Below are positions 1 to 64,000 of a DNA stretch of 64,000 bases, piece after piece. The notes beneath the pieces were generated by a model. The model made no database searches and was not told the DNA's origin. It worked only from the letters and a program-made list of their open reading frames with translations. Source of the DNA: Clostridia bacterium. Lineage in GTDB: Bacteria > Bacillota > DTU025. Within the stretch, counting starts at the first letter, position 1. Each line of letters opens with the position of its first letter. A program made the translations under genes and the position numbers. The stretch spans positions 1 through 64,000 of the forward strand of contig JAYFQW010000006.1 of the NCBI GenBank assembly GCA_034926675.1, read 5' to 3'.

Positions 1-17
1 ATCAAACTCTCCAAAAA
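1..17 (-). rRNA. rrs: 16S rRNA, extreme 5' end (partial)
   Basis: Read on the minus strand, the window edge ends in TTTTTTGGAGAGTTTGAT, the conserved beginning of bacterial 16S rRNA (GGAGAGTTTGATCCTGG). Only the first bases are present; the gene continues beyond position 1. A boxA-like leader and a promoter lie upstream at the expected places, which supports the call. The exact mature 5' end is approximate. Confidence 0.85.
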
Positions 18-117
18 ACCATCTCGCGATGACTCTTTCGAGTTTGTCGCGCTCTTATCTTCTCTAGTCGCCCGCAATTTCAAACTCTTGCTATCGACTT
101 CAGGCTCCACGCTGTTT

Positions 118-132
118 GGTTTTCAAGGAACA
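118..132 (-). promoter_or_regulatory. rRNA leader boxA antitermination element
   Basis: The minus strand reads TGTTCCTTGAAAACC, close to the boxA consensus (TGCTCTTTGAAAA) bound by NusB/NusE in rRNA leaders. It lies about 100 nt upstream of the 16S 5' end and about 30 nt downstream of the predicted promoter, as in other rRNA operons. Confidence 0.75.
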
Positions 133-161
133 TCCGCCGCTCATCGCAGGCGGCAATCGTT

Positions 162-190
162 ACTATACCATGCTGGTCTGCGGCGCGCAA
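162..190 (-). promoter_or_regulatory. Predicted rRNA operon promoter
   Basis: Minus strand: TTGCGC, 17-bp spacer, TATAGT, placed just upstream of boxA. The -10 is at 162-167 and the -35 at 185-190. Positions 191-311 up to the yunB stop hold nothing else I recognise. Confidence 0.6.
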
Positions 191-311
191 GGGGGCCGGT
201 GCGAAAAAGTGCTGAATGATCGAGGAAGCCAAGGCAATCCCTTCCGTCGCCGTCCCCAGGCCCCTTGCGCGAGCGTGCTCACGCATGCCATGAACCTATC
301 ACTCTGAGGGC

Positions 312-1151
312 CTACTTGCTGGGTGTTCCTGACCCTCCCGCGCTGCTCCCGTCCACCACCCCCGGATTGAGAACTCCCGGGATGATCTCGCCTACATTAC
401 CCGCATGAACGTAGAAGTTAGGAACGTCTCCTAGGATGATGGCCTCGGCAATCGGCATGCTCGATGCCACAATCACACTCGAGCTCACCAGCGGCACTAG
501 TATCTTCACGTATGCTTCGATCTCAAGGAATATCCTGTGTCGGAGCTGGTTGATCCCTGCCGTGTCAAACTGGTCAGTCACTGTGGTGCTGACTACTCCT
601 ATGGGTATCATCCTAACCGTAAGCCAGGGGCCCATGTGAGCAAGAAGAGTGCTCCCGAGCACCTGCCCGAACGGAACCGAGATCTTCACGCTCTCGATGC
701 CCCGCAGAGCGTCCTGTACCCTTGTTGTGGTGGTCGCGGCAATTCTGTTGATCTCCCCAGTATTCGGCTGAACCGCCACGATGTTGCCCTGGCCATCAGT
801 TTTCCAGTCCATGAGGTCCTCGTACTTTATCTCCATCGCCCCGGCTTCTGAGAGAGCATCGTTCAGTGCCGATGTGGCGATTACCCTCGCCCGCGCCTCT
901 GCGAGTTCCAATAGAGTCGGTTTCAGCCGGATTTCAACGAATACGAAGCCCGCGAAGCCAATCGCAATCAGTGCAGCGAACGCGAGGACCAGCATCCTCC
1001 TCACTCCAGCGCTGCCGCCACGCCGGAATCGAGTGCCTGAGAACGACCGGTCTAGGTCCTCCGTATCTTCGCGAAGACCGCCGCTTCCACTACCTCTGCC
1101 TCCGCTTCGTGCTCCATCTCTATGCCTTCCAAACGATCCTCTCCAGTGCAT
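312..1151 (-). CDS. yunB: Sporulation protein YunB
   Basis: Resembles Bacillus YunB, a membrane-anchored spore protein of unknown biochemical role needed for normal sporulation or germination. The N-terminus is basic and low-complexity, followed by one membrane segment (LVLAFAALIAIGFAGFVF) and an extracytoplasmic domain containing the family-typical stretches VPFGQVLGSTLLAHMGPW and IFLEIEAYVKILVPL. With the ATG at 1151 the protein has 279 residues, close to the roughly 250 of the Bacillus protein. The frame stays open to a TTG at 1289, but that would begin inside the upstream terminator, so the shorter form is preferred; its Shine-Dalgarno (TCAGGA) sits very close to the ATG, so the start is uncertain. 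Presence of this gene is the main evidence for a spore former. Confidence 0.8.
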   Translation of the reverse strand: MHWRGSFGRHRDGARSGGRGSGSGGLREDTEDLDRSFSGTRFRRGGSAGVRRMLVLAFAALIAIGFAGFVFVEIRLKPTLLELAEARARVIATSALNDALSEAGAMEIKYEDLMDWKTDGQGNIVAVQPNTGEINRIAATTTTRVQDALRGIESVKISVPFGQVLGSTLLAHMGPWLTVRMIPIGVVSTTVTDQFDTAGINQLRHRIFLEIEAYVKILVPLVSSSVIVASSMPIAEAIILGDVPNFYVHAGNVGEIIPGVLNPGVVDGSSAGGSGTPSK

Positions 1152-1283
1152 TCCTGATCGCCGCGCCTGTCTCCGCCAATGTCCCCCGCTGCGAAAGCGA
1201 GGCCTAAACCGGGGTGTCCTCGTTAGGCAAGACGTCAGCCTGATGAGCCAGGCTGGAGCCGGGAAACCCATCGGAAGTCTCAT

Positions 1284-1328
1284 ACACAAAAAAGACCACC
1301 CCTCCTGAGCCTATGCCGGAGGGGTGGT
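1284..1328 (-). terminator. Rho-independent terminator after fba
   Basis: Perfect 11-bp stem (ACCACCCCTCC at 1295-1305 pairing with 1318-1328) with a 12-nt loop, followed on the minus strand by TCTTTTTTG. It ends the tyrS-fba transcript. The gap to fba (1329-1391) holds only short ACATGCA-type repeats. Confidence 0.88.
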
Positions 1329-1391
1329 TTATCTGCATGTCTATATCCGTGTCTACATGCATGTCTGCGCGGGATCAGACACGCGCGGGGT

Positions 1392-2321
1392 TTAGGCAGC
1401 GCGCCCGCTGCTTCCGAACAGCTTCATCTTCGATGCCGCCACCGATTTGACCATGGCCATCGCTGGCTTCATGATGTCTCGGGGATCGGTCACCTCTGGC
1501 CTGACCGACAGGATCTCCCTGATGCTGGCAACGAACGCAAGCCTCATATCAGTGTCGATGTTGACCTTGTTTATGCCGCGCGAAATCGCCTCGACTATGC
1601 TGCTGTCGGGAATACCCTTGGAACCGGCCCAACGGGCTCCGAACCTCTCAGCAAGCTCCGTCACATCTGTCGGAACCCCTGAGGCGCCGTGCAGAACCAG
1701 AGGCATGCCCCCGACTTTCTCTTTGATCCTGGAGACCAGCTCAATGGCAAGAATAGGCTCGCCTTTGAACTTCCGTGGACCATGGGACGTGCCGATCGCC
1801 ACTGCGAGAGAATCGACGCCAGTCCTGCTCACGAACTCCCGAGCCTCATCAGGATCGGTAAGGAGAGCATCACGCTCCGCCACCGCTACATTGTCCTCAA
1901 TCCCCGCGAGTTTCCCGAGTTCCGCCTCTACGCTCACTCCGACCGCATGCGCGATCTCAACGGTCTTCTTTGTGATAGCCACATTCTCCTCGAAGGGTAG
2001 GTGGGAACCGTCGATCATCACAGAGGTGAACCCGTGCCGGATGCACCTGATGATAGTATCGAAATCGCGACCGTGATCCAGGTGAAGCACAACTGGCACA
2101 TCCGCGCTCTCTGCGAGAGACCTGACCAGCCCGGATAACTCCCGAATTCCTGCGTAGGCAATGGCGCCCTCCGAGGCCTGAATTATCACCGGCGACCTCT
2201 GCTCCACGGCCGCCGCCACGACTGAACGGGCGAACTCAAGGTTGTTTACGTTGAAAGCGCCCACTGCGTACTTTCCCTCGTTCGCGCAGCGGAGAACCTC
2301 CACACCCGACACTAGACCCAT
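1392..2321 (-). CDS. fba: Class II fructose-1,6-bisphosphate aldolase
   Basis: Zinc-dependent class II aldolase (309 residues) of glycolysis and gluconeogenesis, interconverting fructose-1,6-bisphosphate with DHAP and glyceraldehyde-3-phosphate. Family motifs are visible: HLDHG near residue 80 (metal-binding His and catalytic Asp), AELGKLAGIED, GTSHGPRKF, HGASGVP (metal-binding His, phosphate-binding loop) and NIDTD. Length is normal for the FbaA/GatY-type short class II enzymes; a tagatose-bisphosphate aldolase cannot be fully excluded by motifs alone. A GGGGGTGG ribosome binding site precedes the ATG. It lies 19 bp after tyrS on the same strand and ends at a strong terminator, so the two are probably cotranscribed. 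Confidence 0.9.
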   Translation of the reverse strand: MGLVSGVEVLRCANEGKYAVGAFNVNNLEFARSVVAAAVEQRSPVIIQASEGAIAYAGIRELSGLVRSLAESADVPVVLHLDHGRDFDTIIRCIRHGFTSVMIDGSHLPFEENVAITKKTVEIAHAVGVSVEAELGKLAGIEDNVAVAERDALLTDPDEAREFVSRTGVDSLAVAIGTSHGPRKFKGEPILAIELVSRIKEKVGGMPLVLHGASGVPTDVTELAERFGARWAGSKGIPDSSIVEAISRGINKVNIDTDMRLAFVASIREILSVRPEVTDPRDIMKPAMAMVKSVAASKMKLFGSSGRAA

Positions 2322-2340
2322 GTTTCGCCACCCCCGTTGG

Positions 2341-3561
2341 TTATTTCGCGATGACCTTGGCGAATCGCCTTTTCCCCACCTTGATTATCATCCCATCCCT
2401 GGGCTCGATCTCAGAGGCAGGATCATCCACGCGAGTGTCATCGATCCGCACCCCACCCTGATCGATCAGGCGCCTGGCCTCCCCATTGCTAGCAGCAAGC
2501 CCGACTGCCACAATCAGCTTGGCAACGGGAATCTTCCCATTGGCGTACTGATCTTTTCCTAGGCTGACGGAAGGAATGTCCTCTGGGAGTTCATGCTTGC
2601 AGAACACCCTGTCGAACTCCTGCTCCGCCCCTCGGCTGGCCTCGACTCCGTGGAACTGCATCACTAACCTCGAGGCTAGCCGCCGCTTGGCCGCCATGGG
2701 ATGAAGCGATCCCGACTTCAGGCCCTGCTCTATCTCTATCTTCTCCTCTAGCGGCATCGTGGTCGCAGAGTCGACGTACGGCACGATCAGCTGATCGGGA
2801 ACGGACATGGTCTTGCCGAAGATCTCAGCGGGGGACTCGTTGATCCCGATGTAGTTTCCCAGGCTCTTGCTCATCTTCTGGACACCGTCAAGGCCAGGCA
2901 GGATCGGCGTCAGGACAACGCACTGCCCTTCCTGTCCATATTCACGCTGAAGCGTCCGGCCCATAAGGTTGTTGAACTTCTGGTCGGTTCCGCCGAGCTC
3001 CACATCAGCCTCGAGCGCAATGGAATCGTATGCCTGCATGAGCGGATAGAAGAACTCATGAATCCCTATTGGCCTGCCCTCTCGATACCTGTTTTCGAAA
3101 TCGTCGCGTTCGAGCATTCGGGCCACAGTCACTTTGGCAGCAAGCTCAATCACATCGGCGAACGTAAGCTTCGCAAGCCATTCGGAGTTGAACACGACCC
3201 TGGTCCGCTCGCAGTCGAGGATCTTGAAGATCTGAGTCTCATACGTCTTGGCATTCGCCTTCACTTCATCCTCAGATAGCTGCCTGCGGGTCTCCGACTT
3301 TCCAGTCGGATCTCCGATTCTGCCTGTGAAATCACCGATTACTATGATGGCCTCATGCCCCATGTCCTGGAACTGACGCATTTTCTGGAGCACAACAGTG
3401 TGGCCTATGTGGATGTCGGGCGCTGATGGATCCAGGCCCAGTTTCACTCGGAGAGGCCTGCCACTCTTCTGCGACTTCCTGAACTTCTCCGCTAGGTCCT
3501 CTTCAGAGATGACCTCTGCAGCGCCTCTCTTGATTATGTTCAGCTGCTCTACGGGATCCAT
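2341..3561 (-). CDS. tyrS: Tyrosyl-tRNA synthetase
   Basis: Class Ic aminoacyl-tRNA synthetase charging tRNA-Tyr. Visible elements: the HIGH signature near residue 48-51 (DIHIGHTVV), the KMSKS loop at 229-233, and a C-terminal S4 RNA-binding domain ([20 protein letters not shown]). At 406 residues it matches the TyrZ-like subgroup of Bacillota. The ATG at 3561 (MDPVEQL) is chosen because GGGGGCG lies about 11 nt upstream; a GTG 21 bp further up lacks a binding site. Only about 130 bp separate it from the divergent penicillin-binding protein gene, and I see no T-box there. Confidence 0.92.
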
Positions 3562-3644
3562 AAACTGACACGCCCCCTGCACCCCAACTGTATCCTTAGT
3601 CTAGCACAGCGCTGCGCTGAGGGTCAACGAAAGCGCCCTGGCTA

Positions 3645-3653
3645 TGTTATAAT
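3645..3653 (+). promoter_or_regulatory. Extended -10 promoter for the class A PBP gene
   Basis: TGTTATAAT is an extended -10 element (TGn plus a perfect TATAAT) 39 bp upstream of the ATG at 3692. No good -35 is visible (GTCAAC at 19-bp spacing is the best), as is usual for extended -10 promoters. An AGGAGG sequence follows at about 3673. Confidence 0.65.
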
Positions 3654-3691
3654 GGGTCGTAATTCTAAGCTGAGGAGGCCCCGAGTCAATC

Positions 3692-5974
3692 ATGCATTCC
3701 AACACGCGGGGTTCATTTCAGATAATCGGGATAATGCTTGTGATCTTGCTTCTTGTCACGGTCGGTGCGGCCGCCGCCGTGATGTCGAGTTATCTCAAGA
3801 ACGCCCCGAGCCTTGACGATGTGCGGGACGTGAAACAGCGTGCTAGCCTTCCTACCGTCGTTTACGACGCGAACGGGAAGGTGCTCACTAAGCTGATGAT
3901 CGAAAACCGGATCTGGGTGCCGCTCTCCAGCATATCCCCTGATCTGATCGACGCAGTGATCGCAGTTGAGGACCATACGTTCTATGAGCACCACGGAATC
4001 AGCGTCAGGCGAATCCTGGGCGCATTGTGGTACGACATCAGGCACATGTCCACTGACCAAGGCGCAAGCACTATCACCGCGCAGCTGGCCAGGAATGTGT
4101 TCCTTTCCATGGAGAAGACACTCAATAGGAAGATATACGAGGCCATGTACGCGTTCCAACTCGAGCGGAAGTACACCAAGGACGAGATCCTTGAATACTA
4201 CCTGAACTGGGTGTACTTCGGCCACGGCACATATGGAGTTGAGGCAGCCTCACAGCTCTTCTTCGGGAAGCATGCAAGCGAACTGAGTACGAACGAGGCA
4301 GCGCTTCTCGCTGGAGTCCCGAAGGGCGCCGAGATCTACTCTCCATTGAAGAACCCCGAGAAGGCCAATGGGCGCCGCAAGGTAGTGCTCCGCCGCATGG
4401 TGGAGGTATTCCAGGACGATCCGAGGCCAGCCAAGCGGGAAGCGGCCCAGCGGGCAGCCCTTGCGCTGGCAGCCGATAAGGATCCTGTATTGGCTGACCA
4501 GAAGAAGCCGAACACCGTGGGCAGGTACGCGGTATTCATGATCCGTGACTATCTGATCTCCCAGTACGGCTCCGAACGAGTGTACCGAGGCGGAATGAGC
4601 GTAAAGACCACCATAGACCTGAACGCTCAGCGCGCAGCGGAACAGGCGTTCGCGTCTCTCCTGCCTAAGGGCAGGGTCGAGTCGCGCAAGGACGGCCGCG
4701 GCGACATCACGTACCCGCAAGGCGCACTCATAGCGATCAACGCCCAGACCGGGCAGATACGGGCCATCGTTGGTGGACGTGGCGAAGATGAGTACAACAG
4801 GGCGATTAGGGCAGAGCGTTCCCCTGGCTCCACAATCAAGCCCTTCGTATACTCCGCCGCGATTGACGCCGGGTACACCCCTGCAAGCATAGTGACAGAT
4901 CAGCCCCTCTCCTTTCCGATGGGCGATGGAGGGGTGTGGGCCCCCAAGAACTTCAGCGGGAAGTTCCAGGGGCAGATGACGCTCAGGCATGCTCTGGAGC
5001 AGTCGGTGAACATGATTGCGATCCAACTGCTCCGCGACTTAGGCCCCAAGCGTGTGATCGATCTAGCCAAGAAAATGGGCATAACGTCCCTCGTTGAGTC
5101 GGGCCAAAGGAACGACGTCGGGTTGGCCCTGGCCCTTGGAGGCCTCACCCGAGGAATCAAGCCTATAGAGATGGTCGAAGCCTACAGCGCCCTCGCGAAC
5201 GGCGGAGCCAAGGTGAAGCCGTACTTTATCATCGAGGTCCGCGGCGCAGACGGCGGATTGCTAGAATCGTCAGTTCCCAAAAGAGAGATAGTGCTCGACG
5301 AGCGCACCGCCTACATCATGGTGGACATGATGAAAGGCGTCATCTCCAGCCCTAAGGGGACCGGGAAGCGCGCCAGCATTGGCCGACCCGCAGCAGGGAA
5401 AACCGGCACGAGCGACAGCAACACCGATGCCTGGTTCGTGGGTTTCACCCCGGACATGGTGACAGCGGTCTGGATCGGCGAGGATACCACGAGGGAAATG
5501 AGATACCCCGGCATAGGGGTAGTGGGTAGCTCCAAGGCAGCGGAGATATGGGCGGCATTCATGAAGAAGGCCCTCAATGGAGTTCCGGCCCGCGATTTCC
5601 CGATGCCACAGGGCATATCCACCGGGGTTAGGATATGTGAAAGCTCTGGCAAGCTCGCGTCTAGCAACTGCCCTGCCGACCGCGTGGTCGAGGAGAAGTT
5701 CGTGTCAGGCACTGAGCCTGTAGAGGAATGTCCAATTCACGGTCGTGGCGGGTATTCGGGTACGCCAGATGGCAATACATGGGGTGATAGGAGTGTACCA
5801 GGCCTCAATCCTTCTCAGCCCCAACCCACTTCGCCGACTGATGCTCTCGAGTCTGATAAGCAGCCCGTTGCCGAGCTGGCTCCGAACCCTCCCGCCGAAA
5901 GCGAAACGTGGACTCTTGGTCAGCCACTATCTGAGCTGAACCAGCAGACCACAGTTCCGCCCACAGAGCCCTAG
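3692..5974 (+). CDS. Class A penicillin-binding protein (PBP1A family)
   Basis: Bifunctional peptidoglycan synthase of 760 residues. A short cytoplasmic tail and signal anchor (residues 11-33) precede a GT51 glycosyltransferase domain with EDHTFYEHHG (catalytic Glu93) and QGASTITAQLARN, then a transpeptidase domain with the S380-T-I-K383 active site in SPGSTIKP, an SVN motif, and KTGTS starting at K570. The C-terminal 80 residues are proline- and glutamine-rich and probably disordered. It polymerises lipid II and cross-links stem peptides outside the membrane. Monocistronic: it is divergent from tyrS and faces mutS2 across a strong hairpin. Its class is certain; which numbered PBP it corresponds to is not. 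Confidence 0.93.
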   Translation: MHSNTRGSFQIIGIMLVILLLVTVGAAAAVMSSYLKNAPSLDDVRDVKQRASLPTVVYDANGKVLTKLMIENRIWVPLSSISPDLIDAVIAVEDHTFYEHHGISVRRILGALWYDIRHMSTDQGASTITAQLARNVFLSMEKTLNRKIYEAMYAFQLERKYTKDEILEYYLNWVYFGHGTYGVEAASQLFFGKHASELSTNEAALLAGVPKGAEIYSPLKNPEKANGRRKVVLRRMVEVFQDDPRPAKREAAQRAALALAADKDPVLADQKKPNTVGRYAVFMIRDYLISQYGSERVYRGGMSVKTTIDLNAQRAAEQAFASLLPKGRVESRKDGRGDITYPQGALIAINAQTGQIRAIVGGRGEDEYNRAIRAERSPGSTIKPFVYSAAIDAGYTPASIVTDQPLSFPMGDGGVWAPKNFSGKFQGQMTLRHALEQSVNMIAIQLLRDLGPKRVIDLAKKMGITSLVESGQRNDVGLALALGGLTRGIKPIEMVEAYSALANGGAKVKPYFIIEVRGADGGLLESSVPKREIVLDERTAYIMVDMMKGVISSPKGTGKRASIGRPAAGKTGTSDSNTDAWFVGFTPDMVTAVWIGEDTTREMRYPGIGVVGSSKAAEIWAAFMKKALNGVPARDFPMPQGISTGVRICESSGKLASSNCPADRVVEEKFVSGTEPVEECPIHGRGGYSGTPDGNTWGDRSVPGLNPSQPQPTSPTDALESDKQPVAELAPNPPAESETWTLGQPLSELNQQTTVPPTEP

Positions 5975-6015
5975 GCCAGCGGGATCAGTCACCTGCTAAG
6001 TGATTCAGCCAAATC

Positions 6016-6059
6016 CCGTCCCGATCCCATCTTCGGCGCCCTTGATGGGATCGGGACGG
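6016..6059. terminator. Strong hairpin between convergent PBP and mutS2 genes
   Basis: Perfect 16-bp inverted repeat (CCGTCCCGATCCCATC at 6016-6031 with its complement at 6044-6059) and a 12-nt loop. On the plus strand it is followed by ACGTTCTTTC, a weak U-tract. It sits between convergent genes and probably ends transcription from both sides. The rest of 5975-6213 shows nothing else recognisable. Confidence 0.7.
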
Positions 6060-6213
6060 ACGTTCTTTCACCCGAAATACTTGGAGCCAGACAAAGCGAG
6101 ATAGGGATTCAGCAAGCTGCAGCCGGGAGCTGTATACGGGGCTTCCTGGCTGCGCGGCTGTGAGCGGCGGGAGAATGGACGACGTGCGTGTGCTTCGCCC
6201 ATCTCCATCCATG

Positions 6214-8688
6214 CTACGACCGCTGGAATGATACGACAGTGACGCCATCGCCGCCTTCGCCCGCCTCGCCGCTCCTGATGCTCACTGCCCTGCGGTCCCC
6301 GGCCAGCTGCGAGCGGACAGCCTCACGAAGTGCTCCTGTGCCCTTCCCGTGTATCACCCTCGCTCTGGGAATGCCCGAAAGCACCGCATCGTCTAGATAC
6401 TTGTCCACCGCGTCGAGAGCCTCGTCTACTCGCATCCCTCTCAGGTCAAGTTCTGAAGAGATGGTACGGGCGCGATCAATCTCCAGCATCGCGACGCCCC
6501 CCACTGGCTCGCGGGGCAATCCGGCGCCTCTCTCGCCCCTAGCTCGCGGGAGTGGCTTGGCCCTCCTGAGAGATGCGCGCGCAACGTTCACGCGCATCGG
6601 ACCCATGGCGACGACGAACTCGTCCTGCCCAGATGCGTCCAGAACAACGCCACGCTGACCCAAGGAGATGATCTCCACCTCATCTCCTGGCTGGATCCGC
6701 GTGGACTCATCCCACGCGCCTTCAGCCTCGGCTGAGAGGGCCTCGTCTGACGAAGATGTCGCGATTCCGCCCTCATTCCCCGGGGATAGCTCTCGACCTA
6801 TGTCACGCAGGGCATCGAGATCCCGTCTGCTTGCACGTATGGCCTCATCCAGGTCAGCCCGGCTGCTTCCTGAGCCCGCTGCAGCAATCGCGCTTGCCCG
6901 TTCTGTCTGCACGGCACGGATCTGCGCGATGATCTGCTCGGCCTCCCTCCGGGCATACTGAACCACCGAGTCTGCCTCGGCCCGCGCCTTCCTGGCAATC
7001 TCGGCCTTTTCCAGCTGGAGCTTTCTCATCTGCTCCTCGTATTTGTCCTTCAGCTGAAGGTATCTTGAGCGGAGCCCTTCCGCATCGGATCGTGCCGCGG
7101 CCGCCCGGTCGTGCTCCTCTTTGAGAGTGGTTATCATCTCCTCTACTCTCTGACCACTGGCGCCAACGTGCGATCTGGCGGATCCGATTATGTCACCTGG
7201 GAGCCCCAGCCTCTCAGCAATCGCAAAGGCATTGGATGAACCGGGAACCCCAATGGACAGCCGATACGTGGGCCTGAGTGTCTCAACGTTGAACTCGACG
7301 CTGGCGTTGCTCATTCCCTCAGTCGTGTGGGCAAACACTTTGAGCTCGCTGTAGTGGGTAGTCGCTACAGTCCGAGCTCCGGCGGCGTGAAGGCGTTCAA
7401 GTATCGACATGGCCAGAGCGGCGCCCTCCTGTGGATCGGTTCCCGCCCCAAGCTCGTCGAGGAGCACGAGCGAACTGCCTTCCACCCTGCCGAGTATGTC
7501 CACGATATGTGTGAGATGCGAGGAAAACGTGGACAGGCTCTGCTCTATGCTTTGCTCATCCCCGATGTCCGCAAATACCTGCTCGAACACAGCGGCTTCA
7601 CTGCCCGGCTCTGCCGGGATATGCAACCCCGACTGAGCCATGAGGGTGAGCAGCCCGATGGTCTTCAGAGTAACCGTCTTTCCTCCAGTATTCGGCCCAG
7701 TGATGACGAGCGTGTTGAAGGTCTTCCCTAGGTACGGATCAATTGGGACTACATCCCCTCTCAGGAGAGGGTGACGCGCCCCGACGAAACTGATTACGCC
7801 CTCCTCGTTGATCTCGGGCCGGACTCCATCCATATTCTGAGATAGCTTGCCTCGGCCGACCATGAAATCGATGCGTCCGACAGCCTCCAGGGTCCTCGTA
7901 AACCGGTCTCCCATGGCCGCCACTCGGCTGGAGAGGTCAGCAAGAATCCGCTCTATCTCAGCCTCCTCTTCAGCAATTGCCTGCCTCAGGTCATTGTTCA
8001 GCTCCAGCACAGACATTGGCTCCATGAACACAGTCGCCCCTGATGCCGACTGGTCGTGGACAATTCCGGACACTTGCCCGCGCATCTCTGAGCGAATCGG
8101 GACAACGAAACGGCCATTCCTGATGCTGACGACCGGATCCTGAAGGAGTTTGCCCCACTCGGGGGATCGTACGATAGAGTCCAGAGTCTCCCGAACCTTG
8201 CTGTTCAGGTTGCGAATCTTCAGCCTTATGCTTCGGAGCGCAGAACTCGCAGAGTCAAGCACGTCTCCAGAATCAGATATGGCGGCGCCGATGGCGTGCT
8301 CGAGGTCTCCGAAGGTCTCGATTCCCGCGGCAGCATCCACAAGTATTGGGTAGTCAGGCCCCAGCTCTGCAAGGGACTTCTTCAGGCGCCTCGACGAGGA
8401 AATGGTGGACTCCACCTCCAGCAGTTGTCCACCTGTGAGCGTAGCGCCTCGGATTGCCCTTTCCACGTCTTCGCGGATATCGCGAATCCCGCCAAGAGGT
8501 ATCTGCTTTCCTAGGTCCAAAACCGCCCTGGCCTCTGTGGTCTCCGACTGCATCTCATCAATCATGGCCCGCTCAGCCAAGGGCAAGAGCTCCCGTGCGC
8601 GTTGCTTGCCAAGCCCACAGGCCATGCACTCTTCGAGCATTACCTTAACCTTCTCGTATTCCAGAACGCGGAGTGAACGTTCGTCCAT
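6214..8688 (-). CDS. mutS2: Endonuclease MutS2
   Basis: MutS family protein lacking the mismatch-recognition domain; MutS2 acts on branched DNA and, in Bacillus, on collided ribosomes. The 824-residue product has a core/clamp region, an ATPase with Walker A GPNTGGKT at about 331-338 and Walker B LLDELGAGTDP, a long charged coiled coil (about 510-610, rich in EEQMRKLQLEKAE), and a C-terminal Smr nuclease domain (about 747-824) with LDLRGMRVDEAL and HGKGTGALR. The ATG at 8688 is chosen because GGAGGG lies 6 nt upstream; an in-frame codon 21 bp earlier has no binding site. In Bacillus mutS2 follows polX directly; here three genes intervene. Confidence 0.93.
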   Translation of the reverse strand: MDERSLRVLEYEKVKVMLEECMACGLGKQRARELLPLAERAMIDEMQSETTEARAVLDLGKQIPLGGIRDIREDVERAIRGATLTGGQLLEVESTISSSRRLKKSLAELGPDYPILVDAAAGIETFGDLEHAIGAAISDSGDVLDSASSALRSIRLKIRNLNSKVRETLDSIVRSPEWGKLLQDPVVSIRNGRFVVPIRSEMRGQVSGIVHDQSASGATVFMEPMSVLELNNDLRQAIAEEEAEIERILADLSSRVAAMGDRFTRTLEAVGRIDFMVGRGKLSQNMDGVRPEINEEGVISFVGARHPLLRGDVVPIDPYLGKTFNTLVITGPNTGGKTVTLKTIGLLTLMAQSGLHIPAEPGSEAAVFEQVFADIGDEQSIEQSLSTFSSHLTHIVDILGRVEGSSLVLLDELGAGTDPQEGAALAMSILERLHAAGARTVATTHYSELKVFAHTTEGMSNASVEFNVETLRPTYRLSIGVPGSSNAFAIAERLGLPGDIIGSARSHVGASGQRVEEMITTLKEEHDRAAAARSDAEGLRSRYLQLKDKYEEQMRKLQLEKAEIARKARAEADSVVQYARREAEQIIAQIRAVQTERASAIAAAGSGSSRADLDEAIRASRRDLDALRDIGRELSPGNEGGIATSSSDEALSAEAEGAWDESTRIQPGDEVEIISLGQRGVVLDASGQDEFVVAMGPMRVNVARASLRRAKPLPRARGERGAGLPREPVGGVAMLEIDRARTISSELDLRGMRVDEALDAVDKYLDDAVLSGIPRARVIHGKGTGALREAVRSQLAGDRRAVSIRSGEAGEGGDGVTVVSFQRS

Positions 8689-8765
8689 TCGACTCCCTCC
8701 GTACTCCAAGCTAGACGCATCTAAAGCGGCATTGCCCGACCGCGCCGCCGCTTCGTGTCACATAA

Positions 8766-11054
8766 TCAAACCCCCGGCTCCAACGTAAGTCCCCCGCCGG
8801 GCTCCGCCTTCCGAGCCTCCACATACGCACTTGCGACAGCCCTTACCAGTGATGAGCTGCAACATCGCAGATCTAGCCACGCAGAGCCTATCCCCATATT
8901 CCGTAACCTGGGAATCTGCTCCACAATGCATAGATCCACGCTGTTTCGCAGGTGCATCCTGCATGATAGATCACACAGAATAGGGAATCGCGCCCCAGTC
9001 CGGTCCATCAGTGAGTATCGTGCTTTGGTGCATGGCGCGGAACATGGGTTGCTGCCCGTCCTTCCCCCGAGCACTGCGCCAAGCACGCACTGCTCCGACA
9101 CCATGAGCTCCAGCGCTCCATGGGCCATCACTCCACACTTCCATGGGACAGTGGCCTCGGCGATCACCCCAACGTCGTCCAGTGTGAGCCCAGGCGGGAG
9201 AAGGAAGTACTCCACACCGCGCTCCGCAAGCTCTCCCATGGCCACTGAGTTCATCACCGGCATGGTCCAATCGGAAACGACAAAGCCCCCGTATAGCTCC
9301 GACGCGAAGCCAACCAGGCCAAGGTTCGCCACGAACGCTCCATCTGCCCCTGCGTCGTGCGCTCTGCGCATGTCTTCGCGGACCTGTGGAATCTCGCAAT
9401 CGCTGACTATTCGCGGGGTAGCCCACAGCAATCTCGCGCCATCACGTTCTCGGTGAACCGCATCCACAGCTTCCGCGATATCCGCTGCGGTTAGCCTCTG
9501 CGCCGGCTCGAACACCTCTCCGCCGACGGAAACCCAATCCGCGCCTGCATCAACCGCAGCGTGCACACCACCTAGATCTGAGACACGCACCGCAACCGTC
9601 AGTTGTTCGTCAGCACCCCAGTCGGCATCACGGCGTTCACGACCGTCCCTCGCGATTCCGGTGACCAAGCGCGCCGCCGCCTCCGCCGACTCGCTCTCAG
9701 GGATCGGCGCCCGCCTGTGCCGGCAGATTCTCAAGTCAGCCAGGGACTTCACAGCTGTCCTCCTGACCTCATTGATCTCACGTATCGGGACTATCACGCG
9801 TCCATCCAGCTCGCACAGAAGCTCGTGGAGGACAAAGGGGGTATTGCCAAGGCGCGATAGCTGCTTGTGCACGTAGTCGTATGTCAATGGGGTGCGATCC
9901 GCAGCGATGCCCTCGATGCTGCCCTCAGTTGTGACGCAGTTTCCGTCGGAATCAGTGACACTCAGCAACAGCCTGTGCCCAACTGCCGCCTTCGCCCGTG
10001 CACTTATCGGGACCTTCCTATCTGATTCGCCGACTCCGCTTGCCCTGCCGAACGACTCCACCCGGTCAACACGAACCCCGCTGCCGCCGCACCTGCTCAC
10101 GCTCATCATGTCGGCGCCCTGGTTTCGGTCGAGGTATCCAGTGGTAAGATCGCAGCCACATGCCGCTTCCAGTTCGTCCACTTCGGCTTCGATGACCCCG
10201 AAATCATCCGGCGCCTCCGCGAGCCGGTCAAGGGCCGCCCGGTACACTCGGGTTGCGGCCCATATCTCCTCAGGGTTTCCGGAAGCTCCTTCGAGCGTAA
10301 TCCCTGCCACTCCGGAAACAGCAAGCTCTCTGAGCAGCGGCAATGCAGCAAGATGCTTGGCCTTCAGCAACTGAGTTCCAGGCTGTCGCAGATCAGAGCA
10401 GGCATCTGAACCGCACACCAGCGAGTAATCCTGCCGGCATGGAGCGGCACATCGCCCACGGACTGCTCCACCGTGGCCATTGGCGCCGCCAATGAGGCAT
10501 TGCCCTGAGTAGCCCGCACAGAGACCACTGTATATGGGCGCCTCAAGCTCCATGGACGTACTTCGGCAGAGCACGGAGATCTGGGCTATTGAGAGTTCAG
10601 CGCCAAGAATCGCCCTGACAAATCCCATGCCCTCAAGAGACGCAAGAGCATCAGAGTTGTTGACCGTCATACCGGCGCTTGCATGCAGAGGCAGCTCTGG
10701 ATATGCCGCCCTCACAATCGCAGCCATGCCCAGATCCCGCAGCACCAGGGCATCTGCGCCCCATGTGTGGAGCAGCCCTGCAAGGCGCCTCGCGTCATCG
10801 AGGTCGTTCTGGCTTATCAGAGTGTTCAGAGCGATGTATGCCCGAACGCCGCGGAGGTGGCAGTGGTTGATGACCTGTTCCACTTCCCCTTCCCTGTCAC
10901 CGAAATCGGCTGCGCCGTGCACCCTGCCGGGTAGAGTGACGCCTATGAGAATGGAGTCTGCTCCGGCGGCCACAGCCGCTGCCATGGAGTCCCACGATTC
11001 CACCTGCGCCAGGAGTTCCGGAACTGGCTGAACCGCGCAATGCATTATCCCCAT
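8766..11054 (-). CDS. Double-module peptidase U32 family protein
   Basis: U32 proteins are annotated as collagenase-like peptidases, but characterised members (RlhA, TrhP) hydroxylate rRNA or tRNA. This 762-residue protein has two TIM-barrel-like U32 halves: the N-terminal one begins PELLAQVESWDSMAAAVAAGAD and carries the Cys-rich signature around LCAGYSGQCLIGG and RCAAPCRQDY; the second begins near LGGVHAAVDAGADWVSVGGE and has a parallel Cys cluster, SNPCSAPCTKARYSL. The ATG at 11054 has GGAGGC 8 nt upstream; the frame is open another 135 bp with no good site. The gene follows a terminator-like hairpin lying only 30 bp before its start. Substrate unknown; RNA modification is the more likely role by family knowledge. 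Confidence 0.8.
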   Translation of the reverse strand: MGIMHCAVQPVPELLAQVESWDSMAAAVAAGADSILIGVTLPGRVHGAADFGDREGEVEQVINHCHLRGVRAYIALNTLISQNDLDDARRLAGLLHTWGADALVLRDLGMAAIVRAAYPELPLHASAGMTVNNSDALASLEGMGFVRAILGAELSIAQISVLCRSTSMELEAPIYSGLCAGYSGQCLIGGANGHGGAVRGRCAAPCRQDYSLVCGSDACSDLRQPGTQLLKAKHLAALPLLRELAVSGVAGITLEGASGNPEEIWAATRVYRAALDRLAEAPDDFGVIEAEVDELEAACGCDLTTGYLDRNQGADMMSVSRCGGSGVRVDRVESFGRASGVGESDRKVPISARAKAAVGHRLLLSVTDSDGNCVTTEGSIEGIAADRTPLTYDYVHKQLSRLGNTPFVLHELLCELDGRVIVPIREINEVRRTAVKSLADLRICRHRRAPIPESESAEAAARLVTGIARDGRERRDADWGADEQLTVAVRVSDLGGVHAAVDAGADWVSVGGEVFEPAQRLTAADIAEAVDAVHRERDGARLLWATPRIVSDCEIPQVREDMRRAHDAGADGAFVANLGLVGFASELYGGFVVSDWTMPVMNSVAMGELAERGVEYFLLPPGLTLDDVGVIAEATVPWKCGVMAHGALELMVSEQCVLGAVLGGRTGSNPCSAPCTKARYSLMDRTGARFPILCDLSCRMHLRNSVDLCIVEQIPRLRNMGIGSAWLDLRCCSSSLVRAVASAYVEARKAEPGGGLTLEPGV

Positions 11055-11084
11055 CCAACTCGCCTCCGGATGAGCGTCCATATG

Positions 11085-11117
11085 AAAAACGGGCCAGGGC
11101 AGACGCCCCGGACCCGT
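11085..11117 (-). terminator. Terminator or attenuator upstream of the U32 gene
   Basis: On the minus strand ACGGGTCCGGGG and CCCTGGCCCGT form a hairpin with mismatches, followed directly by TTTTT (11085-11089). It lies 26 bp after the end of the conserved hypothetical gene and 30 bp before the U32 start codon, so it either ends the upstream transcript or acts as an attenuator for U32. Confidence 0.7.
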
Positions 11118-11142
11118 CATGAGTCTGAGAGGCTCCACTACA

Positions 11143-11697
11143 TTATAGCAGAACACTCGCCGCCCGACGGACATCATCCTCCCTGGCATTCTGGCTGAGC
11201 CACTCCACGTACCCTCTATCAGCAGAGAGAATCTCCCCCAGAGTGCGTCCGGAGTATTTGCCGAATCTGATCATGGTGTCCTCAGGAGAGGAGTCGCCGT
11301 CGCCTGCGTCGACAGGGGAGTCGTCAATGGCGGCGTCATCCTCAGGTTCGGAACCGCCCAACTCCTCTACTGCTGCCATGTCAACTCCTACCGCGTCCCG
11401 CATCGCCCGGGCCTTGGCCCTTGTGGCGGCCATGCGAAGCAGGTGCGGCTGAATGGACCTTGACACATTCTCCGGAGATGCATCGCCAACCTCCGTGAAC
11501 ACGCCATCGCTTGTCTCGACCTCAGCCGCGACCACCGCATACATCGAGTTCTCTTTCGAAGGCAGTTGCACTATCCTCGTGGTGATTCGCCTGAGCCCTC
11601 GCTCCCGGGCAAGCTGCAGCACTCCCCCGTAAAGGATGAAATCGCGTCCTGAGAGACTCCTGACGAACTTCTCCCGAAATTCGTGCGTCAGTTCCAT
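11143..11697 (-). CDS. Conserved hypothetical, possible DNA-annealing/repair protein
   Basis: 184 residues. The N-terminal two thirds (FILYGGVLQLARERGLRRI ... VFTEVGDASPENVSRSI ... LLRMAATRAKARAMRDAVG) resembles a family of small Clostridia proteins and recalls the core of single-strand annealing proteins, where a motif like ATRAKARALR is common. An acidic linker of about 30 residues (SEPEDDAAIDDSPVDAGDGD) leads to a C-terminal module IRFGKYSGRTLGEI with YVEWL, similar to the small domain found at the end of some exonuclease-X-like proteins. Function is inferred only from these resemblances. A GTG 9 bp upstream is an alternative start; GGCGGGG precedes the chosen ATG. Confidence 0.65.
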   Translation of the reverse strand: MELTHEFREKFVRSLSGRDFILYGGVLQLARERGLRRITTRIVQLPSKENSMYAVVAAEVETSDGVFTEVGDASPENVSRSIQPHLLRMAATRAKARAMRDAVGVDMAAVEELGGSEPEDDAAIDDSPVDAGDGDSSPEDTMIRFGKYSGRTLGEILSADRGYVEWLSQNAREDDVRRAASVLL

Positions 11698-11719
11698 TCT
11701 CCCCACCCCGCCTTCATCT

Positions 11720-12424
11720 CTACTGGCCTCGTTCTAGCTCATCCAGGGATATCTCGTTCTTCAGGGTAACGTACAGCTCTCCGTCGCTGGAAATGCTTGC
11801 GAGGAAGACATCACTTAGGTCATGAACATCCTTCTGCTCCAGCCTGTCTTTGAGCTGCTTCACGGTGAGATCCACCATCTTCAGGTAGTGATACTGAATC
11901 CTGCCATCGGCGACCAGGGGATATGCCGGCCCCTCGTAGTCAGTCGCCATGGATAGATCCTCCGGAGTCACTGGCCTCTTCTGCGACTTCAGCAGAACGG
12001 ACAGCCTCCCGGATGGCTCAAGGAAAGCGGACTCCACGTCAGCCACATCGAACACGTCTTTGTCGCGGAGCTGAGTCATGAGGTCGTTGATATTATACCG
12101 GAGCTTCCGCATGTTCCCTTCCATGAGTTTCCCATCCTCGACTATGACGGTCGGCTCACCGATTACAATCTTCCTGATCCCCGGGCACTTCAGGCATGTC
12201 GCAGCCACCAGCACTTCTACAGCTGCGAGTATCCCTATGGGAACAAGGCCATGGCCCAGGGGAATGTCGTGATTCTGAAGGGGAATGGCGCCAAGCTCAG
12301 CAATCATGATCGCAACAACTAGGTCGAATGGGGAGAGGTTGCCGATTTCGCGCTTGCCCATGAAGCGCATGGCCACCAGGACGAAAAAGTAGACCACAAG
12401 TGATCTTACTATCGCGTGAAGCAT
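11720..12424 (-). CDS. DUF421 membrane protein (YetF family)
   Basis: 234 residues with three N-terminal membrane segments (within residues 1-80: VVYFFVLVAMRFMGKREIG, FDLVVAIMIAELGAIPL, GILAAVEVLVAATC) followed by a soluble domain with the family-typical PTVIVEDGKLMEGNMRKLRYNINDL-like region and LREKD/ESAFLEPSG-type motifs (here LRDKDVFDVADVESAFLE, split for brevity). YetF-type proteins are widespread in spore formers, where relatives are spore membrane proteins; biochemical function is unknown. GGAGG lies 5 nt before the ATG. It is followed by a conserved hypothetical and preceded by polX on the same strand. Confidence 0.85.
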   Translation of the reverse strand: MLHAIVRSLVVYFFVLVAMRFMGKREIGNLSPFDLVVAIMIAELGAIPLQNHDIPLGHGLVPIGILAAVEVLVAATCLKCPGIRKIVIGEPTVIVEDGKLMEGNMRKLRYNINDLMTQLRDKDVFDVADVESAFLEPSGRLSVLLKSQKRPVTPEDLSMATDYEGPAYPLVADGRIQYHYLKMVDLTVKQLKDRLEQKDVHDLSDVFLASISSDGELYVTLKNEISLDELERGQ

Positions 12425-12529
12425 TCATGCCTCCAGAAAGAAGAACTCGCGCGCAGCGCATACAATGAGTATGCCCATACGCGCACCGGGGGCATTCCAG
12501 GGAAAGCGCAGCCTGTCCCTCTCCTCCTG

Positions 12530-14293
12530 CTACTGGCCTGACGTAGATCTGTGCGATGACAACCATGCCAAGAGGTCGGGGCAGCTTAAGGTGTTGAGCA
12601 CGTTCCGAGGCTCGAGCCACGCCCTCCTCCCAACCCACACTCCGTATTCGATGTTCCGAAGCTCATCAGGCGAGTGGGAATCGGTATCGATGGATATCAT
12701 GACCCCTGCGTCTCGGGCGGCCTTCGCATGTTCATCGGAGAGATCGAGCCTGTCCGGATAGGAGTTGATCTCCAGAGCGGCGCCCGTGGCTGCGGCCTCC
12801 CTAATGATAGCGTCCATGTCCACGTCATATCCAGGCCGCTTGCCCAGGAGTCGTCCAGTGGGGTGCGCAATGATGTCCACATTTGGGTTGTTCATCGCTC
12901 GGATGATGCGTCGGGTGATCGTGTCCCGATCCTGCTGGAATCCGCTGTGTATTGATGCGATCACTACGTCGAGCTGCGAGAGGATCTCATCGGAGAAATC
13001 CAAGCCGCCGTCTTTGAGGATATCTACTTCCGTTCCTGCCAGCACCCGTATTCCTCCGGATCCCTGCTGGCCTGCCCTGTCGCCCGCACGCCTGTCCATC
13101 CTTCGAACCTCGTCAAGCTGTTCGAGAAGGCGCTCCCCTGCCAGCCCATGGGCTACGCCCAGAGAATGCGAGTGATCCGTGATGGCCAGGTATTCATGCC
13201 CCATGGATCTGGCTGCCTCCGCCATTTCCGAGATGGACGCGACTCCATCACTCCAGCTGGTATGTGCGTGGAGATCACCACGAATGGAGCTCCTCTCAAT
13301 CAAGTGCGGAAGCGCGTGCGATGCGGCCGCCTCGATCTCACCCCTGTCCTCACGCAGCTCCGGAGGAATGTAGTCCATCTCGAGGAGTGCATACAGCTCC
13401 TCTTCGCTTTCGACCGGCAGTCGCTCGGCGACGCCATCCCGAAATACCCCGTATTCGTTGATCTTGAGCCCGCGCCGTCCGGCTACTCCCCTCAGCCTCA
13501 CGTTGTGCTCCTTGGACCCTGTGAGATGATGCAAGGCTGAGGCGTACTCCTCTAGGGAGACGACTCGCAGGTCGCAGCTGATCCCTTTCTCGGTGACCCC
13601 TGTCGCTTTCGTCTCGCCCATCGCAGTGATCTCCCGGAACACGTCGATGGAAGCGAAGGCCTTCATGGCGGATCCACCATCGCTTCCGGCCGCCACCACA
13701 TCGATGTCGCCGACTGTGTCCCGCCTCCTCCTGAGGCTTCCAGCAATGCTGACACGTTCAACGCCAGCCGCAGCTGCAAGATCTGCCACAATCCGTTCTG
13801 CCAATGGGATCACGGAGTACAGCGGGTGGCGTCCTCCAGTTGACTGCATTGCTCTGATGGCCCTGATGATGTTCGCCTCAGTCTTGGCGCCAAATCCAGG
13901 AACCGCCCGGATTCTGTGAGCGCGCGCTGCCTCGGCAAGCTCGGCCACATCCTGGATTCCGAGGGCCTCATGCAGTTTCCAAGCTGCTTTCGGCCCAATC
14001 CCTGGCGCCGCGGTCAGTGCGAGTATGGCCGCTGGGACCTGCGAGCGCAGCTTCTCAAGGTACTCCAGTCGTCCCGTAGTGCTGATCTCCCTTATCTTCG
14101 AGAGCAAGGCCTCGCCCACTCCCGGGATGCTCTTCGGGTCCTGCTCGAGCACCTCAATAGCAGGCTCTGCCAGGGCCGTCAGGGCCTCCGCAGCCCGTGT
14201 GTACGCTCTGACCTTGAACTGATTCTCACCCAGAAGCTCCAGGAGATCCGCGATCTGCTCAAAGTACGCTGCGATTGCCCGGTTTGATATCAA
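12530..14293 (-). CDS. polX: DNA polymerase/3'-5' exonuclease PolX
   Basis: Family X repair polymerase with PHP exonuclease, 587 residues. In order: an N-terminal helical domain with helix-hairpin-helix motifs (SIPGVGEALLSKI, AAPGIGPKAAWKL, AVPGFGAKTEANI), the nucleotidyltransferase core with SIAGSLRRRR near residue 185 and the catalytic DIDVV pair, and a PHP domain from about residue 334 (RGDLHAHTSWSDG, AITDHSHSL, metal-binding His/Asp). It fills short gaps in base-excision repair. The start is a TTG at 14293 with GGAGG 10 nt upstream, lying 35 bp inside the end of cvpA, so translation is probably coupled. Length agrees with Bacillus PolX (about 570). Confidence 0.92.
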   Translation of the reverse strand: MISNRAIAAYFEQIADLLELLGENQFKVRAYTRAAEALTALAEPAIEVLEQDPKSIPGVGEALLSKIREISTTGRLEYLEKLRSQVPAAILALTAAPGIGPKAAWKLHEALGIQDVAELAEAARAHRIRAVPGFGAKTEANIIRAIRAMQSTGGRHPLYSVIPLAERIVADLAAAAGVERVSIAGSLRRRRDTVGDIDVVAAGSDGGSAMKAFASIDVFREITAMGETKATGVTEKGISCDLRVVSLEEYASALHHLTGSKEHNVRLRGVAGRRGLKINEYGVFRDGVAERLPVESEEELYALLEMDYIPPELREDRGEIEAAASHALPHLIERSSIRGDLHAHTSWSDGVASISEMAEAARSMGHEYLAITDHSHSLGVAHGLAGERLLEQLDEVRRMDRRAGDRAGQQGSGGIRVLAGTEVDILKDGGLDFSDEILSQLDVVIASIHSGFQQDRDTITRRIIRAMNNPNVDIIAHPTGRLLGKRPGYDVDMDAIIREAAATGAALEINSYPDRLDLSDEHAKAARDAGVMISIDTDSHSPDELRNIEYGVWVGRRAWLEPRNVLNTLSCPDLLAWLSSHRSTSGQ

Positions 14294-14828
14294 AGCCCTT
14301 AGTACCTCCAAGCCCGGGTATGGTGAGGTCTGGTGGGATGAACCGCTCCAACTCGCCCCACACTGCCGGTGCAAACCTAAGGAGTTGCACGGCCAGGGGA
14401 GACCTCTCAATCGTTCGGTTGACATCGGGAAGGCCGACTGATACCGCCACTACAAGCACGATGCTTATGAGCAAGCATCCGCGGGCCACTCGCAACGCCG
14501 CCCCTCCCAAGCCGTTCAGAGCGGAGAGCCCTGGAGCTTTCATCACCGTGGAGAGCCCGTGACCTATCAGGTCGACGATAATCATTATGGCAACAAACAC
14601 GCCAAGAAATCCGAGAACATCCGGAGCAGGCTGGCGCAGCTTGGGAAACCATGCAAGAAGCACAGTTCCTACCGCCCGGTAGAACCGTGCACCGGCAAGC
14701 ACCGCGAGCACGGCGCCTATCAACCCTGCGGCCTGCCTCACCAGCCCACGGCTGAACCCGACCACGAAGTCGGAAGCCAGGATAAACAGAAGCACGGCAG
14801 ACAGCCAATCGATCGATGAAAGGCTCAA
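14259..14828 (-). CDS. cvpA: CvpA family membrane protein
   Basis: 189 residues with four predicted membrane segments (WLSAVLLFILASDFVVGFS, AAGLIGAVLAVLAG, FLGVFVAIMIIVDLIG, CLLISIVLVVAVSVGL), typical of CvpA/YshB proteins. E. coli CvpA is linked to colicin V secretion and envelope homeostasis; the role in Bacillota is poorly defined. The start is a TTG with GGGGTG at good spacing; no ATG fits. Position between zapA and polX matches Bacillus subtilis yshB, which strengthens the call. Confidence 0.85.
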   Translation of the reverse strand: MSLSSIDWLSAVLLFILASDFVVGFSRGLVRQAAGLIGAVLAVLAGARFYRAVGTVLLAWFPKLRQPAPDVLGFLGVFVAIMIIVDLIGHGLSTVMKAPGLSALNGLGGAALRVARGCLLISIVLVVAVSVGLPDVNRTIERSPLAVQLLRFAPAVWGELERFIPPDLTIPGLGGTKGFDIKPGNRSVL

Positions 14829-14845
14829 GTGCGTTCACCCCGCCC

Positions 14846-15148
14846 TCAGATCTGTTCCAGAAGCCTTAGAAGGTCGGCAGCTCTTCTCTTCGACGATTCG
14901 AGCTCATCTGCGATATTGAGCGCGGCGAGCACCGCCGCCTGCTGCAACGACAGCCTCTGGTTCGACTCCGCAATCCGTCGCATCCTGGCATCGACATTGC
15001 GCGCGATGCCCTCGATGTAATCGGAATCAGCATCTCCCCGAATCACATACTCCTCGCCCATGATGAGCGCACTTACTTTCGCGGCATCCTTGCCTGCCTT
15101 CGGCGCCACGTCTCCCAAGTAGACCACCCTCTCGTTGGTTCGTGCCAT
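14846..15148 (-). CDS. zapA: Cell division protein ZapA
   Basis: 100-residue ZapA, which bundles FtsZ filaments at the division site. Visible: an N-terminal domain with SALIMGEEYVIRGDADSDYI (the family pattern I.G.eY.i.g....eYi), then NVDARMRRIAESNQRLSLQ and a C-terminal helix (ALNIADELESSKRRAADLL) that forms the coiled-coil dimer. Only 17 bp separate it from cvpA, as in Bacillus. The Shine-Dalgarno is weak (GTGGAT). Confidence 0.9.
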   Translation of the reverse strand: MARTNERVVYLGDVAPKAGKDAAKVSALIMGEEYVIRGDADSDYIEGIARNVDARMRRIAESNQRLSLQQAAVLAALNIADELESSKRRAADLLRLLEQI

Positions 15149-15285
15149 AGAGTGTTATCCACGTACGCCCATAATCCTCCTTGCCCAGATGGGTTCACAC
15201 TGCTCGTCCTGGGCATTGACGTTTCCATTCGGGCCCGGATCCGCACGGCGCATACAACTGGGCCGACTTCGGACCAGAAAATGGG

Positions 15286-15314
15286 TTGACACCGAATCCG
15301 CCCGGTGATAGTAT
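15286..15314 (+). promoter_or_regulatory. Predicted glnA promoter
   Basis: Perfect TTGACA at 15286-15291, 17-bp spacer, TAGTAT at 15309-15314, 45 bp upstream of the glnA ATG. I looked for a GlnR/TnrA operator (TGTNA-N7-TNACA) and see none in the gap. Confidence 0.75.
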
Positions 15315-15359
15315 CGACCTCATAATAATCCGCACCGGTCATACGTGAGGTGACAACAG

Positions 15360-16691
15360 ATGCCAAATTACACGCGAAGCGACATCCTTTCAATGGCAAG
15401 AGAGCAGAATGTCCAGTTCATAAGGTTGCAGTTTACTGACATGCTCGGATGCGTCAAGAACGTCGAAATCCCCGCTACCCAGCTTGAGAGGGCAATAGAT
15501 CGGGGGGCCATGTTCGATGGCTCCTCAATCGAAGGGTTCGCCCGAATCCATGAGTCAGATATGAATCTCAGGCCCGACCTGTCGACGTTCGCAATATACC
15601 CCTGGAAGCACGGCGAACGCGCAATAGCCAGGCTGATCTGCGACGTATGCAACAATGACGGCGCCCCGTTTGAGGGAGACCCCAGGCGAATCCTCCACCG
15701 TGCTGTTGCAGACGCCGCCAGCATGGGATATGAAGTGATGGTCGGACCAGAATGTGAGTTCTTCCTCTTCACTCAGGACCAGGCTGGCCTTCCAACGGTG
15801 CACACAGGGGATCAAGCTGGCTACTTCGACCTGTACCCCCGCGACCACGGCGAGGATGCCCGAAGAGACATCGTCCTCGCACTAGAGGACATGGGTTTCC
15901 GCGTGGAAGCGGCCCATCACGAACTAGCGCCCGGGCAGCATGAGATAGACTTCGAGTATTCCGATGCCATGACAGCGGCTGACAATGTGACCACTCTCAA
16001 GTTCATCACCAAGGTCGTGGCGCGCAACCATGGCCTCCACGCCACATTCATGCCAAAGCCGATAACAGGGATAGCAGGATCAGGAATGCACGTGAACTTG
16101 TCTCTGTTCTCGCAGGGCGCAAACGCCTTCTTCGATCAGTCCGCACTCCACGGCCTGTCCGATACTGCCCTCTTCTTCATAGAAGGGCTGCTATCTCATT
16201 CGAAAGCACTCGCCGCCGTGACCAACCCCACCGTAAACTCATACAAACGGCTGGTGCCCGGGTACGAGGCCCCGGTCTACGTGTGCTGGTCAGAGGGGAA
16301 CCGTACGTCTCTTTGTCGAGTGCCATCGAGCCGCGGAGCTAACACAAGAGTTGAGCTTCGCTCCCCGGATTCGTCGTGCAACCCATACATGGCTTTCGCG
16401 GCGATCATCGCATCAGGGCTTGACGGCGTCAGAAAGCAAACGCCCCCTCCCAGTCCGGTGCGGAAGAACACTTACCGGATGTCGCCTGATGAGAGGGCGC
16501 AGGATGGAATAGCGAGCCTGCCCGGGTCCTTGAGTGAGGCCCTCGACTGGCTCGCAAAGGATCAGATTCTGGTCTCGGCAATAGGAGAGCCTCTGTATCA
16601 TCGGTTCGTGAAAGCTCGCAGGCTCGAGTGGGAAGGCTATCAGACCAATGTGCACCCATGGGAGCTCGACAGGTATCTGACCACTCTATAG
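15360..16691 (+). CDS. glnA: Glutamine synthetase, type I (alpha form)
   Basis: Condenses ammonia with glutamate using ATP, the central ammonium-assimilation step in the cytoplasm. 443 residues, the length of the short GSI-alpha enzymes of Bacillota (Bacillus 444), without the adenylylation region of the longer enterobacterial form. Visible motifs: FTDMLGCVKNVEIP, MFDGSSIEGFARI, the metal/ATP site GPECEFFLF, GSGMHVNLSLF, NPTVNSYKRLVPGYEAPVY and the flap region with EGNRTSLCRVPS. Translation starts at ATG 15360 after GAGGTGACAACAG. Monocistronic: a sigma-A-like promoter lies upstream and a hairpin downstream before convergent pheT. Confidence 0.95.
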   Translation: MPNYTRSDILSMAREQNVQFIRLQFTDMLGCVKNVEIPATQLERAIDRGAMFDGSSIEGFARIHESDMNLRPDLSTFAIYPWKHGERAIARLICDVCNNDGAPFEGDPRRILHRAVADAASMGYEVMVGPECEFFLFTQDQAGLPTVHTGDQAGYFDLYPRDHGEDARRDIVLALEDMGFRVEAAHHELAPGQHEIDFEYSDAMTAADNVTTLKFITKVVARNHGLHATFMPKPITGIAGSGMHVNLSLFSQGANAFFDQSALHGLSDTALFFIEGLLSHSKALAAVTNPTVNSYKRLVPGYEAPVYVCWSEGNRTSLCRVPSSRGANTRVELRSPDSSCNPYMAFAAIIASGLDGVRKQTPPPSPVRKNTYRMSPDERAQDGIASLPGSLSEALDWLAKDQILVSAIGEPLYHRFVKARRLEWEGYQTNVHPWELDRYLTTL

Positions 16692-16713
16692 GCAAGATGC
16701 ACTCAGGTCACAC

Positions 16714-16737
16714 GGGGGGCGCCGTCAGGCGCCTCCC
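16714..16737. terminator. Hairpin between convergent glnA and pheT
   Basis: GGGGGGCGCC and GGCGCCTCCC form a 10-bp stem (one G-U pair) with a 4-nt loop GTCA, 22 bp after the glnA stop. There is no clear U-tract on either strand, so it may need a protein factor or be a transcript-stabilising stem-loop. Confidence 0.45.
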
Positions 16738-16770
16738 CGGCCCCGGACCAATGGCGCGCCCCGCGCCTTA

Positions 16771-19206
16771 CTAGCGAAGCACGGCCCCAAGCTCGTTAGC
16801 AAGGGAGTTTCTCACCGCATTGTGAACAACGTTCACCTCATCATCGGTGAGCGTTCGATCGGCCGCCCGATAGGTAATGGAGAATGCCAGGCTTCTCTTA
16901 CCGAGCCCCACCTGCGGACCTTCGTACACATCGAACAGCTTGGCCGACTCTGCCAGCTCACCGCCGACACGCCTGATCAATCCGACGACTTCCGCGGCGG
17001 ATGCCTCTCTGCCCACAAGCATAGCCACATCCCTCTCGATAGCCGGGAACCTAGGAAGGGGAGAGTAGCGGGATTCCTCGCAGAGAGTGGCCAATGCATC
17101 GAAGTCGAGCTCGAATAGGGTCGTGTGCAAAGGCACGCCATACGCTTGCGCGACATCCGGGTGTACCTGGCCGACGACGCCCAGGGGGGCGCCGCCGAGG
17201 ACCACGCAAGCTGTTCGGCCAGGGTGGAAAGTGGGCAGAGAGGATCGGACGAACGCGGCTCCATCCACGCCCAGCTCAGAGAGGAGCGCCTCCACAATTC
17301 CCTTGGCATCGAACCAATCGTATTCGCGCACTGGCGTATGCCACGCGGGTTCGGAAATCGATCCCGCCATTCCCCCGATGAGGACGGATTTCTCATTTGC
17401 CGGCGTCATTCCCCGCCCGATCTCGACACCCTTGATAAGAGCCTCACTTGGAGTGTACACGCGGCCTATCTCAAACAGACATACTCCGAGGTTTCTCCTG
17501 TTGACATTCGTAGCAATCGACGCAAGCATGGATGGAACCATAGTCGTACGCATCAGCGACGCCTCGTCCACCATCGGGTTCGCGATGGCTATCCCGTTGC
17601 GTCGCAGATCATCAGAAGGCAATCTCATCATGTCGAAATCCAGCGGCGACATGAACGGAATGGTCAAGGTTTCGCTCGCGCCTGCAGATGCAAGGATCTG
17701 CCTGGCCTTCTGAGCTAGGCGCTGCAGAGGGCTGCGGCCGCCGGACATGGACCCGGCAGGGACCCGCGCCGGCACATTGTTGTAGCCCCATATCCTCGCG
17801 ACCTCCTCAACGAGATCGATCTCCTCCCGGACATCCCCACGGAAACTGGGCGCCTCCACCCTCATGGAGTCTCCATCCTCGCCGAGCTCGGAAGGGAATT
17901 CGAGTCGTTCGAGGCAACTCGCTACGTTTTCACGCGAGAGGGCCAGCCCCAGCTTGGCGCTGATTCTGGATGCACTGGTGCTGATGAATCTCCTGGTTGC
18001 AGGCGCCGGATATGAGTCGACGATCCCGTGGAGAGGCTTCCCCGCTCCGACCTGTCCGATGAGAGCAGCCGCCCTGTCGAGGGCAGCCGGAACGATCTCC
18101 GGGTCGAGGCCTTTCTCGAACCTCGACGACGCCTCTGTCCGCAGACGCAGGCTTTTTGATGTCCGCCAAACACTCTGCCTTGCGAAGTTCGCCGACTCCA
18201 GCAGCACCAGGCGGGTCCCCTCTGAAATCTCAGATGCGGCGCCGCCCATCACCCCCGCGATTGCCAGGGCCGAGTCGGAGTCTGCTATCACCAGCATCTC
18301 CGGGCTCAGTTCCCGTTCCACGTCATCGAGAGTCGTGATTCGTTCACCTGCCCACGCGGTCCGCACGATGATTCCGCCGCCATGCACCTGAGTGCAGTCG
18401 AATGCATGCAGCGGCTGGTTCAGTTCAAGCATCACATAGTTGGTGATATCAACAACGTTGCTGATTGGGCGCACTCCCGCAGCGCGAAGGCGAACCTGCA
18501 TCCAAAGGGGGGACGGTGCAATCGATACATCTCCAACCACCCGCGCCGCATATCGCCGGCACAAGTCCGGCGCCTCGATCCCCACACTCACCAGGCCATG
18601 AGCGTCTCCATCCGCCTCGCGGACTTCAGATACTGGCATGTGAAGCCTAGAGCCTGTGACGGCAGCCACCTCGCGCGCCACACCCACCATGCACAGGCAG
18701 TCAGGCCTGTTGGGAGTTATCTCAAGCTCCAGCACAGTATCGGCAAGCCCCAAGGCTTCCACCACATCGGCCCCTGGGGCAACATCCGGCGGGAGCAGGA
18801 GGATGCCTGAGGCGTCTGTCGAAATCCCGAGCTCCCGAGCAGAGCAGAGCATCCCTTCCGATCTTACTCCCGCTAACTCCGCCTCTCCGATCACGGTTCC
18901 GTCATCGAGCCTGGCGCCATCCAGAGCCACCGGCGCCACATCGCCCTCAGCCACATTGGCGGCAGCTGTGACCACTCGGCGCGGCGCCTCCTTCGCTCCG
19001 AGATCAAGCAGCACCACTCGGAGCCTTCCTGAGCTTGGATGAGGGGTAGCCGACAGGACCCTCCCGGCCCTGATCCTTCGGAGGTTCGCTCCGATCATCC
19101 GCACAGCCTCGACCTTGGCGCCTGTCATCGTGAGCCTTTCGGCAAGTTCGTGCGGGTCCAGCTGGATGTCGACATAGTCGGAAAGCCAGTTCATAGGCAC
19201 AAGCAT
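16771..19206 (-). CDS. pheT: Phenylalanyl-tRNA synthetase beta subunit
   Basis: 811-residue beta chain of the alpha2beta2 synthetase. The N-terminal module (MNWLSDYVDI ...) is followed by an EMAPII-like tRNA-binding domain (about 40-150), the B3/B4 editing domain, a B5 domain, a catalytically dead synthetase-like core (SPLQRLAQKARQILASAG onwards) and a C-terminal ferredoxin-fold anticodon-binding domain (PRFPAIERDVAMLVGREA ... FSITYRAADRTLTDDEV). AGAGAGGTG precedes the ATG. It follows pheS by 27 bp in a tlyA-pheS-pheT operon under a Phe T-box. Confidence 0.95.
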   Translation of the reverse strand: MLVPMNWLSDYVDIQLDPHELAERLTMTGAKVEAVRMIGANLRRIRAGRVLSATPHPSSGRLRVVLLDLGAKEAPRRVVTAAANVAEGDVAPVALDGARLDDGTVIGEAELAGVRSEGMLCSARELGISTDASGILLLPPDVAPGADVVEALGLADTVLELEITPNRPDCLCMVGVAREVAAVTGSRLHMPVSEVREADGDAHGLVSVGIEAPDLCRRYAARVVGDVSIAPSPLWMQVRLRAAGVRPISNVVDITNYVMLELNQPLHAFDCTQVHGGGIIVRTAWAGERITTLDDVERELSPEMLVIADSDSALAIAGVMGGAASEISEGTRLVLLESANFARQSVWRTSKSLRLRTEASSRFEKGLDPEIVPAALDRAAALIGQVGAGKPLHGIVDSYPAPATRRFISTSASRISAKLGLALSRENVASCLERLEFPSELGEDGDSMRVEAPSFRGDVREEIDLVEEVARIWGYNNVPARVPAGSMSGGRSPLQRLAQKARQILASAGASETLTIPFMSPLDFDMMRLPSDDLRRNGIAIANPMVDEASLMRTTMVPSMLASIATNVNRRNLGVCLFEIGRVYTPSEALIKGVEIGRGMTPANEKSVLIGGMAGSISEPAWHTPVREYDWFDAKGIVEALLSELGVDGAAFVRSSLPTFHPGRTACVVLGGAPLGVVGQVHPDVAQAYGVPLHTTLFELDFDALATLCEESRYSPLPRFPAIERDVAMLVGREASAAEVVGLIRRVGGELAESAKLFDVYEGPQVGLGKRSLAFSITYRAADRTLTDDEVNVVHNAVRNSLANELGAVLR

Positions 19207-19233
19207 CTAGATACACCTCTCTTGGGCGGCCCG

Positions 19234-20253
19234 CTAGAACTGGGAGAGGAACCGCACGTCATTCTCGAACAGCAGCCTCAGATCATCGATGCCGTACTTC
19301 AGCATCACAAGCCTATCGATGCCCATTCCAAATGCGAACCCGGTCAATTCCTCCGGATCGTACCCAACTGCCCGGAGAACATTCGGGTGAACCATGCCAG
19401 CGCCGAGAACCTCTATCCATCCCTCTCCCTTGCAGGTCCTGCAGCCTGCGCCTCCGCAGATCCCGCAGGACACATCCATCTCGGCAGATGGCTCTGTGAA
19501 GGGGAAGTAATGGGGTCGAAAGCGCACCCTTCGCTCTGGACCATAGAACTTGTTGGCGAAGGCCGTGAGCGTCCCCCGCAGATCCGAGAACGTCACGCCC
19601 CTATCCACCAAAAGCCCCTCAAGCTGGTTGAATACTGGCGAGTGCGTAGCATCCACCTGATCGCGCCTGTACACTTTGCCCGGAACGACCACCCTAACAG
19701 GAGGCGCCTGCGATTCCATCTGCCTCACCTGCATTGGAGAGGTCTGCGTTCTGAGCAGCACGGAATCTGTGATGTAGAAGGTATCCTGCACATCACGGGC
19801 AGGGTGGCACTTCGGAGTGTTCAACGCCTCGAAATTGTAGTAGTCTGTCTCTACCTCCGGCCCTTCGACTACCTGAAAGCCCATCTCCACGAAGATCTCG
19901 GTGATCTCCATGGTTCCGCGAGTAAGTGGATGCATTGCTCCAATGCGCGGCGCCCTTCCGGGCATGGTAACATCGACCGATTCCTGCGCAAGCCTGGCAG
20001 CCTGTTCCTCCGCCGCAAGCACCTGAATCCTCGACTCCAACTCCCGCTCGAGCAGATCACGGGCAGCGTTGACCAGAGCGCCGAAAACCGGCCTCTCCTC
20101 GGGCGCCATCTGCCCCATCTGCCTCAGGAGCAGAGTGAGCTCACCCTTGCGCCCAAGGATCGACACTCTGACCTCGTCAAGGGATTTGGTGGATCTTGCA
20201 GCCTTAACCGCCGCGATGGTCCGCTGCACCAGCGATTCCAGCCTGTCACTCAT
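19234..20253 (-). CDS. pheS: Phenylalanyl-tRNA synthetase alpha subunit
   Basis: Catalytic alpha chain, 339 residues. An N-terminal coiled coil (residues 1-85) is followed by class II synthetase motifs: HPLTRGTMEI, the motif 2 region with VYRRDQVDATHSPVFNQLEG, and motif 3 GFAFGMGIDRLVMLKYGI. A Cys pair region (CGICGGAGCRTCKG) is typical of bacterial PheS. The ATG at 20253 is preferred: GGTGAGG lies just upstream, and it overlaps the tlyA stop by 8 bp, suggesting coupled translation. The family's usual length is about 340. Confidence 0.95.
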   Translation of the reverse strand: MSDRLESLVQRTIAAVKAARSTKSLDEVRVSILGRKGELTLLLRQMGQMAPEERPVFGALVNAARDLLERELESRIQVLAAEEQAARLAQESVDVTMPGRAPRIGAMHPLTRGTMEITEIFVEMGFQVVEGPEVETDYYNFEALNTPKCHPARDVQDTFYITDSVLLRTQTSPMQVRQMESQAPPVRVVVPGKVYRRDQVDATHSPVFNQLEGLLVDRGVTFSDLRGTLTAFANKFYGPERRVRFRPHYFPFTEPSAEMDVSCGICGGAGCRTCKGEGWIEVLGAGMVHPNVLRAVGYDPEELTGFAFGMGIDRLVMLKYGIDDLRLLFENDVRFLSQF

Positions 20254-21151
20254 TATCCTCACCCCTAACCTTACGTCCAGCCGCATGAAGAACGGCGGTC
20301 CCGTCGTCAATAGCCCTCTCGATTATCTGAGCAAGCACTCCGCTCTCTGGAATCCTCGAACCCGCGCCCGGCATGTAGTGAGCCAGGAACTCGAGAGTCC
20401 CTCCTGATCCAAGCACTGGAGAGGCCATGAGTCCATCCACGCCGCAGCCCGCCTCGACCCCAGCAGCGCACGCGCGCTCAAGCGCCTGCCGGTATTGAAT
20501 GGCGCTAAGATCGGGGCCTGCCGCAGCCACCTCGAACAGCGGTTTCACCAAGGCCACGATGTCAGGCCCGTGCTCGGCCTCGCCCGGATCTGCCAGAAGC
20601 GCCGCGACAGTAGGCACTCCCACTGATAGCGATAGGTACGATAGGTCCATCACACCAAGGTCAGGCCTGGGCACTAGCAGCTCGCGCGCCACATCGCCGA
20701 TATTGGTCCTCTCCATATTCACGACTCTGGGATCCTGCCTCAGGCTTCCGGCCAGCTGACCGAAGCCCACATCCACCGAGTAGACGCGAAGCGCGCCTCG
20801 CTTCAGCAGGCAGTCGGTGAAACCTCCTGTCGAGGCGCCCGCATCAATCGCGACCCGGTGCGCGACCTCCAACCCGAAGGCATCCAGAGCCGCCGCGAGT
20901 TTCAGGCCGCCCCTGCTCACATATGGGATCTCAATGCCTCGCACCCTGATGCTGGCTTCTTTACGCACCGCAGCCCCAGGCTTGTCGACGCGTTCCTCGT
21001 CAACAATGACGCTGCCCGCCATCACCCATGATGCGGCGGTTTTCGCATTAGGAAACAGTCCGCGCGCAACGAGCAACTCGTCTAGGCGCGTTTTCCCCTT
21101 ACTGCCGGCGCAGCGCCTGCTACGTCCCATTGAGTCGTCACTCAACTTCAT
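20246..21151 (-). CDS. tlyA: TlyA family rRNA methyltransferase / hemolysin-like
   Basis: 301 residues with an N-terminal S4 RNA-binding domain (TRLDELLVARGLFPNAKTAA) and an FtsJ-like SAM-dependent methyltransferase domain (AIDAGASTGGFTDCLLKRGA binding SAM, DVGFGQLAGSLR, MDLSYLSLS). Mycobacterial TlyA 2'-O-methylates 16S and 23S rRNA; many Bacillota homologues are called hemolysin by sequence only. The ATG at 21151 follows GGGGGTAGT. It is the first gene after the Phe T-box leader and overlaps pheS; in other Bacillota tlyA usually neighbours recN or argR, so the linkage with pheST is unusual. Confidence 0.88.
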   Translation of the reverse strand: MKLSDDSMGRSRRCAGSKGKTRLDELLVARGLFPNAKTAASWVMAGSVIVDEERVDKPGAAVRKEASIRVRGIEIPYVSRGGLKLAAALDAFGLEVAHRVAIDAGASTGGFTDCLLKRGALRVYSVDVGFGQLAGSLRQDPRVVNMERTNIGDVARELLVPRPDLGVMDLSYLSLSVGVPTVAALLADPGEAEHGPDIVALVKPLFEVAAAGPDLSAIQYRQALERACAAGVEAGCGVDGLMASPVLGSGGTLEFLAHYMPGAGSRIPESGVLAQIIERAIDDGTAVLHAAGRKVRGEDNE

Positions 21152-21161
21152 ACTACCCCCA

Positions 21162-21446
21162 GAAAACGAAAGAGCCACAACTTCGCGTATGGGACGCAAG
21201 TCGTGGACTCCGTGGCACCACCCATATTCGCCGTCTGGCCTCATCTCGGGCACACATGATGCCCTGCCCCTGTAACGGAAGGCCACCGGCCGCGCCTACC
21301 CGCAGACACCGGGCAATGCCCGACCGGTCCGTTTCAGCGCACAGTTCGGGAGTGAATTCGCGCCGGGTGCGCCCGAGGTCGCTCGCAATCACAGCGTACC
21401 CTCCCTGCGCAGGCCCAACACCGGCCTACTGCTCTCCGTCATCACC
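21162..21446 (-). ncRNA. T-box riboswitch (phenylalanine) for tlyA-pheS-pheT
   Basis: Read on the minus strand. Stem I starts near 21446 with GATGACGGAGAGCAGTAGG, containing GAGAG and AGTA elements typical of T-boxes. A candidate specifier codon TTC (Phe) lies at 21354-21356 within GAATTCA. The conserved T-box sequence TGGGTGGTGCCACG is at 21211-21224 (consensus AGGGTGGNACCGCG). It is followed by the terminator: CCACGACTTGCGT pairs with ACGCGAAGTTGTGG (one bulge and one G-U pair), then CTCTTTCGTTTTC (21162-21176). Uncharged tRNA-Phe would stabilise the antiterminator and switch the operon on. The specifier matches the downstream pheST genes. Confidence 0.88.
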
Positions 21447-21477
21447 TTTGGAGCGATATTCCTTTAAGCAAAAGCAA

Positions 21478-21554
21478 TGGTCGGGGCGACAGGACTTGAA
21501 CCTGCGACATCATGGTCCCAAACCATGCGCTCTACCAAACTGAGCTACGCCCCG
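21478..21554 (-). tRNA. tRNA-Pro (anticodon UGG)
   Basis: 77-nt cloverleaf on the minus strand: acceptor CGGGGCG pairs with CGCCCCG, the D arm has AGCTCAGTTTGGTAGAGC, the anticodon stem CATGG/CCATG encloses loop TTTGGGA with anticodon TGG, and the T arm reads CAGGTTCAAGTCCTG. The discriminator A and CCA are encoded (21478-21480). It lies directly upstream of the T-box leader on the same strand. Confidence 0.97.
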
Positions 21555-21564
21555 AAGCATTCTG

Positions 21565-21593
21565 AGTTTACCATACGCCTCTTCTGGAGTCAA
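21565..21593 (-). promoter_or_regulatory. Predicted promoter for tRNA-Pro (and T-box operon)
   Basis: Minus strand: TTGACT (21588-21593), 17-bp spacer ending in TGG, TAAACT (21565-21570), 11 bp upstream of the tRNA 5' end and overlapping the rdgB stop. I find no separate convincing promoter between the tRNA and the T-box leader, so tlyA-pheST may be transcribed from here. Confidence 0.6.
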
Positions 21594-22209
21594 ACGCGTC
21601 CGAGCCGCGGTCCAGGGCCTCTCTGAGCAATGGAATGGATTTCGTCAATGCCCGCGCCCTGTGGGATATGGCGTTCTTTGCCTTGGAATCCAGCTCCCCG
21701 AAGGTCGCGCCCAGCTCAGGAAGGAAGAACACCGGGTCATAGCCGAACCCGCCCTCGCCCCGGGGTTCTCTTTCGATGACGCCCTCCACAGACCCCTCCA
21801 CGATCGCGACTCGGCCATGTGGGACGGCCACCGCCACGGCGCACACGAATCTCGCAGTCCGAAGGCCATCGGGAACATGCTCCATCTCGCGGAGGAGCCT
21901 CTCATACCTGGTCTGATCCGAGGCGCCAGGCCCGGCATACCTGGCTGACATGACCCCAGGCGCTCCACCTAGTGCGTCAACCACGAGGCCCGAGTCGTCG
22001 GCAAGGGCCAGCTCATTGGCATGCTCAGCTGCCGACCGAGCCTTTATGGCAGCATTCTCCGGGAATGTGGCGCCTGTCTCCTCGACCTCGGGCGCCTCTG
22101 GATACTCATCAAGCGAACACACACTCACATCAAGCCCGCTCGACCTGAGCAGTTCAGCAATCTCACGGAGCTTGCCCCTATTCCTCGTGGCGATCACGAG
22201 CCGCCTCAA
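21568..22209 (-). CDS. rdgB: XTP/dITP diphosphatase (RdgB/HAM1)
   Basis: 213 residues. Removes non-canonical purine triphosphates (ITP, XTP, dITP) from nucleotide pools. Family signatures: [12 protein letters not shown] at the N-terminus, [45 protein letters not shown], and the C-terminal [11 protein letters not shown] with [10 protein letters not shown]. The start is a TTG at 22209 that overlaps the rph stop as TTGA, so translation is likely coupled. Adjacent rph and murI reproduce the Bacillus racE-gerM-rph-rdgB order. Confidence 0.92.
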
Positions 22210-22955
22210 GCCGATGCACCACCACACCCGATCCTCGCGCCCAGCTCGCCGAGGGCACATCGCTGTGCCGCAGCAAGCTCTTTGATGCCCGTCTGGGCAA
22301 GATCGAGCATGGCAGAGAGATCCTCCCTGGAAAACGGCTCACCCTCTGCAGTGCCCTGCACTTCCACAAGACGTCCTCCAGATGTCATGACCACGTTCAT
22401 GTCGACTCCCGCATGGGAATCCTCAGCATAGCACAGATCCAGCATGAGATCCCCGTCGACCATTCCCACACTCACGGCGGATAGGAAGTCGGATACGGGA
22501 AACGGCTTACCCTCGTACCTGCCCATGGAGCCCAGAAGATCAGCGAGAGCTACGAACGCGCCGGTGATCGATGCAGTTCTTGTGCCTCCATCAGCCTGTA
22601 TCACATCGCAGTCAACCCATATCGTGCACTCGCCGAGCCCGTGCAGATCCACCACAGAGCGAAGCGACCTTCCGATAAGCCTCTGTATCTCCTGGGTCCG
22701 TCCGGAGATCCTCCCAGAGCCCCTCTCGCGGGGAGTCCTCTCCTGAGTCGCCCTAGGCAGCATGGCGTACTCAGCAGTCACCCAACCCTTGCCAGTTCCT
22801 CTTGTGTGAAGAGGAGGCCGCTCATCGAGGGTCGCGGTGCACAGCACTTTGGTATCGCCCATTTCCACCAGGACGGATCCAGGCGCATGTTTTATGTAGT
22901 GCCTTGTCATTGTCACCGGGCGCAATTGGTCAAGCGCCCTGCCGTCTATTCTCAT
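22206..22955 (-). CDS. rph: Ribonuclease PH
   Basis: Phosphorolytic 3'-5' exoribonuclease trimming tRNA 3' ends, normally hexameric. 249 residues, family length. Visible: R-DGR at the N-terminus ([14 protein letters not shown]), [49 protein letters not shown] (phosphate- and substrate-binding region, quoted in part), [18 protein letters not shown] and [25 protein letters not shown] precedes the ATG. The 180 bp upstream (22956-23135) hold only a weak 7-bp stem. Confidence 0.95.
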
Positions 22956-23135
22956 CTGAATCCCCCGTTCCGATCAATGAGACCTAATCCCTAAACCGCC
23001 AGGGTAAGGCCTGGCGCCCCAACATGGACAGGCCTTCCGAATCCCGCCCCGCCCTCAGCTGCCGATATCCTAGGATCGTTCTCAGGATGCAGGTGAGTCA
23101 GGATGAGAGCATCCACCCCTGCCGCGCGCGGCAAG

Positions 23136-23981
23136 TCAGATCGTGGCCTGTCGGCGAAGGCCTTCTCGATAAGAGCTGCCGCAGGAAGCGAGGTCTACAT
23201 GCTCGGGCAGATCTATCTCCCATCCCATCAAGGCGTGCACCAGATCCGCGAAACGCTCCGGATCACCACTGGTCACATAGTGAGCAGGGGAAGGAGACCC
23301 ATGGGACAGCCCACCACCGTCCAGCAATGCCGCCTTTGCTGCCTTTGCCACTCGCACTGCAGGATCGACAAGCTGAATCGATGGTCCCGCTACCGCCCGG
23401 ATCTGGGAATCTAGGAACGGGTAATGAGTGCAGCCGTACACAATCGTATCCACACCCGCATCTAGGAGTGGCGCCAGATAACCCGAAATGGCCTCCACAA
23501 CCCTAGGCCCCGACACCTCACCCTGTTCCACCATGGGGACCAATGCAGGGCAGGCCTGCTCGATCACGACTGCATCCACGAGAAGCCTCTCGATCGCTGC
23601 ACGGTAGGCCCCGCTTTTCACAGTGTTTGCCGTTGCGATCACGCCGATCCGATGTGACCCAGATACCTCAGCCGCCGCGAGCGCGCCGCAGTCTATCATG
23701 CCAATGATCGGGATATCGAATTCGCCCGTTATGAGGGGTACGGCCAGAGCGGAGGAGGTATTGCACGCAGCCACCGCCACCGCGGCTCCTCTCCTCGAGA
23801 GGAATGATACGATCTCTCTCGCGAATCTGATGATCTGCTCACGCGGCCTGTCCCCGTATGGCGCCCTAGCAGTATCGCCGAAATACGTAATGGGCTCGTT
23901 CGGCAGAGCCTCCATTATTGCTCTCGCAACGGTCAGTCCGCCAATTCCGGAATCGAAGATGCCTATACTTCCATGTTGCAT
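23136..23981 (-). CDS. murI: Glutamate racemase
   Basis: Produces D-glutamate for peptidoglycan. 281 residues with both cofactor-independent racemase cysteine motifs: VAACNTSSA and VYGCTHYPF, plus the N-terminal IGIFDSGIGGLTVARAI and GDTARAPYGDRP. The ATG at 23981 is chosen by homology; the upstream sequence has a sigma-A-type promoter whose -10 ends 6 nt before the ATG, which would make the mRNA leaderless (see findings). It sits between the cell-wall amidase and rph, consistent with a wall-related neighbourhood. Confidence 0.92.
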   Translation of the reverse strand: MQHGSIGIFDSGIGGLTVARAIMEALPNEPITYFGDTARAPYGDRPREQIIRFAREIVSFLSRRGAAVAVAACNTSSALAVPLITGEFDIPIIGMIDCGALAAAEVSGSHRIGVIATANTVKSGAYRAAIERLLVDAVVIEQACPALVPMVEQGEVSGPRVVEAISGYLAPLLDAGVDTIVYGCTHYPFLDSQIRAVAGPSIQLVDPAVRVAKAAKAALLDGGGLSHGSPSPAHYVTSGDPERFADLVHALMGWEIDLPEHVDLASCGSSYREGLRRQATI

Positions 23982-23987
23982 GCGCCT

Positions 23988-24017
23988 ATTATACTCTTCC
24001 TTCGCGGCGAGTGACAA
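23988..24017 (-). promoter_or_regulatory. Predicted murI promoter (possibly leaderless)
   Basis: Minus strand: TTGTCA (24012-24017), 18-bp spacer, perfect TATAAT (23988-23993). The -10 ends 6 nt before the murI ATG, so initiation would fall on or next to the start codon. Confidence 0.55.
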
Positions 24018-24081
24018 CAGACCGAAGAAGCGGATGAACGGGATGAACCGCGCTCTCATGCATTGCTGTCAGCTGCCCAGA

Positions 24082-26196
24082 TCAGGGCGTCGACGTAGGA
24101 TCCCCGCTGATCGGCGCAGTGCTCACACTGCCCGCCGATGGCTCTGTATCCACCACAGGGTAGGAGGAGCTCTGCGGGGGCACAGGCGGCACGGTTACCA
24201 CCGCTGCAGGAGGTTGTTCGCTCGCCTCCTTCGCCTGCCCCGCGACCGGCGCAAGGGCGGGTGCGGCCTGGACGGCCTGCCATCTGGCGAACATCTCACT
24301 CCCAAGATACATTGATATCCCAGTGTACAGTCCGGTTGCCGCCTTCTCACGGAACAGAGGGTCGCGCAATTTCACGTTCTCGACCTCATTCGACAGGAAA
24401 GCCACCTCAACAAGGGCAGACGGCACTTGGGTCTCCCGGATCACGTAATAGTCCTTGCGCGACACCTTCCGGTCGATCAGCTCTATCTCCTTTAGCAGGG
24501 CGGAGTGCACCAGGGCCGCAAGCTCCTGGCTGTATGGCAGGTTGTTATAGTAAAAGGTCTCAGTCCCGGCCGGGAAGACGTTCAACACGGAGTTGCAGTG
24601 TATCGAGAGAAACACATCTGGTTTCACTGAGTTCGCAAGCCTCGACCGCTCCGAAAGCTCAACATTACTATCGTTCATGCGCGTCATGACCACTGACGCA
24701 CCTGCTCCTTTCAGCAAAGCGCGAAGCCTCAACGCAATGTCGAGATTCACGTCCTTCTCCATAAGGCCGTCCTTGCCTGTGCCAGGGTCCGTCCCACCGT
24801 GCCCCGGATCGAGCATCACTGTGCGCCCGAAAACCGGGGATTCAGCCACCTTCACCTTCAGAGTCTTCCCATCAGCAGAGGTTTCAACCGAGTGGGCGCC
24901 CCCTCCGAGCAGGTCGATCACGGACCTGCCAGTCGCTAGGTCGAACTGACCCATTCGCACACGAGCAACAGACGGCGAAGACACCTCGATTGTGCTGCAA
25001 GGAAACACCCACACCCCCGGGAGGTCGATGCCTATCCTTTCGGGATCCTTGAGTCGAAACGTGCGAAATGCCACCGGCGCAGAAGTGGCAAGTTCCACAA
25101 CGGTGCAGCCTGGCTCGTGATATGTGCGCACGCCCGACACCACGTAGGCAAACCCCACTGAGACCCCGCACCCACTGGCAGAGTCAGCTCTCTGGAAAGC
25201 GCGGAGCCCTTCCCGAAGCAACATCGATACCCGAACAGTCCACCCATCAACCTGCTCCGCACGAATCCGCACGGCCCCATCTGAACTGGCAAACTCCTCG
25301 GCGCCCACTCCTATGGCAGCGCCGGATATGTCGAATGACTGCACCCCATCAGGGCGATCCTCGAGCTGTCCGAGCCTGATGTTCCCGTCAGCTTTCACGA
25401 CGAGTTTGCGCAGCCCTGCCGACTCGTCAAGCTCGAATCCGCTAATCGTGGAACTGAAGCGGACCACAAGACGTGCAGGAGAGCCTGGTTCATAGGTTGC
25501 CTGGAATCCGGTTGGTGAAACCATATCGGCAACGACCCTGACCAGGCCGGGTCGGTTCATCGCGGACCGCACCCTTCTTGCCGGAGCATCCTCCACCTCA
25601 ATAGCAGGCACTACTGCTGCCGCGAGTTCTGAATCGTACAGGTCAACCACGACCCGATCAGGAATTCCCAGCGTGAACACCTTGTAGGCGAAATCGAAGT
25701 CGGCTTCGATGACCATGGCCCTGTCTCCGAGGGCCGAAGACCATGAGACCGCGGTGACGGACACCCGCTCGGCTCCTACCCTCACAGTGTGAGCTGCATC
25801 ATCCACCTGAACATGTAGGCCCATGGCCGCAAGATCCCGTGCATTCACGGCCAGCCTTCCAGTGGACATGTCGGCAGCGGACGAAAGCGCAACCTCATCA
25901 CCGTTCACCCATGCGCGTTTTTCGCCGGCCTTGAATACTGCGGAAACACGCCGCCCGGCCAGTGTGGCCTCCCTGCCTGGCTGGGACCAAGTGGTCTCGT
26001 ATCCGAATGCGGCGGCGACTGCGCGCAGGAAGACATAGGGCTGGCCACCGAGCTCGTAGATCCCGTCAGAAATGCCCGTTATTGAACCAGCTCTGTCCGC
26101 ATCCAATAGCCAGGAAGCTGCCGCCGCCGGGCATGCACACACACCCAGCATCACCAGCATGGATAGGATGACCACGATCACCACCGCCGACCGCAT
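24082..26196 (-). CDS. N-acetylmuramoyl-L-alanine amidase, AMIN-type
   Basis: Secreted wall hydrolase of 704 residues. A signal peptide (MRSAVVIVVILSMLVMLGV, cleavage near PAAAA-SW) is followed by a copper-amine-oxidase-N-like domain (about 30-130), two AMIN-like beta domains that bind wall polymer (around VVDLYDSELAAAVV and IGIDLPGVWVFP), and an amidase_3 catalytic domain with zinc ligands in MLDPGHGGTDPG, LMEKDVNLDIA and LSIHCNSV plus the catalytic Glu in LVEVAFLSNE. The last 70 residues are Pro/Ala-rich. The ATG at 26196 follows GGAGG and starts directly at the signal peptide; a longer open frame upstream lacks these features. Similar proteins act in sporulation or cell separation. Confidence 0.9.
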   Translation of the reverse strand: MRSAVVIVVILSMLVMLGVCACPAAAASWLLDADRAGSITGISDGIYELGGQPYVFLRAVAAAFGYETTWSQPGREATLAGRRVSAVFKAGEKRAWVNGDEVALSSAADMSTGRLAVNARDLAAMGLHVQVDDAAHTVRVGAERVSVTAVSWSSALGDRAMVIEADFDFAYKVFTLGIPDRVVVDLYDSELAAAVVPAIEVEDAPARRVRSAMNRPGLVRVVADMVSPTGFQATYEPGSPARLVVRFSSTISGFELDESAGLRKLVVKADGNIRLGQLEDRPDGVQSFDISGAAIGVGAEEFASSDGAVRIRAEQVDGWTVRVSMLLREGLRAFQRADSASGCGVSVGFAYVVSGVRTYHEPGCTVVELATSAPVAFRTFRLKDPERIGIDLPGVWVFPCSTIEVSSPSVARVRMGQFDLATGRSVIDLLGGGAHSVETSADGKTLKVKVAESPVFGRTVMLDPGHGGTDPGTGKDGLMEKDVNLDIALRLRALLKGAGASVVMTRMNDSNVELSERSRLANSVKPDVFLSIHCNSVLNVFPAGTETFYYNNLPYSQELAALVHSALLKEIELIDRKVSRKDYYVIRETQVPSALVEVAFLSNEVENVKLRDPLFREKAATGLYTGISMYLGSEMFARWQAVQAAPALAPVAGQAKEASEQPPAAVVTVPPVPPQSSSYPVVDTEPSAGSVSTAPISGDPTSTP

Positions 26197-26339
26197 GAAC
26201 GCCCCGACCTCCCGTTTCCCTGATGCTGTTCTCTTTTCTACTTCATTCGCGAATATCCTCTGAAGCAGCCCACGCCGGGATAGAAGAGTATTTCCAAGCC
26301 TCATAGGGCAATCTAGCCCATGAATGGGAGGTGAAGCTG

Positions 26340-27410
26340 ATGAAAGTGGGGTTCTCAGGACGCCCATCGATGCGCGCACCCCGGTCTGCAGTCGTCGTCC
26401 AGTCGGAGCCTTTGACCAGGTACGTCGACGTCTGCAACAATATGGGGCTCGGATGCCTCGAGATACCCTCGGCTCTCGTGTTCGGCAAGAGCGGATGGCG
26501 GAACCAGTTCCTCGCTGCATGCACCGGTCCAATGCCGCAACGCGTTCCCGCCGTGTCGACGTCGCCGCACGTCGAGATCCTCATACGGACAAGGGCGGAC
26601 GAGGTCGCTCTTCCCCGCTCCATCAATGCTGCGGCGCCTGGTCAGTCCGCACTCACTTACCTGCGCCACCTCGTTCACATGTCCGGCGGACGAATCGTCA
26701 CGCTGCAATTCCGAGCGTCGCGCGGATTCCTGTTCGAGCAGAGCAATGCTTCGCCAAGCCTCGGGGCAGCGCCGCTGGGCCTCGTGGTGAGCTGGTCCGA
26801 TCAAGTGTCAATCACTGAAGCCGCCCGGGCTGTGAGGCGTTCGCGCCAGTACATGATGTTTCCGATGGTTCATCTTGACATGGAGCGAGGCCAGAAGTTG
26901 CTCCGAGCCCTCGTGCGAGCGCTCACCGTCTGCCATCGCGAAAACGGGGGCGGCGGTCTTTACGTCTTTGTGTCCGTAGAACGGATGGACCCGTCTACAA
27001 CGAAGGCCCTTCCCCAGGAGCTCCGGATTCTGATGGACGCCGCGTCCGAGTTCGAGATTGGATCAGGAGAGGAGGTAGGAGTCATCTTTTCCGGACAAGG
27101 CGGAGAGGTGCGCGCTGTTCAGATGGCGCGCGCAGTTGCTTACCAGAGAAAGGTGCAGGAGGCAGTGGCCGTAGGCGGCGCGTCATCCAGCCCTAGAGTG
27201 GGATCGACAGTGAGGATCCGCGACGTTGAACTCGGCATGGACATGCAGTATGCCATAGTGCCCCCTGAGATGGCATCGGCGACTAAGGGCATGCTCTCGA
27301 GCGAATCGCCCGTAGCCCGCGCCATAATCGGGCAGCAGTGCGGAGCACGAGTGGAGGTTTCGGCGCCGGGAGGAACCGTCGTTTATGAACTTTTGGAGGT
27401 GCACGACTAG
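26340..27410 (+). CDS. Unknown protein with C-terminal GreA/GreB-like domain
   Basis: 356 residues. Residues 285-356 resemble the FKBP-like C-terminal domain of transcription elongation factors GreA/GreB/Rnk (VGSTVRIRDVELGMDMQYAI, a proline-rich turn, LSSESPVARAIIG, and VEVSAPGGTVVYELLEV). The remaining about 280 residues match nothing I recognise and lack the GreA coiled coil that reaches into RNA polymerase. So an RNA-polymerase-binding role is possible by analogy, but transcript cleavage is not expected. The ATG at 26340 has GGGAGGTG 6 nt upstream. Divergent from the amidase; its stop overlaps the stop of the convergent pseudo-receiver gene. Confidence 0.7.
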   Translation: MKVGFSGRPSMRAPRSAVVVQSEPLTRYVDVCNNMGLGCLEIPSALVFGKSGWRNQFLAACTGPMPQRVPAVSTSPHVEILIRTRADEVALPRSINAAAPGQSALTYLRHLVHMSGGRIVTLQFRASRGFLFEQSNASPSLGAAPLGLVVSWSDQVSITEAARAVRRSRQYMMFPMVHLDMERGQKLLRALVRALTVCHRENGGGGLYVFVSVERMDPSTTKALPQELRILMDAASEFEIGSGEEVGVIFSGQGGEVRAVQMARAVAYQRKVQEAVAVGGASSSPRVGSTVRIRDVELGMDMQYAIVPPEMASATKGMLSSESPVARAIIGQQCGARVEVSAPGGTVVYELLEVHD

Positions 27411-27784
27411 TCGGCGGCCGCCTCATCGGCCGCCTTGAGGGCCAATAGGAGTTCTGCCCCGTCGAATGGCTTTCTCAGGAACCGAACTGCCCCGCACTCC
27501 ACGAAGCTCTCAGCCGATGCACCCAGCGGTTCTGAGGACATGATCACCAACCGGGCGCCAACGTTCTGGCACTCGCGGACTAGTTCCGGCAATGCGAGCG
27601 CCCCGAACATCGTCGCTTCCAAGAGCACTCTCGACGGTCGGAACACGCGCACCAGGGATACTGCCTCTTCGGGCGCGCATTCAATGATTGTCAGCCTATC
27701 AAGGGCATCCCACACCGCCAAGAGCAAAGCCCTCAGCACCTCACGCACGCGCGAATCCCCCTCAGCCAGCAGCAGTATCGTCAT
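27407..27784 (-). CDS. Receiver-like (pseudo-response-regulator) protein
   Basis: 125 residues forming one receiver-like fold: ILLLAEGD at beta1 (acidic E8, D10), RVLLEATMFG at beta3, VIMSSEP at beta4 (S83) and RFLRKPFDGAELLLAL with the conserved Lys105 at beta5. The phosphoacceptor position holds Glu56 instead of Asp, so phosphorylation is unlikely and the protein may be constitutively 'on' or a protein-binding module. No output domain. It overlaps the upstream unknown gene by 4 bp (ATGA), so the two are one operon behind a LexA-like box. Its stop overlaps that of the convergent GreA-like gene. Confidence 0.65.
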   Translation of the reverse strand: MTILLLAEGDSRVREVLRALLLAVWDALDRLTIIECAPEEAVSLVRVFRPSRVLLEATMFGALALPELVRECQNVGARLVIMSSEPLGASAESFVECGAVRFLRKPFDGAELLLALKAADEAAAD

Positions 27785-28203
27785 CCCATGCCAACCCCGG
27801 ACACTCCACAAGAGGCTTGACATCTTGCGCACCTGCTCCGCCTCAACCCCGCCATCTCCTCCGAAACCAGTTCCTCAATGGAAAGATATGATCGCCAGCC
27901 CTCTGACGACGTGTGCGCCAGCAACTCCGCCTCAAGCTGGGCGAGACGGCAGTGTCGCCTATGTCTCCGGTTTGCGCCGAGCAGAAAGCGGGCTTCATCC
28001 TGCAGGTCGCGCACCGAGCGATACTCCGGCCAGGCGATGTCGGGAGCCACAGCCAGAGCATCGAGCTCATCGAGGACGGAGATGATGGCATCCTCAATCG
28101 AACGGGCCTCAGATTCGCCTTCCCTCAACATGATCTCCCCAAGGCGCTCCAATTCGGCGGCGCACTGTGCTATGGCTTCCCCAGTGCGATCCGGCTCGAC
28201 CAT
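27781..28203 (-). CDS. Hypothetical protein, alpha-helical, Cys-rich C-terminus
   Basis: Not recognised. 140 residues, mostly acidic amphipathic helices (AIAQCAAELERLGEIMLREG, SIEDAIISVLDELDALA, LAQLEAELLAHTSSE) and ending in RRSRCARCQASCG, a small Cys cluster that could bind a metal. GGAGGTGAGTGTG precedes the ATG at 28203; the frame continues upstream through a LexA-like palindrome, so the short form is preferred. Translationally coupled (4-bp overlap) to the pseudo-receiver gene. Confidence 0.6.
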   Translation of the reverse strand: MVEPDRTGEAIAQCAAELERLGEIMLREGESEARSIEDAIISVLDELDALAVAPDIAWPEYRSVRDLQDEARFLLGANRRHRRHCRLAQLEAELLAHTSSEGWRSYLSIEELVSEEMAGLRRSRCARCQASCGVSGVGMG

Positions 28204-28244
28204 CACACTCACCTCCAACACCTTCTGACAGGATGGTATCATCA

Positions 28245-28256
28245 GAACATATGTTC
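28245..28256. promoter_or_regulatory. LexA/SOS-box-like palindrome
   Basis: GAACATATGTTC is a perfect 12-bp palindrome fitting the Bacillota LexA (DinR) box CGAAC-N4-GTTCG, including the purine/pyrimidine pattern of the centre; the right flank is also G. It lies 41 bp upstream of the unknown gene at 28203 between TTGTGC and a weak -10-like GATACC, a typical operator position. Eight fixed bases would occur about once by chance in a window this size, so position is the main support. Confidence 0.55.
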
Positions 28257-28260
28257 GCAC

Positions 28261-28303
28261 AATCACCTTCTTATCATCCCTCTGAGTGAGAAGAAGGGTG
28301 ATT
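28261..28303. repeat. Imperfect inverted repeat near the LexA-like box
   Basis: AATCACCTTCTT and AAGAAGGGTGATT are inverted copies differing by one inserted G, separated by about 18 nt. No U-tract on either strand; it may be an operator or a transcript stem-loop in the gap between the unknown gene and the XRE gene. The rest of 28304-28447 shows nothing else. Confidence 0.4.
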
Positions 28304-28447
28304 GCGGTGGTTCATCGTGCCATAAATGCCAATCTGTTCAGGCCGAGAATAGCACATATAGCACAATTCTGCAATCGCATTGCTGCTGTATGCTGCTTCC
28401 CACCGCACCTGGAGCAAGGTACGATAGTCTAGGGGAGCGTGAGCGCA

Positions 28448-28840
28448 GTGGACCGAGAGTGGGCTGTGATAGGAGCGAGGATACGCGAAGCTCGCAAGAG
28501 CAGGCGCATGTCCCAGAATCATCTAGCGGAAATGTGCAATGTCAATGCCAGCTACGTTGGGCAAATAGAGCGCGGCGAGAGGCGCCCGTCCCTTCGGACT
28601 CTAGCCGCGCTCGCCACCGCGCTGGGCACCGACGCCTCTTCCCTGTTGCTGGCGCCCAAAGGGCCGAGGGACTTGGCCCTTCAGCGCCTCGTCGACGCGG
28701 TGTCGAACTGCCCGCCCGAGGTCATCGACGCAGTCGCCCTCCACGCACAGGTGGTGGTCTCCACATTCCGCAGCCTGTCGGAGTGTGCAGTCGCAAATGC
28801 CGCCAGCCCTGGGGATACGCCAGAGACCAGCGGCGTTTAG
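28448..28840 (+). CDS. XRE-family transcriptional regulator
   Basis: 130 residues. An N-terminal helix-turn-helix of the Cro/C1 (XRE) type covers about residues 10-62 (IGARIREARKSRRMSQNHLA, YVGQIERGERRPSLRTLAAL), resembling SinR/SlrR-like stand-alone regulators. The C-terminal half is helical with no recognised ligand domain. A GTG at 28448 is chosen because AGGGGAG lies 10 nt upstream; a GTG 9 bp earlier is too close to that site. Target genes are not evident; the flanking GlgM-like gene is convergent. Confidence 0.8.
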   Translation: MDREWAVIGARIREARKSRRMSQNHLAEMCNVNASYVGQIERGERRPSLRTLAALATALGTDASSLLLAPKGPRDLALQRLVDAVSNCPPEVIDAVALHAQVVVSTFRSLSECAVANAASPGDTPETSGV

Positions 28841-28854
28841 GGCGCCATAGCGCC

Positions 28855-30051
28855 TCATCGCTCCGAATCGGATCTGATGTCCGCAGCCTGGGTTATCCTT
28901 TCATACAGCTTCACTGTCTGCTTGGCTATTGCGTCCCACGAGAACGTCTCTTCGACTCTCTTTCTTCCTGCGGCGCCGAACCTCCCGGCTAGCTCTCCCG
29001 AGCTTAGTATCTGATTGAGCGCCGCAGCAAGCGCCGCGGGATCACCCGGAGGGACCGTAAAGCCTGTCTCTCCGTCGATAACCACTTCGGGTATTCCCCC
29101 CACTTCCGAAGCCACAACAGGTATGTTGCACGCCATTGCTTCCAGGTTGATTATGCCGAACGGTTCGTACACCGATGGACAGGCAAACACTGATGCGTGG
29201 CTGTACAGCTGGATCACGTGCTCCTTCGGAACCATCCGGTTGATCCAGACCACATTGTCCATCTGCCGGACCCTCGCTTCCAGTTCGTCCTGAAGCTCCT
29301 GGGTATCTGGCGCACCTGCGCACAACACCAGGCTCACTCCTTGACGGACCATTGGCATGGCATCGAGCAGGTGCATTATCCCCTTCTGCCGTGATATCCT
29401 CCCAACAAACAGCACGTACGGCTGCCGCACTCCATAGGCCTCAAGTGCACTTGCGTCCTGCGTGGGTCTGTATTGCGACAGGTCTATGCCATTGTGCACA
29501 ACTGCGATCCTTTCCGGCGATACGCCCGAGTGTTCAATTATGTCGTCTCGCATTCCCTTCGAGACCGCAATCACACAGTCGGAGTTGTCGAGCCCGATCC
29601 GCTCCATCCAGGAGCTGAGCTGGCGCCCACGGCCCAACTGCTCCTCCTTCCACGGCCGCAGAGGCTCAAGGGAGTGCACAGTAGTAATGAGCTTCTTCCC
29701 GTACAGCACCTTCGCGAGATATCCCGCAAAGAATGTGTACCAGGTATGGCAGTGGACAATATCGGATTGGATGGGGTCTTTCACCATCGCAAGGTCAACC
29801 GACATCGGATCCAGCACTTTCTGCAGACGGGGATCTGATCCCCTGGACATCTCGATCCATGGGCCGTAGCTTTTCACCTGGAATTGGTCACTCTCTGACG
29901 GCGGCCTTTCTCCGAAACACCTGACCTCCACTGGAATCAGCCTTGCGAGGCTGGATGACAGATAGTCAACATGCACGCCCGCCCCTCCGTATACGTTAGG
30001 CGGATACTCACGAGTCATTATGGTCACACTCGGCGACGCAGCCACCTTCAT
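28855..30051 (-). CDS. GT4 glycosyltransferase, actinobacterial-type glycogen synthase (GlgM/GlgA)
   Basis: 398 residues with a GT-B fold. N-terminal MTREYPPNVYGGAGVHVDYL, IVHCHTWYTFFAG, ITTVHSLEPLRPW, HNGIDLSQY and the C-terminal nucleotide-sugar site EPFGIINLEAMACNIPVVAS (E-x7-E motif). This pattern matches the Corynebacterium/Mycobacterium-type synthase, which in actinobacteria makes maltose-1-phosphate or alpha-1,4-glucan from ADP-glucose. It overlaps the maltokinase gene by 4 bp (ATGA), so both proteins are probably made together for alpha-glucan metabolism. No branching enzyme, TreS or GlgE is in the window. Confidence 0.82.
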   Translation of the reverse strand: MKVAASPSVTIMTREYPPNVYGGAGVHVDYLSSSLARLIPVEVRCFGERPPSESDQFQVKSYGPWIEMSRGSDPRLQKVLDPMSVDLAMVKDPIQSDIVHCHTWYTFFAGYLAKVLYGKKLITTVHSLEPLRPWKEEQLGRGRQLSSWMERIGLDNSDCVIAVSKGMRDDIIEHSGVSPERIAVVHNGIDLSQYRPTQDASALEAYGVRQPYVLFVGRISRQKGIMHLLDAMPMVRQGVSLVLCAGAPDTQELQDELEARVRQMDNVVWINRMVPKEHVIQLYSHASVFACPSVYEPFGIINLEAMACNIPVVASEVGGIPEVVIDGETGFTVPPGDPAALAAALNQILSSGELAGRFGAAGRKRVEETFSWDAIAKQTVKLYERITQAADIRSDSER

Positions 30052-31595
30052 TCGGCTCCACCTCCAGCTCTGTCAATCAGTCGGCACACTCCCGTGAGAG
30101 GGATGATACTCCAGTCAGGCCTGTTGTTCAGTTCGTAGTTGACCTCGTACAGGGCCTTCTCTATCTCAAATCTTCTGATCAGCGCAGTCCGGTCCACATC
30201 ATCAGGGGGAAGGAGCCGTCGTCCACCGCGTCGCTCCTCCGCCAGATAGCCACTGAGGAAGGCCTCACGGCTCTCTCTCTCCCATGCGTCAGCTATCTCG
30301 TACGCATCCTGGCTGCACTTTGGCATCCGCACGACAGCGCCCTTGGCTGCGTAACTCAGAGATCGGAGCATACCCGCGATATCCCTGGCCGGGCTCGCAA
30401 GAGCGCGTCTCTCCTCTACCGGAGCGAGAGGCTCGCCTTCGAAGTCGATGACCGCATAGCCTCCGTCAGGCTTTACAAGGATCTGTCCGAGGTGAAGATC
30501 ACCGTGGCACCGCATGACATGGCCCAAGTCCATCGGGACCGCCCCTTCAGGAATGCTCGCACCGCATACAAATGACCTCACGCTGGACTGGGACTCCAGC
30601 ACCCGCGCTGCCGCGTGCTGAGCCTCTGGCCCCAGTGATCCCATGCAGTCTGCAATGGCGTCCACGGCCAGATCCGCTCTGGTTCTGGCTGCCTCATCCC
30701 ATCGCTCCACATCACTCTCATCAGCCCGTCTGCACCCAAAACCAGGCGCATCAACCGACGCAAGGGCGGCATGGAGACGTGCTATCGTGGCGCCAAGCTC
30801 GCTAATCGCAGCACACGATGCTGGGCCCACGGCGAATGGGTGTTCCGCTTCGGGTATGCGCAAAGCCCCATCAAGGGCCGACGCAATACCTTCCCATGCA
30901 TCTCCCACGCTGGGCACTTCCTCAGTCTGCACGGCCACCGAGTATCTGACCCCATCTGCCCCAACGTAAGCAACCTCAGCCTCAACCCTGGGAGTCTCGC
31001 GGAACTCCGTCATCTTGGCGAGAGCCACACCAATCTCGACGTCTGGGTTCGTCCCAGGTGTGAGCAGCCTGAAGGTCTTAAGCGCAGACCCGCGGCGTGC
31101 AATAGCGATCGTGTTGGTGTAGGCATCTCCCACCTTCTTCACTCGCCATCCGTGACCGCCCCCTCCCACAAGGCGAAATTCGAACCTTCCATGTAGGGTA
31201 GGAAGCTGCCTGCCGGCCCCTGCAAGCCACGGGATGAGATTCGCATACTCATCCGACACAGCCGCGTCCCGAACATCCCACCTGTGCCCTGCTACTGTGC
31301 CGAGGAGTGGAAGGCTCTCCGCCATCATCCCGGATGGCCCGATCAAGGCCGGGACGAAGTAGTCGCCCGCCCCTGGGAATCGCAGGATTGCCAAGACCAT
31401 ACGGGGAACGCCCGGCTCATCCTGGACGTTCAGCCCTCCGTCGACGGCAGGGGCATCGTGTTCGCTCTGAATGACCGCGAAGTCAGAAAGCTCGAAGCTA
31501 TCCGTCTGCAATGCCTTATGCCGGTACCAGCGAACACCTGTGAATGCCGACGCATCCATCTCTCGGAATACAGCCTCTACCGATGCAGCGTCCAT
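30048..31595 (-). CDS. mak: Maltokinase-like phosphotransferase (Mak/Pep2)
   Basis: 515 residues. The C-terminal kinase domain has the aminoglycoside-phosphotransferase-like motifs of maltokinases: RCHGDLHLGQILV (catalytic Asp), AVIDFEGEPLAPVEERR (metal-binding DFE) and SPARDIAGMLRSLSYAA. The N-terminal about 150 residues form the cap domain typical of Mak/Pep2. Maltokinase phosphorylates maltose with ATP to maltose-1-phosphate, feeding GlgE in the alpha-glucan pathway. AGGAGGGATGG precedes the ATG at 31595. Coupled to the GT4 gene. Assignment to maltose rather than another sugar is by family resemblance. Confidence 0.8.
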   Translation of the reverse strand: MDAASVEAVFREMDASAFTGVRWYRHKALQTDSFELSDFAVIQSEHDAPAVDGGLNVQDEPGVPRMVLAILRFPGAGDYFVPALIGPSGMMAESLPLLGTVAGHRWDVRDAAVSDEYANLIPWLAGAGRQLPTLHGRFEFRLVGGGGHGWRVKKVGDAYTNTIAIARRGSALKTFRLLTPGTNPDVEIGVALAKMTEFRETPRVEAEVAYVGADGVRYSVAVQTEEVPSVGDAWEGIASALDGALRIPEAEHPFAVGPASCAAISELGATIARLHAALASVDAPGFGCRRADESDVERWDEAARTRADLAVDAIADCMGSLGPEAQHAAARVLESQSSVRSFVCGASIPEGAVPMDLGHVMRCHGDLHLGQILVKPDGGYAVIDFEGEPLAPVEERRALASPARDIAGMLRSLSYAAKGAVVRMPKCSQDAYEIADAWERESREAFLSGYLAEERRGGRRLLPPDDVDRTALIRRFEIEKALYEVNYELNNRPDWSIIPLTGVCRLIDRAGGGAE

Positions 31596-31622
31596 CCCAT
31601 CCCTCCTAGCCTGAGACGAAAT

Positions 31623-31666
31623 GGACCCGGACGCGCCTCGCTCAACGCGCGGGCGCACCCGGGTCC
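31623..31666 (-). terminator. Hairpin after the aminotransferase gene
   Basis: GGACCCGG (31623-31630) pairs with CCGGGTCC (31659-31666), extended by an inner GCGCC/GGCGC stem. On the minus strand it is followed by ATTTCGTC, a weak U-tract. It lies between the aminotransferase stop and the maltokinase start and probably separates the two transcripts. Confidence 0.55.
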
Positions 31667-31702
31667 GATAACCGTCCAGTCGTGCATTGCGGGCTTACGA
31701 AC

Positions 31703-32890
31703 CTATACCCCCAAGGCCTCTGCGATCGTCGAGCCCAATCGGTGCATGCCCTCATCGATCGCCTCGATGCTGGCATTCGTGAAATTGAGCCTCATCGTGT
31801 TTCTCCCGGAACCATCAGCGTAGAACGGAGAGCCTGGTATGAACGCCACCTTTCTCTCAGTCGCACGCTCAAGTAGGAGCGTAGTATCGATAGACTCGGG
31901 AAGCTCCACCCAGATGAAGAGGCCGCCGTCTGGCCTTGTGAACTTGGCGCCCTTCGGGAAATGCCTCTCGATTGCCCTGATCATCGCGTCACGCTTGACC
32001 CTGTAACCCTGTCTTGTCGCGTCGATGTGCGGCACTAGCTTGCCACGGTTACAGAATTCATAGACAAGACGCTGTGACAGATTGCTCGTGTGCACATCGG
32101 TGGCCTGCTTGCCGATGGTGAGCTTCCTGAACACGTCAGGCGCTGCAGCAGCGTAGCCCACGCGGAGCCCTGGAGATATCACCTTAGAGAAACTGCCCAG
32201 GAACACCACGAAGCCTTCCTTGTCGAAGCTGGCGATGGATGGCAGAGCCATCCCGTCATACCGGAGTGCCGCATAAGGGTCGTCTTCCACGACCGCCACC
32301 CGGCGCCTCGCCGCAATCTCGGCGACGGCTCTGCGTCTTTCGAGCGAGAGCGTGACGCCAGTCGGGTTTTGGAACGTTGGAACCACGTAGATGACCTTGG
32401 GGCGATAGCGAACGACGGCGGCCTCGAGTGACTCCGGGATCATCCCGTCTCCATCGGAGTCCACAAAGCCGAACCTGGCCTCGTAGGATCTGAATATGTG
32501 GAGTGCCGCTAGGTAGGTGGGCCGCTCGACGATTACGTAGTCCCCGGGGTTTATGAACACCTTCGCCGACAGATCGATGCCCTGCTGAGCGCCTGAGATG
32601 ACCAGAACCTGCTCCGCACCAACATGAATGCCGCGCTCGGCCAGAGAGGCCGCGATCAGCTGCCTGAGAGGCCCGTAGCCCTCCGTTGTGGAATACTGCA
32701 GCACCTGTTTACCTGAAGTCCGCAGAATCTCATCAGACAGCTGCCTTATGTCCTCGGCGGGAAGCGCATCTGGCGATGGCATTCCGCCTGCGAAGGATAT
32801 GATGTCCGGCTTGTCGGTGATCTTGAGAATCTCTCGGATCACGTTCCCGCTGAGGTTCTGCACTCTAGTAGCGAACGCGGAGTTCTCCAA
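31703..32890 (-). CDS. PLP-dependent aminotransferase (2-aminoadipate/aromatic type)
   Basis: 395 residues, fold type I class I aminotransferase of the LysN/KAT-II/MocR-domain-like group. Visible: ISFAGGMPSPDALP at the N-terminus, QYSTTEGYGPLRQ, VVPTFQNPTG, VVEDDPYAALRY, the PLP-binding Lys in LGSFSKVISPGLRVGY, and the carboxylate-binding Arg near the C-terminus (MRLNFTN). Such enzymes transaminate 2-oxo acids with glutamate. The chosen start is a TTG at 32890 with AGGGGGAG 10 nt upstream and a family-like N-terminus; a GTG at 32914 is an alternative. It follows the korC gene, so its 2-oxo acids may be substrates of, or compete with, the ferredoxin oxidoreductase. Confidence 0.85.
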   Translation of the reverse strand: MENSAFATRVQNLSGNVIREILKITDKPDIISFAGGMPSPDALPAEDIRQLSDEILRTSGKQVLQYSTTEGYGPLRQLIAASLAERGIHVGAEQVLVISGAQQGIDLSAKVFINPGDYVIVERPTYLAALHIFRSYEARFGFVDSDGDGMIPESLEAAVVRYRPKVIYVVPTFQNPTGVTLSLERRRAVAEIAARRRVAVVEDDPYAALRYDGMALPSIASFDKEGFVVFLGSFSKVISPGLRVGYAAAAPDVFRKLTIGKQATDVHTSNLSQRLVYEFCNRGKLVPHIDATRQGYRVKRDAMIRAIERHFPKGAKFTRPDGGLFIWVELPESIDTTLLLERATERKVAFIPGSPFYADGSGRNTMRLNFTNASIEAIDEGMHRLGSTIAEALGV

Positions 32891-32948
32891 TGGATCATCA
32901 CTCCCCCTTGCCACTCGGCGTGTTCGGCTCTACCGTACTGTATATTCC

Positions 32949-33509
32949 TCAGTTGCCCAAAGATCCCTGCTTCGCCAGGTAAGCCCGGGCAGCTGCCCTA
33001 CCTGCCCTGAGTGCCTTCAGGTTAGCCTCGGTCGTGCCCTTGGGAACGCGCCGGGCCACCGCTTTCTCAAGAGAATCAGCCGATACGAGCTTGGCCACTT
33101 CGTTAAGGATGCCGAGGGCGACTATGTTAGCCATAATCGGCCTGCCGGTGGTCTCGACAGAGATATCAGTAATGGGGAACCCATGAACTACACCGCGGTT
33201 TGCCGGCACGGCCGCCACAAGCCCTGAATCTACTATCACGATGCCGCCAGCCTCGATGGTGCAAGCATAACGGGCACAGGCGGCGTCTGACATCAGCACC
33301 AGGATCTCTGGCTTGGTCACCTTGGGATAGTCGATGGGCTCATCAGCTATGACAACCTCCGCCTTCGAAGCTCCGCCACGGGCTTCCGGCCCGTAGCTCT
33401 GCGTCTGTACAACCTCGTGCCCGTCGAGCATACCGGCTTCAGCCAGGATTATCCCTGCCAGGATCAGACCCTGCCCTCCGAAACCCGACAGTCTCAATTC
33501 CCGTCTCAC
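32949..33509 (-). CDS. korC: 2-oxoacid:ferredoxin oxidoreductase, gamma subunit
   Basis: 186 residues. Rossmann-like gamma domain with LSGFGGQGLILAGIILAEA, QSYGPEARGGASKAEVVIA and IMANIVALGIL, all typical of the KorC/VorC subunit. Together with alpha, beta and delta it oxidises a CoA-dependent 2-oxoacid and reduces ferredoxin in the cytoplasm. Its GTG start overlaps the beta stop as GTGA. Last kor gene of a delta-alpha-beta-gamma operon. Confidence 0.92.
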   Translation of the reverse strand: MRRELRLSGFGGQGLILAGIILAEAGMLDGHEVVQTQSYGPEARGGASKAEVVIADEPIDYPKVTKPEILVLMSDAACARYACTIEAGGIVIVDSGLVAAVPANRGVVHGFPITDISVETTGRPIMANIVALGILNEVAKLVSADSLEKAVARRVPKGTTEANLKALRAGRAAARAYLAKQGSLGN

Positions 33510-34330
33510 TTCCCGGCCGCCTCCTTCGCTCTTTCCATAACCTTCGCGTACAGCTCGGTGTACTCAGGCGCATTCCCGCGATACAGCTCTCCTATGACGA
33601 TCTTGCCCGCGAGTTCCGCCGGATCGAGCTTGGCAGCGGCGGCCATGGTGACAGAGTTCTTCTTGAACCACTCGATCATCTCCACTGGTCCGCCCATCTT
33701 GTTCTTTCTTCCGAAGTAGGTCGGGCACTGGGTGGGCGCCTCCACAAAAGCGAACCCCGGAGTCTCTATCGCATGCTCGATATATGTGGAAAGCTGCCTC
33801 GCGTGGGCGGTGGTCGCCCGGGCCACGTAGTTCGCACCGCAGGCGCGCACCAGCTCACACAGATCGAAGTTCCGCTCGATATTGCCGTAGGGCGCTGTGG
33901 TGGCATACCTGCCAGACGGGGTCATCGGCGAGTACTGGCCGGAAGTCATGCCGTAGATTGAGTTGTTCATGCACACAACAGTGATGCCCATGTTGCGCCT
34001 GGCGGCGTGTATCAGGTGATTGCCTCCGATGGCAGATGCATCGCCGTCGCCAGTAAGCACTATCACGTGCAGATCAGGTTTTGCTATCTTGATCCCCGTA
34101 GCGAAGGCAATTGCCCTCCCGTGTGTCGTGTGAACGGTGTTGAAATCGATGTAGCCAGGCGCCCTCGATGCGCATCCAATCCCCGACACGACGCAAACAT
34201 CGTCGTTGTCAAGATCCAACCTGGCGATGGCCCTGAGGACGGCGTTCAGGATGATCCCGTGGCCACATCCGGGGCACCAGATGTGTGGAAGAAACCGACT
34301 ACGAAGATAACCATCTATCTCTCTGGCCAC
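33506..34330 (-). CDS. korB: 2-oxoacid:ferredoxin oxidoreductase, beta subunit
   Basis: 274 residues, thiamine diphosphate-binding catalytic subunit. WCPGCGHGIILNAVLR supplies cluster-binding Cys, and the TPP/Mg motif is TGDGDASAIGGNHL ... CMNNSIYGMTSGQYSP. This matches KorB (2-oxoglutarate) or related VorB enzymes; exact substrate cannot be decided. Starts with GTG 3 bp after the alpha stop, with GGGGGTG upstream, and overlaps gamma by 4 bp. Confidence 0.92.
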   Translation of the reverse strand: MAREIDGYLRSRFLPHIWCPGCGHGIILNAVLRAIARLDLDNDDVCVVSGIGCASRAPGYIDFNTVHTTHGRAIAFATGIKIAKPDLHVIVLTGDGDASAIGGNHLIHAARRNMGITVVCMNNSIYGMTSGQYSPMTPSGRYATTAPYGNIERNFDLCELVRACGANYVARATTAHARQLSTYIEHAIETPGFAFVEAPTQCPTYFGRKNKMGGPVEMIEWFKKNSVTMAAAAKLDPAELAGKIVIGELYRGNAPEYTELYAKVMERAKEAAGK

Positions 34331-34333
34331 TGC

Positions 34334-35476
34334 CTACACCCCCTCTATTCGGGCAAGAATCTCCTCAGGAGCGATTGGCTCTCCATCGACCCTGGAGTAG
34401 CCGACGACCTCGCACTTTCCATTGGAGGCGCGCTGCACTTCCCTCACTAGCTGTCCCATGTTCATCTCCGGAACGATTATCCTGTCAACCCTGCTCGCGA
34501 TGTCTTCGATGAGCGCATCCGGGAACGGCCAAATGGTCTTGGGCTGGAAGATGCCGGCCTTGATGCCCCGCTCCCTGGCAACTCTTACAGCGCACCGAGC
34601 GGACCGTGCAGTGAATCCGCAGGCAACAACGGCGGTCTTCGCGTCATCGATGAACTCGCTAGCAGTGAATGTGATCTCCTTCACCCTCGATTCCACTTTC
34701 GCATGCAGTCGTCTGATCAAATAGTCGACTTTCGCAGGCGAACTCGTGGGGAAACCGGTCTCATCGTGGTAGAGCCCTGTCACGTGCCAGCGGTACCCGG
34801 ACCCGAAATCCGCCATGGGAGGCACGCCATCAGGGTCCGCCAGGTACGGCAGATACTCCGCCGGCGGCATCTGGGGACGCGGCCGGTTTTCGGCAACCAC
34901 GTCCGACGCGCACGGGATGACTACCCTCTCCCTCATGTGAGCGATGACCTCGTCCATTAGGAGGATCACAGGCACACGCAGCCGCTCAGAGATGCTGACT
35001 GCCTTCACTGTAAGATCGAACGTCTCGGAAACACTGGACGGATACAGCGCGACGATGGGGTGATCGCCATGAGTCCCCCATCTGGCCTGCTGCAAATCGC
35101 CTTGAGCTGGAGATGTGGGAAGCCCAGTGCTAGGGCCGGTCCGTTGCACGTTGACTACGACGCATGGGACCTCTGTGAACGACGCGAATCCGATGTTCTC
35201 CTGCTTAAGAGAGAATCCAGGGCCTGAAGTGGCCGTCATGACCTTAAGCCCCGCGAGAGACGCGCCGACGATAGCAGCCATACTGGCGATCTCGTCTTCC
35301 ATTTGGATGAACTTGCCGCCAACCTGCGGCAGACGTTCGGATAGGATCTCGGCGATTTCCGTGGACGGGGTTATGGGGTAACCCGCGAAAAACCGCACGC
35401 CTGCGAGCAATGCAGCCTCCGCGCAGCTCTCATTGCCCTGAAGGAGCCTTACACCGGTGTTGCACTTATCTGGCAC
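34334..35476 (-). CDS. korA: 2-oxoacid:ferredoxin oxidoreductase, alpha subunit
   Basis: 380 residues. Visible: GVRFFAGYPITPSTEIAEI (the YPITPS substrate/TPP loop), FIQMEDEIASMAAIVGAS, ATSGPGFSLKQENIGFA and NVQRTGPSTGLPT, all family signatures. The pyrimidine-binding and C-terminal domain II (TAVVACGFTARSAR) are present. Start is a GTG at 35476 with GGGGGAGG at 6 nt; it overlaps the delta gene by 11 bp, suggesting coupling. Paired beta, gamma and delta genes follow or precede it directly. Confidence 0.92.
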   Translation of the reverse strand: MPDKCNTGVRLLQGNESCAEAALLAGVRFFAGYPITPSTEIAEILSERLPQVGGKFIQMEDEIASMAAIVGASLAGLKVMTATSGPGFSLKQENIGFASFTEVPCVVVNVQRTGPSTGLPTSPAQGDLQQARWGTHGDHPIVALYPSSVSETFDLTVKAVSISERLRVPVILLMDEVIAHMRERVVIPCASDVVAENRPRPQMPPAEYLPYLADPDGVPPMADFGSGYRWHVTGLYHDETGFPTSSPAKVDYLIRRLHAKVESRVKEITFTASEFIDDAKTAVVACGFTARSARCAVRVARERGIKAGIFQPKTIWPFPDALIEDIASRVDRIIVPEMNMGQLVREVQRASNGKCEVVGYSRVDGEPIAPEEILARIEGV

Positions 35477-35723
35477 CAACAGCCTCCCCCTTCCCCTGCG
35501 CCGGTCCTCGCGACCGTGATGCGACTACTCGCACCGCTAGGTCCGGGCACATGATCTCGCACATCTCGCACTTGATGCAGTCTTCGGGTCTTGCCACAAC
35601 AGCCTTCCCGCCCGGACCTGCTTCGAGAACCTTCTTTGGGCACATGGCGATGCATATCCCGCATGCCTTGCACCACTCCGTCCTCACCACGACCGGGGTC
35701 TCGGGGCACTCTGGCGAACTCAT
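35466..35723 (-). CDS. korD: 2-oxoacid:ferredoxin oxidoreductase, delta (ferredoxin-like) subunit
   Basis: 85-residue 2[4Fe-4S] ferredoxin-like subunit with two complete C-x2-C-x2-C-x3-CP motifs: CKACGICIAMCP and CIKCEMCEIMCP. It passes electrons from the TPP-bound intermediate to ferredoxin. The basic glycine-rich tail is unremarkable. It overlaps korA by 11 bp and follows purA by 23 bp. Confidence 0.92.
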   Translation of the reverse strand: MSSPECPETPVVVRTEWCKACGICIAMCPKKVLEAGPGGKAVVARPEDCIKCEMCEIMCPDLAVRVVASRSRGPAQGKGEAVGAR

Positions 35724-35746
35724 GGACTCCCCTCCACATCACTTGG

Positions 35747-37027
35747 TTAGTGAGCAGAGAATGTCTGCTCCCGTCTGGGACCTACCGAAACAAGCCCTAT
35801 GCGCGCCCCACACAGCTCCTCGATTCTGCGAAGGTACGCCATGGCTGGCGCGGGCAAGTCCGCTGACGACCTCACGTTGGAAATATCGCTGCACCAGCCC
35901 TCGTGCTCTTCATATATGGGCGTCACATGCCCCATCAGTGCAGGAGGGGGTGGAGTATCACGTATCACTTCGCCATCCCGCGTGTTTACCCTGTAGGCCG
36001 TCGCCATCTTCAGCCTCTCAATTCCGCCCATAACATCGAGTTTAGTCACAGCGATATCGGTGAAGCCCGAAAGCCCTGAGCTGTATCTCACCGCGACTGC
36101 ATCGAACCATCCGCATCTTCGGGGCCTGCCAGTGGTCGCACCGTACTCCCCGCCCACCCGGCGGAGCCGCTCACCCATCTCGTCGTTGAGTTCAGTGGGC
36201 ATCGGCCCCTCGCCCACACAGGTGGAATACGCCTTCACCACGCCAACCACCCTGGTGATCAGTGCCGGCGGGATGCCCGCCCCCACGGAAGCTCCGCCAG
36301 CTATCGGGTTTGAGGACGTTACATACGGATAGGCGCCCCAGTCAAGATCCCTCATGGCGCCGAGCTGCCCCTCAAGCAGGATTCTGTCGCCTCGTCCCAT
36401 GGCTTTGCGCACTTCGGCATAGCAGTCTACCACATGAGGCCTTACGGCCTTCAACGCCGGCCAGACCTGATCCAGCACATCGTCTGCCGACAACGCCTCA
36501 GCCCCGTACAGCTCTGAGAGGATCAGGTTCACTCTCTCCACGTTCACCCTTACGCGCTCAGCGAAGTAGTCCTGGTCCAGCGAATCGAACACCTGAATGC
36601 CAAAACGCCCCACCTTGTCGGCATAGGCCGGCCCGATTCCCCTCATTGTGGTCCCTATTTTGGATTTCCTGAAGGATTCCTCCGCTCTATCCAGGGCCAC
36701 ATGGTATGGCATCACCAGGTGAGCGCGATCAGCCACCATCAGCCTGTCCAGGCCCACGTGAGCTCCCGCAAGTGAGTTCATCTCATTCACCAGCGAGATC
36801 GGGTTGACTACCACTCCAGTTCCAATGAGGCATGAAGTATCCGGGTTGAATATCCCTGAAGGTATGAGATGAAGCCGGAACTCACCGTACTCGTTGATGA
36901 CCGTATGCCCGGCATTGTCGCCGCCCTGGAACCTGATCACCATGTCGGAATCGGTCGCGAGGTAGTCTACGATCTTACCTTTGCCTTCGTCTCCCCATTG
37001 CGCGCCGAGGACAGCGGTTATGGCCAT
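35747..37027 (-). CDS. purA: Adenylosuccinate synthetase
   Basis: 426 residues. GTP-dependent first step from IMP to AMP. Motifs: VLGAQWGDEGKGKIVDYL (P-loop and catalytic Asp), GGDNAGHTV (catalytic His), GTTMRGIGPAYADKVGR, STCVGEGPMPTE and TTGRPRRCGWFD. Length is standard. It is the first gene behind a sigma-A-type promoter and a 150-nt leader with two hairpins. The kor genes begin only 23 bp downstream with no terminator between, an unusual pairing. Confidence 0.95.
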   Translation of the reverse strand: MAITAVLGAQWGDEGKGKIVDYLATDSDMVIRFQGGDNAGHTVINEYGEFRLHLIPSGIFNPDTSCLIGTGVVVNPISLVNEMNSLAGAHVGLDRLMVADRAHLVMPYHVALDRAEESFRKSKIGTTMRGIGPAYADKVGRFGIQVFDSLDQDYFAERVRVNVERVNLILSELYGAEALSADDVLDQVWPALKAVRPHVVDCYAEVRKAMGRGDRILLEGQLGAMRDLDWGAYPYVTSSNPIAGGASVGAGIPPALITRVVGVVKAYSTCVGEGPMPTELNDEMGERLRRVGGEYGATTGRPRRCGWFDAVAVRYSSGLSGFTDIAVTKLDVMGGIERLKMATAYRVNTRDGEVIRDTPPPPALMGHVTPIYEEHEGWCSDISNVRSSADLPAPAMAYLRRIEELCGARIGLVSVGPRREQTFSAH

Positions 37028-37178
37028 GGCCAGTCCACATCCTACTCATTTAAGCATTCAAGACAACGTCCCGCCAAGATAATCCCATCGTGTTCAGTGC
37101 GATTGGCGCAAAACGGCACAATGACAGGAGGCCCATTCCCCCGCCGATCGGCGTTGGGAGGCCCTCCCGAAGCCATGC
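37028..37178 (-). promoter_or_regulatory. purA leader with two hairpins
   Basis: About 150 nt between the predicted transcription start and the purA ATG. It contains GGGAGG-GCCTCCC and CGCCGATCGGCG stem-loops in tandem near its 5' end, and no open reading frame of note. I do not recognise a purine riboswitch or a PurBox here; the hairpins could be an attenuator or a stability element. Confidence 0.4.
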
Positions 37179-37185
37179 CTTCTTA

Positions 37186-37214
37186 ATTCTACCACCCAAG
37201 TATACACGGTGCAA
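37186..37214 (-). promoter_or_regulatory. Predicted purA promoter
   Basis: Minus strand: TTGCAC (37209-37214), 17-bp spacer, TAGAAT (37186-37191). The -35 lies inside an inverted repeat GGTGC-N6-GCACC (37209-37224) that could be an operator. Confidence 0.65.
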
Positions 37215-37302
37215 ATCCGCACCGCCCTGACTGACGCCCTGAAACCCGCGTGTCGCGAAACCCGTGCAGGCGCGAAGCATCACACCATGCCTGAGGGTCG
37301 GA

Positions 37303-37668
37303 TCAGGGGATCTCGTCGGTAAGTGAGAGCGTAACCGGACCTACTTCTTTGATTGTGACTGGGAAGTGCAGTTCATGCATGCCATGCTCTAGGGAGACAC
37401 CCTTGACACGCACCACGAGCTCGATTCCTGCAGGGAGTGACAAGGGCGAAGATGGGGACACATCGCCGGCGCCGAGGTCCGTATCGCCGAGACCAAATCT
37501 GATGTCTGCCGGCGGCACATCCCGCCCGTCGACGGCCATGGTTCCAGCACCAGTCAGATTCCCGGAAACCAGAGTATTCTTCAACTTGAACGCGAACCCG
37601 GCCTGCGTATTGGAAAGGCTCCCCCTCACGTAGATGCGCCTGACTATAGCATCAGGAACCGTGAACAA
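37303..37668 (-). CDS. Conserved hypothetical, beta-rich small protein
   Basis: 121 residues with the chosen TTG start (GGGG about 10 nt upstream); the frame stays open into the preceding gene, so the start is uncertain. Sequence is beta-strand-rich with no signal peptide: VRRIYVRGSLSNTQAGFAFK, LKNTLVSGNLTGAGTMAVDG, GIELVVRVKGVSLEHGMHEL, FPVTIKEVGPVTLSLTDEIP. This pattern recalls a small conserved family found in anaerobes and archaea; I know of no function. It follows the phosphoglycerate-mutase-like gene by about 50 bp on the same strand, then 275 bp of leader and promoter DNA precede purA. Confidence 0.6.
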   Translation of the reverse strand: MFTVPDAIVRRIYVRGSLSNTQAGFAFKLKNTLVSGNLTGAGTMAVDGRDVPPADIRFGLGDTDLGAGDVSPSSPLSLPAGIELVVRVKGVSLEHGMHELHFPVTIKEVGPVTLSLTDEIP

Positions 37669-37717
37669 CCAACATCGCCCCTTTCTCGTAACGCATAGAG
37701 CACCCCACTCTAGCCAA

Positions 37718-38407
37718 TTAGTACGCGCGAGGCTGGAAAGGTATGACCTCATCATCGCTGCCGGGCGACCAGAGACTATCCCGTTCAAGGTAGTGCCTAT
37801 CGTTCAGGCGAAGAAGCTTCCCTCGCACTGGTTCTGCCGAGGAGATCTCGGCAATTGTGAGGGATGCATTGCCCAGCGCGATCCTGCGGTGAGTTCCCAC
37901 GTCAGCTCCGAGTATGAGGCAAATGAGAGCTTTCAGAACAATGCCGTGGGCCACCAGAACCACCGCCGCGTTTTCATGCTCCTTGATGACCGACCCAAGC
38001 ATATTGGCGGCACGCGCCTGCACATCGAGAAGGCTCTCTCCCCCGAGATACTTGGTGGACAGAGGGTTGCGCCTATGCGCCTCTGCGAACTCCACATAGG
38101 TGGATAGCACCTCATCCCAGGTCAGCCCTGAAAGCCTTCCGATGTCAACCTCCATCAGCCTGTCATCGAACTCGATGGGGACCCTCAAGGCCTCCGCGAT
38201 CGGTCGCGCAGTCTCTGCGGCCCGGGATTGCGGGCTCGCGTACACCAGAGAAACACGGCCAACCGAACGCGATTCGCCCATGTAGCGGGCGCCGGCCACC
38301 GCCTGCGCCCGCCCGAGATCAGACAGGGGCACATCAGAGCGCCCCTGGAGCCTGCGCTCACGATTCCACATAGTCTCACCGTGGCGGATCAGCATCAGTC
38401 GCGTCAT
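37718..38407 (-). CDS. Histidine phosphatase family protein (phosphoglycerate mutase-like)
   Basis: 229 residues. RHG motif in LMLIRHGETMWN (phospho-acceptor His), second-half catalytic residues in YASPQSRAAETARPI and VLVAHGIVLKALI. This is the branch that includes cofactor-dependent phosphoglycerate mutase, PhoE-type phosphatases and CobC; the length and LRLNDRHYL tail fit a broad-specificity phosphatase at least as well as a mutase. The ATG overlaps the stop of the M16 peptidase gene by 4 bp (ATGA). Confidence 0.82.
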   Translation of the reverse strand: MTRLMLIRHGETMWNRERRLQGRSDVPLSDLGRAQAVAGARYMGESRSVGRVSLVYASPQSRAAETARPIAEALRVPIEFDDRLMEVDIGRLSGLTWDEVLSTYVEFAEAHRRNPLSTKYLGGESLLDVQARAANMLGSVIKEHENAAVVLVAHGIVLKALICLILGADVGTHRRIALGNASLTIAEISSAEPVRGKLLRLNDRHYLERDSLWSPGSDDEVIPFQPRAY

Positions 38408-39708
38408 GGCCTAGCCTCCGGTGGAGAGATCACGGATATCACCATCCGCTCACGGTTGAACACTCGCTTCCCCATTTCAACCACCTCTTCCAGGCTGAGC
38501 GCATCTGCAGCAGACACCCGGTCGAGCAGACTCATCTGCCGAAAGTGGTAGGTGAGGAAGTTGTAGGCGATGTATTCCAGAGAATTGAACCCACGAAGCA
38601 TTGATCCCATGACCTTCCTGCGAGTAAGCTCAAACTCAGATTCACTGACGCCGTGGGCCAGGAAGGCCTCGATTCCCTGCACCACCCTATCTGCAAGCAG
38701 ATAGGGGTCATGGGTCTTACCCTCAAATGTGACGAGCCCGTATTCCTTCTCGTAGTCGAAATCATCGTCGAAGGATGCGTCAAGCAGTCCCTCCTCGTAA
38801 AGCGCGTTGTACAGCTGGGAGCTCCGCCCAAGCATCATGTCGAGAAGCATCTCCATGCCCACGATCCTCCGGAGCAGGGCCTGCCCCTCATGGCCGATGT
38901 CATTGTCTTTGTAGCCGAAGCACAGTATCGGCTCTGATACAGCCATCCGCCGCTCTACTCGGGCGCTCCCCACCTCCTGTGGTTCCTCAGGATAAACCCT
39001 CTCCAGTGCAGGAACGGGGCCGAAGTCGCGCCCGTCTAGGACCTTGGCGGCAGCTTCAACCACCTCCGCTGGATCCACATCCCCCACCACGAACAGAGTC
39101 ATATTGGACGGATGGTAGAATGCCCGGTAGCACTGGTACAGGGTCTCCTTGTTGATGCGATTAATGGATTCCACGGACCCCACTATCTCGACCCTAACCG
39201 GATTACGCTGGTACATCGACTGCAGCAGCCCATTCACCGCCTGCCAATCCGGGGAGTCGTCCATCATCCTGATCTCCTGCTCGATGATGCCCTTCTCCTT
39301 CTCCACGTTCTTGTCGGTGAAATGGGGCCTCATCACGAAGCCGAGCAGCGTATCAAGGGACGGCCAGAAGTTGTCAACGCATGAGAACAGATAGCCTGTC
39401 ATCGTGTAGTTAGTGAACGCGTTGGAATATGCTCCTAGCTCCGAGAAGACGTCGTCGATGGATCCATCCTCTTCCTCGAAGAGCTTGTGCTCAAGGAAGT
39501 GGGCAATTCCGTCGGGAACCTGGATCACCTCGCCTGATCCGTCTATCCTGAACCTGCTATCAATAGATCCGAACCTGGTCGCTAACACTCCATACTTCTT
39601 CGCGAACCCGCTCTTTCTCAGGACGCATACCTCAAGGCCGCAGCCGAGCTTCGCCCGGGACACTTCCTCTCGAACCAGTTCTGATCTGTCTACGTGCATG
39701 CTAATCAT
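38404..39708 (-). CDS. M16 family zinc peptidase, active subunit (YmfH-like)
   Basis: 434 residues. The inverted zinc motif HxxEH is intact (GIAHFLEHKLFEEED, H70, E73, H74), followed by SNAFTNYTMTGYLFSC and the domain-2 pattern FYHPSNMTLFVVGDVDP. With the adjacent gene it forms the active/inactive pair typical of Bacillota YmfF-YmfH. Such peptidases degrade short peptides in the cytoplasm. The ATG at 39708 has GGGGGCGAGAG upstream and overlaps the other M16 gene by 8 bp. Confidence 0.88.
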   Translation of the reverse strand: MISMHVDRSELVREEVSRAKLGCGLEVCVLRKSGFAKKYGVLATRFGSIDSRFRIDGSGEVIQVPDGIAHFLEHKLFEEEDGSIDDVFSELGAYSNAFTNYTMTGYLFSCVDNFWPSLDTLLGFVMRPHFTDKNVEKEKGIIEQEIRMMDDSPDWQAVNGLLQSMYQRNPVRVEIVGSVESINRINKETLYQCYRAFYHPSNMTLFVVGDVDPAEVVEAAAKVLDGRDFGPVPALERVYPEEPQEVGSARVERRMAVSEPILCFGYKDNDIGHEGQALLRRIVGMEMLLDMMLGRSSQLYNALYEEGLLDASFDDDFDYEKEYGLVTFEGKTHDPYLLADRVVQGIEAFLAHGVSESEFELTRRKVMGSMLRGFNSLEYIAYNFLTYHFRQMSLLDRVSAADALSLEEVVEMGKRVFNRERMVISVISPPEARP

Positions 39709-41014
39709 GGCTCTCGCCCCCTTCGTCCCGGAGAAAGTAGGTGGTGTCCAGACGTATGGTCTGGGCCGCACTGACTACGTCCTGGAGGGCAATTGCCTCT
39801 ATGGCCTGCGACAGCTGAGCGGGCGTGATCGATACCCCGTTCACGTCGCCCATGATCGCGAAATCGACCATCGCCGATGAGCTGTCCCTCATCATCTGGA
39901 TGTCCCGGAGTATTCCCCTCCTGGTATTCTCCATCTCCTTCTCGTTGATGACGCCGGACTGCATGTCCGACAGCTGCTCGCCAACTATCTCCACTGCACG
40001 GTCTAGGGCATCGAAGTCGATTCCCGCGTTCACCCACAGGTAGCCCATGGTCTGATCAAGCGAAGAGTCGGCGAAATACGCTAGGCTCGCCCTCTCTCGA
40101 ACGTTCTGGAACAACTTCGAGTGGGTATAGGCGCCGAACACCCCGTTGGCGAAGACCATCGCCGGGAAATCGGAGTCAGAGTATGTAGAGCCAATGCGAT
40201 AGCCCATCACGAGGTGCCCCTGGCTGACGTCCATAGCCTCGACTATCCTGCGCGGATCTCGAGCCCGCTCATCCGCGCCGGCGCCCGGCTTCGCCGACTC
40301 GCGCGCAAACCGCACAGGCTTGGGATCGCGGTTCATATCGAACACCCTGGCCATGAGGTCGAGCACTTCCGCGCGGTCCACATCACCTACGACGAAGATG
40401 TCCATGGGCGACTCCGATATCACCTGCTGATGCTGGACGAACAAGCGCTCTGGCGTGATCGCCGCAATATCCTCCACCTTTCCAAGCTTGGGGATGGCGT
40501 ACCGCTCACCGCGGCACATCTCCTCTACACACCGCTTGAAGGCGTAGGCCTGCTTCTCGTCGAGGATGCTCTCGATAAGCCTGCGGAGATTCTCCTTCTC
40601 CTGTTCCACATAGTCCGAACGGAGCACACCCCCTTCTAGGGCAGGATCGAATATGAGCTCTCTGAGGGTGACCATCGCCTCGGGCATCAGATCCTCACCT
40701 GCAGGCAAGTACTTGCCGTTGGCGACCTCGAGACCGAACACAATGAGCTGCCTCTCGCCCCTCTTGGAAACCCCTGCGCCCAAGGAGGCGCCATACAACC
40801 GATCGAGGCTCTGCATGAAATCCGAGGTCCTAGGGTATCTGGCAGTTCCACGCCTAGCAACTTGCGACAGAACTGCGTTCCACGCGGCGGTCTCCGCAGC
40901 GAGGTCTGAATGCAGCACAGCGGTGATACTGTTTGTTTTGAACTTCGGAGCACACATCACGTGCACTTCTATTCCGTTTGGGAGACTATCAACAGAGAAG
41001 AGCTCATCCAACAC
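39701..41014 (-). CDS. M16 family peptidase, non-catalytic subunit (YmfF-like)
   Basis: 437 residues of the M16 fold without HxxEH: the corresponding region reads AAWNAVLSQVARRG. Domain markers remain (VQHQQVISESPMDIFVVGDV, SKLFQNVRERASLAYFADSS, the R/Y pair that in the family completes the partner's active site). It therefore probably supplies the second half of the peptidase with the downstream gene. A GTG at 41014 with GGAGGG 6 nt upstream is chosen over an open frame further upstream. Confidence 0.88.
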   Translation of the reverse strand: MLDELFSVDSLPNGIEVHVMCAPKFKTNSITAVLHSDLAAETAAWNAVLSQVARRGTARYPRTSDFMQSLDRLYGASLGAGVSKRGERQLIVFGLEVANGKYLPAGEDLMPEAMVTLRELIFDPALEGGVLRSDYVEQEKENLRRLIESILDEKQAYAFKRCVEEMCRGERYAIPKLGKVEDIAAITPERLFVQHQQVISESPMDIFVVGDVDRAEVLDLMARVFDMNRDPKPVRFARESAKPGAGADERARDPRRIVEAMDVSQGHLVMGYRIGSTYSDSDFPAMVFANGVFGAYTHSKLFQNVRERASLAYFADSSLDQTMGYLWVNAGIDFDALDRAVEIVGEQLSDMQSGVINEKEMENTRRGILRDIQMMRDSSSAMVDFAIMGDVNGVSITPAQLSQAIEAIALQDVVSAAQTIRLDTTYFLRDEGGESHD

Positions 41015-41178
41015 TAACCCTCCAGTCGTTCCGGCGCACTCGCGTGAGCGCCAGTGGAGCCAACGTATACTAGTATGACCCATGAAGGCTCGGCACTGCA
41101 ATAGATGGGGCAGTCGGACGGCTCAAGTGGCGCTAACAAATGCGCATCCTCGACCGGCGTACCGAGTCTCTCAGAGGT

Positions 41179-41196
41179 CCAGTACGGATTTCGTAC
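41179..41196 (+). repeat. Palindromic repeat copy 1
   Basis: CCAGTACGGATTTCGTAC; one mismatch to copies 2 and 4. The core GTACGGA-T-TCCGTAC is an inverted repeat around one central base. Confidence 0.85.
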
Positions 41197-41211
41197 GCGC
41201 AATACTGGGGA

Positions 41212-41229
41212 CCAGTACGGATTCCGTAC
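41212..41229 (+). repeat. Palindromic repeat copy 2
   Basis: CCAGTACGGATTCCGTAC, identical to copy 4 and 33 bp from copy 1 (start to start), about three DNA turns. Confidence 0.88.
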
Positions 41230-41382
41230 GACGCCAAGGGCAAAACCGCCCGATGGCCATCGAAAACTCGGCAGTTCAGCCATTAACAGCATATATGCCC
41301 ACATGCAGGGGGCGAAACTACCATATATTCGGTGCGTATGCGCCCTCCCCGTCCGCGTCAGCCACAATTCGTGCCTGGCGTT

Positions 41383-41400
41383 GTACGTATTCCGTACTGG
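41383..41400 (-). repeat. Palindromic repeat copy 3 (inverted)
   Basis: On the minus strand CCAGTACGGAATACGTAC, two mismatches to copies 2 and 4. Confidence 0.8.
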
Positions 41401-41412
41401 CAGCACGACGAA

Positions 41413-41430
41413 CCAGTACGGATTCCGTAC
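41413..41430 (+). repeat. Palindromic repeat copy 4
   Basis: CCAGTACGGATTCCGTAC, identical to copy 2; 30 bp from copy 3, inverted relative to it, forming a 48-bp imperfect inverted pair. Confidence 0.88.
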
Positions 41431-41434
41431 AGCG

Positions 41435-41480
41435 TGCACGGAATGCACGGAATGCACGGAAGCACGGAATTGCACGGAAC
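41435..41480 (+). repeat. 9-bp tandem repeat array
   Basis: TGCACGGAA three times in perfect tandem (41435-41461), then GCACGGAAT and TGCACGGAAC variants. It begins 4 bp after palindromic copy 4 and shares its ACGGA core, so it may have arisen from it. Confidence 0.85.
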
Positions 41481-41827
41481 CACCGAGGGAAGCACAGAAC
41501 AATCTTATCGCGAACCGATTCTTGGGGCTTGTTGGCGCTATCGGCAAGACGTGAGAGGAATTGTGGCGCCTTACCAGGGTGGGAATACTTCCTTCCAAAA
41601 GCGGACGTAGCGTGAAGGAGTTCTTCCATTGGCGTAGAATCACCATGAAGGATATGCCATCAAACCCAGTTCTCTGCTTGCTTTTTCGAAATGGAAGACG
41701 AGGGAGACGGGAAAGGAGGAAGGACTAAGGAGCGAAAGGACGGTAGGTAGGAAGGCAGCACAAGGCAACCGGAGTTGGAGAGTCTTTTGGGACAGGGTCA
41801 ACCACACTGATGAGGAGGAGGTTGTTT

Positions 41828-43765
41828 ATGATGTCCTGGTCAAGACGGGGGACTGGTGTTCTCCTGATGGCAGCGGCGCTCTGTGTCGCTGGCATGTCCT
41901 ATGGCTTCGGCGTCACGGCGCTGGCGGCATCCTATTCCGAGGCCCCGATGCTGGCAACCCTGGTGAAGCAGGGGAAACTCAAGCCTCTGGATCAAAGGCT
42001 TCCGGAAAACCCTCTGCTGGTGCCTCCGGTGAAAGAGATCGGCGCATACGGCGGCGCGCTTCGCATTGCCATTCTGAGTCCGGCCGACATTGGAAACGTC
42101 CATTCGGCGCTTCTGAGTGAGCCACTCCTGCGCTGGAACCGCGATGGCAACAAGGTCGTTCCGAACCTGGCCGAAGCGTGGAGCGTGTCGGGGGACGGGC
42201 TGGTGTACACGTTCCGTCTCCGAAAGGGCGTAAAGTGGTCTGACGGCGCCCCCTTCACTGCCGACGATGTGATGTTCTGGTACAACGACATCGTCCTCAA
42301 CAAAGACCTCTGTCCCACCACGCCTGCATGGATGATATCAGAGGGAAAGCCAGCCAAGGTCGAGAAGGTTGATGGTCACACCGTCAGATTCACTCTTGCC
42401 AAGCCAAACGCTGTCTTTGTGGAAAACCTGGCCTTTATGGGCGGAAACGCCGACAGCAACTCCATCATGGCGCGTCCCAAACACTATCTCAAGTCTTTCC
42501 ACGCGAACTACACCCCCAAGGCCACCCTGGACGACATGGCCAAGAAGCAGGGGCTCGATTCGTGGTACGCGCTCTTCCAGGATAAGTGGGACTTCAGGAC
42601 TAACCCGGATTGTCCTACGGTCGCCGCCTGGAGACCGCTCAACGCCCTCCGGGGCAAGGACTATCAGGCTCTGGAACGCAACCCCTACTACTGGAAGGTG
42701 GACCCCAACGGCAATCAGCTGCCCTACATCGACAAGATCGCGGTTCAGATCGTGTCGAACGTTGAAGTTCTGAACATGAAGGTCGCCGCTGGCGAAATCG
42801 ACATGGACTGGGGACACATGACCCTCCCCAACTATCCATTCCTGAAAGAGAACGCCGATAAGGGCAACTACAAAGTACTGCTCTGGAACTCCACATTAGG
42901 CTCGAACCTGCAGTTCCAGTTCGACCTGAATCACAAGGATCCCGTGCTGAGGGAGATCTTCAACAACAGGCAGTTCAGGGCGGCGCTCTCCCTGGGCATC
43001 AACCGCGACGAGATCAACGAGCTGTGCTACATGGGCCTCGCAGAACCCAGGCACGCCACAGTGATGCAGGGATGCCCCTACTACACACCAGGCATTGACA
43101 AGCTGTACACCGCATATGATCCCAAGACGGCCAACGCGATGCTGGACGAAATGGGACTGGGCAAGAAGGGCAAAGACGGTTTCAGACTGCGTCCCGACGG
43201 CAAGCCCCTGGAATTGCTCATTGAGTATCCTCCGACCACAGAGTTCGGACCGTGGGGAGACGCCATCCAGCTCGTGACCAACTGCTGGCAGGATCTGGGC
43301 GTCAAGGCGGTCGCCAAGTGCATCGCCGATGGGACTCACGTCACCCGTTCTTCCACAAACGAGATGGACTTCACGGTTTGGGCGTACGGCAGAGGACTTC
43401 ACCCCCTGATTCAGCCCACGTATCTGTTCCCCTCCGTTCCCAACCGCTCCACCGGAAGCGTCTTGTACGCCCAGTGGTATGCGACAGGAGGCAAGCAGGG
43501 TGAGAAGCCCAGCGGCGACATGCTCAAAGCCATGGAGATGTATGCCCAGTATGTAGTGGCTGTGGACGAGAACGAGAGGCTTCGCATAGGAACAGAGATT
43601 GTGAAGATCGCAGCGGAGAACATGTGGGGAATCGGAGTAGTGGGAATCGCGCCGGTTCCGATCGTGGTGAAGAAGAACGTTATCAACGTGCCTGAGAAGT
43701 CCACACGCGATTGGCTATTGATCCAGATCGCGCACACCAATCCCGAGCAGTACTTCATCAAGTAG
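41828..43765 (+). CDS. ABC transporter substrate-binding protein, family 5 (peptide type)
   Basis: 645 residues. A signal peptide (MMSWSRRGTGVLLMAAALC, cleavage near ALAA-S) without a clear lipobox precedes a DppA/OppA-like fold: LRWNRDGNKVVPNLAEAWSV, YTFRLRKGVKWSDGAPFTADDV (quoted in parts), NPYYWKVDPNGNQLPY, ALSLGINRDEI and PYYTPGIDKLYTAYDPK. It captures peptides or muropeptides outside the membrane for the permeases. The ATG at 41828 is preceded by AGGAGGAGG; an ATG 18 bp upstream lacks a site. First gene of the transporter operon. Confidence 0.88.
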   Translation: MMSWSRRGTGVLLMAAALCVAGMSYGFGVTALAASYSEAPMLATLVKQGKLKPLDQRLPENPLLVPPVKEIGAYGGALRIAILSPADIGNVHSALLSEPLLRWNRDGNKVVPNLAEAWSVSGDGLVYTFRLRKGVKWSDGAPFTADDVMFWYNDIVLNKDLCPTTPAWMISEGKPAKVEKVDGHTVRFTLAKPNAVFVENLAFMGGNADSNSIMARPKHYLKSFHANYTPKATLDDMAKKQGLDSWYALFQDKWDFRTNPDCPTVAAWRPLNALRGKDYQALERNPYYWKVDPNGNQLPYIDKIAVQIVSNVEVLNMKVAAGEIDMDWGHMTLPNYPFLKENADKGNYKVLLWNSTLGSNLQFQFDLNHKDPVLREIFNNRQFRAALSLGINRDEINELCYMGLAEPRHATVMQGCPYYTPGIDKLYTAYDPKTANAMLDEMGLGKKGKDGFRLRPDGKPLELLIEYPPTTEFGPWGDAIQLVTNCWQDLGVKAVAKCIADGTHVTRSSTNEMDFTVWAYGRGLHPLIQPTYLFPSVPNRSTGSVLYAQWYATGGKQGEKPSGDMLKAMEMYAQYVVAVDENERLRIGTEIVKIAAENMWGIGVVGIAPVPIVVKKNVINVPEKSTRDWLLIQIAHTNPEQYFIK

Positions 43766-43890
43766 ACTGGTTCAGAATCTGTCGGGGTCAGCCCAGATCG
43801 GCTCGGCTCAGACCGCTCGTCGGCCGGCCCCGACTCCTCACTTCGGCTCCTCGCGCCAGTGCCGATATCGCTTGCCATGCGGAGGTGATC

Positions 43891-45183
43891 ATGATGGTCG
43901 AAGGAACGCGCTGCGCCGCCGATCATGCCAACGATCATGTGAAAGTGAAGCTTGGCATCACGAAATTGCTCGAGGATCCAGGAAAGTATCTTGGCAGAAT
44001 GTGCCCTGGCAGCGCGCATCGCGGCAGTGCGCATCGCGGCAGTGCGCATCCCGGCAGTGCGCATCGCGGCAGGCCGCGTGTGGGCCTCGTGGCCAACTAC
44101 AATGCTGTAGACGAGCATGCCAGGCCGATCATCCAGCTCCTTCGCGAGCGCTCCGAAATCAGCCTGCGTGCGATCTACGTGGCCGAACACGGCCTTTGGG
44201 GATGCGAGCAAGCCGGCGTGAAACTGGGAGACTCGGTAGACGCATTCACAGGCGCCCAGGTCTTCAGCCTATATGGCGACACTATGAAACCAACACCCGA
44301 AATGCTCAGCGACATAGACGTGCTCGTGTGTGACGGAGCCGATATCGGCTCCCGTTACTGGACATGCCTTTCGACCATGGCCCTGTGCATCGAGGCAATG
44401 GCCCAGGCAGGCAAGCCCATAATCGTGACGGACAGGCCCAATCCCCTGGGCGGGGCGGCAGTTGAGGGAAACGTCTTGGACATGGAATACCACTCTTTCG
44501 TGGGGTTCTTTCGCATACCCATCCGCCACGGCATGACCCCGGGGGAGCTAGCGAGGCTGTTCGCCGGGGAATCGGACCTCGACGCCGACCTTACAATCGT
44601 TCCGATGGACGGCTGGACAAGGGACATGCTGTTCCCCGATACCGGCCACTTTTGGACTGCCACCCCGAACATGCCGGACTTCGAAACCGCGCTGCTGTAT
44701 CCGGGGACGTGCCTGTTCGAGGGGACAGCTTGCTCTGAAGGTCGAGGAACTACGAAGCCTTTCAAACTCATCGGAGCGCCCTGGATCAACGCGATCGACC
44801 TCGCCGACCGGCTGAACAACATGGGCATAGATGGGGCGCGCTTCAGGCCGGCGCACTTCAGGCCGGCATTTTCAAAGCATGCCGGCGAGCAGTGTCAGGG
44901 AGTCGAGATATACATCACAGATCACGGGCGCATAAGGCCAGTGCATCTGGGTCTTTCCATGTTATGTACGATGAGGGAACAGCGCCCCGACCTCTTCGCC
45001 TGGAACGTCCCCTTCATCGACTTGCTGTCGGGCGGCGCCGATTTGAGGACCTGGATAGACGATGGTTCAACACCAGAGCAGATATTGAGCCGGTGGAGGC
45101 CGGGCATGAACCAGTTCCTGGGCGTTCGCGAGCGTTACCTGCTGTATGACGGCAGCAGCGGCGCGGGAAACAGGAGGCGATGA
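43891..45183 (+). CDS. namZ: DUF1343/NamZ-like exo-beta-N-acetylmuramidase, no signal peptide
   Basis: 430 residues. The conserved block from about residue 60 matches the NamZ (YbbC) family: GLVANYNAVDEHARPIIQLL, YVAEHGLWGCEQAGVKLGD, SLYGDTMKPTPEML, DVLVCDGADIGSRYWTCLST, DRPNPLGGAAVEGNVLD, FFRIPIRHGMTPGELARLF, YPGTCLFEGTACSEGRGTT and RFRPAHFRPAFSKHAGE. NamZ removes N-acetylmuramic acid from muropeptides. Unlike the secreted Bacillus enzyme there is no signal peptide, suggesting action on imported fragments. Residues 40-59 are four GSAHR/GSAHP repeats encoded by a 15-bp tandem repeat just before the domain. GGAGGTGATC precedes the ATG. It lies inside the transporter operon. Confidence 0.8.
   Translation: MMVEGTRCAADHANDHVKVKLGITKLLEDPGKYLGRMCPGSAHRGSAHRGSAHPGSAHRGRPRVGLVANYNAVDEHARPIIQLLRERSEISLRAIYVAEHGLWGCEQAGVKLGDSVDAFTGAQVFSLYGDTMKPTPEMLSDIDVLVCDGADIGSRYWTCLSTMALCIEAMAQAGKPIIVTDRPNPLGGAAVEGNVLDMEYHSFVGFFRIPIRHGMTPGELARLFAGESDLDADLTIVPMDGWTRDMLFPDTGHFWTATPNMPDFETALLYPGTCLFEGTACSEGRGTTKPFKLIGAPWINAIDLADRLNNMGIDGARFRPAHFRPAFSKHAGEQCQGVEIYITDHGRIRPVHLGLSMLCTMREQRPDLFAWNVPFIDLLSGGADLRTWIDDGSTPEQILSRWRPGMNQFLGVRERYLLYDGSSGAGNRRR
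44008..44067 (+). repeat. 15-bp tandem repeat inside namZ
   Basis: Four tandem copies of GGCAGTGCGCATCGC (copies at 44008, 44023, 44038, 44053; copies 1 and 3 each differ by one base). Length is a multiple of three, so the frame is kept (GSAHR x3, GSAHP once). Confidence 0.92.
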
Positions 45184-45187
45184 TACG

Positions 45188-46171
45188 TTGGCCGGCTATG
45201 TCCTACGGCGCGTTCTCTACGCGATGCCAACTCTGATACTCATATCGATAGTGTCCTTCATAATCATCCAGCTGCCTCCGGGAGATTTCCTTACGTCGTA
45301 CATCGCTCAGCTCAGTCAGACCGGCCAGACCGTGGATGAGGCCGCGATCGCGTCATTAACCAAGCGATACGGTCTTGACCAGCCGATGCACATACAGTAC
45401 TTCAAATGGATGTGGGGCATGCTGCACGGTGATTTCGGCCAGTCCTTTGAGTGGAACATGCCTGTTAGTTCGCTGATATGGGAAAGACTGGGGCTTACAG
45501 TGGCGATCTCCGCTGCAACTATGCTGTTCACGTGGGCAGTGTCCTTCCCGATAGGCATCTACTCAGCGACTCATCAATACTCGTTTGGAGACTACTTTGT
45601 TTCCGCAGTTGGGTTCATCGGCCTGGCGACCCCTTCTTTCATGCTAGCCCTGATACTTATGTGGTTCGCGTACTCACATTTCGGGCAGAGTGTTGGCGGA
45701 CTCTTCTCGCCCGAGTTCATGGAAGTCGGCTGGAGTTGGGCGAAATGTGCGGATATGCTGAAGCATCTGTGGATCCCGGTCATCATCATAGGTATGAGCG
45801 GCACAGCCGGCCTCATCAGGACGTTAAGAGCCAATCTCCTCGACGAGCTGGGCAAGCCCTACGTCGCCACAGCCAGAGCCAAGGGAGCGCCTGAGCGAAG
45901 GCTGCTCTACAAGTATCCTGTGAGGATCGCCATGATCCCTTTCATCAGCACAGTAGGATGGTCGCTCCCCACTTTGATCTCGGGCGAGACTATAACCTCA
46001 GTTGTGCTCAGTCTTCCCACAACAGGGCCGCTGCTTCTCAGGGCGCTTCAGAGCCAGGACATGTACCTGGCAGGCAGCTTCCTGATGCTTCTCAGCTCCC
46101 TTACGGTCATCGGGACTCTTACATCCGACATTCTGCTTGCCTGGGTGGATCCCAGGATCAGGTACGAGTAG
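45188..46171 (+). CDS. ABC transporter permease (DppB/OppB family)
   Basis: 327 residues with six membrane segments beginning LRRVLYAMPTLILISIVSFI, then the binding-protein-dependent transport domain with the EAA loop for the ATPase (LLDELGKPYVATARAKGAPE) and the DppB-type ending LTSDILLAWVDPRIRYE. Start is a TTG at 45188 with AGGAGG 10 nt upstream, 4 bp after the namZ stop, so translation is probably coupled. Partner of the next permease. Confidence 0.92.
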   Translation: MAGYVLRRVLYAMPTLILISIVSFIIIQLPPGDFLTSYIAQLSQTGQTVDEAAIASLTKRYGLDQPMHIQYFKWMWGMLHGDFGQSFEWNMPVSSLIWERLGLTVAISAATMLFTWAVSFPIGIYSATHQYSFGDYFVSAVGFIGLATPSFMLALILMWFAYSHFGQSVGGLFSPEFMEVGWSWAKCADMLKHLWIPVIIIGMSGTAGLIRTLRANLLDELGKPYVATARAKGAPERRLLYKYPVRIAMIPFISTVGWSLPTLISGETITSVVLSLPTTGPLLLRALQSQDMYLAGSFLMLLSSLTVIGTLTSDILLAWVDPRIRYE

Positions 46172-46182
46172 GAGGCGAGCGC

Positions 46183-47319
46183 ATGCGCGACGACAGGGTC
46201 CCCGTGCCGGGAGAGGAAGGCGAATTTGAGGGCGACGAGAGGATTTATGTGGCGTCTCAGTGGCAACTGACATGGTGGAAGTTCAGGAAGCACCAGCTCG
46301 CGAAGGTCAGCGGCATACTCCTCATCCTCATCTACCTGTCTGCGATATTCTGCGAGTGCCTGGCGCCTTACGATCCCAACACCTATAGCGCAGCGTGCAT
46401 ATACGCCCCTCCGCAGCAAATGCGCTTCGTTGACAGCCAGGGCAGATGGCACTGGAGGCCCTTCGTATACGGGTATCGAAGAGAGATCGACCCCGACACT
46501 CTGAGGAAGGTGTACATGCCAGATGAAGGCAAGATATACCCTATCTACTTCTTCACCAGAGGACAGCCCTACAAAATGTGGGGCTTCTGGCAGACTGACG
46601 TTCACCTCATGAGCGTTAAGGAAGGAAGCCTGTTCCTCTGGGGCGCCGACAGGATGGGCAGAGACCTGTTCTCCAGGGTGCTCTACGGATCGAGGATATC
46701 CACTTCAATAGGGTTGATCGGAGTGTTCATAAGCTTCGTCCTCGGAGTCATGATAGGCGGGTTTTCCGGCTACCTGGGAGGGGTATTCGACGTGATCGTC
46801 CAGCGCTTGATCGAGTTCCTCCGGAGCATCCCCACCACGCCGCTGTGGATGGGTCTGAGCGCTGCCCTCCCGCCACACTGGCCCCCTCTTCGGGTATACT
46901 TCGGCATTACAGTAATACTGTCCCTGATGAGCTGGACCGATCTGGCTAGGGTCGTAAGAAGCAAGTTCCTCTCTTTGCGAGAGGAGGAGTTTGTGGTGGC
47001 TGCAAGACTAGCAGGCGCCAGCGAATTCAGAATTGTGTTCCGGCACATGGCGCCGTCGTTTCTGAGTCACATCATCGCTTCCATCACCCTTTCGATCCCT
47101 GGGATGATCCTCGGAGAGACCAGCCTGAGCTTCCTCGGACTTGGACTGCGTCCGCCCGTCGTGAGCTGGGGTGTGCTGTTGCAGGAGGCTCAGAACGTGA
47201 GGTCAGTCGCCCTGGCGCCCTGGCTGCTGCTGCCGGGGCTGATGGTGATCGTAACGGTGCTGGCGTTCAACTTCCTCGGAGATGGACTCCGCGACGCGGC
47301 AGACCCGTATTCCAGGTGA
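46183..47319 (+). CDS. ABC transporter permease (DppC/OppC family) with long extracytoplasmic loop
   Basis: 378 residues. TM1 (VSGILLILIYLSAIFCECLA) is followed by an unusually long aromatic-rich loop of about 120 residues (YAPPQQMRFVDSQGRWHWRP onwards, to GSLFLWGADRMGRDLFSR) before the five-helix core with the EAA motif (EEEFVVAARLAGASEFRIVF). Such loops occur in a subset of peptide transporters and may touch the binding protein. AGGAGG lies before the ATG at 46183, 11 bp after the previous stop. Confidence 0.92.
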   Translation: MRDDRVPVPGEEGEFEGDERIYVASQWQLTWWKFRKHQLAKVSGILLILIYLSAIFCECLAPYDPNTYSAACIYAPPQQMRFVDSQGRWHWRPFVYGYRREIDPDTLRKVYMPDEGKIYPIYFFTRGQPYKMWGFWQTDVHLMSVKEGSLFLWGADRMGRDLFSRVLYGSRISTSIGLIGVFISFVLGVMIGGFSGYLGGVFDVIVQRLIEFLRSIPTTPLWMGLSAALPPHWPPLRVYFGITVILSLMSWTDLARVVRSKFLSLREEEFVVAARLAGASEFRIVFRHMAPSFLSHIIASITLSIPGMILGETSLSFLGLGLRPPVVSWGVLLQEAQNVRSVALAPWLLLPGLMVIVTVLAFNFLGDGLRDAADPYSR

Positions 47320-47386
47320 CATGACACAGCAGCAGCCAGGCCAGGTAAGGCCAACTCAGGTAGGGCCAGGTAAGGCGGGAGATGCC

Positions 47387-48409
47387 ATGCATGACGAGTT
47401 GCTAGAGGTTGACGACCTCAGAACATATTTCTTCCTCGACGAGGGCGCCGTGAAGGCGCTCGACGGCGTGAGCTTCACGGTCAGGCGAGGAAGAACCCTG
47501 GGCATAGTCGGGGAGAGCGGGTGCGGAAAGAGCGTGGCCGCCCTATCTATCCTCAGGCTCCTGGGGCATAAGGGCAAGATCGTGAGCGGCAGCGTGAAGC
47601 TATACGGAGATGAATTCGGGCCGTTGGGCCATGTGGACCTGGCCAGGCTCAATCCAACCGGTCCCAAGATGAAGGCCATCCGCGGCAAGGACATCGCCAT
47701 CATATTCCAGGAGCCGATGACATCCTTCTGCCCTGTCTACTCCATCGGCAACCAGATCATCGAGGCCATACTGCTCCACCAACACGTCCGCCCCGAGCAG
47801 GCCAGAAGCCGCGCCGTCGACATGCTCCGAAAGGTGGGCATTCCCCAGCCCGAACTGCGAATCGACGAGTATCCTTACCAGCTCAGCGGCGGAATGAGGC
47901 AGAGAGCCATGATCGCCATGGCCCTGTGTTGTCATCCCAAACTCCTCATAGCCGATGAGCCCACAACAGCGCTCGACGTGACCATTCAAGCCCAGATACT
48001 CGATCTCATGCGTTCACTGCAACGCGAGTTCGGGATGGCGATCATGCTGATCACACACAATCTGGGCGTGGTGGCGGAGATGGCGGAGGACGTGATCGTG
48101 ATGTACCTCGGCCGAATCGTGGAGCGCGGCCCGGTGGATGAACTCTTCCACAACCCGCTGCACCCGTATACAAGAGCACTCATGAAGTCCATTCCGAGAA
48201 TGGGAAGCGGCGCGAAAGGACGTCTTGAGTCCATAAAGGGAGCGGTGCCCGACGGCTACAACATACCTCACGGGTGCTCGTTTCATCCAAGGTGCCCCGA
48301 GTACCGGAAGGGGCAGTGCAATATGCGTGTTCCTGTACTCGCCGAGATGTCGCCGGGCCACCAAGTAGCCTGCTTGCTGTTCGGGGAGGTGAGCGCAGAT
48401 GGATGCTGA
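47387..48409 (+). CDS. Peptide ABC transporter ATP-binding protein (DppD/OppD family)
   Basis: 340 residues. Walker [14 protein letters not shown], signature [15 protein letters not shown], Walker [15 protein letters not shown], switch His in [16 protein letters not shown], and the C-terminal oligopeptide-transporter domain with the Cys motif [15 protein letters not shown] that can bind an Fe-S cluster in this family. The ATG at 47387 is preferred for GGGAG 5 nt upstream and homology; an ATG at 47321 would add 22 residues of Gln/Pro-rich sequence. The gap 47320-47386 holds CCAGGTAAGGC-type short repeats. Confidence 0.9.
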
Positions 48410-49457
48410 CGCCCTCGTGCAGGTGCGCAACTTGAAGAAGCACTTCCCCATTCGCAGAGGGGCCTGGAAGAGAGTCGCCGGATGCGTGAGGGCCGTGGAC
48501 GATGTTAGCTTCGATATAAGGGAAGGGGAAACGCTCGGGCTCGTGGGCGAGAGCGGTTGCGGCAAGACCACCGCCGGGCGGTGCATACTGCGGGCCATCG
48601 GTCCCACAAGCGGAAAGATCCTCTTCAGGCGGAGGCGCGACGAAGAGCCCGTTGATCTGGCAGCACTGAACAAGAGCGAACTCAGGGCGGTACGTAGAGA
48701 CATGCAGCTTGTGTTCCAAGACCCCTACTCCTCCCTCAATCCGCGCATGACCGTCAAGGATATCATAGGCGAACCGCTCCTAGTTAACAGAGCGGCCAGG
48801 GGCGCAGAACTCGACGCGCGCGTGGCCGATCTCATGGAAAGGGTGGGGCTCAGGCCCGAGTATATGGCGAGATATCCCCATGCTTTCAGCGGAGGTCAGA
48901 GGCAACGGATCGGAATCGCGAGGGCCTTGGCCCTCAACCCGAAGCTGATCGTATGCGACGAGTCAGTGTCGGCTCTCGACGTGTCGATTCAGGCGCAGAT
49001 ACTCAATCTCCTTCAGGATCTCCAGGATGAGCGCCGTCTGACGTACCTGTTCATCGCCCACGACCTCAGTGTCATCGAGCACATAAGCGACCGAGTGGCC
49101 GTGATGTATGTTGGTAAGATAGTGGAACTAGCCGAGTCGTCCGAGCTATTCACATGTCCCAAACACCCATATACTGAAGCCCTGCTCTCCGCGGCGCCGA
49201 AACCGGATCCCCGGCTCAAGACCGCTCGTATCCTGCTCCAAGGAGAGGTGGCGGATCCGGCCGACCCGCCATCGGGATGCTACTTCCATCCGCGATGCGC
49301 CTACGCCAGCGAGATCTGCAGCAAAGAAGCGCCCGAGTTGAGAATGGTCGGCGCGCGCGCCAGTGGCGCCGGCATCGGAGGCGGAAGCGAGCGCCTCGTA
49401 GCCTGTCATCTCGCGGAAACTCTCGAGCTGGCTGGGATGGGCGCGTCGCGCGAGTGA
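48399..49457 (+). CDS. Peptide ABC transporter ATP-binding protein (DppF/OppF family)
   Basis: 352 residues. Walker [14 protein letters not shown], signature [15 protein letters not shown], Walker [14 protein letters not shown], switch [12 protein letters not shown], and the oligo_HPY C-terminus with [14 protein letters not shown]. The ATG overlaps the preceding ATPase gene by 11 bp, so they are translated together and form the heterodimeric motor of the transporter. Last gene of the operon; a strong hairpin follows. Confidence 0.92.
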
Positions 49458-49480
49458 TATGGCAGTATAGACGACCACGG

Positions 49481-49510
49481 GAACGGGCACGCCTGAAGGC
49501 GTGCCCGTTC
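49481..49510 (+). terminator. Terminator after the ABC operon
   Basis: Perfect 13-bp stem GAACGGGCACGCC / GGCGTGCCCGTTC with a 4-nt TGAA loop, followed by ATCAGTTCTTC (weak U-tract). It separates the transporter operon from convergent hydA. Confidence 0.72.
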
Positions 49511-49554
49511 ATCAGTTCTTCGCACGTATCGTACTGCCGCGCGACTCCCCATCG

Positions 49555-51288
49555 CTACACGGTTTTCCACTTTCCGCGCGCAACGTAGTGCGTGTGCAGC
49601 AGTTCGTGGGAGCGCTCTCCCAGCGGAGCCTTCAAGAACTCCTCGTATAGCTGCTTGATTGCTGGGTTCTCATGGGACTTCCTCATGGGCATGCCCCGGT
49701 CGGCCTGATATGTGGCCGCGATCCGTTCCAGCCGCCTCTCGGTGTTGGTCCCGATGGGCTGCCCGCCTCCGCCGATGCACCCGCCTGGGCATGCCATGAT
49801 CTCGATGAAATCGTAGGCCGCCTCGCCTGAGCGCACCCTGTCAAGGAGCTTGCGGGCGTTTCCGAGGCCGTGGGCCACCGCAACGCGAACGGTTGTGCCT
49901 GCCAGGTCCACCTGCGCCTCCTTGATTCCCTCGAACCCTCTCACCGCTTCGAAATCCAGCGAGGGCAGTTCCTTGCCTGTGACCACCTCGTACACCGTTC
50001 TGAGGGCCGCCTCCATCACACCGCCGCTGGCGCCGAAGATCACGCCTGCACCAGTGCTTATGCCCAGAGGAGCATCGTAATCCTCGGGTTCAAGGCATGA
50101 CACGTCGATCCCCGACTCCCGTAGCATCCTGGCGAGCTCGCGGGTGGTAAGCACGGCGTCGACATCCTTGTAGCCGGAGGAACGCATCTCAGGCCTCTCG
50201 CACTCGAACTTCTTCGCGGTACATGGCATGATCGAGACCACGAACACATCCTTCGGGTCGATTCCGGCCTTCTCAGCGTAGTAGGTCTTGGCCAGGGCGC
50301 CGAACATCTGCTGAGGCGACTTGCACGTCGACAGGTTCGGCAACATCTCAGGGTAGAAGTGCTCGATGAACTTGATCCATCCAGGGCTGCAAGAGGTGAT
50401 CATGGGCATTGCGCCTCCGTGTTTGATCCTCTCGAGCAGCTCGTTGCCTTCCTCGATGATTGTTAGGTCAGCTGTGAAGTCGGTGTCGAACACCCGGTCA
50501 AACCCGAGCGCCCGCAGGGCCGCTACCATCTGTCCGGTCACGATGGACCCTGGAGCAAGCCCGAACTCCTCGCCAAGGGACACCCTGATGGCGGGGGCAG
50601 TCTGGACCACAACGTGCTTCTTCGGGTCTGCAAGCGCGTCCCACACCGTTCGCGTGGAATCCACCTCAGTCAGAGCCCCGGTTGGGCACACAAGCACACA
50701 CTGGCCGCAGTTGGTGCAGATGGCCTCTCCAAGAGGCAACTCGCCTGCTGGGCTCACCACGCTCGCGAACCCGCGACGAGCGAGGCCTATGGCCGACACT
50801 CCCTGCACGTTCTCACATACCGATATGCACCTGCGGCAGAGGATGCACTTGTTAGGATCACGGACAATCGACGGCGACGAGCGGTCAACAGGGTGCTGTC
50901 CCTTCTCGCCCTCGAATCTTATCTCCCTGATCCCCATGGACTCCGCCATGCTCTGCAGTTCGCAGGATCCACTTCTCGTGCACGTAAGGCACTCATATGG
51001 GTGGTTCGAGATAATGAGTTCCAGCACCGCACGGCGGGCGTCCCGCACCGTCTTGGTATTGGTGTGGACAACCATGTTCGGAGCAACTGGAGTCACGCAC
51101 GAGGCGGCCAACGTCCTGGCGCCCTCGATCTCCACGACACACATACGGCACGAACCTATCACGTTGATGTCCTTCAGGTAGCAGAGGGTGGGGATATTCA
51201 CGCCCGCCTGCCCCGCAGCCTCGAGAACGCTAGTGCCGGCGGGTACCGTGACTTGGCGCCCGTCTATGGTGAGAGTAACATCGCCCAT
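49555..51288 (-). CDS. hydA: [FeFe] hydrogenase, catalytic subunit (bifurcating, NADH-dependent type)
   Basis: 577 residues. N-terminal 2Fe-2S domain (CYLKDINVIGSCRMCVVE), a His/Cys 4Fe-4S region (HPYECLTCTRSGSCELQ), 2[4Fe-4S] ferredoxin motifs (CILCRRCISVCE, CTNCGQCVLVCP), then the H-cluster domain with the three conserved loops: TSCSPGW (C300), MPCTAKKFE (C356) and MACPGGCIGGGG (C500, C504). This is the group A, trimeric, electron-bifurcating type that makes H2 from ferredoxin and NADH together. All cluster Cys are intact. The ATG follows GGAGTG; the gene lies 24 bp after hydB. Confidence 0.95.
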   Translation of the reverse strand: MGDVTLTIDGRQVTVPAGTSVLEAAGQAGVNIPTLCYLKDINVIGSCRMCVVEIEGARTLAASCVTPVAPNMVVHTNTKTVRDARRAVLELIISNHPYECLTCTRSGSCELQSMAESMGIREIRFEGEKGQHPVDRSSPSIVRDPNKCILCRRCISVCENVQGVSAIGLARRGFASVVSPAGELPLGEAICTNCGQCVLVCPTGALTEVDSTRTVWDALADPKKHVVVQTAPAIRVSLGEEFGLAPGSIVTGQMVAALRALGFDRVFDTDFTADLTIIEEGNELLERIKHGGAMPMITSCSPGWIKFIEHFYPEMLPNLSTCKSPQQMFGALAKTYYAEKAGIDPKDVFVVSIMPCTAKKFECERPEMRSSGYKDVDAVLTTRELARMLRESGIDVSCLEPEDYDAPLGISTGAGVIFGASGGVMEAALRTVYEVVTGKELPSLDFEAVRGFEGIKEAQVDLAGTTVRVAVAHGLGNARKLLDRVRSGEAAYDFIEIMACPGGCIGGGGQPIGTNTERRLERIAATYQADRGMPMRKSHENPAIKQLYEEFLKAPLGERSHELLHTHYVARGKWKTV

Positions 51289-51312
51289 TCGTATCACTCC
51301 ATTCTCGCGGTC

Positions 51313-54300
51313 TTAGGACTCGCGGACATCGCACTGGAAACAGCGCGACGCCTCCGCCACCGCCATATCCTCGGAGAGCCCAATCTCAACCTCTCTGAAG
51401 TTCCGCTGCCGCTCCGATACGGGTATCTCAGGCATGACACATCTTCTGCACTGCTCCTCAATGAGAGTGCCCACAAGAGCCCTGTCGGCATCGTCGCTGA
51501 TCGCCTTCGCCTCAACCCACGAACTCCCGCCGAGGAACTCGTCGATTCTCATCGCCACGTCCCTGCCTGCACCTATCGCGCCAACCACACTCCATGGGCC
51601 GGTCACGCAGTCGCCACCGGCGAACACCCCTGGGATGCTCGTCTCCATGGTCTCGGGATCAGTGACCATCAGCCCGGATTTCGTAGTAAGCAGACCCTCC
51701 TGCCCCGGCGCTGCCACAGGCATGAACCCGCCCTCAACCGCCTGTCCGATCGCGGGTATCACGGAATCCACATCAATCACGAACCGCGAGGCCTCAACTG
51801 GGACTGGGCGTCTGCGCCCTGACCTATCGAACTCCCCCAGTTTCATCCTGACGCACTCCATCTGGGCCACTCGGCCGTCGCGCCCAATGATCTTGGTAGG
51901 CGCGGTGAGGCAGTGGATCTGGATCCCTTCCTCGATCGCAGCTTCGATCTCAACTGGGTCAGCAGGCATGTCAGCCTGTAGCCTCCTGTAGATGATGTGC
52001 ACCTCGGATGCGCCCAGCCTGAGAGCAGTGCGGGCAGCATCGATCGCAGCGTTTCCACCGCCCACGACCGCTGCCTTCTTCCCGACCTTGGCCGGCTTGC
52101 CCAGAGCCACATCGCGGAGGAAACCCACTGCTGGATAGACCCCCTCGAGCTCCTCGCCGGGAACACCAAGTTTCTGATTGCCATGAGCGCCGATTGACAC
52201 GAATACGGCATCGTACTCCGCCCGCAGCTGATTGAAGGCTACATCCTTCCCAACCTTGGTGTTCAGGCGTATCTCAACGCCCTCGTGGACGATCGCGTCG
52301 ATCTCCGTCTGTAGCATGTTCTTGGGCAGTCGATAATCGGGAATGCCTACCGCAAGCATGCCGCCCGCAACGGGCAGGGCCTCGAACACGACAGCCTTGT
52401 GTCCGAACTGGGTCAGGTAGTGAGCCGCTGAGAGACCTGCAGGCCCTCCACCTACTACAGCCACTCGCTTGCCAGTTGGAGGCGCTAACTCAGTCTTGTA
52501 GCCGTGCCCATGGGAGATCTCCCAATCGGCTGCGAACCTCTTGAGCGCCTTGATCGCCACAGGCTCGTCGAAGGTTCCACGCCGGCACTTCGATTCGCAC
52601 GGGTGATCGCACACTCTGCCGCAAACCGCGGGGAATGGGTTGGTGGCCCTGATCATCGCCACAGCCTCGTCGAACTTCCGCTCCTTGATCAGAGCGACGT
52701 ACCGCGGGACATCGACACCTGCTGGGCACGAGTTCTGGCACGGTGAGTAGAACAGTGTCGCACAGGAAGATGCAGGGCACTTCTTATGCCTGATGTGCTC
52801 GTCGTACTCATCGCGGAAGTATCGGATCGTTGACAGCACTGGGTTCGGCGCGCTCTGTCCGAGTCCGCACATGGCTGTGGCCTTGATCTGCTCACCTAGG
52901 TCGATGAGGAGTTCCACATCGCCCTCGCGCCCACGACCTTTCGTTATCCGGTCGAGAATCTCAAGCATCCTCTTGGTGCCGATGCGGCATGGAGCGCACT
53001 TCCCACACGATTCGTCTTGGATGAACTGCATGAAGAACTTCGCCAGATCCACCATGCATGTGTCTTCGTCCATGACGATGAGCCCTCCGGAGCCCATCAT
53101 CGTGCCTAGCTCTTTGAGAGATTCGTAGTCAATCTGCGTGTTGAGGAACTGAGCGGGAATACAACCGCCCGACGGACCGCCGGTCTGAGCGGCCTTGAAC
53201 TTCTTACCGTTGGGTATCCCGCCGCCGATGTCGAAAATGATGTCGCCTAGAGGAGTCCCCATGGGAACCTCAACAAGGCCGGTATTGTTTATCTTCCCAG
53301 CCAAAGCGAACACCTTTGTTCCCTTGCTTGTGGCCGTGCCGATTGATGAGAACCACTCGGCCCCGCGGAGGATGATCGGAGCGATGTTGGCATTGGTCTC
53401 AACGTTGTTGATCAGCGTGGGCTTGCCCCAGAGCCCGGCGACCGCTGGGAACGGCGGCCTAGGCCTTGGCTCACCGCGGCGGCTCTCAATGGAGGTCAGA
53501 AGAGCAGTCTCTTCGCCGCACACGAAAGCTCCAGCGCCAACCCTGATATCGACATCGAAGTCGAACCCCTTGCCGAAGATATCGTGCCCCAGCAGCCCAT
53601 ACTCCCTGGCCTGCTTCATAGCATGCTGCAGGTGGGCCACCGCCAGCGGGTACTCGGCCCTAACATAGACGTAGCCCTGGTTCGCCCCTACTGCGTACCC
53701 GGCGATGGACATCGCCTCGATGATCGAGTGCGGATCGCCCTCAAGCACCGATCGATCCATGAACGCGCCTGGGTCACCCTCATCCGCGTTGCACACGACG
53801 TACTTAGGCGTGCCAGTGGCCTTGTAGGTGAACTCCCACTTGAGCCCGGTAGGGAACCCTGCGCCGCCGCGCCCACGGAGGCCGGATTTCTTGATGGCAT
53901 CGATCACCTGCTCGCGCGTCATCTCTGTCATGGCCTTGCCGAGAGCAGCGTAGCCATCCCGCGCGATATACTCATCGATGTTCAGAGGATCTATCACTCC
54001 GGTGTTTCTCAGAGCTATCCTCTCTTGCCTGCTGAAGAAGCCAATGCCCTCCTGGGTCTCTACCTTCTTCCCCTCGGTGGGATCCTCATAGAGAAGCCTC
54101 TTCACTATGCGCCCCTTCACTAGATGCTCAGTTACGATCTCCCTGACGTCTTCAGGCGTAACCTTGCGGTACAGAACCCCTTCTGGGTAAACCACAACAA
54201 TCGGGCCAAGGTCGCATGGACCCATGCACCCGGTCACTACCACCTGTATCTCTCGCCCGATGCCGGCGAGCGCGATCTCCGCCGTGAGCGCCTCCTGCAC

Positions 54301-54369
54301 CGCCTTGCACCCGGAGGATATGCACCCAGCGCCGCCGCACACCAGCACGTGCGCCCGAACAAGATCCAT
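51313..54369 (-). CDS. hydB: Hydrogenase NADH/FMN subunit HydB (NuoF-like) fused to a GltD-like FAD/NAD(P) domain
   Basis: 1018 residues, much longer than ordinary HydB (about 600). In order: an N-terminal thioredoxin-like 2Fe-2S module (VCGGAGCISSGC, TGCMGPCDLG), the NuoF core with NADH/FMN sites (GLRGRGGAGFPTGLKW, VCNADEGDPGAFMDRSVLEG, GAGAFVCGEETALL) and 4Fe-4S motif CGKCAPCRIG, then from about residue 545 a GltD/SfrB-like part: Cys-rich CQNSCPAGVDVPRY and CGRVCDHPCESKCRRG, FAD site VAVVGGGPAGLSAAHYL, NAD(P) site AAVVGGGNAAIDAARTAL, and a C-terminal CRRCVMPE/CFQCDV. This adds a second flavin and a possible NADPH route. GGGAGGAATACGA precedes the ATG. Confidence 0.92.
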   Translation of the reverse strand: MDLVRAHVLVCGGAGCISSGCKAVQEALTAEIALAGIGREIQVVVTGCMGPCDLGPIVVVYPEGVLYRKVTPEDVREIVTEHLVKGRIVKRLLYEDPTEGKKVETQEGIGFFSRQERIALRNTGVIDPLNIDEYIARDGYAALGKAMTEMTREQVIDAIKKSGLRGRGGAGFPTGLKWEFTYKATGTPKYVVCNADEGDPGAFMDRSVLEGDPHSIIEAMSIAGYAVGANQGYVYVRAEYPLAVAHLQHAMKQAREYGLLGHDIFGKGFDFDVDIRVGAGAFVCGEETALLTSIESRRGEPRPRPPFPAVAGLWGKPTLINNVETNANIAPIILRGAEWFSSIGTATSKGTKVFALAGKINNTGLVEVPMGTPLGDIIFDIGGGIPNGKKFKAAQTGGPSGGCIPAQFLNTQIDYESLKELGTMMGSGGLIVMDEDTCMVDLAKFFMQFIQDESCGKCAPCRIGTKRMLEILDRITKGRGREGDVELLIDLGEQIKATAMCGLGQSAPNPVLSTIRYFRDEYDEHIRHKKCPASSCATLFYSPCQNSCPAGVDVPRYVALIKERKFDEAVAMIRATNPFPAVCGRVCDHPCESKCRRGTFDEPVAIKALKRFAADWEISHGHGYKTELAPPTGKRVAVVGGGPAGLSAAHYLTQFGHKAVVFEALPVAGGMLAVGIPDYRLPKNMLQTEIDAIVHEGVEIRLNTKVGKDVAFNQLRAEYDAVFVSIGAHGNQKLGVPGEELEGVYPAVGFLRDVALGKPAKVGKKAAVVGGGNAAIDAARTALRLGASEVHIIYRRLQADMPADPVEIEAAIEEGIQIHCLTAPTKIIGRDGRVAQMECVRMKLGEFDRSGRRRPVPVEASRFVIDVDSVIPAIGQAVEGGFMPVAAPGQEGLLTTKSGLMVTDPETMETSIPGVFAGGDCVTGPWSVVGAIGAGRDVAMRIDEFLGGSSWVEAKAISDDADRALVGTLIEEQCRRCVMPEIPVSERQRNFREVEIGLSEDMAVAEASRCFQCDVRES

Positions 54370-54406
54370 TCGTATTCCTCCCTCGCACAGTAGGTATGGA
54401 GTAGTG

Positions 54407-54901
54407 CTAAGAGTATTTCTTCAGAATCGTGGCCACGCGGTCAGGCTTCATCCTGGCGAATATGTCTTCGCCCACAGTCATCACAGGACCAAGACCGCAC
54501 GCGCCCATGCACCTCATCACCTGAATCGAGAAAAGACCGTCTGGAGTGGTGTCGCCAGCCTTGATTCCGAGAACACCCTCGACCTTATCGAGGATCTTGT
54601 CGCCTCCCCGCACGTAGCAGGCGGTCCCAAGGCACACGCCGACTTGGTGCTTGCCCTTTGGCTTGGTAGAGAACAGAGCATAGAACGTGATGACGCTGTA
54701 CACGTCGGCCATTGGAACATCGAGCCCCGCAGCCACCCTCTCCTGGACCTCCATGGGAAGGTAGCCAACTACCTGTTGGACCTCATGAAGGCACGGAATG
54801 AGAATGCCGCGTTGACCACTGTACTTGGCGATGATCTGATCCACCCGGCTCCACTGCTCGGGCGTGATCTCGCCGGCGCACTTGCATTCAGCGCAACCCA
54901 T
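54407..54901 (-). CDS. hydC: Hydrogenase 2Fe-2S subunit HydC (NuoE-like)
   Basis: 164 residues. Thioredoxin-like 2Fe-2S protein with the four-Cys ligand set of NuoE/HydC: VCLGTACYVRGGD and MRCMGACGLGP, plus the N-terminal helical region IPCLHEVQQVVGYLP. An extra short CAECKC motif lies at the very N-terminus. It completes the HydABC heterotrimer. The ATG at 54901 has GGAGG and GGGGACT upstream. First gene of the operon, behind the sigma-54 promoter. Confidence 0.93.
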   Translation of the reverse strand: MGCAECKCAGEITPEQWSRVDQIIAKYSGQRGILIPCLHEVQQVVGYLPMEVQERVAAGLDVPMADVYSVITFYALFSTKPKGKHQVGVCLGTACYVRGGDKILDKVEGVLGIKAGDTTPDGLFSIQVMRCMGACGLGPVMTVGEDIFARMKPDRVATILKKYS

Positions 54902-54946
54902 AGTCCCCAAAACCTCCTCCGCAGACCATACGAACCTCGAAACTCC

Positions 54947-54965
54947 ATTGCATGTTTCGTGCCAA
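54947..54965 (-). promoter_or_regulatory. Sigma-54 (RpoN) promoter of hydCBA
   Basis: Minus strand TTGGCACGAAACATGCAAT: the -24 element TTGGCACG is exact and the -12 element ATGCA differs from TTGCW by one base; GG (54962-54963) and GC (54950-54951) are separated by exactly 10 nt as required. Transcription would begin near 54938, about 37 nt before the hydC ATG. Confidence 0.82.
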
Positions 54966-55027
54966 TTCCGGATGCCCCACATAGGCCAGCCCAGAGCGGG
55001 TTGAAGCAATGCCCCGCTCAACCGCAT

Positions 55028-55043
55028 GATGCATCCTTGCATC
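55028..55043. promoter_or_regulatory. Predicted enhancer site 1 (GATGC-N6-GCATC)
   Basis: GATGCATCCTTGCATC, a perfect 6-bp-arm palindrome about 77 bp upstream of the sigma-54 -12 element. Matches the sites near the regulator gene. Confidence 0.7.
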
Positions 55044-55150
55044 GTTAGTGATGCCTTTCACGTGAGTATGCGTGCACGTTGTATACAGAATACGTCACTA
55101 CGCACTGCTACCGAAGGTTCCAGATGCACAAAGGCGGCTCTTCCACTGCC

Positions 55151-55166
55151 GATGCTGCCGCGCATT
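55151..55166. promoter_or_regulatory. Predicted enhancer site 2 (one mismatch)
   Basis: GATGCTGCCGCGCATT, one base off the GATGC-N6-GCATC pattern, 20 bp (two helical turns) from site 3. Confidence 0.6.
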
Positions 55167-55170
55167 ACCA

Positions 55171-55186
55171 GATGCGAACCTGCATC
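55171..55186. promoter_or_regulatory. Predicted enhancer site 3
   Basis: GATGCGAACCTGCATC, about 220 bp upstream of the hyd -12 element, overlapping the stop codon of the regulator by 2 bp. Spacing to site 2 would put two activator dimers on the same DNA face. Confidence 0.7.
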
Positions 55187-57473
55187 AGCCCCGGTCAGGT
55201 GCGTCGTGTTTCAGGTATTTCTGCATCTTCCGCACCACCGTTGACTGGTTCACTCCGAGCGCTCTTGCCATCGAGTAGGTGCTTCTGCACGATTCGGAAG
55301 CACGCTCTACAAGCTGCCTCTCTACCTCTTCCACGGCCGTGCGAAGTGGCACAACCTTCGAGATCTTCACGCCAATGTCCTCTACGCAGAACCCACTCCT
55401 GATCTGCTCCGGAAGGTTGCCTATCCCGACCACGCGCTGATCCACCGTAACCACCAGAAACTCAATGGCGTTCTCCAGCTCACGAACGTTTCCCGGCCAC
55501 GCGTATCGTTCCAGCGCCTCACGGGCCTCCCGGGATAGCTCGCGCTCGCGTCCGTGCTTGGCGTTGTATTTCTCGAGGAAGTGGTAGACTAGGGGGGCGA
55601 TGTCCCCAACCCGATCTCGAAGCGGCGGTATGTGGATTGGGATCACGTTCAGCCTGTAGTAGAGGTCGTTCCTGAAGAGGCCCTCCCTCACCGCCCGCTC
55701 CAGATCTCTGTTGGTTGCAGCCATCACGCGGGCATCCACCTTAACCTGTTTCGTGCCTCCCACCCGGACAAATCTCCTGTCCTGCAGCGCCTGAAGCAGC
55801 TTTACCTGAAGCCCCATCGGCATTTCGGAGATCTCATCGAGCAGCACCGTGCCGCCTGAGGCTAGCTCGATCAGGCCGGGTTTGCCTTCCTTCCGCGCGC
55901 CCGTGAACGCGCCTTCCTCATACCCGAATAGCTCAGATTCCAGCAGAGCCTCGGGTATGGCGCCACAGTTTATCTTCACGAACGGACCGTTTGCCCGGTT
56001 GCCAGTGCGATGGATGTACCTCGCAACGACCTCCTTGCCAACGCCGGATTCGCCGGTTATCAGAACGGTTGAGTTCACATTGGATATCTTGTGAATAAGC
56101 GCAAGAATCTGCTCCATCGCTGGGCTGTAGGCAACCATGTCGAGCGCATCCGCGCCTGCCTCGAATCCCGAGGTTCCGACCGGAACCCCTCCGCCAAGAG
56201 CGACTTCGCATCCATGCTGTCCCTTTCCAGCCGTCGCCTCAGGCCGCTCGGCTCTTGCCCTGATGAGGTGAGGTAGGCACGCCCCCGCATCTGCACGGCC
56301 CATGGCAACTGCACAGGCCTTCTCCCGGCAGGATGAGTAGCCACACGCCCCGCAGTCTAGTTCGTCAGCTGAGGTAAGTCTCCCCATGGAAACCAAGGCG
56401 GCTCGAATATCCGACTCGGACGGAGGCTTCCCGTCAAGGGCCAGAGGAGCGAAATCCCTGGCCACGACGATGTGCTTCGAAAACACGGCCTCACTTCTGT
56501 AGGACGTTTCCCTCACCGACGCCACGTACCTCGAAACCGCCTCGCGCCTCTCCCAAGTGGAGCAGGCGCTGGGGTAACCCGCTCCTTCCATGCAGCTCAC
56601 GCAGAACGACAGGTGCACCACCGCCCCGCCGAGTCGATTCGCGGCGATTGCGTCCAGAGCCTCCAAGCATGCATCCCTGCCAGCTGCCGCAATGATCCCG
56701 GGAGGCGCCTGAGACTCGATCAGCCCAAGAGCGCGGATCAGTCCCTGTGGGAAGTCAAGCTCACGCCCTGGCCCCCGGGCCATGACGTCCGGTGCAGATG
56801 GCTTGCACTGCTCTGGATCTATGCCGTTCTTCTCGAACATGTGTGAAAGATCCGAATATAACAAGGCTACATCCGGACTGCCGTTAACGCCAGATTCTGA
56901 CAATTCCAGTTTGGCGGCGGGACACGGCCCTATGAACACAACCCTTTCCTCTCCGGCAGCCCTCGCAGCCCGCGACGTGGCTGTCATCGGCGAGACCACT
57001 GGGGCGAGCGATTTCGCAAGCTCCGGTCTGTGCAGCTCGATCAGGGCAACGGCTGCGGGGCACACGGAGCTGATCACCACATCGCTGCGGCGTCCAGCTG
57101 CCCCAATCCACTCCCTGTACGCCGGCAGGATGAGTTCTCCACCGAGCGCAGCCTCCCAGACCGAAGCGAAGCCAAGCTTACGCATTGCCCCAATGATGCG
57201 CTCAGGATCGACCGTGGGAAACGCGCCTGCAAAGCCAGGCGCCACAATGGCAGCAGTGTGGCCCCTGCAGATCAGGTTCTCCGCCATTGCCGAATCATCG
57301 GCGATCTGCTTGGCGCCGGAGTGGCACACACGGACGCAGTTGCCACAGCCTATGCACTCCCCGCTGATGACCCGAACAACGCCATCCTGCAACTCCAGAG
57401 CCTTCACTGGGCATGCTCGGACACATGCGTAGCATTGCCTGCACTTGTCGTCGCACGTGGTAATAAGCTGCAA
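55185..57473 (-). CDS. Sigma-54-dependent activator with ferredoxin and [FeFe]-hydrogenase-like sensor domains
   Basis: 762 residues. Order: two 4Fe-4S ferredoxin motifs (C7-C21, C40-C50); a hydrogenase-large-subunit-like domain (about 70-345) whose three loops keep cluster-type Cys but not H-cluster signatures (SSVCPAAV C138, IGPCPAAKLE C184, SFCVSCMEGAG C291/C294); a PF04060-type Fe-S motif C374-x2-C377-x4-C382-x16-C399; an AAA+ sigma-54 activation domain with Walker A GESGVGKE (474-481) and the GAFTGA loop (521-526), intact for sigma-54 contact; and a C-terminal Fis-type HTH (STYSMARALGVNQSTVVRKM). A redox or H2 sensor driving the adjacent hyd genes is inferred. TTG start with GGAGGG. Confidence 0.85.
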   Translation of the reverse strand: MQLITTCDDKCRQCYACVRACPVKALELQDGVVRVISGECIGCGNCVRVCHSGAKQIADDSAMAENLICRGHTAAIVAPGFAGAFPTVDPERIIGAMRKLGFASVWEAALGGELILPAYREWIGAAGRRSDVVISSVCPAAVALIELHRPELAKSLAPVVSPMTATSRAARAAGEERVVFIGPCPAAKLELSESGVNGSPDVALLYSDLSHMFEKNGIDPEQCKPSAPDVMARGPGRELDFPQGLIRALGLIESQAPPGIIAAAGRDACLEALDAIAANRLGGAVVHLSFCVSCMEGAGYPSACSTWERREAVSRYVASVRETSYRSEAVFSKHIVVARDFAPLALDGKPPSESDIRAALVSMGRLTSADELDCGACGYSSCREKACAVAMGRADAGACLPHLIRARAERPEATAGKGQHGCEVALGGGVPVGTSGFEAGADALDMVAYSPAMEQILALIHKISNVNSTVLITGESGVGKEVVARYIHRTGNRANGPFVKINCGAIPEALLESELFGYEEGAFTGARKEGKPGLIELASGGTVLLDEISEMPMGLQVKLLQALQDRRFVRVGGTKQVKVDARVMAATNRDLERAVREGLFRNDLYYRLNVIPIHIPPLRDRVGDIAPLVYHFLEKYNAKHGRERELSREAREALERYAWPGNVRELENAIEFLVVTVDQRVVGIGNLPEQIRSGFCVEDIGVKISKVVPLRTAVEEVERQLVERASESCRSTYSMARALGVNQSTVVRKMQKYLKHDAPDRG

Positions 57474-57502
57474 TGACCTGCCCTCCAGTCTCGCGGCGGC
57501 CT

Positions 57503-57518
57503 GATGCGAATTCGCATC
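57503..57518. promoter_or_regulatory. Autoregulatory palindrome before the sigma-54 activator gene
   Basis: GATGCGAATTCGCATC is a perfect 16-bp palindrome of the GATGC-N6-GCATC type found at the hyd operon. It lies just downstream of the predicted start of the regulator transcript, where a bound protein would block elongation, suggesting negative autoregulation. Confidence 0.7.
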
Positions 57519-57532
57519 GGCGCCCTGAGGAC

Positions 57533-57541
57533 ATTATACCA
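57533..57541 (-). promoter_or_regulatory. Extended -10 promoter of the activator gene
   Basis: Minus strand TGGTATAAT: TGn plus a perfect TATAAT (57533-57538). No good -35. The leader then passes through the autoregulatory palindrome before the TTG start. Confidence 0.6.
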
Positions 57542-57578
57542 TGGTCCCCAATACGACGCAGCCAGCCTTGGCCCGCTG

Positions 57579-57587
57579 TGCTATAAT
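57579..57587 (+). promoter_or_regulatory. Extended -10 promoter of ddh
   Basis: TGCTATAAT, an extended -10 with perfect TATAAT (57582-57587), 37 bp upstream of the ddh ATG; divergent from the activator promoter 40 bp away. Confidence 0.6.
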
Positions 57588-57624
57588 CCGTATATGCATC
57601 CACAGTTGGGAGGTTGGAGATCAC

Positions 57625-58536
57625 ATGCAGCGGACAAGGGTGGCAGTAATCGGATACGGGAATGTCGGGCGAGGTGCAGCAGACGCCGTAGCTGCATCGC
57701 CCGATTTCGAGCTCGCGGGGATCATCCGCCGCCGCGCAGCGAGTGGCGAAACGCTTCACGGGCAGGGCTGGGAAGCGCCCGCAGTTGAGAGAATCGCAGA
57801 CCTAGGAGGCGCCATCACAGGAGCCCTGGTGTGTGCCCCAACCCGCGAGCTTGCCAGGTCGGAGAAGGCGCTTCTGGAAGCGGGAATAAGCACTGTGGAT
57901 AGCTTCGATGTGCACGGCGACGCCATGCTCGCCCACAGGGAGGAGCTTATTCCGTGGGCACAGGCAGGAGAATCGGTGGCGGTGATCGCGGCTGGTTGGG
58001 ATCCCGGCGCCGACTCCATGGTCCGGGCTCTCATGGAGGCCCTGGCCCCAAGCGGGATAACCTACACCAATTTCGGCCCTGGAATGAGCATGGGCCATTC
58101 GGTCGCAGTCCGCGCCATTCGCGGAGTGGTGGATGCTATATCCATTACCCTCCCGGCAGGCTGGGGCAAGCACCGCCGAGCCGTGTACACGGTCTCAGAC
58201 GGCAGTAGGCCTTTCCAGGATATCGAGTCTGAGATACGCCATGACCCATATTTCGTCCACGATCAGACCGACGTATTCCAGGTAGAGTCGATCTCTGGTC
58301 TATTCGACACCGGCCATGGAGTGGTGATCGATAGGAAGGGAACATCTGGCGCTGCCGCTAATCAGATACTCAAGTGGGAACTGCACGTGTGCAACCCGGC
58401 GTTCACGGGGCAGACCATGCTCGCCGCGTTGAGGGCTGGACTCAAACAGAGCCCGGGGGTGTACGCCATGCCTGAGCTTCCCGCCGCCCACCTGCTGCCC
58501 ATTTCGATAGAGGAGACGATAAGGCGACTCGTGTGA
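57625..58536 (+). CDS. ddh: Meso-diaminopimelate D-dehydrogenase
   Basis: 303 residues. One-step NADPH-dependent formation of meso-DAP from tetrahydrodipicolinate, for lysine and peptidoglycan. Rossmann motif VAVIGYGNVGRGAADAV at the N-terminus; family regions RRRAASGETLHGQGW, DSFDVHGDAMLAHREEL, AAGWDPGADSMVRALMEALA, TNFGPGMSMGHSVAVRAI, FDTGHGVVIDRKG and NPAFTGQTMLAALRAG. Slightly shorter than the Corynebacterium enzyme (320). The ATG follows GGAGG and GGAGATCAC. Having Ddh means DAP can be made without the succinylase or acetylase branches. Confidence 0.93.
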   Translation: MQRTRVAVIGYGNVGRGAADAVAASPDFELAGIIRRRAASGETLHGQGWEAPAVERIADLGGAITGALVCAPTRELARSEKALLEAGISTVDSFDVHGDAMLAHREELIPWAQAGESVAVIAAGWDPGADSMVRALMEALAPSGITYTNFGPGMSMGHSVAVRAIRGVVDAISITLPAGWGKHRRAVYTVSDGSRPFQDIESEIRHDPYFVHDQTDVFQVESISGLFDTGHGVVIDRKGTSGAAANQILKWELHVCNPAFTGQTMLAALRAGLKQSPGVYAMPELPAAHLLPISIEETIRRLV

Positions 58537-58549
58537 TCCTATCCTCGGC

Positions 58550-60634
58550 TCATCCCAAAGCGACGCGGTTCTTGCCGCCTCGCTTTGCTTTGTACATAGC
58601 ACAGTCGACAGCCTTAGTGAGCTCATCGACCGTCGCGCCAGCAACCGGATACGACACGACGCCAATGCTCACAGTGGTGGTGACAGGCTCTCCATCTATG
58701 TGCAATGGTGAGTTCTCGACACGGGTCCTTAGGCGTTCAGCCATTATGGCGGCATCTCTTAGATCAGTATCGGGGAGTATCACCATGAACTCGTCGCCAG
58801 CGTACCTCGCCGCGATATCCGACTTGCGGATGATGGCTTCGACAGATCGAGCCAGCTCCTTGAGGTGAAGGTCTCCATAAACATGCCCGTACCTGTCGTT
58901 GACGAACTTGAGCGAATCCGAGTCGAGCATAACTAGGGACACAATCCCTCCGCGCCTCTTTGCCTGCTCCATTTCCTTCTCGAGGATATCGCCGAAGAAC
59001 CTGTAGTTGCCAAGGCCCGTAAGGTCGTCGGTAAGGGACAACTCGCGCGCCCGCTGGTAGAGCCTTGCGTTCTCCACAGCCACTGCGGCAGTTGCGGCAA
59101 TTGTGGTGAGAAGCTCCAGTTCCGCCTCGCCGAAGGCGTTGGCGACATAGCTCTGCGCGGATATCGCTCCGATAACGCGCGAGCCAATCTTCATCGGAAC
59201 GATCAGTATAGATCTGGTGTTGCCATCTTCCACATTGCCGATATTGATAGAGCCCTCCACCGCGCCACCCTGAACCGAGCTAACAAGGATCGGCTCTCCG
59301 CTCATGATCACTCTGCCAGTAAGCCCAACCCCCACCGGGTGTCTCTCGATCGGATACCGTTCGCCCCTGTCCATGGCAAAGGCCATTTCGAACTCGCCCT
59401 CCTTCGCGTGATACAAAGCGACGAAGAACGCCTCGGCCATCAGGACCCGGCTGACCTCACGGTAGATCTTCTCGAACAACGCCTCGGGCTCAAGCACGGC
59501 CACAATGCCATGGGATATCTGGCTCAGAATCGACAGGTACTCCTCTCTCCGTCGTGCATCCTCCAATAGCCAGATATTCGCCACAACCACACTCAGCTGC
59601 TTGGCCAGGGATTCCAGGAACTCCCGATCCTCCGCGGCGAACACGGCGCCTTCCCGGGTATTCCCGAAGGAAATCGCGCCCATGAGTTCGGAACCAGCGA
59701 ACAGGGGCGCCGCTAATGCGCTTGATACTCCCGCCTCAATGAACTCAGGTATACTGCCTGAGTCGGAGCGGTAATCGGCAGTGATAATAGTAGTCCGTAG
59801 TTCAATGGCACGACCGATGGCGCCATCCCCCGGTTCGATGAAGCGGCCCTGAACCGCGCTTGGCGCGTTCCGGGATGCGCGAACCATGAACCGGCCTTGC
59901 CTGTCCCTGAGCGCAATCAGACCTGCGCTCACCTCAAGCACAGCAAGTCCACCATCCAGAATCAGCTCAAGCGTTGGAGTCAGCGCCAATCCGGAGCCTA
60001 TCTCCCTTGCGATATTGGCGACCACCCTATCCCACCGAGCCTGCCTCTCCACACGAGTGCGTTCGGCCTCAACCCATGCCACCGACCGCTGGAAAGCCTG
60101 GGCCAGAAGGCCTATCCCACATGATGCGAACACCAGGAGCGCGCATCTGTAAGGGAGAATCCAGGCAGGCCACATGCCAGATCGCCACGATGAGTAGCTG
60201 GCGCCGAAGTAGGCGGCCGCCATAATCATGCCCAGCGCGGAACATGGGATAACCGACTCGTGAAGGGAGGCCGCCACAAGAGAGATGACGAAAAGGAAGA
60301 AGGCATCACTCGCAAGCCCACCGCCAGAGTGCACGATCGTGGTGATGAGCAGGGTATCAATGGCGGCTGCGACCAGGCCCGCCCAGCGGAACCGGGGCTT
60401 GCATTCAATGGAACCGATGTAGATGGCCGCAGCGGCGGCAGGCACAACCGTGAGGATCAGCGAGGGTCTCGCACCTTTGGCCTTCATGGCGAACATGATG
60501 CAGGATAGGTAGACCACGGCCCTTAGCATGACCGTGCCTGCGTCAGAGACACGAGCTACGGAGCCACACTGAATCAGACCGGATCCCGAATGGGCCGGTC
60601 CTGCGCGCCTCGCATGGTCACGATCTGCTGCCAT
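58550..60634 (-). CDS. Membrane diguanylate cyclase with two GAF domains
   Basis: 694 residues. Residues about 40-190 hold five or six membrane segments, then two GAF-type domains (ILDGGLAVLEVSAGLIALRD ... and YREVSRVLMAEAFFVALYHA ...), and a C-terminal GGDEF domain with LTDDLTGLGNYRFF and the active signature RYAGDEFMVIL near residue 611. An RKSD I-site lies five residues before it, so the enzyme is probably product-inhibited. It makes c-di-GMP from two GTP. Start ATG 60634 is chosen as the first Met after the antiporter stop (GGTGGTGTGGG upstream). It lies 31 bp after the antiporter gene. Confidence 0.88.
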   Translation of the reverse strand: MAADRDHARRAGPAHSGSGLIQCGSVARVSDAGTVMLRAVVYLSCIMFAMKAKGARPSLILTVVPAAAAAIYIGSIECKPRFRWAGLVAAAIDTLLITTIVHSGGGLASDAFFLFVISLVAASLHESVIPCSALGMIMAAAYFGASYSSWRSGMWPAWILPYRCALLVFASCGIGLLAQAFQRSVAWVEAERTRVERQARWDRVVANIAREIGSGLALTPTLELILDGGLAVLEVSAGLIALRDRQGRFMVRASRNAPSAVQGRFIEPGDGAIGRAIELRTTIITADYRSDSGSIPEFIEAGVSSALAAPLFAGSELMGAISFGNTREGAVFAAEDREFLESLAKQLSVVVANIWLLEDARRREEYLSILSQISHGIVAVLEPEALFEKIYREVSRVLMAEAFFVALYHAKEGEFEMAFAMDRGERYPIERHPVGVGLTGRVIMSGEPILVSSVQGGAVEGSINIGNVEDGNTRSILIVPMKIGSRVIGAISAQSYVANAFGEAELELLTTIAATAAVAVENARLYQRARELSLTDDLTGLGNYRFFGDILEKEMEQAKRRGGIVSLVMLDSDSLKFVNDRYGHVYGDLHLKELARSVEAIIRKSDIAARYAGDEFMVILPDTDLRDAAIMAERLRTRVENSPLHIDGEPVTTTVSIGVVSYPVAGATVDELTKAVDCAMYKAKRGGKNRVALG

Positions 60635-60665
60635 CCCACACCACCGCTGCCTTTCGCCCAGGTGA

Positions 60666-61859
60666 TCAGGCCTTGACCGCCGATGCCTCTGGTAGCCGAA
60701 TCTCGCCAGCCTTCTTGAGGGACATGACAACGATAGCAGGGCCGATCGCCTCGAACAGCAGAACTCCTGGAATGACCATCGATGCGATCATCTCGCTCTG
60801 TTCGGGCAGCGCCGCGCAGGCTGCAACTGCTAATGCCGCCGCAAGGCCGGCCTGTGGAAGCAGGGACACTCCTAGGTACCGACGCACTCCCCTATCAGCA
60901 CCAGACAGCGCGGCGGAAATCCACACTCCAACGACCTTGCCAAGGGCCCTAGCCACAACGTACGCAAGGAAAAAACCAAGAGCGGCCCAAAGGGACCTGA
61001 ACCTCACCGGCACTCCTGCCAGGCAGAACAGAAGCACGTATATGGGTGGAGAGAACCTATCGACAGCCGCAAACACCTTCCTGCTGCCAACCACCAGATT
61101 GGATACAGTTACGCCCAAAACCAGCGACGCAATGATTGGAGAAACATGCATCCTTCCGGATAGCCCCGAAGTGAGAAGGATGGACCCCAGCACAATTACA
61201 ATGAGTTCATCAGCCCCTCGGGCGTACTTGACGAAGAAACCGAGGGCGATTCCTACGACCACGCCGACAACGGCTGAACCAAGCACCTCCCAGGCGGAGA
61301 TGCCGATTACCCCTGTTAGGGTGCGGGAAACCACTCCATCGGGCAGCGCTCGCGCAACTGCAATTGCCATTGCGTACATCAGGATACACACCGAATCATT
61401 CATCGCCACCACCGAAACAAGAGCTTGCGTTAGGGGACCTTCGGACTTCTGCTTCCTGGCAATCATGATCGTGGTGGACGGCGCCGTCGCAGCAGCAATG
61501 GCCCCTAGGATGAGGCCGAGCCCAGTTGGCTGGCCGAGCAGATGCGCTGCTCCGGCCACGGCTGCCAGGCTCCCGACCGCCTGCGCGACCGTTATGCCAA
61601 CCACGCTGCGTGGGAGAGCGCGAAGCCTCTCGACCTCCAGCTCGCCGCCTATTACGAATGTGATCAGGGCGAGGCCGATCTCTGCCACAAACCCGGCGCC
61701 GGCTGCGCTTATCGAGCCGCCCAGGCCTGGCCACGCATGCCCCAAAACCAGCCCAGCCACTAAGTAGCCTATGACAGATGAAAGGCCGGACCCGGAAGCT
61801 ATTCTCCCGACCGCCAGACCTGAGAGCATGAGAACTCCAATGGCCAGAACACTGCTCAT
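60666..61859 (-). CDS. CPA2-type cation:proton antiporter (Kef/NhaS3-like, membrane domain only)
   Basis: 397 residues with about 12 membrane segments: SSVIGYLVAGLVLGHAWPGL (the early TM motif), AEIGLALITFVIGGELEVE, AIAAATAPSTTIMIARKQ (unwound TM4-like substrate site), AMNDSVCILMYAMAIAVA with the transport-site Asp, and GVSLLPQAGLAAALAVAACA. No RCK/TrkA domain follows, unlike KefB/C. The adjacent PII-like gene may supply regulation. GGAGAG ATTCAGG precedes the ATG. Confidence 0.87.
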   Translation of the reverse strand: MSSVLAIGVLMLSGLAVGRIASGSGLSSVIGYLVAGLVLGHAWPGLGGSISAAGAGFVAEIGLALITFVIGGELEVERLRALPRSVVGITVAQAVGSLAAVAGAAHLLGQPTGLGLILGAIAAATAPSTTIMIARKQKSEGPLTQALVSVVAMNDSVCILMYAMAIAVARALPDGVVSRTLTGVIGISAWEVLGSAVVGVVVGIALGFFVKYARGADELIVIVLGSILLTSGLSGRMHVSPIIASLVLGVTVSNLVVGSRKVFAAVDRFSPPIYVLLFCLAGVPVRFRSLWAALGFFLAYVVARALGKVVGVWISAALSGADRGVRRYLGVSLLPQAGLAAALAVAACAALPEQSEMIASMVIPGVLLFEAIGPAIVVMSLKKAGEIRLPEASAVKA

Positions 61860-61886
61860 CCTGAATCTCTCCGCGAACCCTAGTCG

Positions 61887-62273
61887 TTATTGATCCGGGT
61901 CAACGTTGCCAGAGTGGCGTTTGGGGAACCCCACCGCTCTCCCTACTGGCACAGTGAACAAGAGCCCAGCGCCTGGGCGGGTCAGGTCACCCACGACGCT
62001 CTCCACAGCGCCGATAGCCTCATCAACCTTGTCGTCGGGAAGGAGAGCGAAAATGGTCCGGTTGAACGGTCGGCTTTCGTTTAGATGATGGCGCAGGGCT
62101 GCGAAGATTGGTATGGATGAGTTCCCTATCTCGGAAATGGTGCGCCCCATGCCTACACTTTCTATGCAGGTGGCACCGGTTATCCCGGCCCTGAGGAAGG
62201 CCGAAAAGAGGTCATCGAGGAAGGTCGTATCATTCAGTACAACGAACAGAACCTGCAAGTTCCTTCCCTCCAA
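61887..62273 (-). CDS. PII-like signalling protein (antiporter-associated)
   Basis: 128 residues, ferredoxin-like fold of the PII/CutA-type superfamily: LQVLFVVLNDTTFLDDLFSA (beta1-alpha1), GITGATCIESVGMGRTI (beta2 leading to a T-loop-like segment), NRTIFALLPDDKVDEAIGAV (beta3-alpha2) and GLLFTVPVGRAVGFP (beta4). It lacks the Tyr51 region of classical GlnB. Position directly before an RCK-less antiporter recalls other PII-like proteins that regulate neighbouring transporters through bound nucleotides. Ribosome binding site weak. Confidence 0.7.
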   Translation of the reverse strand: MEGRNLQVLFVVLNDTTFLDDLFSAFLRAGITGATCIESVGMGRTISEIGNSSIPIFAALRHHLNESRPFNRTIFALLPDDKVDEAIGAVESVVGDLTRPGAGLLFTVPVGRAVGFPKRHSGNVDPDQ

Positions 62274-62295
62274 GATGGGTGCAACTTCTTACTTA

Positions 62296-62324
62296 ACTAT
62301 AGTGCAGCCAGATATCGATGACAA
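62296..62324 (-). promoter_or_regulatory. Promoter of the PII-like/antiporter/GGDEF operon
   Basis: Minus strand TTGTCA (62319-62324), 17-bp spacer, TATAGT (62296-62301), 23 bp before the PII-like ATG. No clear promoter is seen for divergent hom in the remaining gap. Confidence 0.7.
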
Positions 62325-62428
62325 GACATGCCTACAATATCGCAAGGAACCGCAGTGCACCATTGCCGCCCGTGTGAAGGTATTCCGCAGAGATGGGAGA
62401 ATACACGACATTCAAATGAGCAAGGGCG

Positions 62429-63748
62429 GTGGACGCGACGCGGAACACGATAAACGTTGGAATGCTAGGTTTTGGAACAGTCGGCGCCGGGGTTTACAGG
62501 GTCCTGGCCGAAAACGCAGCAGAAATCGGCGCAAGAGTGGGGCGCCCAGTGCGCATCTCCAGGATACTGGTGAAAGATCCCACAAAGCCAAGGCCGCTCA
62601 GGTTCGATAGGTCCATTATAACATGTGATGCCAGTGATATCCTGTCGGATCCAGATATCGATATCGTCGTGGAACTTATCGGAAATTCGCATCCTGCACT
62701 TGAGTACACACTGCAGGCCATCGGAAATGGGCATCATGTCGTCACAGCCAATAAGGAGGCGATTGCGAAGTATGGCGACAGAATATTCCAGGCCGCAGCC
62801 TCTTCGGGAGTAGATGTAAGGTTCGAGGGCAGTGTGGCCGGCGGAATACCGATCATTCGCTCCATCGTCGATTCCCTGGCAGCGAACAGGGTGGAGAGCA
62901 TTTTGGGCATAGTGAACGGCACTACCAACTTCATTCTCACTCAGATGACCGAGAATCACACGGAGTTCGGCGATGCGCTCTGCGAAGCTCAGCGACTCGG
63001 CTACGCCGAGGCCAACCCGAGCGATGACATTGAGGGCTACGACGCGGCCTACAAGACAGCCATTCTGGCCTCGGTGGGATTCTCCGCGCAGGTCGCCCCG
63101 GAGATGGTCTCCCGTGAAGGCATATCTCGCATCCACGCATTGGACATCGGGTACGCCCGGGACCTCGGATATGTGGTCAAGATGGTGGCCTGCGCAAGGA
63201 GGCGTTGCAGCGGCCTTGAGCTATGGGTGCGGCCCACTCTTGTGCATGAGGCCCATCCTCTGGCGTCTGTTGCCGGGGCTTACAATGCGGTAATGGTTAG
63301 GGGCAACGCATCAGGCGATCTCATGTTCTCAGGGCGTGGCGCGGGCGATCTTCCCACCGCCAGCGCAGTGGTTGGGGATATCGTGGAGATTGCCGAGGGA
63401 ATCGTGCACTCCCGGGGTCCTCGCACATGGCGGTCGGCAGGCAGTCCGGCGCCAGTGTACCCCAATGACGAACTCGAATCCAGTTTCTACATCCGCACAG
63501 TGGTCGACGATTCCCCTGGAGTTCTTGCCTCCATTGCGGGCGTATTCGCAACACTAGGCGTAAGCCTGCAATCGGTGATCCAGAAAGGCAGGAAGAGGCC
63601 AGTCGATGTGGTGTTCATTACCCACCCTGCCAAACTCGGAGCTGTTCGGACAGCGGTGGATCAGATCAAGGCAGGCAGGTTTGTCCACGATGTTCCAGCC
63701 GTCATCCCAGCCCTCGATGATCCCGAGTGGCGGGGCGCCCTTAGCTGA
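62429..63748 (+). CDS. hom: Homoserine dehydrogenase
   Basis: 439 residues. NAD(P)-dependent reduction of aspartate semialdehyde to homoserine (threonine and methionine branch). Visible: NVGMLGFGTVGAGVYRVL (Rossmann), GNGHHVVTANKEAIAKYG, GIVNGTTNFILTQM, the catalytic YAEANPSDDIEGYDAAYKTA, and a C-terminal ACT domain (VVDDSPGVLASIAGVFATLG) for feedback inhibition, as in Bacillus (433 residues). Start is a GTG at 62429 after AAGGGCG; an in-frame ATG 33 bp later would cut the Rossmann motif. Confidence 0.93.
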   Translation: MDATRNTINVGMLGFGTVGAGVYRVLAENAAEIGARVGRPVRISRILVKDPTKPRPLRFDRSIITCDASDILSDPDIDIVVELIGNSHPALEYTLQAIGNGHHVVTANKEAIAKYGDRIFQAAASSGVDVRFEGSVAGGIPIIRSIVDSLAANRVESILGIVNGTTNFILTQMTENHTEFGDALCEAQRLGYAEANPSDDIEGYDAAYKTAILASVGFSAQVAPEMVSREGISRIHALDIGYARDLGYVVKMVACARRRCSGLELWVRPTLVHEAHPLASVAGAYNAVMVRGNASGDLMFSGRGAGDLPTASAVVGDIVEIAEGIVHSRGPRTWRSAGSPAPVYPNDELESSFYIRTVVDDSPGVLASIAGVFATLGVSLQSVIQKGRKRPVDVVFITHPAKLGAVRTAVDQIKAGRFVHDVPAVIPALDDPEWRGALS

Positions 63749-63804
63749 TCGGTCTGTTCCCGCCGGACCGCGTCAACCACGCAACACTAATTGGAGGCAG
63801 CGAC

Positions 63805-64000
63805 ATGTTCGAGAGTCTCATCGACATAACCCGCCCGCTTGATCCAAACACGCCGATATGGCCAGGAGACCCGGCAGTGCGCGCACTGCCCTTCCGTTCC
63901 ATCCCAGCCGACGGAGCGAGGGTCACTCAGATCGAGATGGGCACGCACTCTGGAACTCACATGGACGCGCCCTCCCACTTCCTAGAAGGCGGCGCAGGTA
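63805..64000 (+). CDS. Cyclase family protein (kynurenine-formamidase-like), partial
   Basis: First 65 residues only; the gene runs off the right edge. Starts MFESLIDITRPLDPNTPIWP after TTGGAGGC and contains the metal-binding HxGTHxDAPxH motif (GTHSGTHMDAPSHFLEG), characteristic of the cyclase/formamidase family that includes KynB and isatin hydrolase. Substrate unknown. Confidence 0.82.
   Translation, partial: MFESLIDITRPLDPNTPIWPGDPAVRALPFRSIPADGARVTQIEMGTHSGTHMDAPSHFLEGGAG

Follow-up and report, generated by a model that had tools for sequence, protein, structure and literature searches.

The matS sites of the E. coli Ter macrodomain, which are served by MatP, occur singly. In looped repressor arrays, such as those of lambda OL/OR and phage 186 CI, paired operators lie on one helical face and a second group is located at a phased distance. 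Twenty-three matS sites are present in E. coli, and MatP forms dimers, and tetramers on DNA (PMC7394560). REPs are usually present in more than 100 copies per genome, carry a GTAG or CGTC tag, are often solitary and, in the case of the GTAG type, are associated with a RAYT (PMC2817692, PMC3733652).

The palindromes described here were found in the window, i.e. the whole stretch of 64,000 nucleotides that was analysed, from a Clostridia bacterium. A preliminary description had reported four palindromic repeats in the gene-free region 41179-41430, and all four were confirmed: CCAGTACGGATTCCGTAC is present exactly at 41212 and 41413, with one mismatch at 41179 and, on the minus strand, with two mismatches at 41383. 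When up to three mismatches are allowed, there are 5 matches against 0.05 expected, a number which is reached in 0/100 shuffles. No supported gene is present in the region, as had been stated, but mechanical open reading frames do cross it. The four repeats share a 15-bp register, the palindrome GTACGRAWTYCGTAC with an odd centre, which starts at 41182, 41215, 41383 and 41416. In this register both pairs are spaced 33 bp from start to start; the 30 bp given earlier for one of them does not hold and arose because the 18-mer had been read in opposite orientations. The distance from pair to pair is 201 bp. The parts of the window copy are as follows.

41142-41181, no strand: left flank, weakly conserved, common to several copies
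41182-41196, plus strand: site 1, GTACGGATTTCGTAC, with outward arm GTACGG and inward arm GTACGA, conserved in 19/19 copies
41197-41214, no strand: spacer of the left pair, 18 bp
41215-41229, plus strand: site 2, GTACGGATTCCGTAC, 33 bp from site 1
41230-41382, no strand: interior, 153 bp in the window copy
41383-41397, plus strand: site 3, GTACGTATTCCGTAC, 168 bp from site 2
41398-41415, no strand: spacer of the right pair, 18 bp
41416-41430, plus strand: site 4, GTACGGATTCCGTAC, 33 bp from site 3
41431-41475, no strand: right flank, weakly conserved, with a 9-bp tandem repeat TGCACGGAA in 5 copies in the window copy

The assembly holding the window comprises 3,383,625 bases (3.38 Mb) in 90 unordered contigs. 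Both the motif and the 291-bp region served as queries against it, and each copy was taken with about 4 kb per side where the contig allows; copies are labelled L061-L079, L066 being the window copy. The genome-wide search, which the preliminary description had suggested, located the motif in 19 four-site units and nowhere else in the genome. The 19 places are scattered and carry like-built units of ~250 bp (249-bp unit), one of which is truncated where contig C45 ends. Site starts in the 18 complete copies are spaced 33-168-33 or 33-167-33 bp, with 33-167-32 bp in two close copies. An exact search of the whole genome for GTACGN5CGTAC gave 72 sites, 72/72 of them inside the units, while a control pattern gave 2; the units hold 74 sites, two of which begin with GCACG, leaving the 72 of the GTACG type. 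No lone site outside the four-site units was detected by this exact search of the 3.38-Mb genome, and every one of the 35 pair-pattern matches in the genome is accounted for by the units. Therefore, the sites occur as tetrads only.

Membership of a dispersed REP-like family is the nearest of the three readings proposed in the preliminary description, with 19 intergenic copies to its credit. The palindromes would then act as RNA hairpins or as gyrase/IHF sites and would be mobilised by RAYT. Like REP/BIME elements (BIME-1, RIB/RIP), the units are dispersed, extragenic, inverted palindromes, often at gene 3' ends, and BIMEs bind proteins, the segment between their palindromes being able to do so (PMC2817692). 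However, more than 100 copies, the tag, solitary units and RAYT are all absent here. PF01797 finds no Y1_Tnp (RAYT) gene in the genome, with its positive controls giving matches; the flanks of the sites vary and contain no conserved GTAG/CGTC tag (as defined in PMC3733652); and solitary copies are replaced by rigidly spaced tetrads whose interior has no stable fold. An identity of the units as REP/BIME-type palindromes is improbable. An RNA gene or structured RNA was also considered and rejected, there being no Rfam match and the z-scores of the interior fold scattering around 0 across copies, overall no better than shuffles.

The two arms of a site differ according to their position in the unit. 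G occupies base 6 in 68/72 outward arms and in 30/72 inward arms (p = 3e-12; restricting the test to ten representatives gives p = 1e-7), i.e. the outward half-sites are nearly fixed and the inward half-sites are relaxed. From this polarity it follows that the unit consists of two sites facing one way and two facing back, in a mirrored layout. Mirror symmetry of the interior beyond the sites is not significant (p = 0.2), and orientation of the units shows no clear pattern with respect to GC skew. Mirrored sites resemble transposon ends, and the main rival explanation is a MITE-like non-autonomous element, in which the pairs would be inverted two-site ends for transposase binding around a short non-coding filler, the transposase being lost or unassembled. 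Short, non-coding, dispersed and with inverted end motifs, the units do have the appearance of MITEs; their copies have spread, some of them recently, into mostly unrelated, intergenic targets.

Selection was assessed by comparing the copies within this one genome, including six sister pairs. Interiors differ between copies by 48% on average, i.e. the DNA between the sites retains about half identity, and the copies are old. Length of the interior is 152-153 bp in every complete copy, unlike the flanks, where insertions and deletions reach tens of bases. The arm bases differ by 0.5% between copies. Changes between sister copies are necessarily later than the duplication, and the six pairs show 132/914 of them in the interior but none in the arms (0/240; p = 1e-14). 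Spacers within the pairs, which in many copies start with TGG and finish with ACC[A/T] and elsewhere vary as the interior does, carry 26/216 changes, a rate similar to that of the interior (p = 0.38), and gene conversion of whole ends is therefore unlikely. A low mutation rate would be no obvious alternative for the constancy of the arms, since they contain CpG steps. The invariant arms and the fixed interior length thus indicate constraint on the sites as well as on their phasing. In a dead insertion, the arms would not be expected to remain unchanged after duplication as the interior accumulates changes, and a fixed interior length is not required of a MITE.

Recent duplications, as seen by BLAST among the loci, also bear on the MITE-like explanation. 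Homology extends over 387-611 bp and its ends differ between copy pairs, with no end in common; inverted pairs are present, and fixed termini are not apparent. The closest copies are L067 and L068 (94.6% over 392 bp) and L062 and L070 (92.5%). Duplicated segments carry the 3' ends of neighbouring genes: the left flanks of L062 and L064 contain the broken 3' end of a phosphatase-nuclease gene which is whole at L079, and the right flank of L074 contains a nitroreductase-like 3' gene end whose source is at L075. No parent or larger element with the same ends was found in the assembly, which may itself lack repeats, and all pairs and sites detected there belong to the 19 units. The units appear to have spread as segments with variable flanks, which is closer to segmental duplication based on recombination than to end-defined transposition. 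A MITE-like origin is, on balance, unlikely.

Some further features were observed around the units. The nitroreductase-like gene at L075:3297-3800 is apparently frameshifted before its 3' end, and L074 has that 3' end only. A stretch of 178 bp at L068:4444-4621, ~195 bp from the unit, is 71% identical to window positions 44405-44582, which lie within the ORF 43711-45183, and is possibly a gene remnant; near the start of the same ORF, a 15-bp tandem repeat GGCAGTGCGCATCGC is present in 4.3 copies (window 44008-44072). Short tandem repeats occur within 300 bp of the units at 0.70 per kb, against 0.15 in the rest of the loci and 0.04 in other genome regions, these controls not being matched intergenic DNA. 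They are seen at window 41435-41479 and at L061, L065, L074, L075 and L078.

Neighbouring genes were taken from ORFs and named with Pfam, gene starts being solely those of the ORFs. The copies are intergenic and dispersed, and their neighbours share no function. The neighbour pairs include TPP enzyme/DUF3866, histidine kinase/fatty-acid synthesis-like protein, C69 peptidase/OppC permease, L,D-transpeptidase/amidohydrolase, enolase-like enzyme/ABC ATPase, POR subunit/MgsA ATPase, alkaline phosphatase-nuclease/SIS protein, FliS/sigma-54 activator (response regulator), ArsR/DUF1667, F420 ligase-like/RpiR, GntR/PFK and Indigoidine_A/BMC, among others. At least six copies are located in convergent gaps (L063, L064, L069, L070, L071 and L079) and most of the remaining ones in tandem gaps; the sole clearly divergent copy is that of the window, with an M16 protease gene 81 bp away (longest ORF) and an SBP gene 380 bp away. 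Beside the unit of L078, positions 2803-3576 encode a 257-aa protein without a Pfam match (FEFNGQQHYE...), whose sequence is reminiscent of endonuclease-like proteins.

Cooperative repressors typically bind palindromic sites that are phased and paired, and the units could accordingly be read as arrays of operators through which a repressor or activator controls a regulon of 19 loci. The divergent gap of the window copy fits such a role, and as in looped repressor arrays, paired sites on the same face are accompanied by a second phased group. However, the gene context is the reverse of what is expected for operators. The 19 copies lie by functionally unrelated genes, and convergent gaps outnumber the single divergent one. 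No single-site operator, autoregulatory ones included, is present in the genome, and no sigma-70-like promoter was found in the window between 40900 and 41900. The earlier suggestion of operators for the ABC operon or the M16 genes is not supported, as the 18 other copies adjoin unrelated genes and no promoter would be expected near those in convergent gaps. An operator array is quite unlikely.

Partition (centromere-like) or replication-related arrays were also considered, as multi-site phased arrays resemble plasmid centromeres. In this genome, however, ordinary parS (TGTTTCACGTGAAACA) is present elsewhere, as two exact sites and one site with 1 mismatch at C9:22827-31244, a cluster which probably marks the origin region, and contig C9 is without any copy of the unit. 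Nineteen dispersed chromosomal copies are unlike an origin, and no plasmid or phage match was obtained. The proposal of a partition or origin-type site, in the sense of ParB/parS, is thus not supported, and a partition array more generally is very improbable.

Relatives of the unit were looked for in several sets of sequences. A profile search of 298 related genomes, including seven others of the family and four of the order, yielded a single match, of 17 bits, which was attributed to chance. Within the family the motif is no more frequent than the control, and the same generally holds for the other relatives examined. Tetrads of similar design built on a different palindrome were not found in 0.56 Mb and 0.25 Mb of two family members or in 0.6 Mb of this genome, and viral contigs, plasmids and phages contained no four-site unit of such kind. 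Among the matches listed in a paired-site scan of wider genome contigs, only other repeats were present. A Clostridia tandem repeat holding GTACGGATTCCGTAC (L102), from among the matches listed, was rejected as convergence. Also among the matches listed, Methylococcaceae have an abundant different repeat with inverted pairs GTACGCTGTGCGTAC/GTACGCACAGCGTAC ~30-39 bp apart, which is REP-like (L086, L088-L089, L091, L093-L097, L099-L101 and many more, mainly Methylococcaceae). Literature on the 15-mer consists of four nucleosome papers only, judged from their titles to be a coincidence.

The best reading of these observations is a dispersed binding array that is specific to the lineage and maintained by the host; on it, a putative dimeric protein would assemble a looped or wrapped complex. 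Specifically, we propose, at a probability of roughly one half, that the four palindromes form one functional unit which has been copied to 19 intergenic places, is kept intact by host selection and acts as a chromosomal anchor point for the putative dimeric protein. Counted against a host-maintained array is the fact that the copies have clearly spread by duplication, as a mobile element would too. A chromosome-level role, such as anchor, boundary or tether, is the most economical one because the copies are kept regardless of gene context.

In the proposed mechanism, the most likely ligand of each 15-bp palindrome would be a homodimeric, sequence-specific protein, presumably of the helix-turn-helix type; the centres of the half-sites are 10 bp apart, i.e. 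one helical turn. By simple arithmetic at 10.5 bp per turn, 33 bp corresponds to ~3.1 turns and 167-168 bp to ~16 turns. Each pair would accommodate two adjacent dimers, separated by about three turns. The two mirror-oriented pairs, which share one DNA face at a distance of about 16 turns, would be brought together, with the interior of ~150 bp looped or wrapped in a compact complex. That the spacing suits cooperative binding had been suggested earlier, and for binding on one face of the DNA the suggestion is strengthened by a spacing which is fixed in all copies. The unit is probably a landing platform for a putative chromosome-binding protein and not a local gene switch, and the units may serve as fixed chromosome anchors in organisation, tethering or domain boundaries.

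The nearest working analogue is MatP/matS, to which we do not assign the units. Both have ~20 copies of a short palindrome, conserved independently of gene context and, in the case of matS, kept across a chromosome region, and the dimer/tetramer protein which binds matS would have its counterpart in the protein predicted here. However, the present units differ from the single matS sites in being rigid four-site structures with an overall mirrored layout.

We know of no chromosome-organising system of such type in the lineage. It is tentatively possible that the units represent a novel type of nucleoprotein site on the chromosome, a compact palindrome tetrad with mirror symmetry that works only when complete, with a lineage-specific protein wrapping or looping ~250 bp and anchoring or insulating the chromosome at ~19 points. 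The unit is small and rigid, and one DNA probe could fish out its binding protein, while the rule of four sites or none leads to a direct prediction on assembly of the complex. The family is a clear case of intergenic DNA which is strongly maintained in every copy without relation to the adjoining genes.
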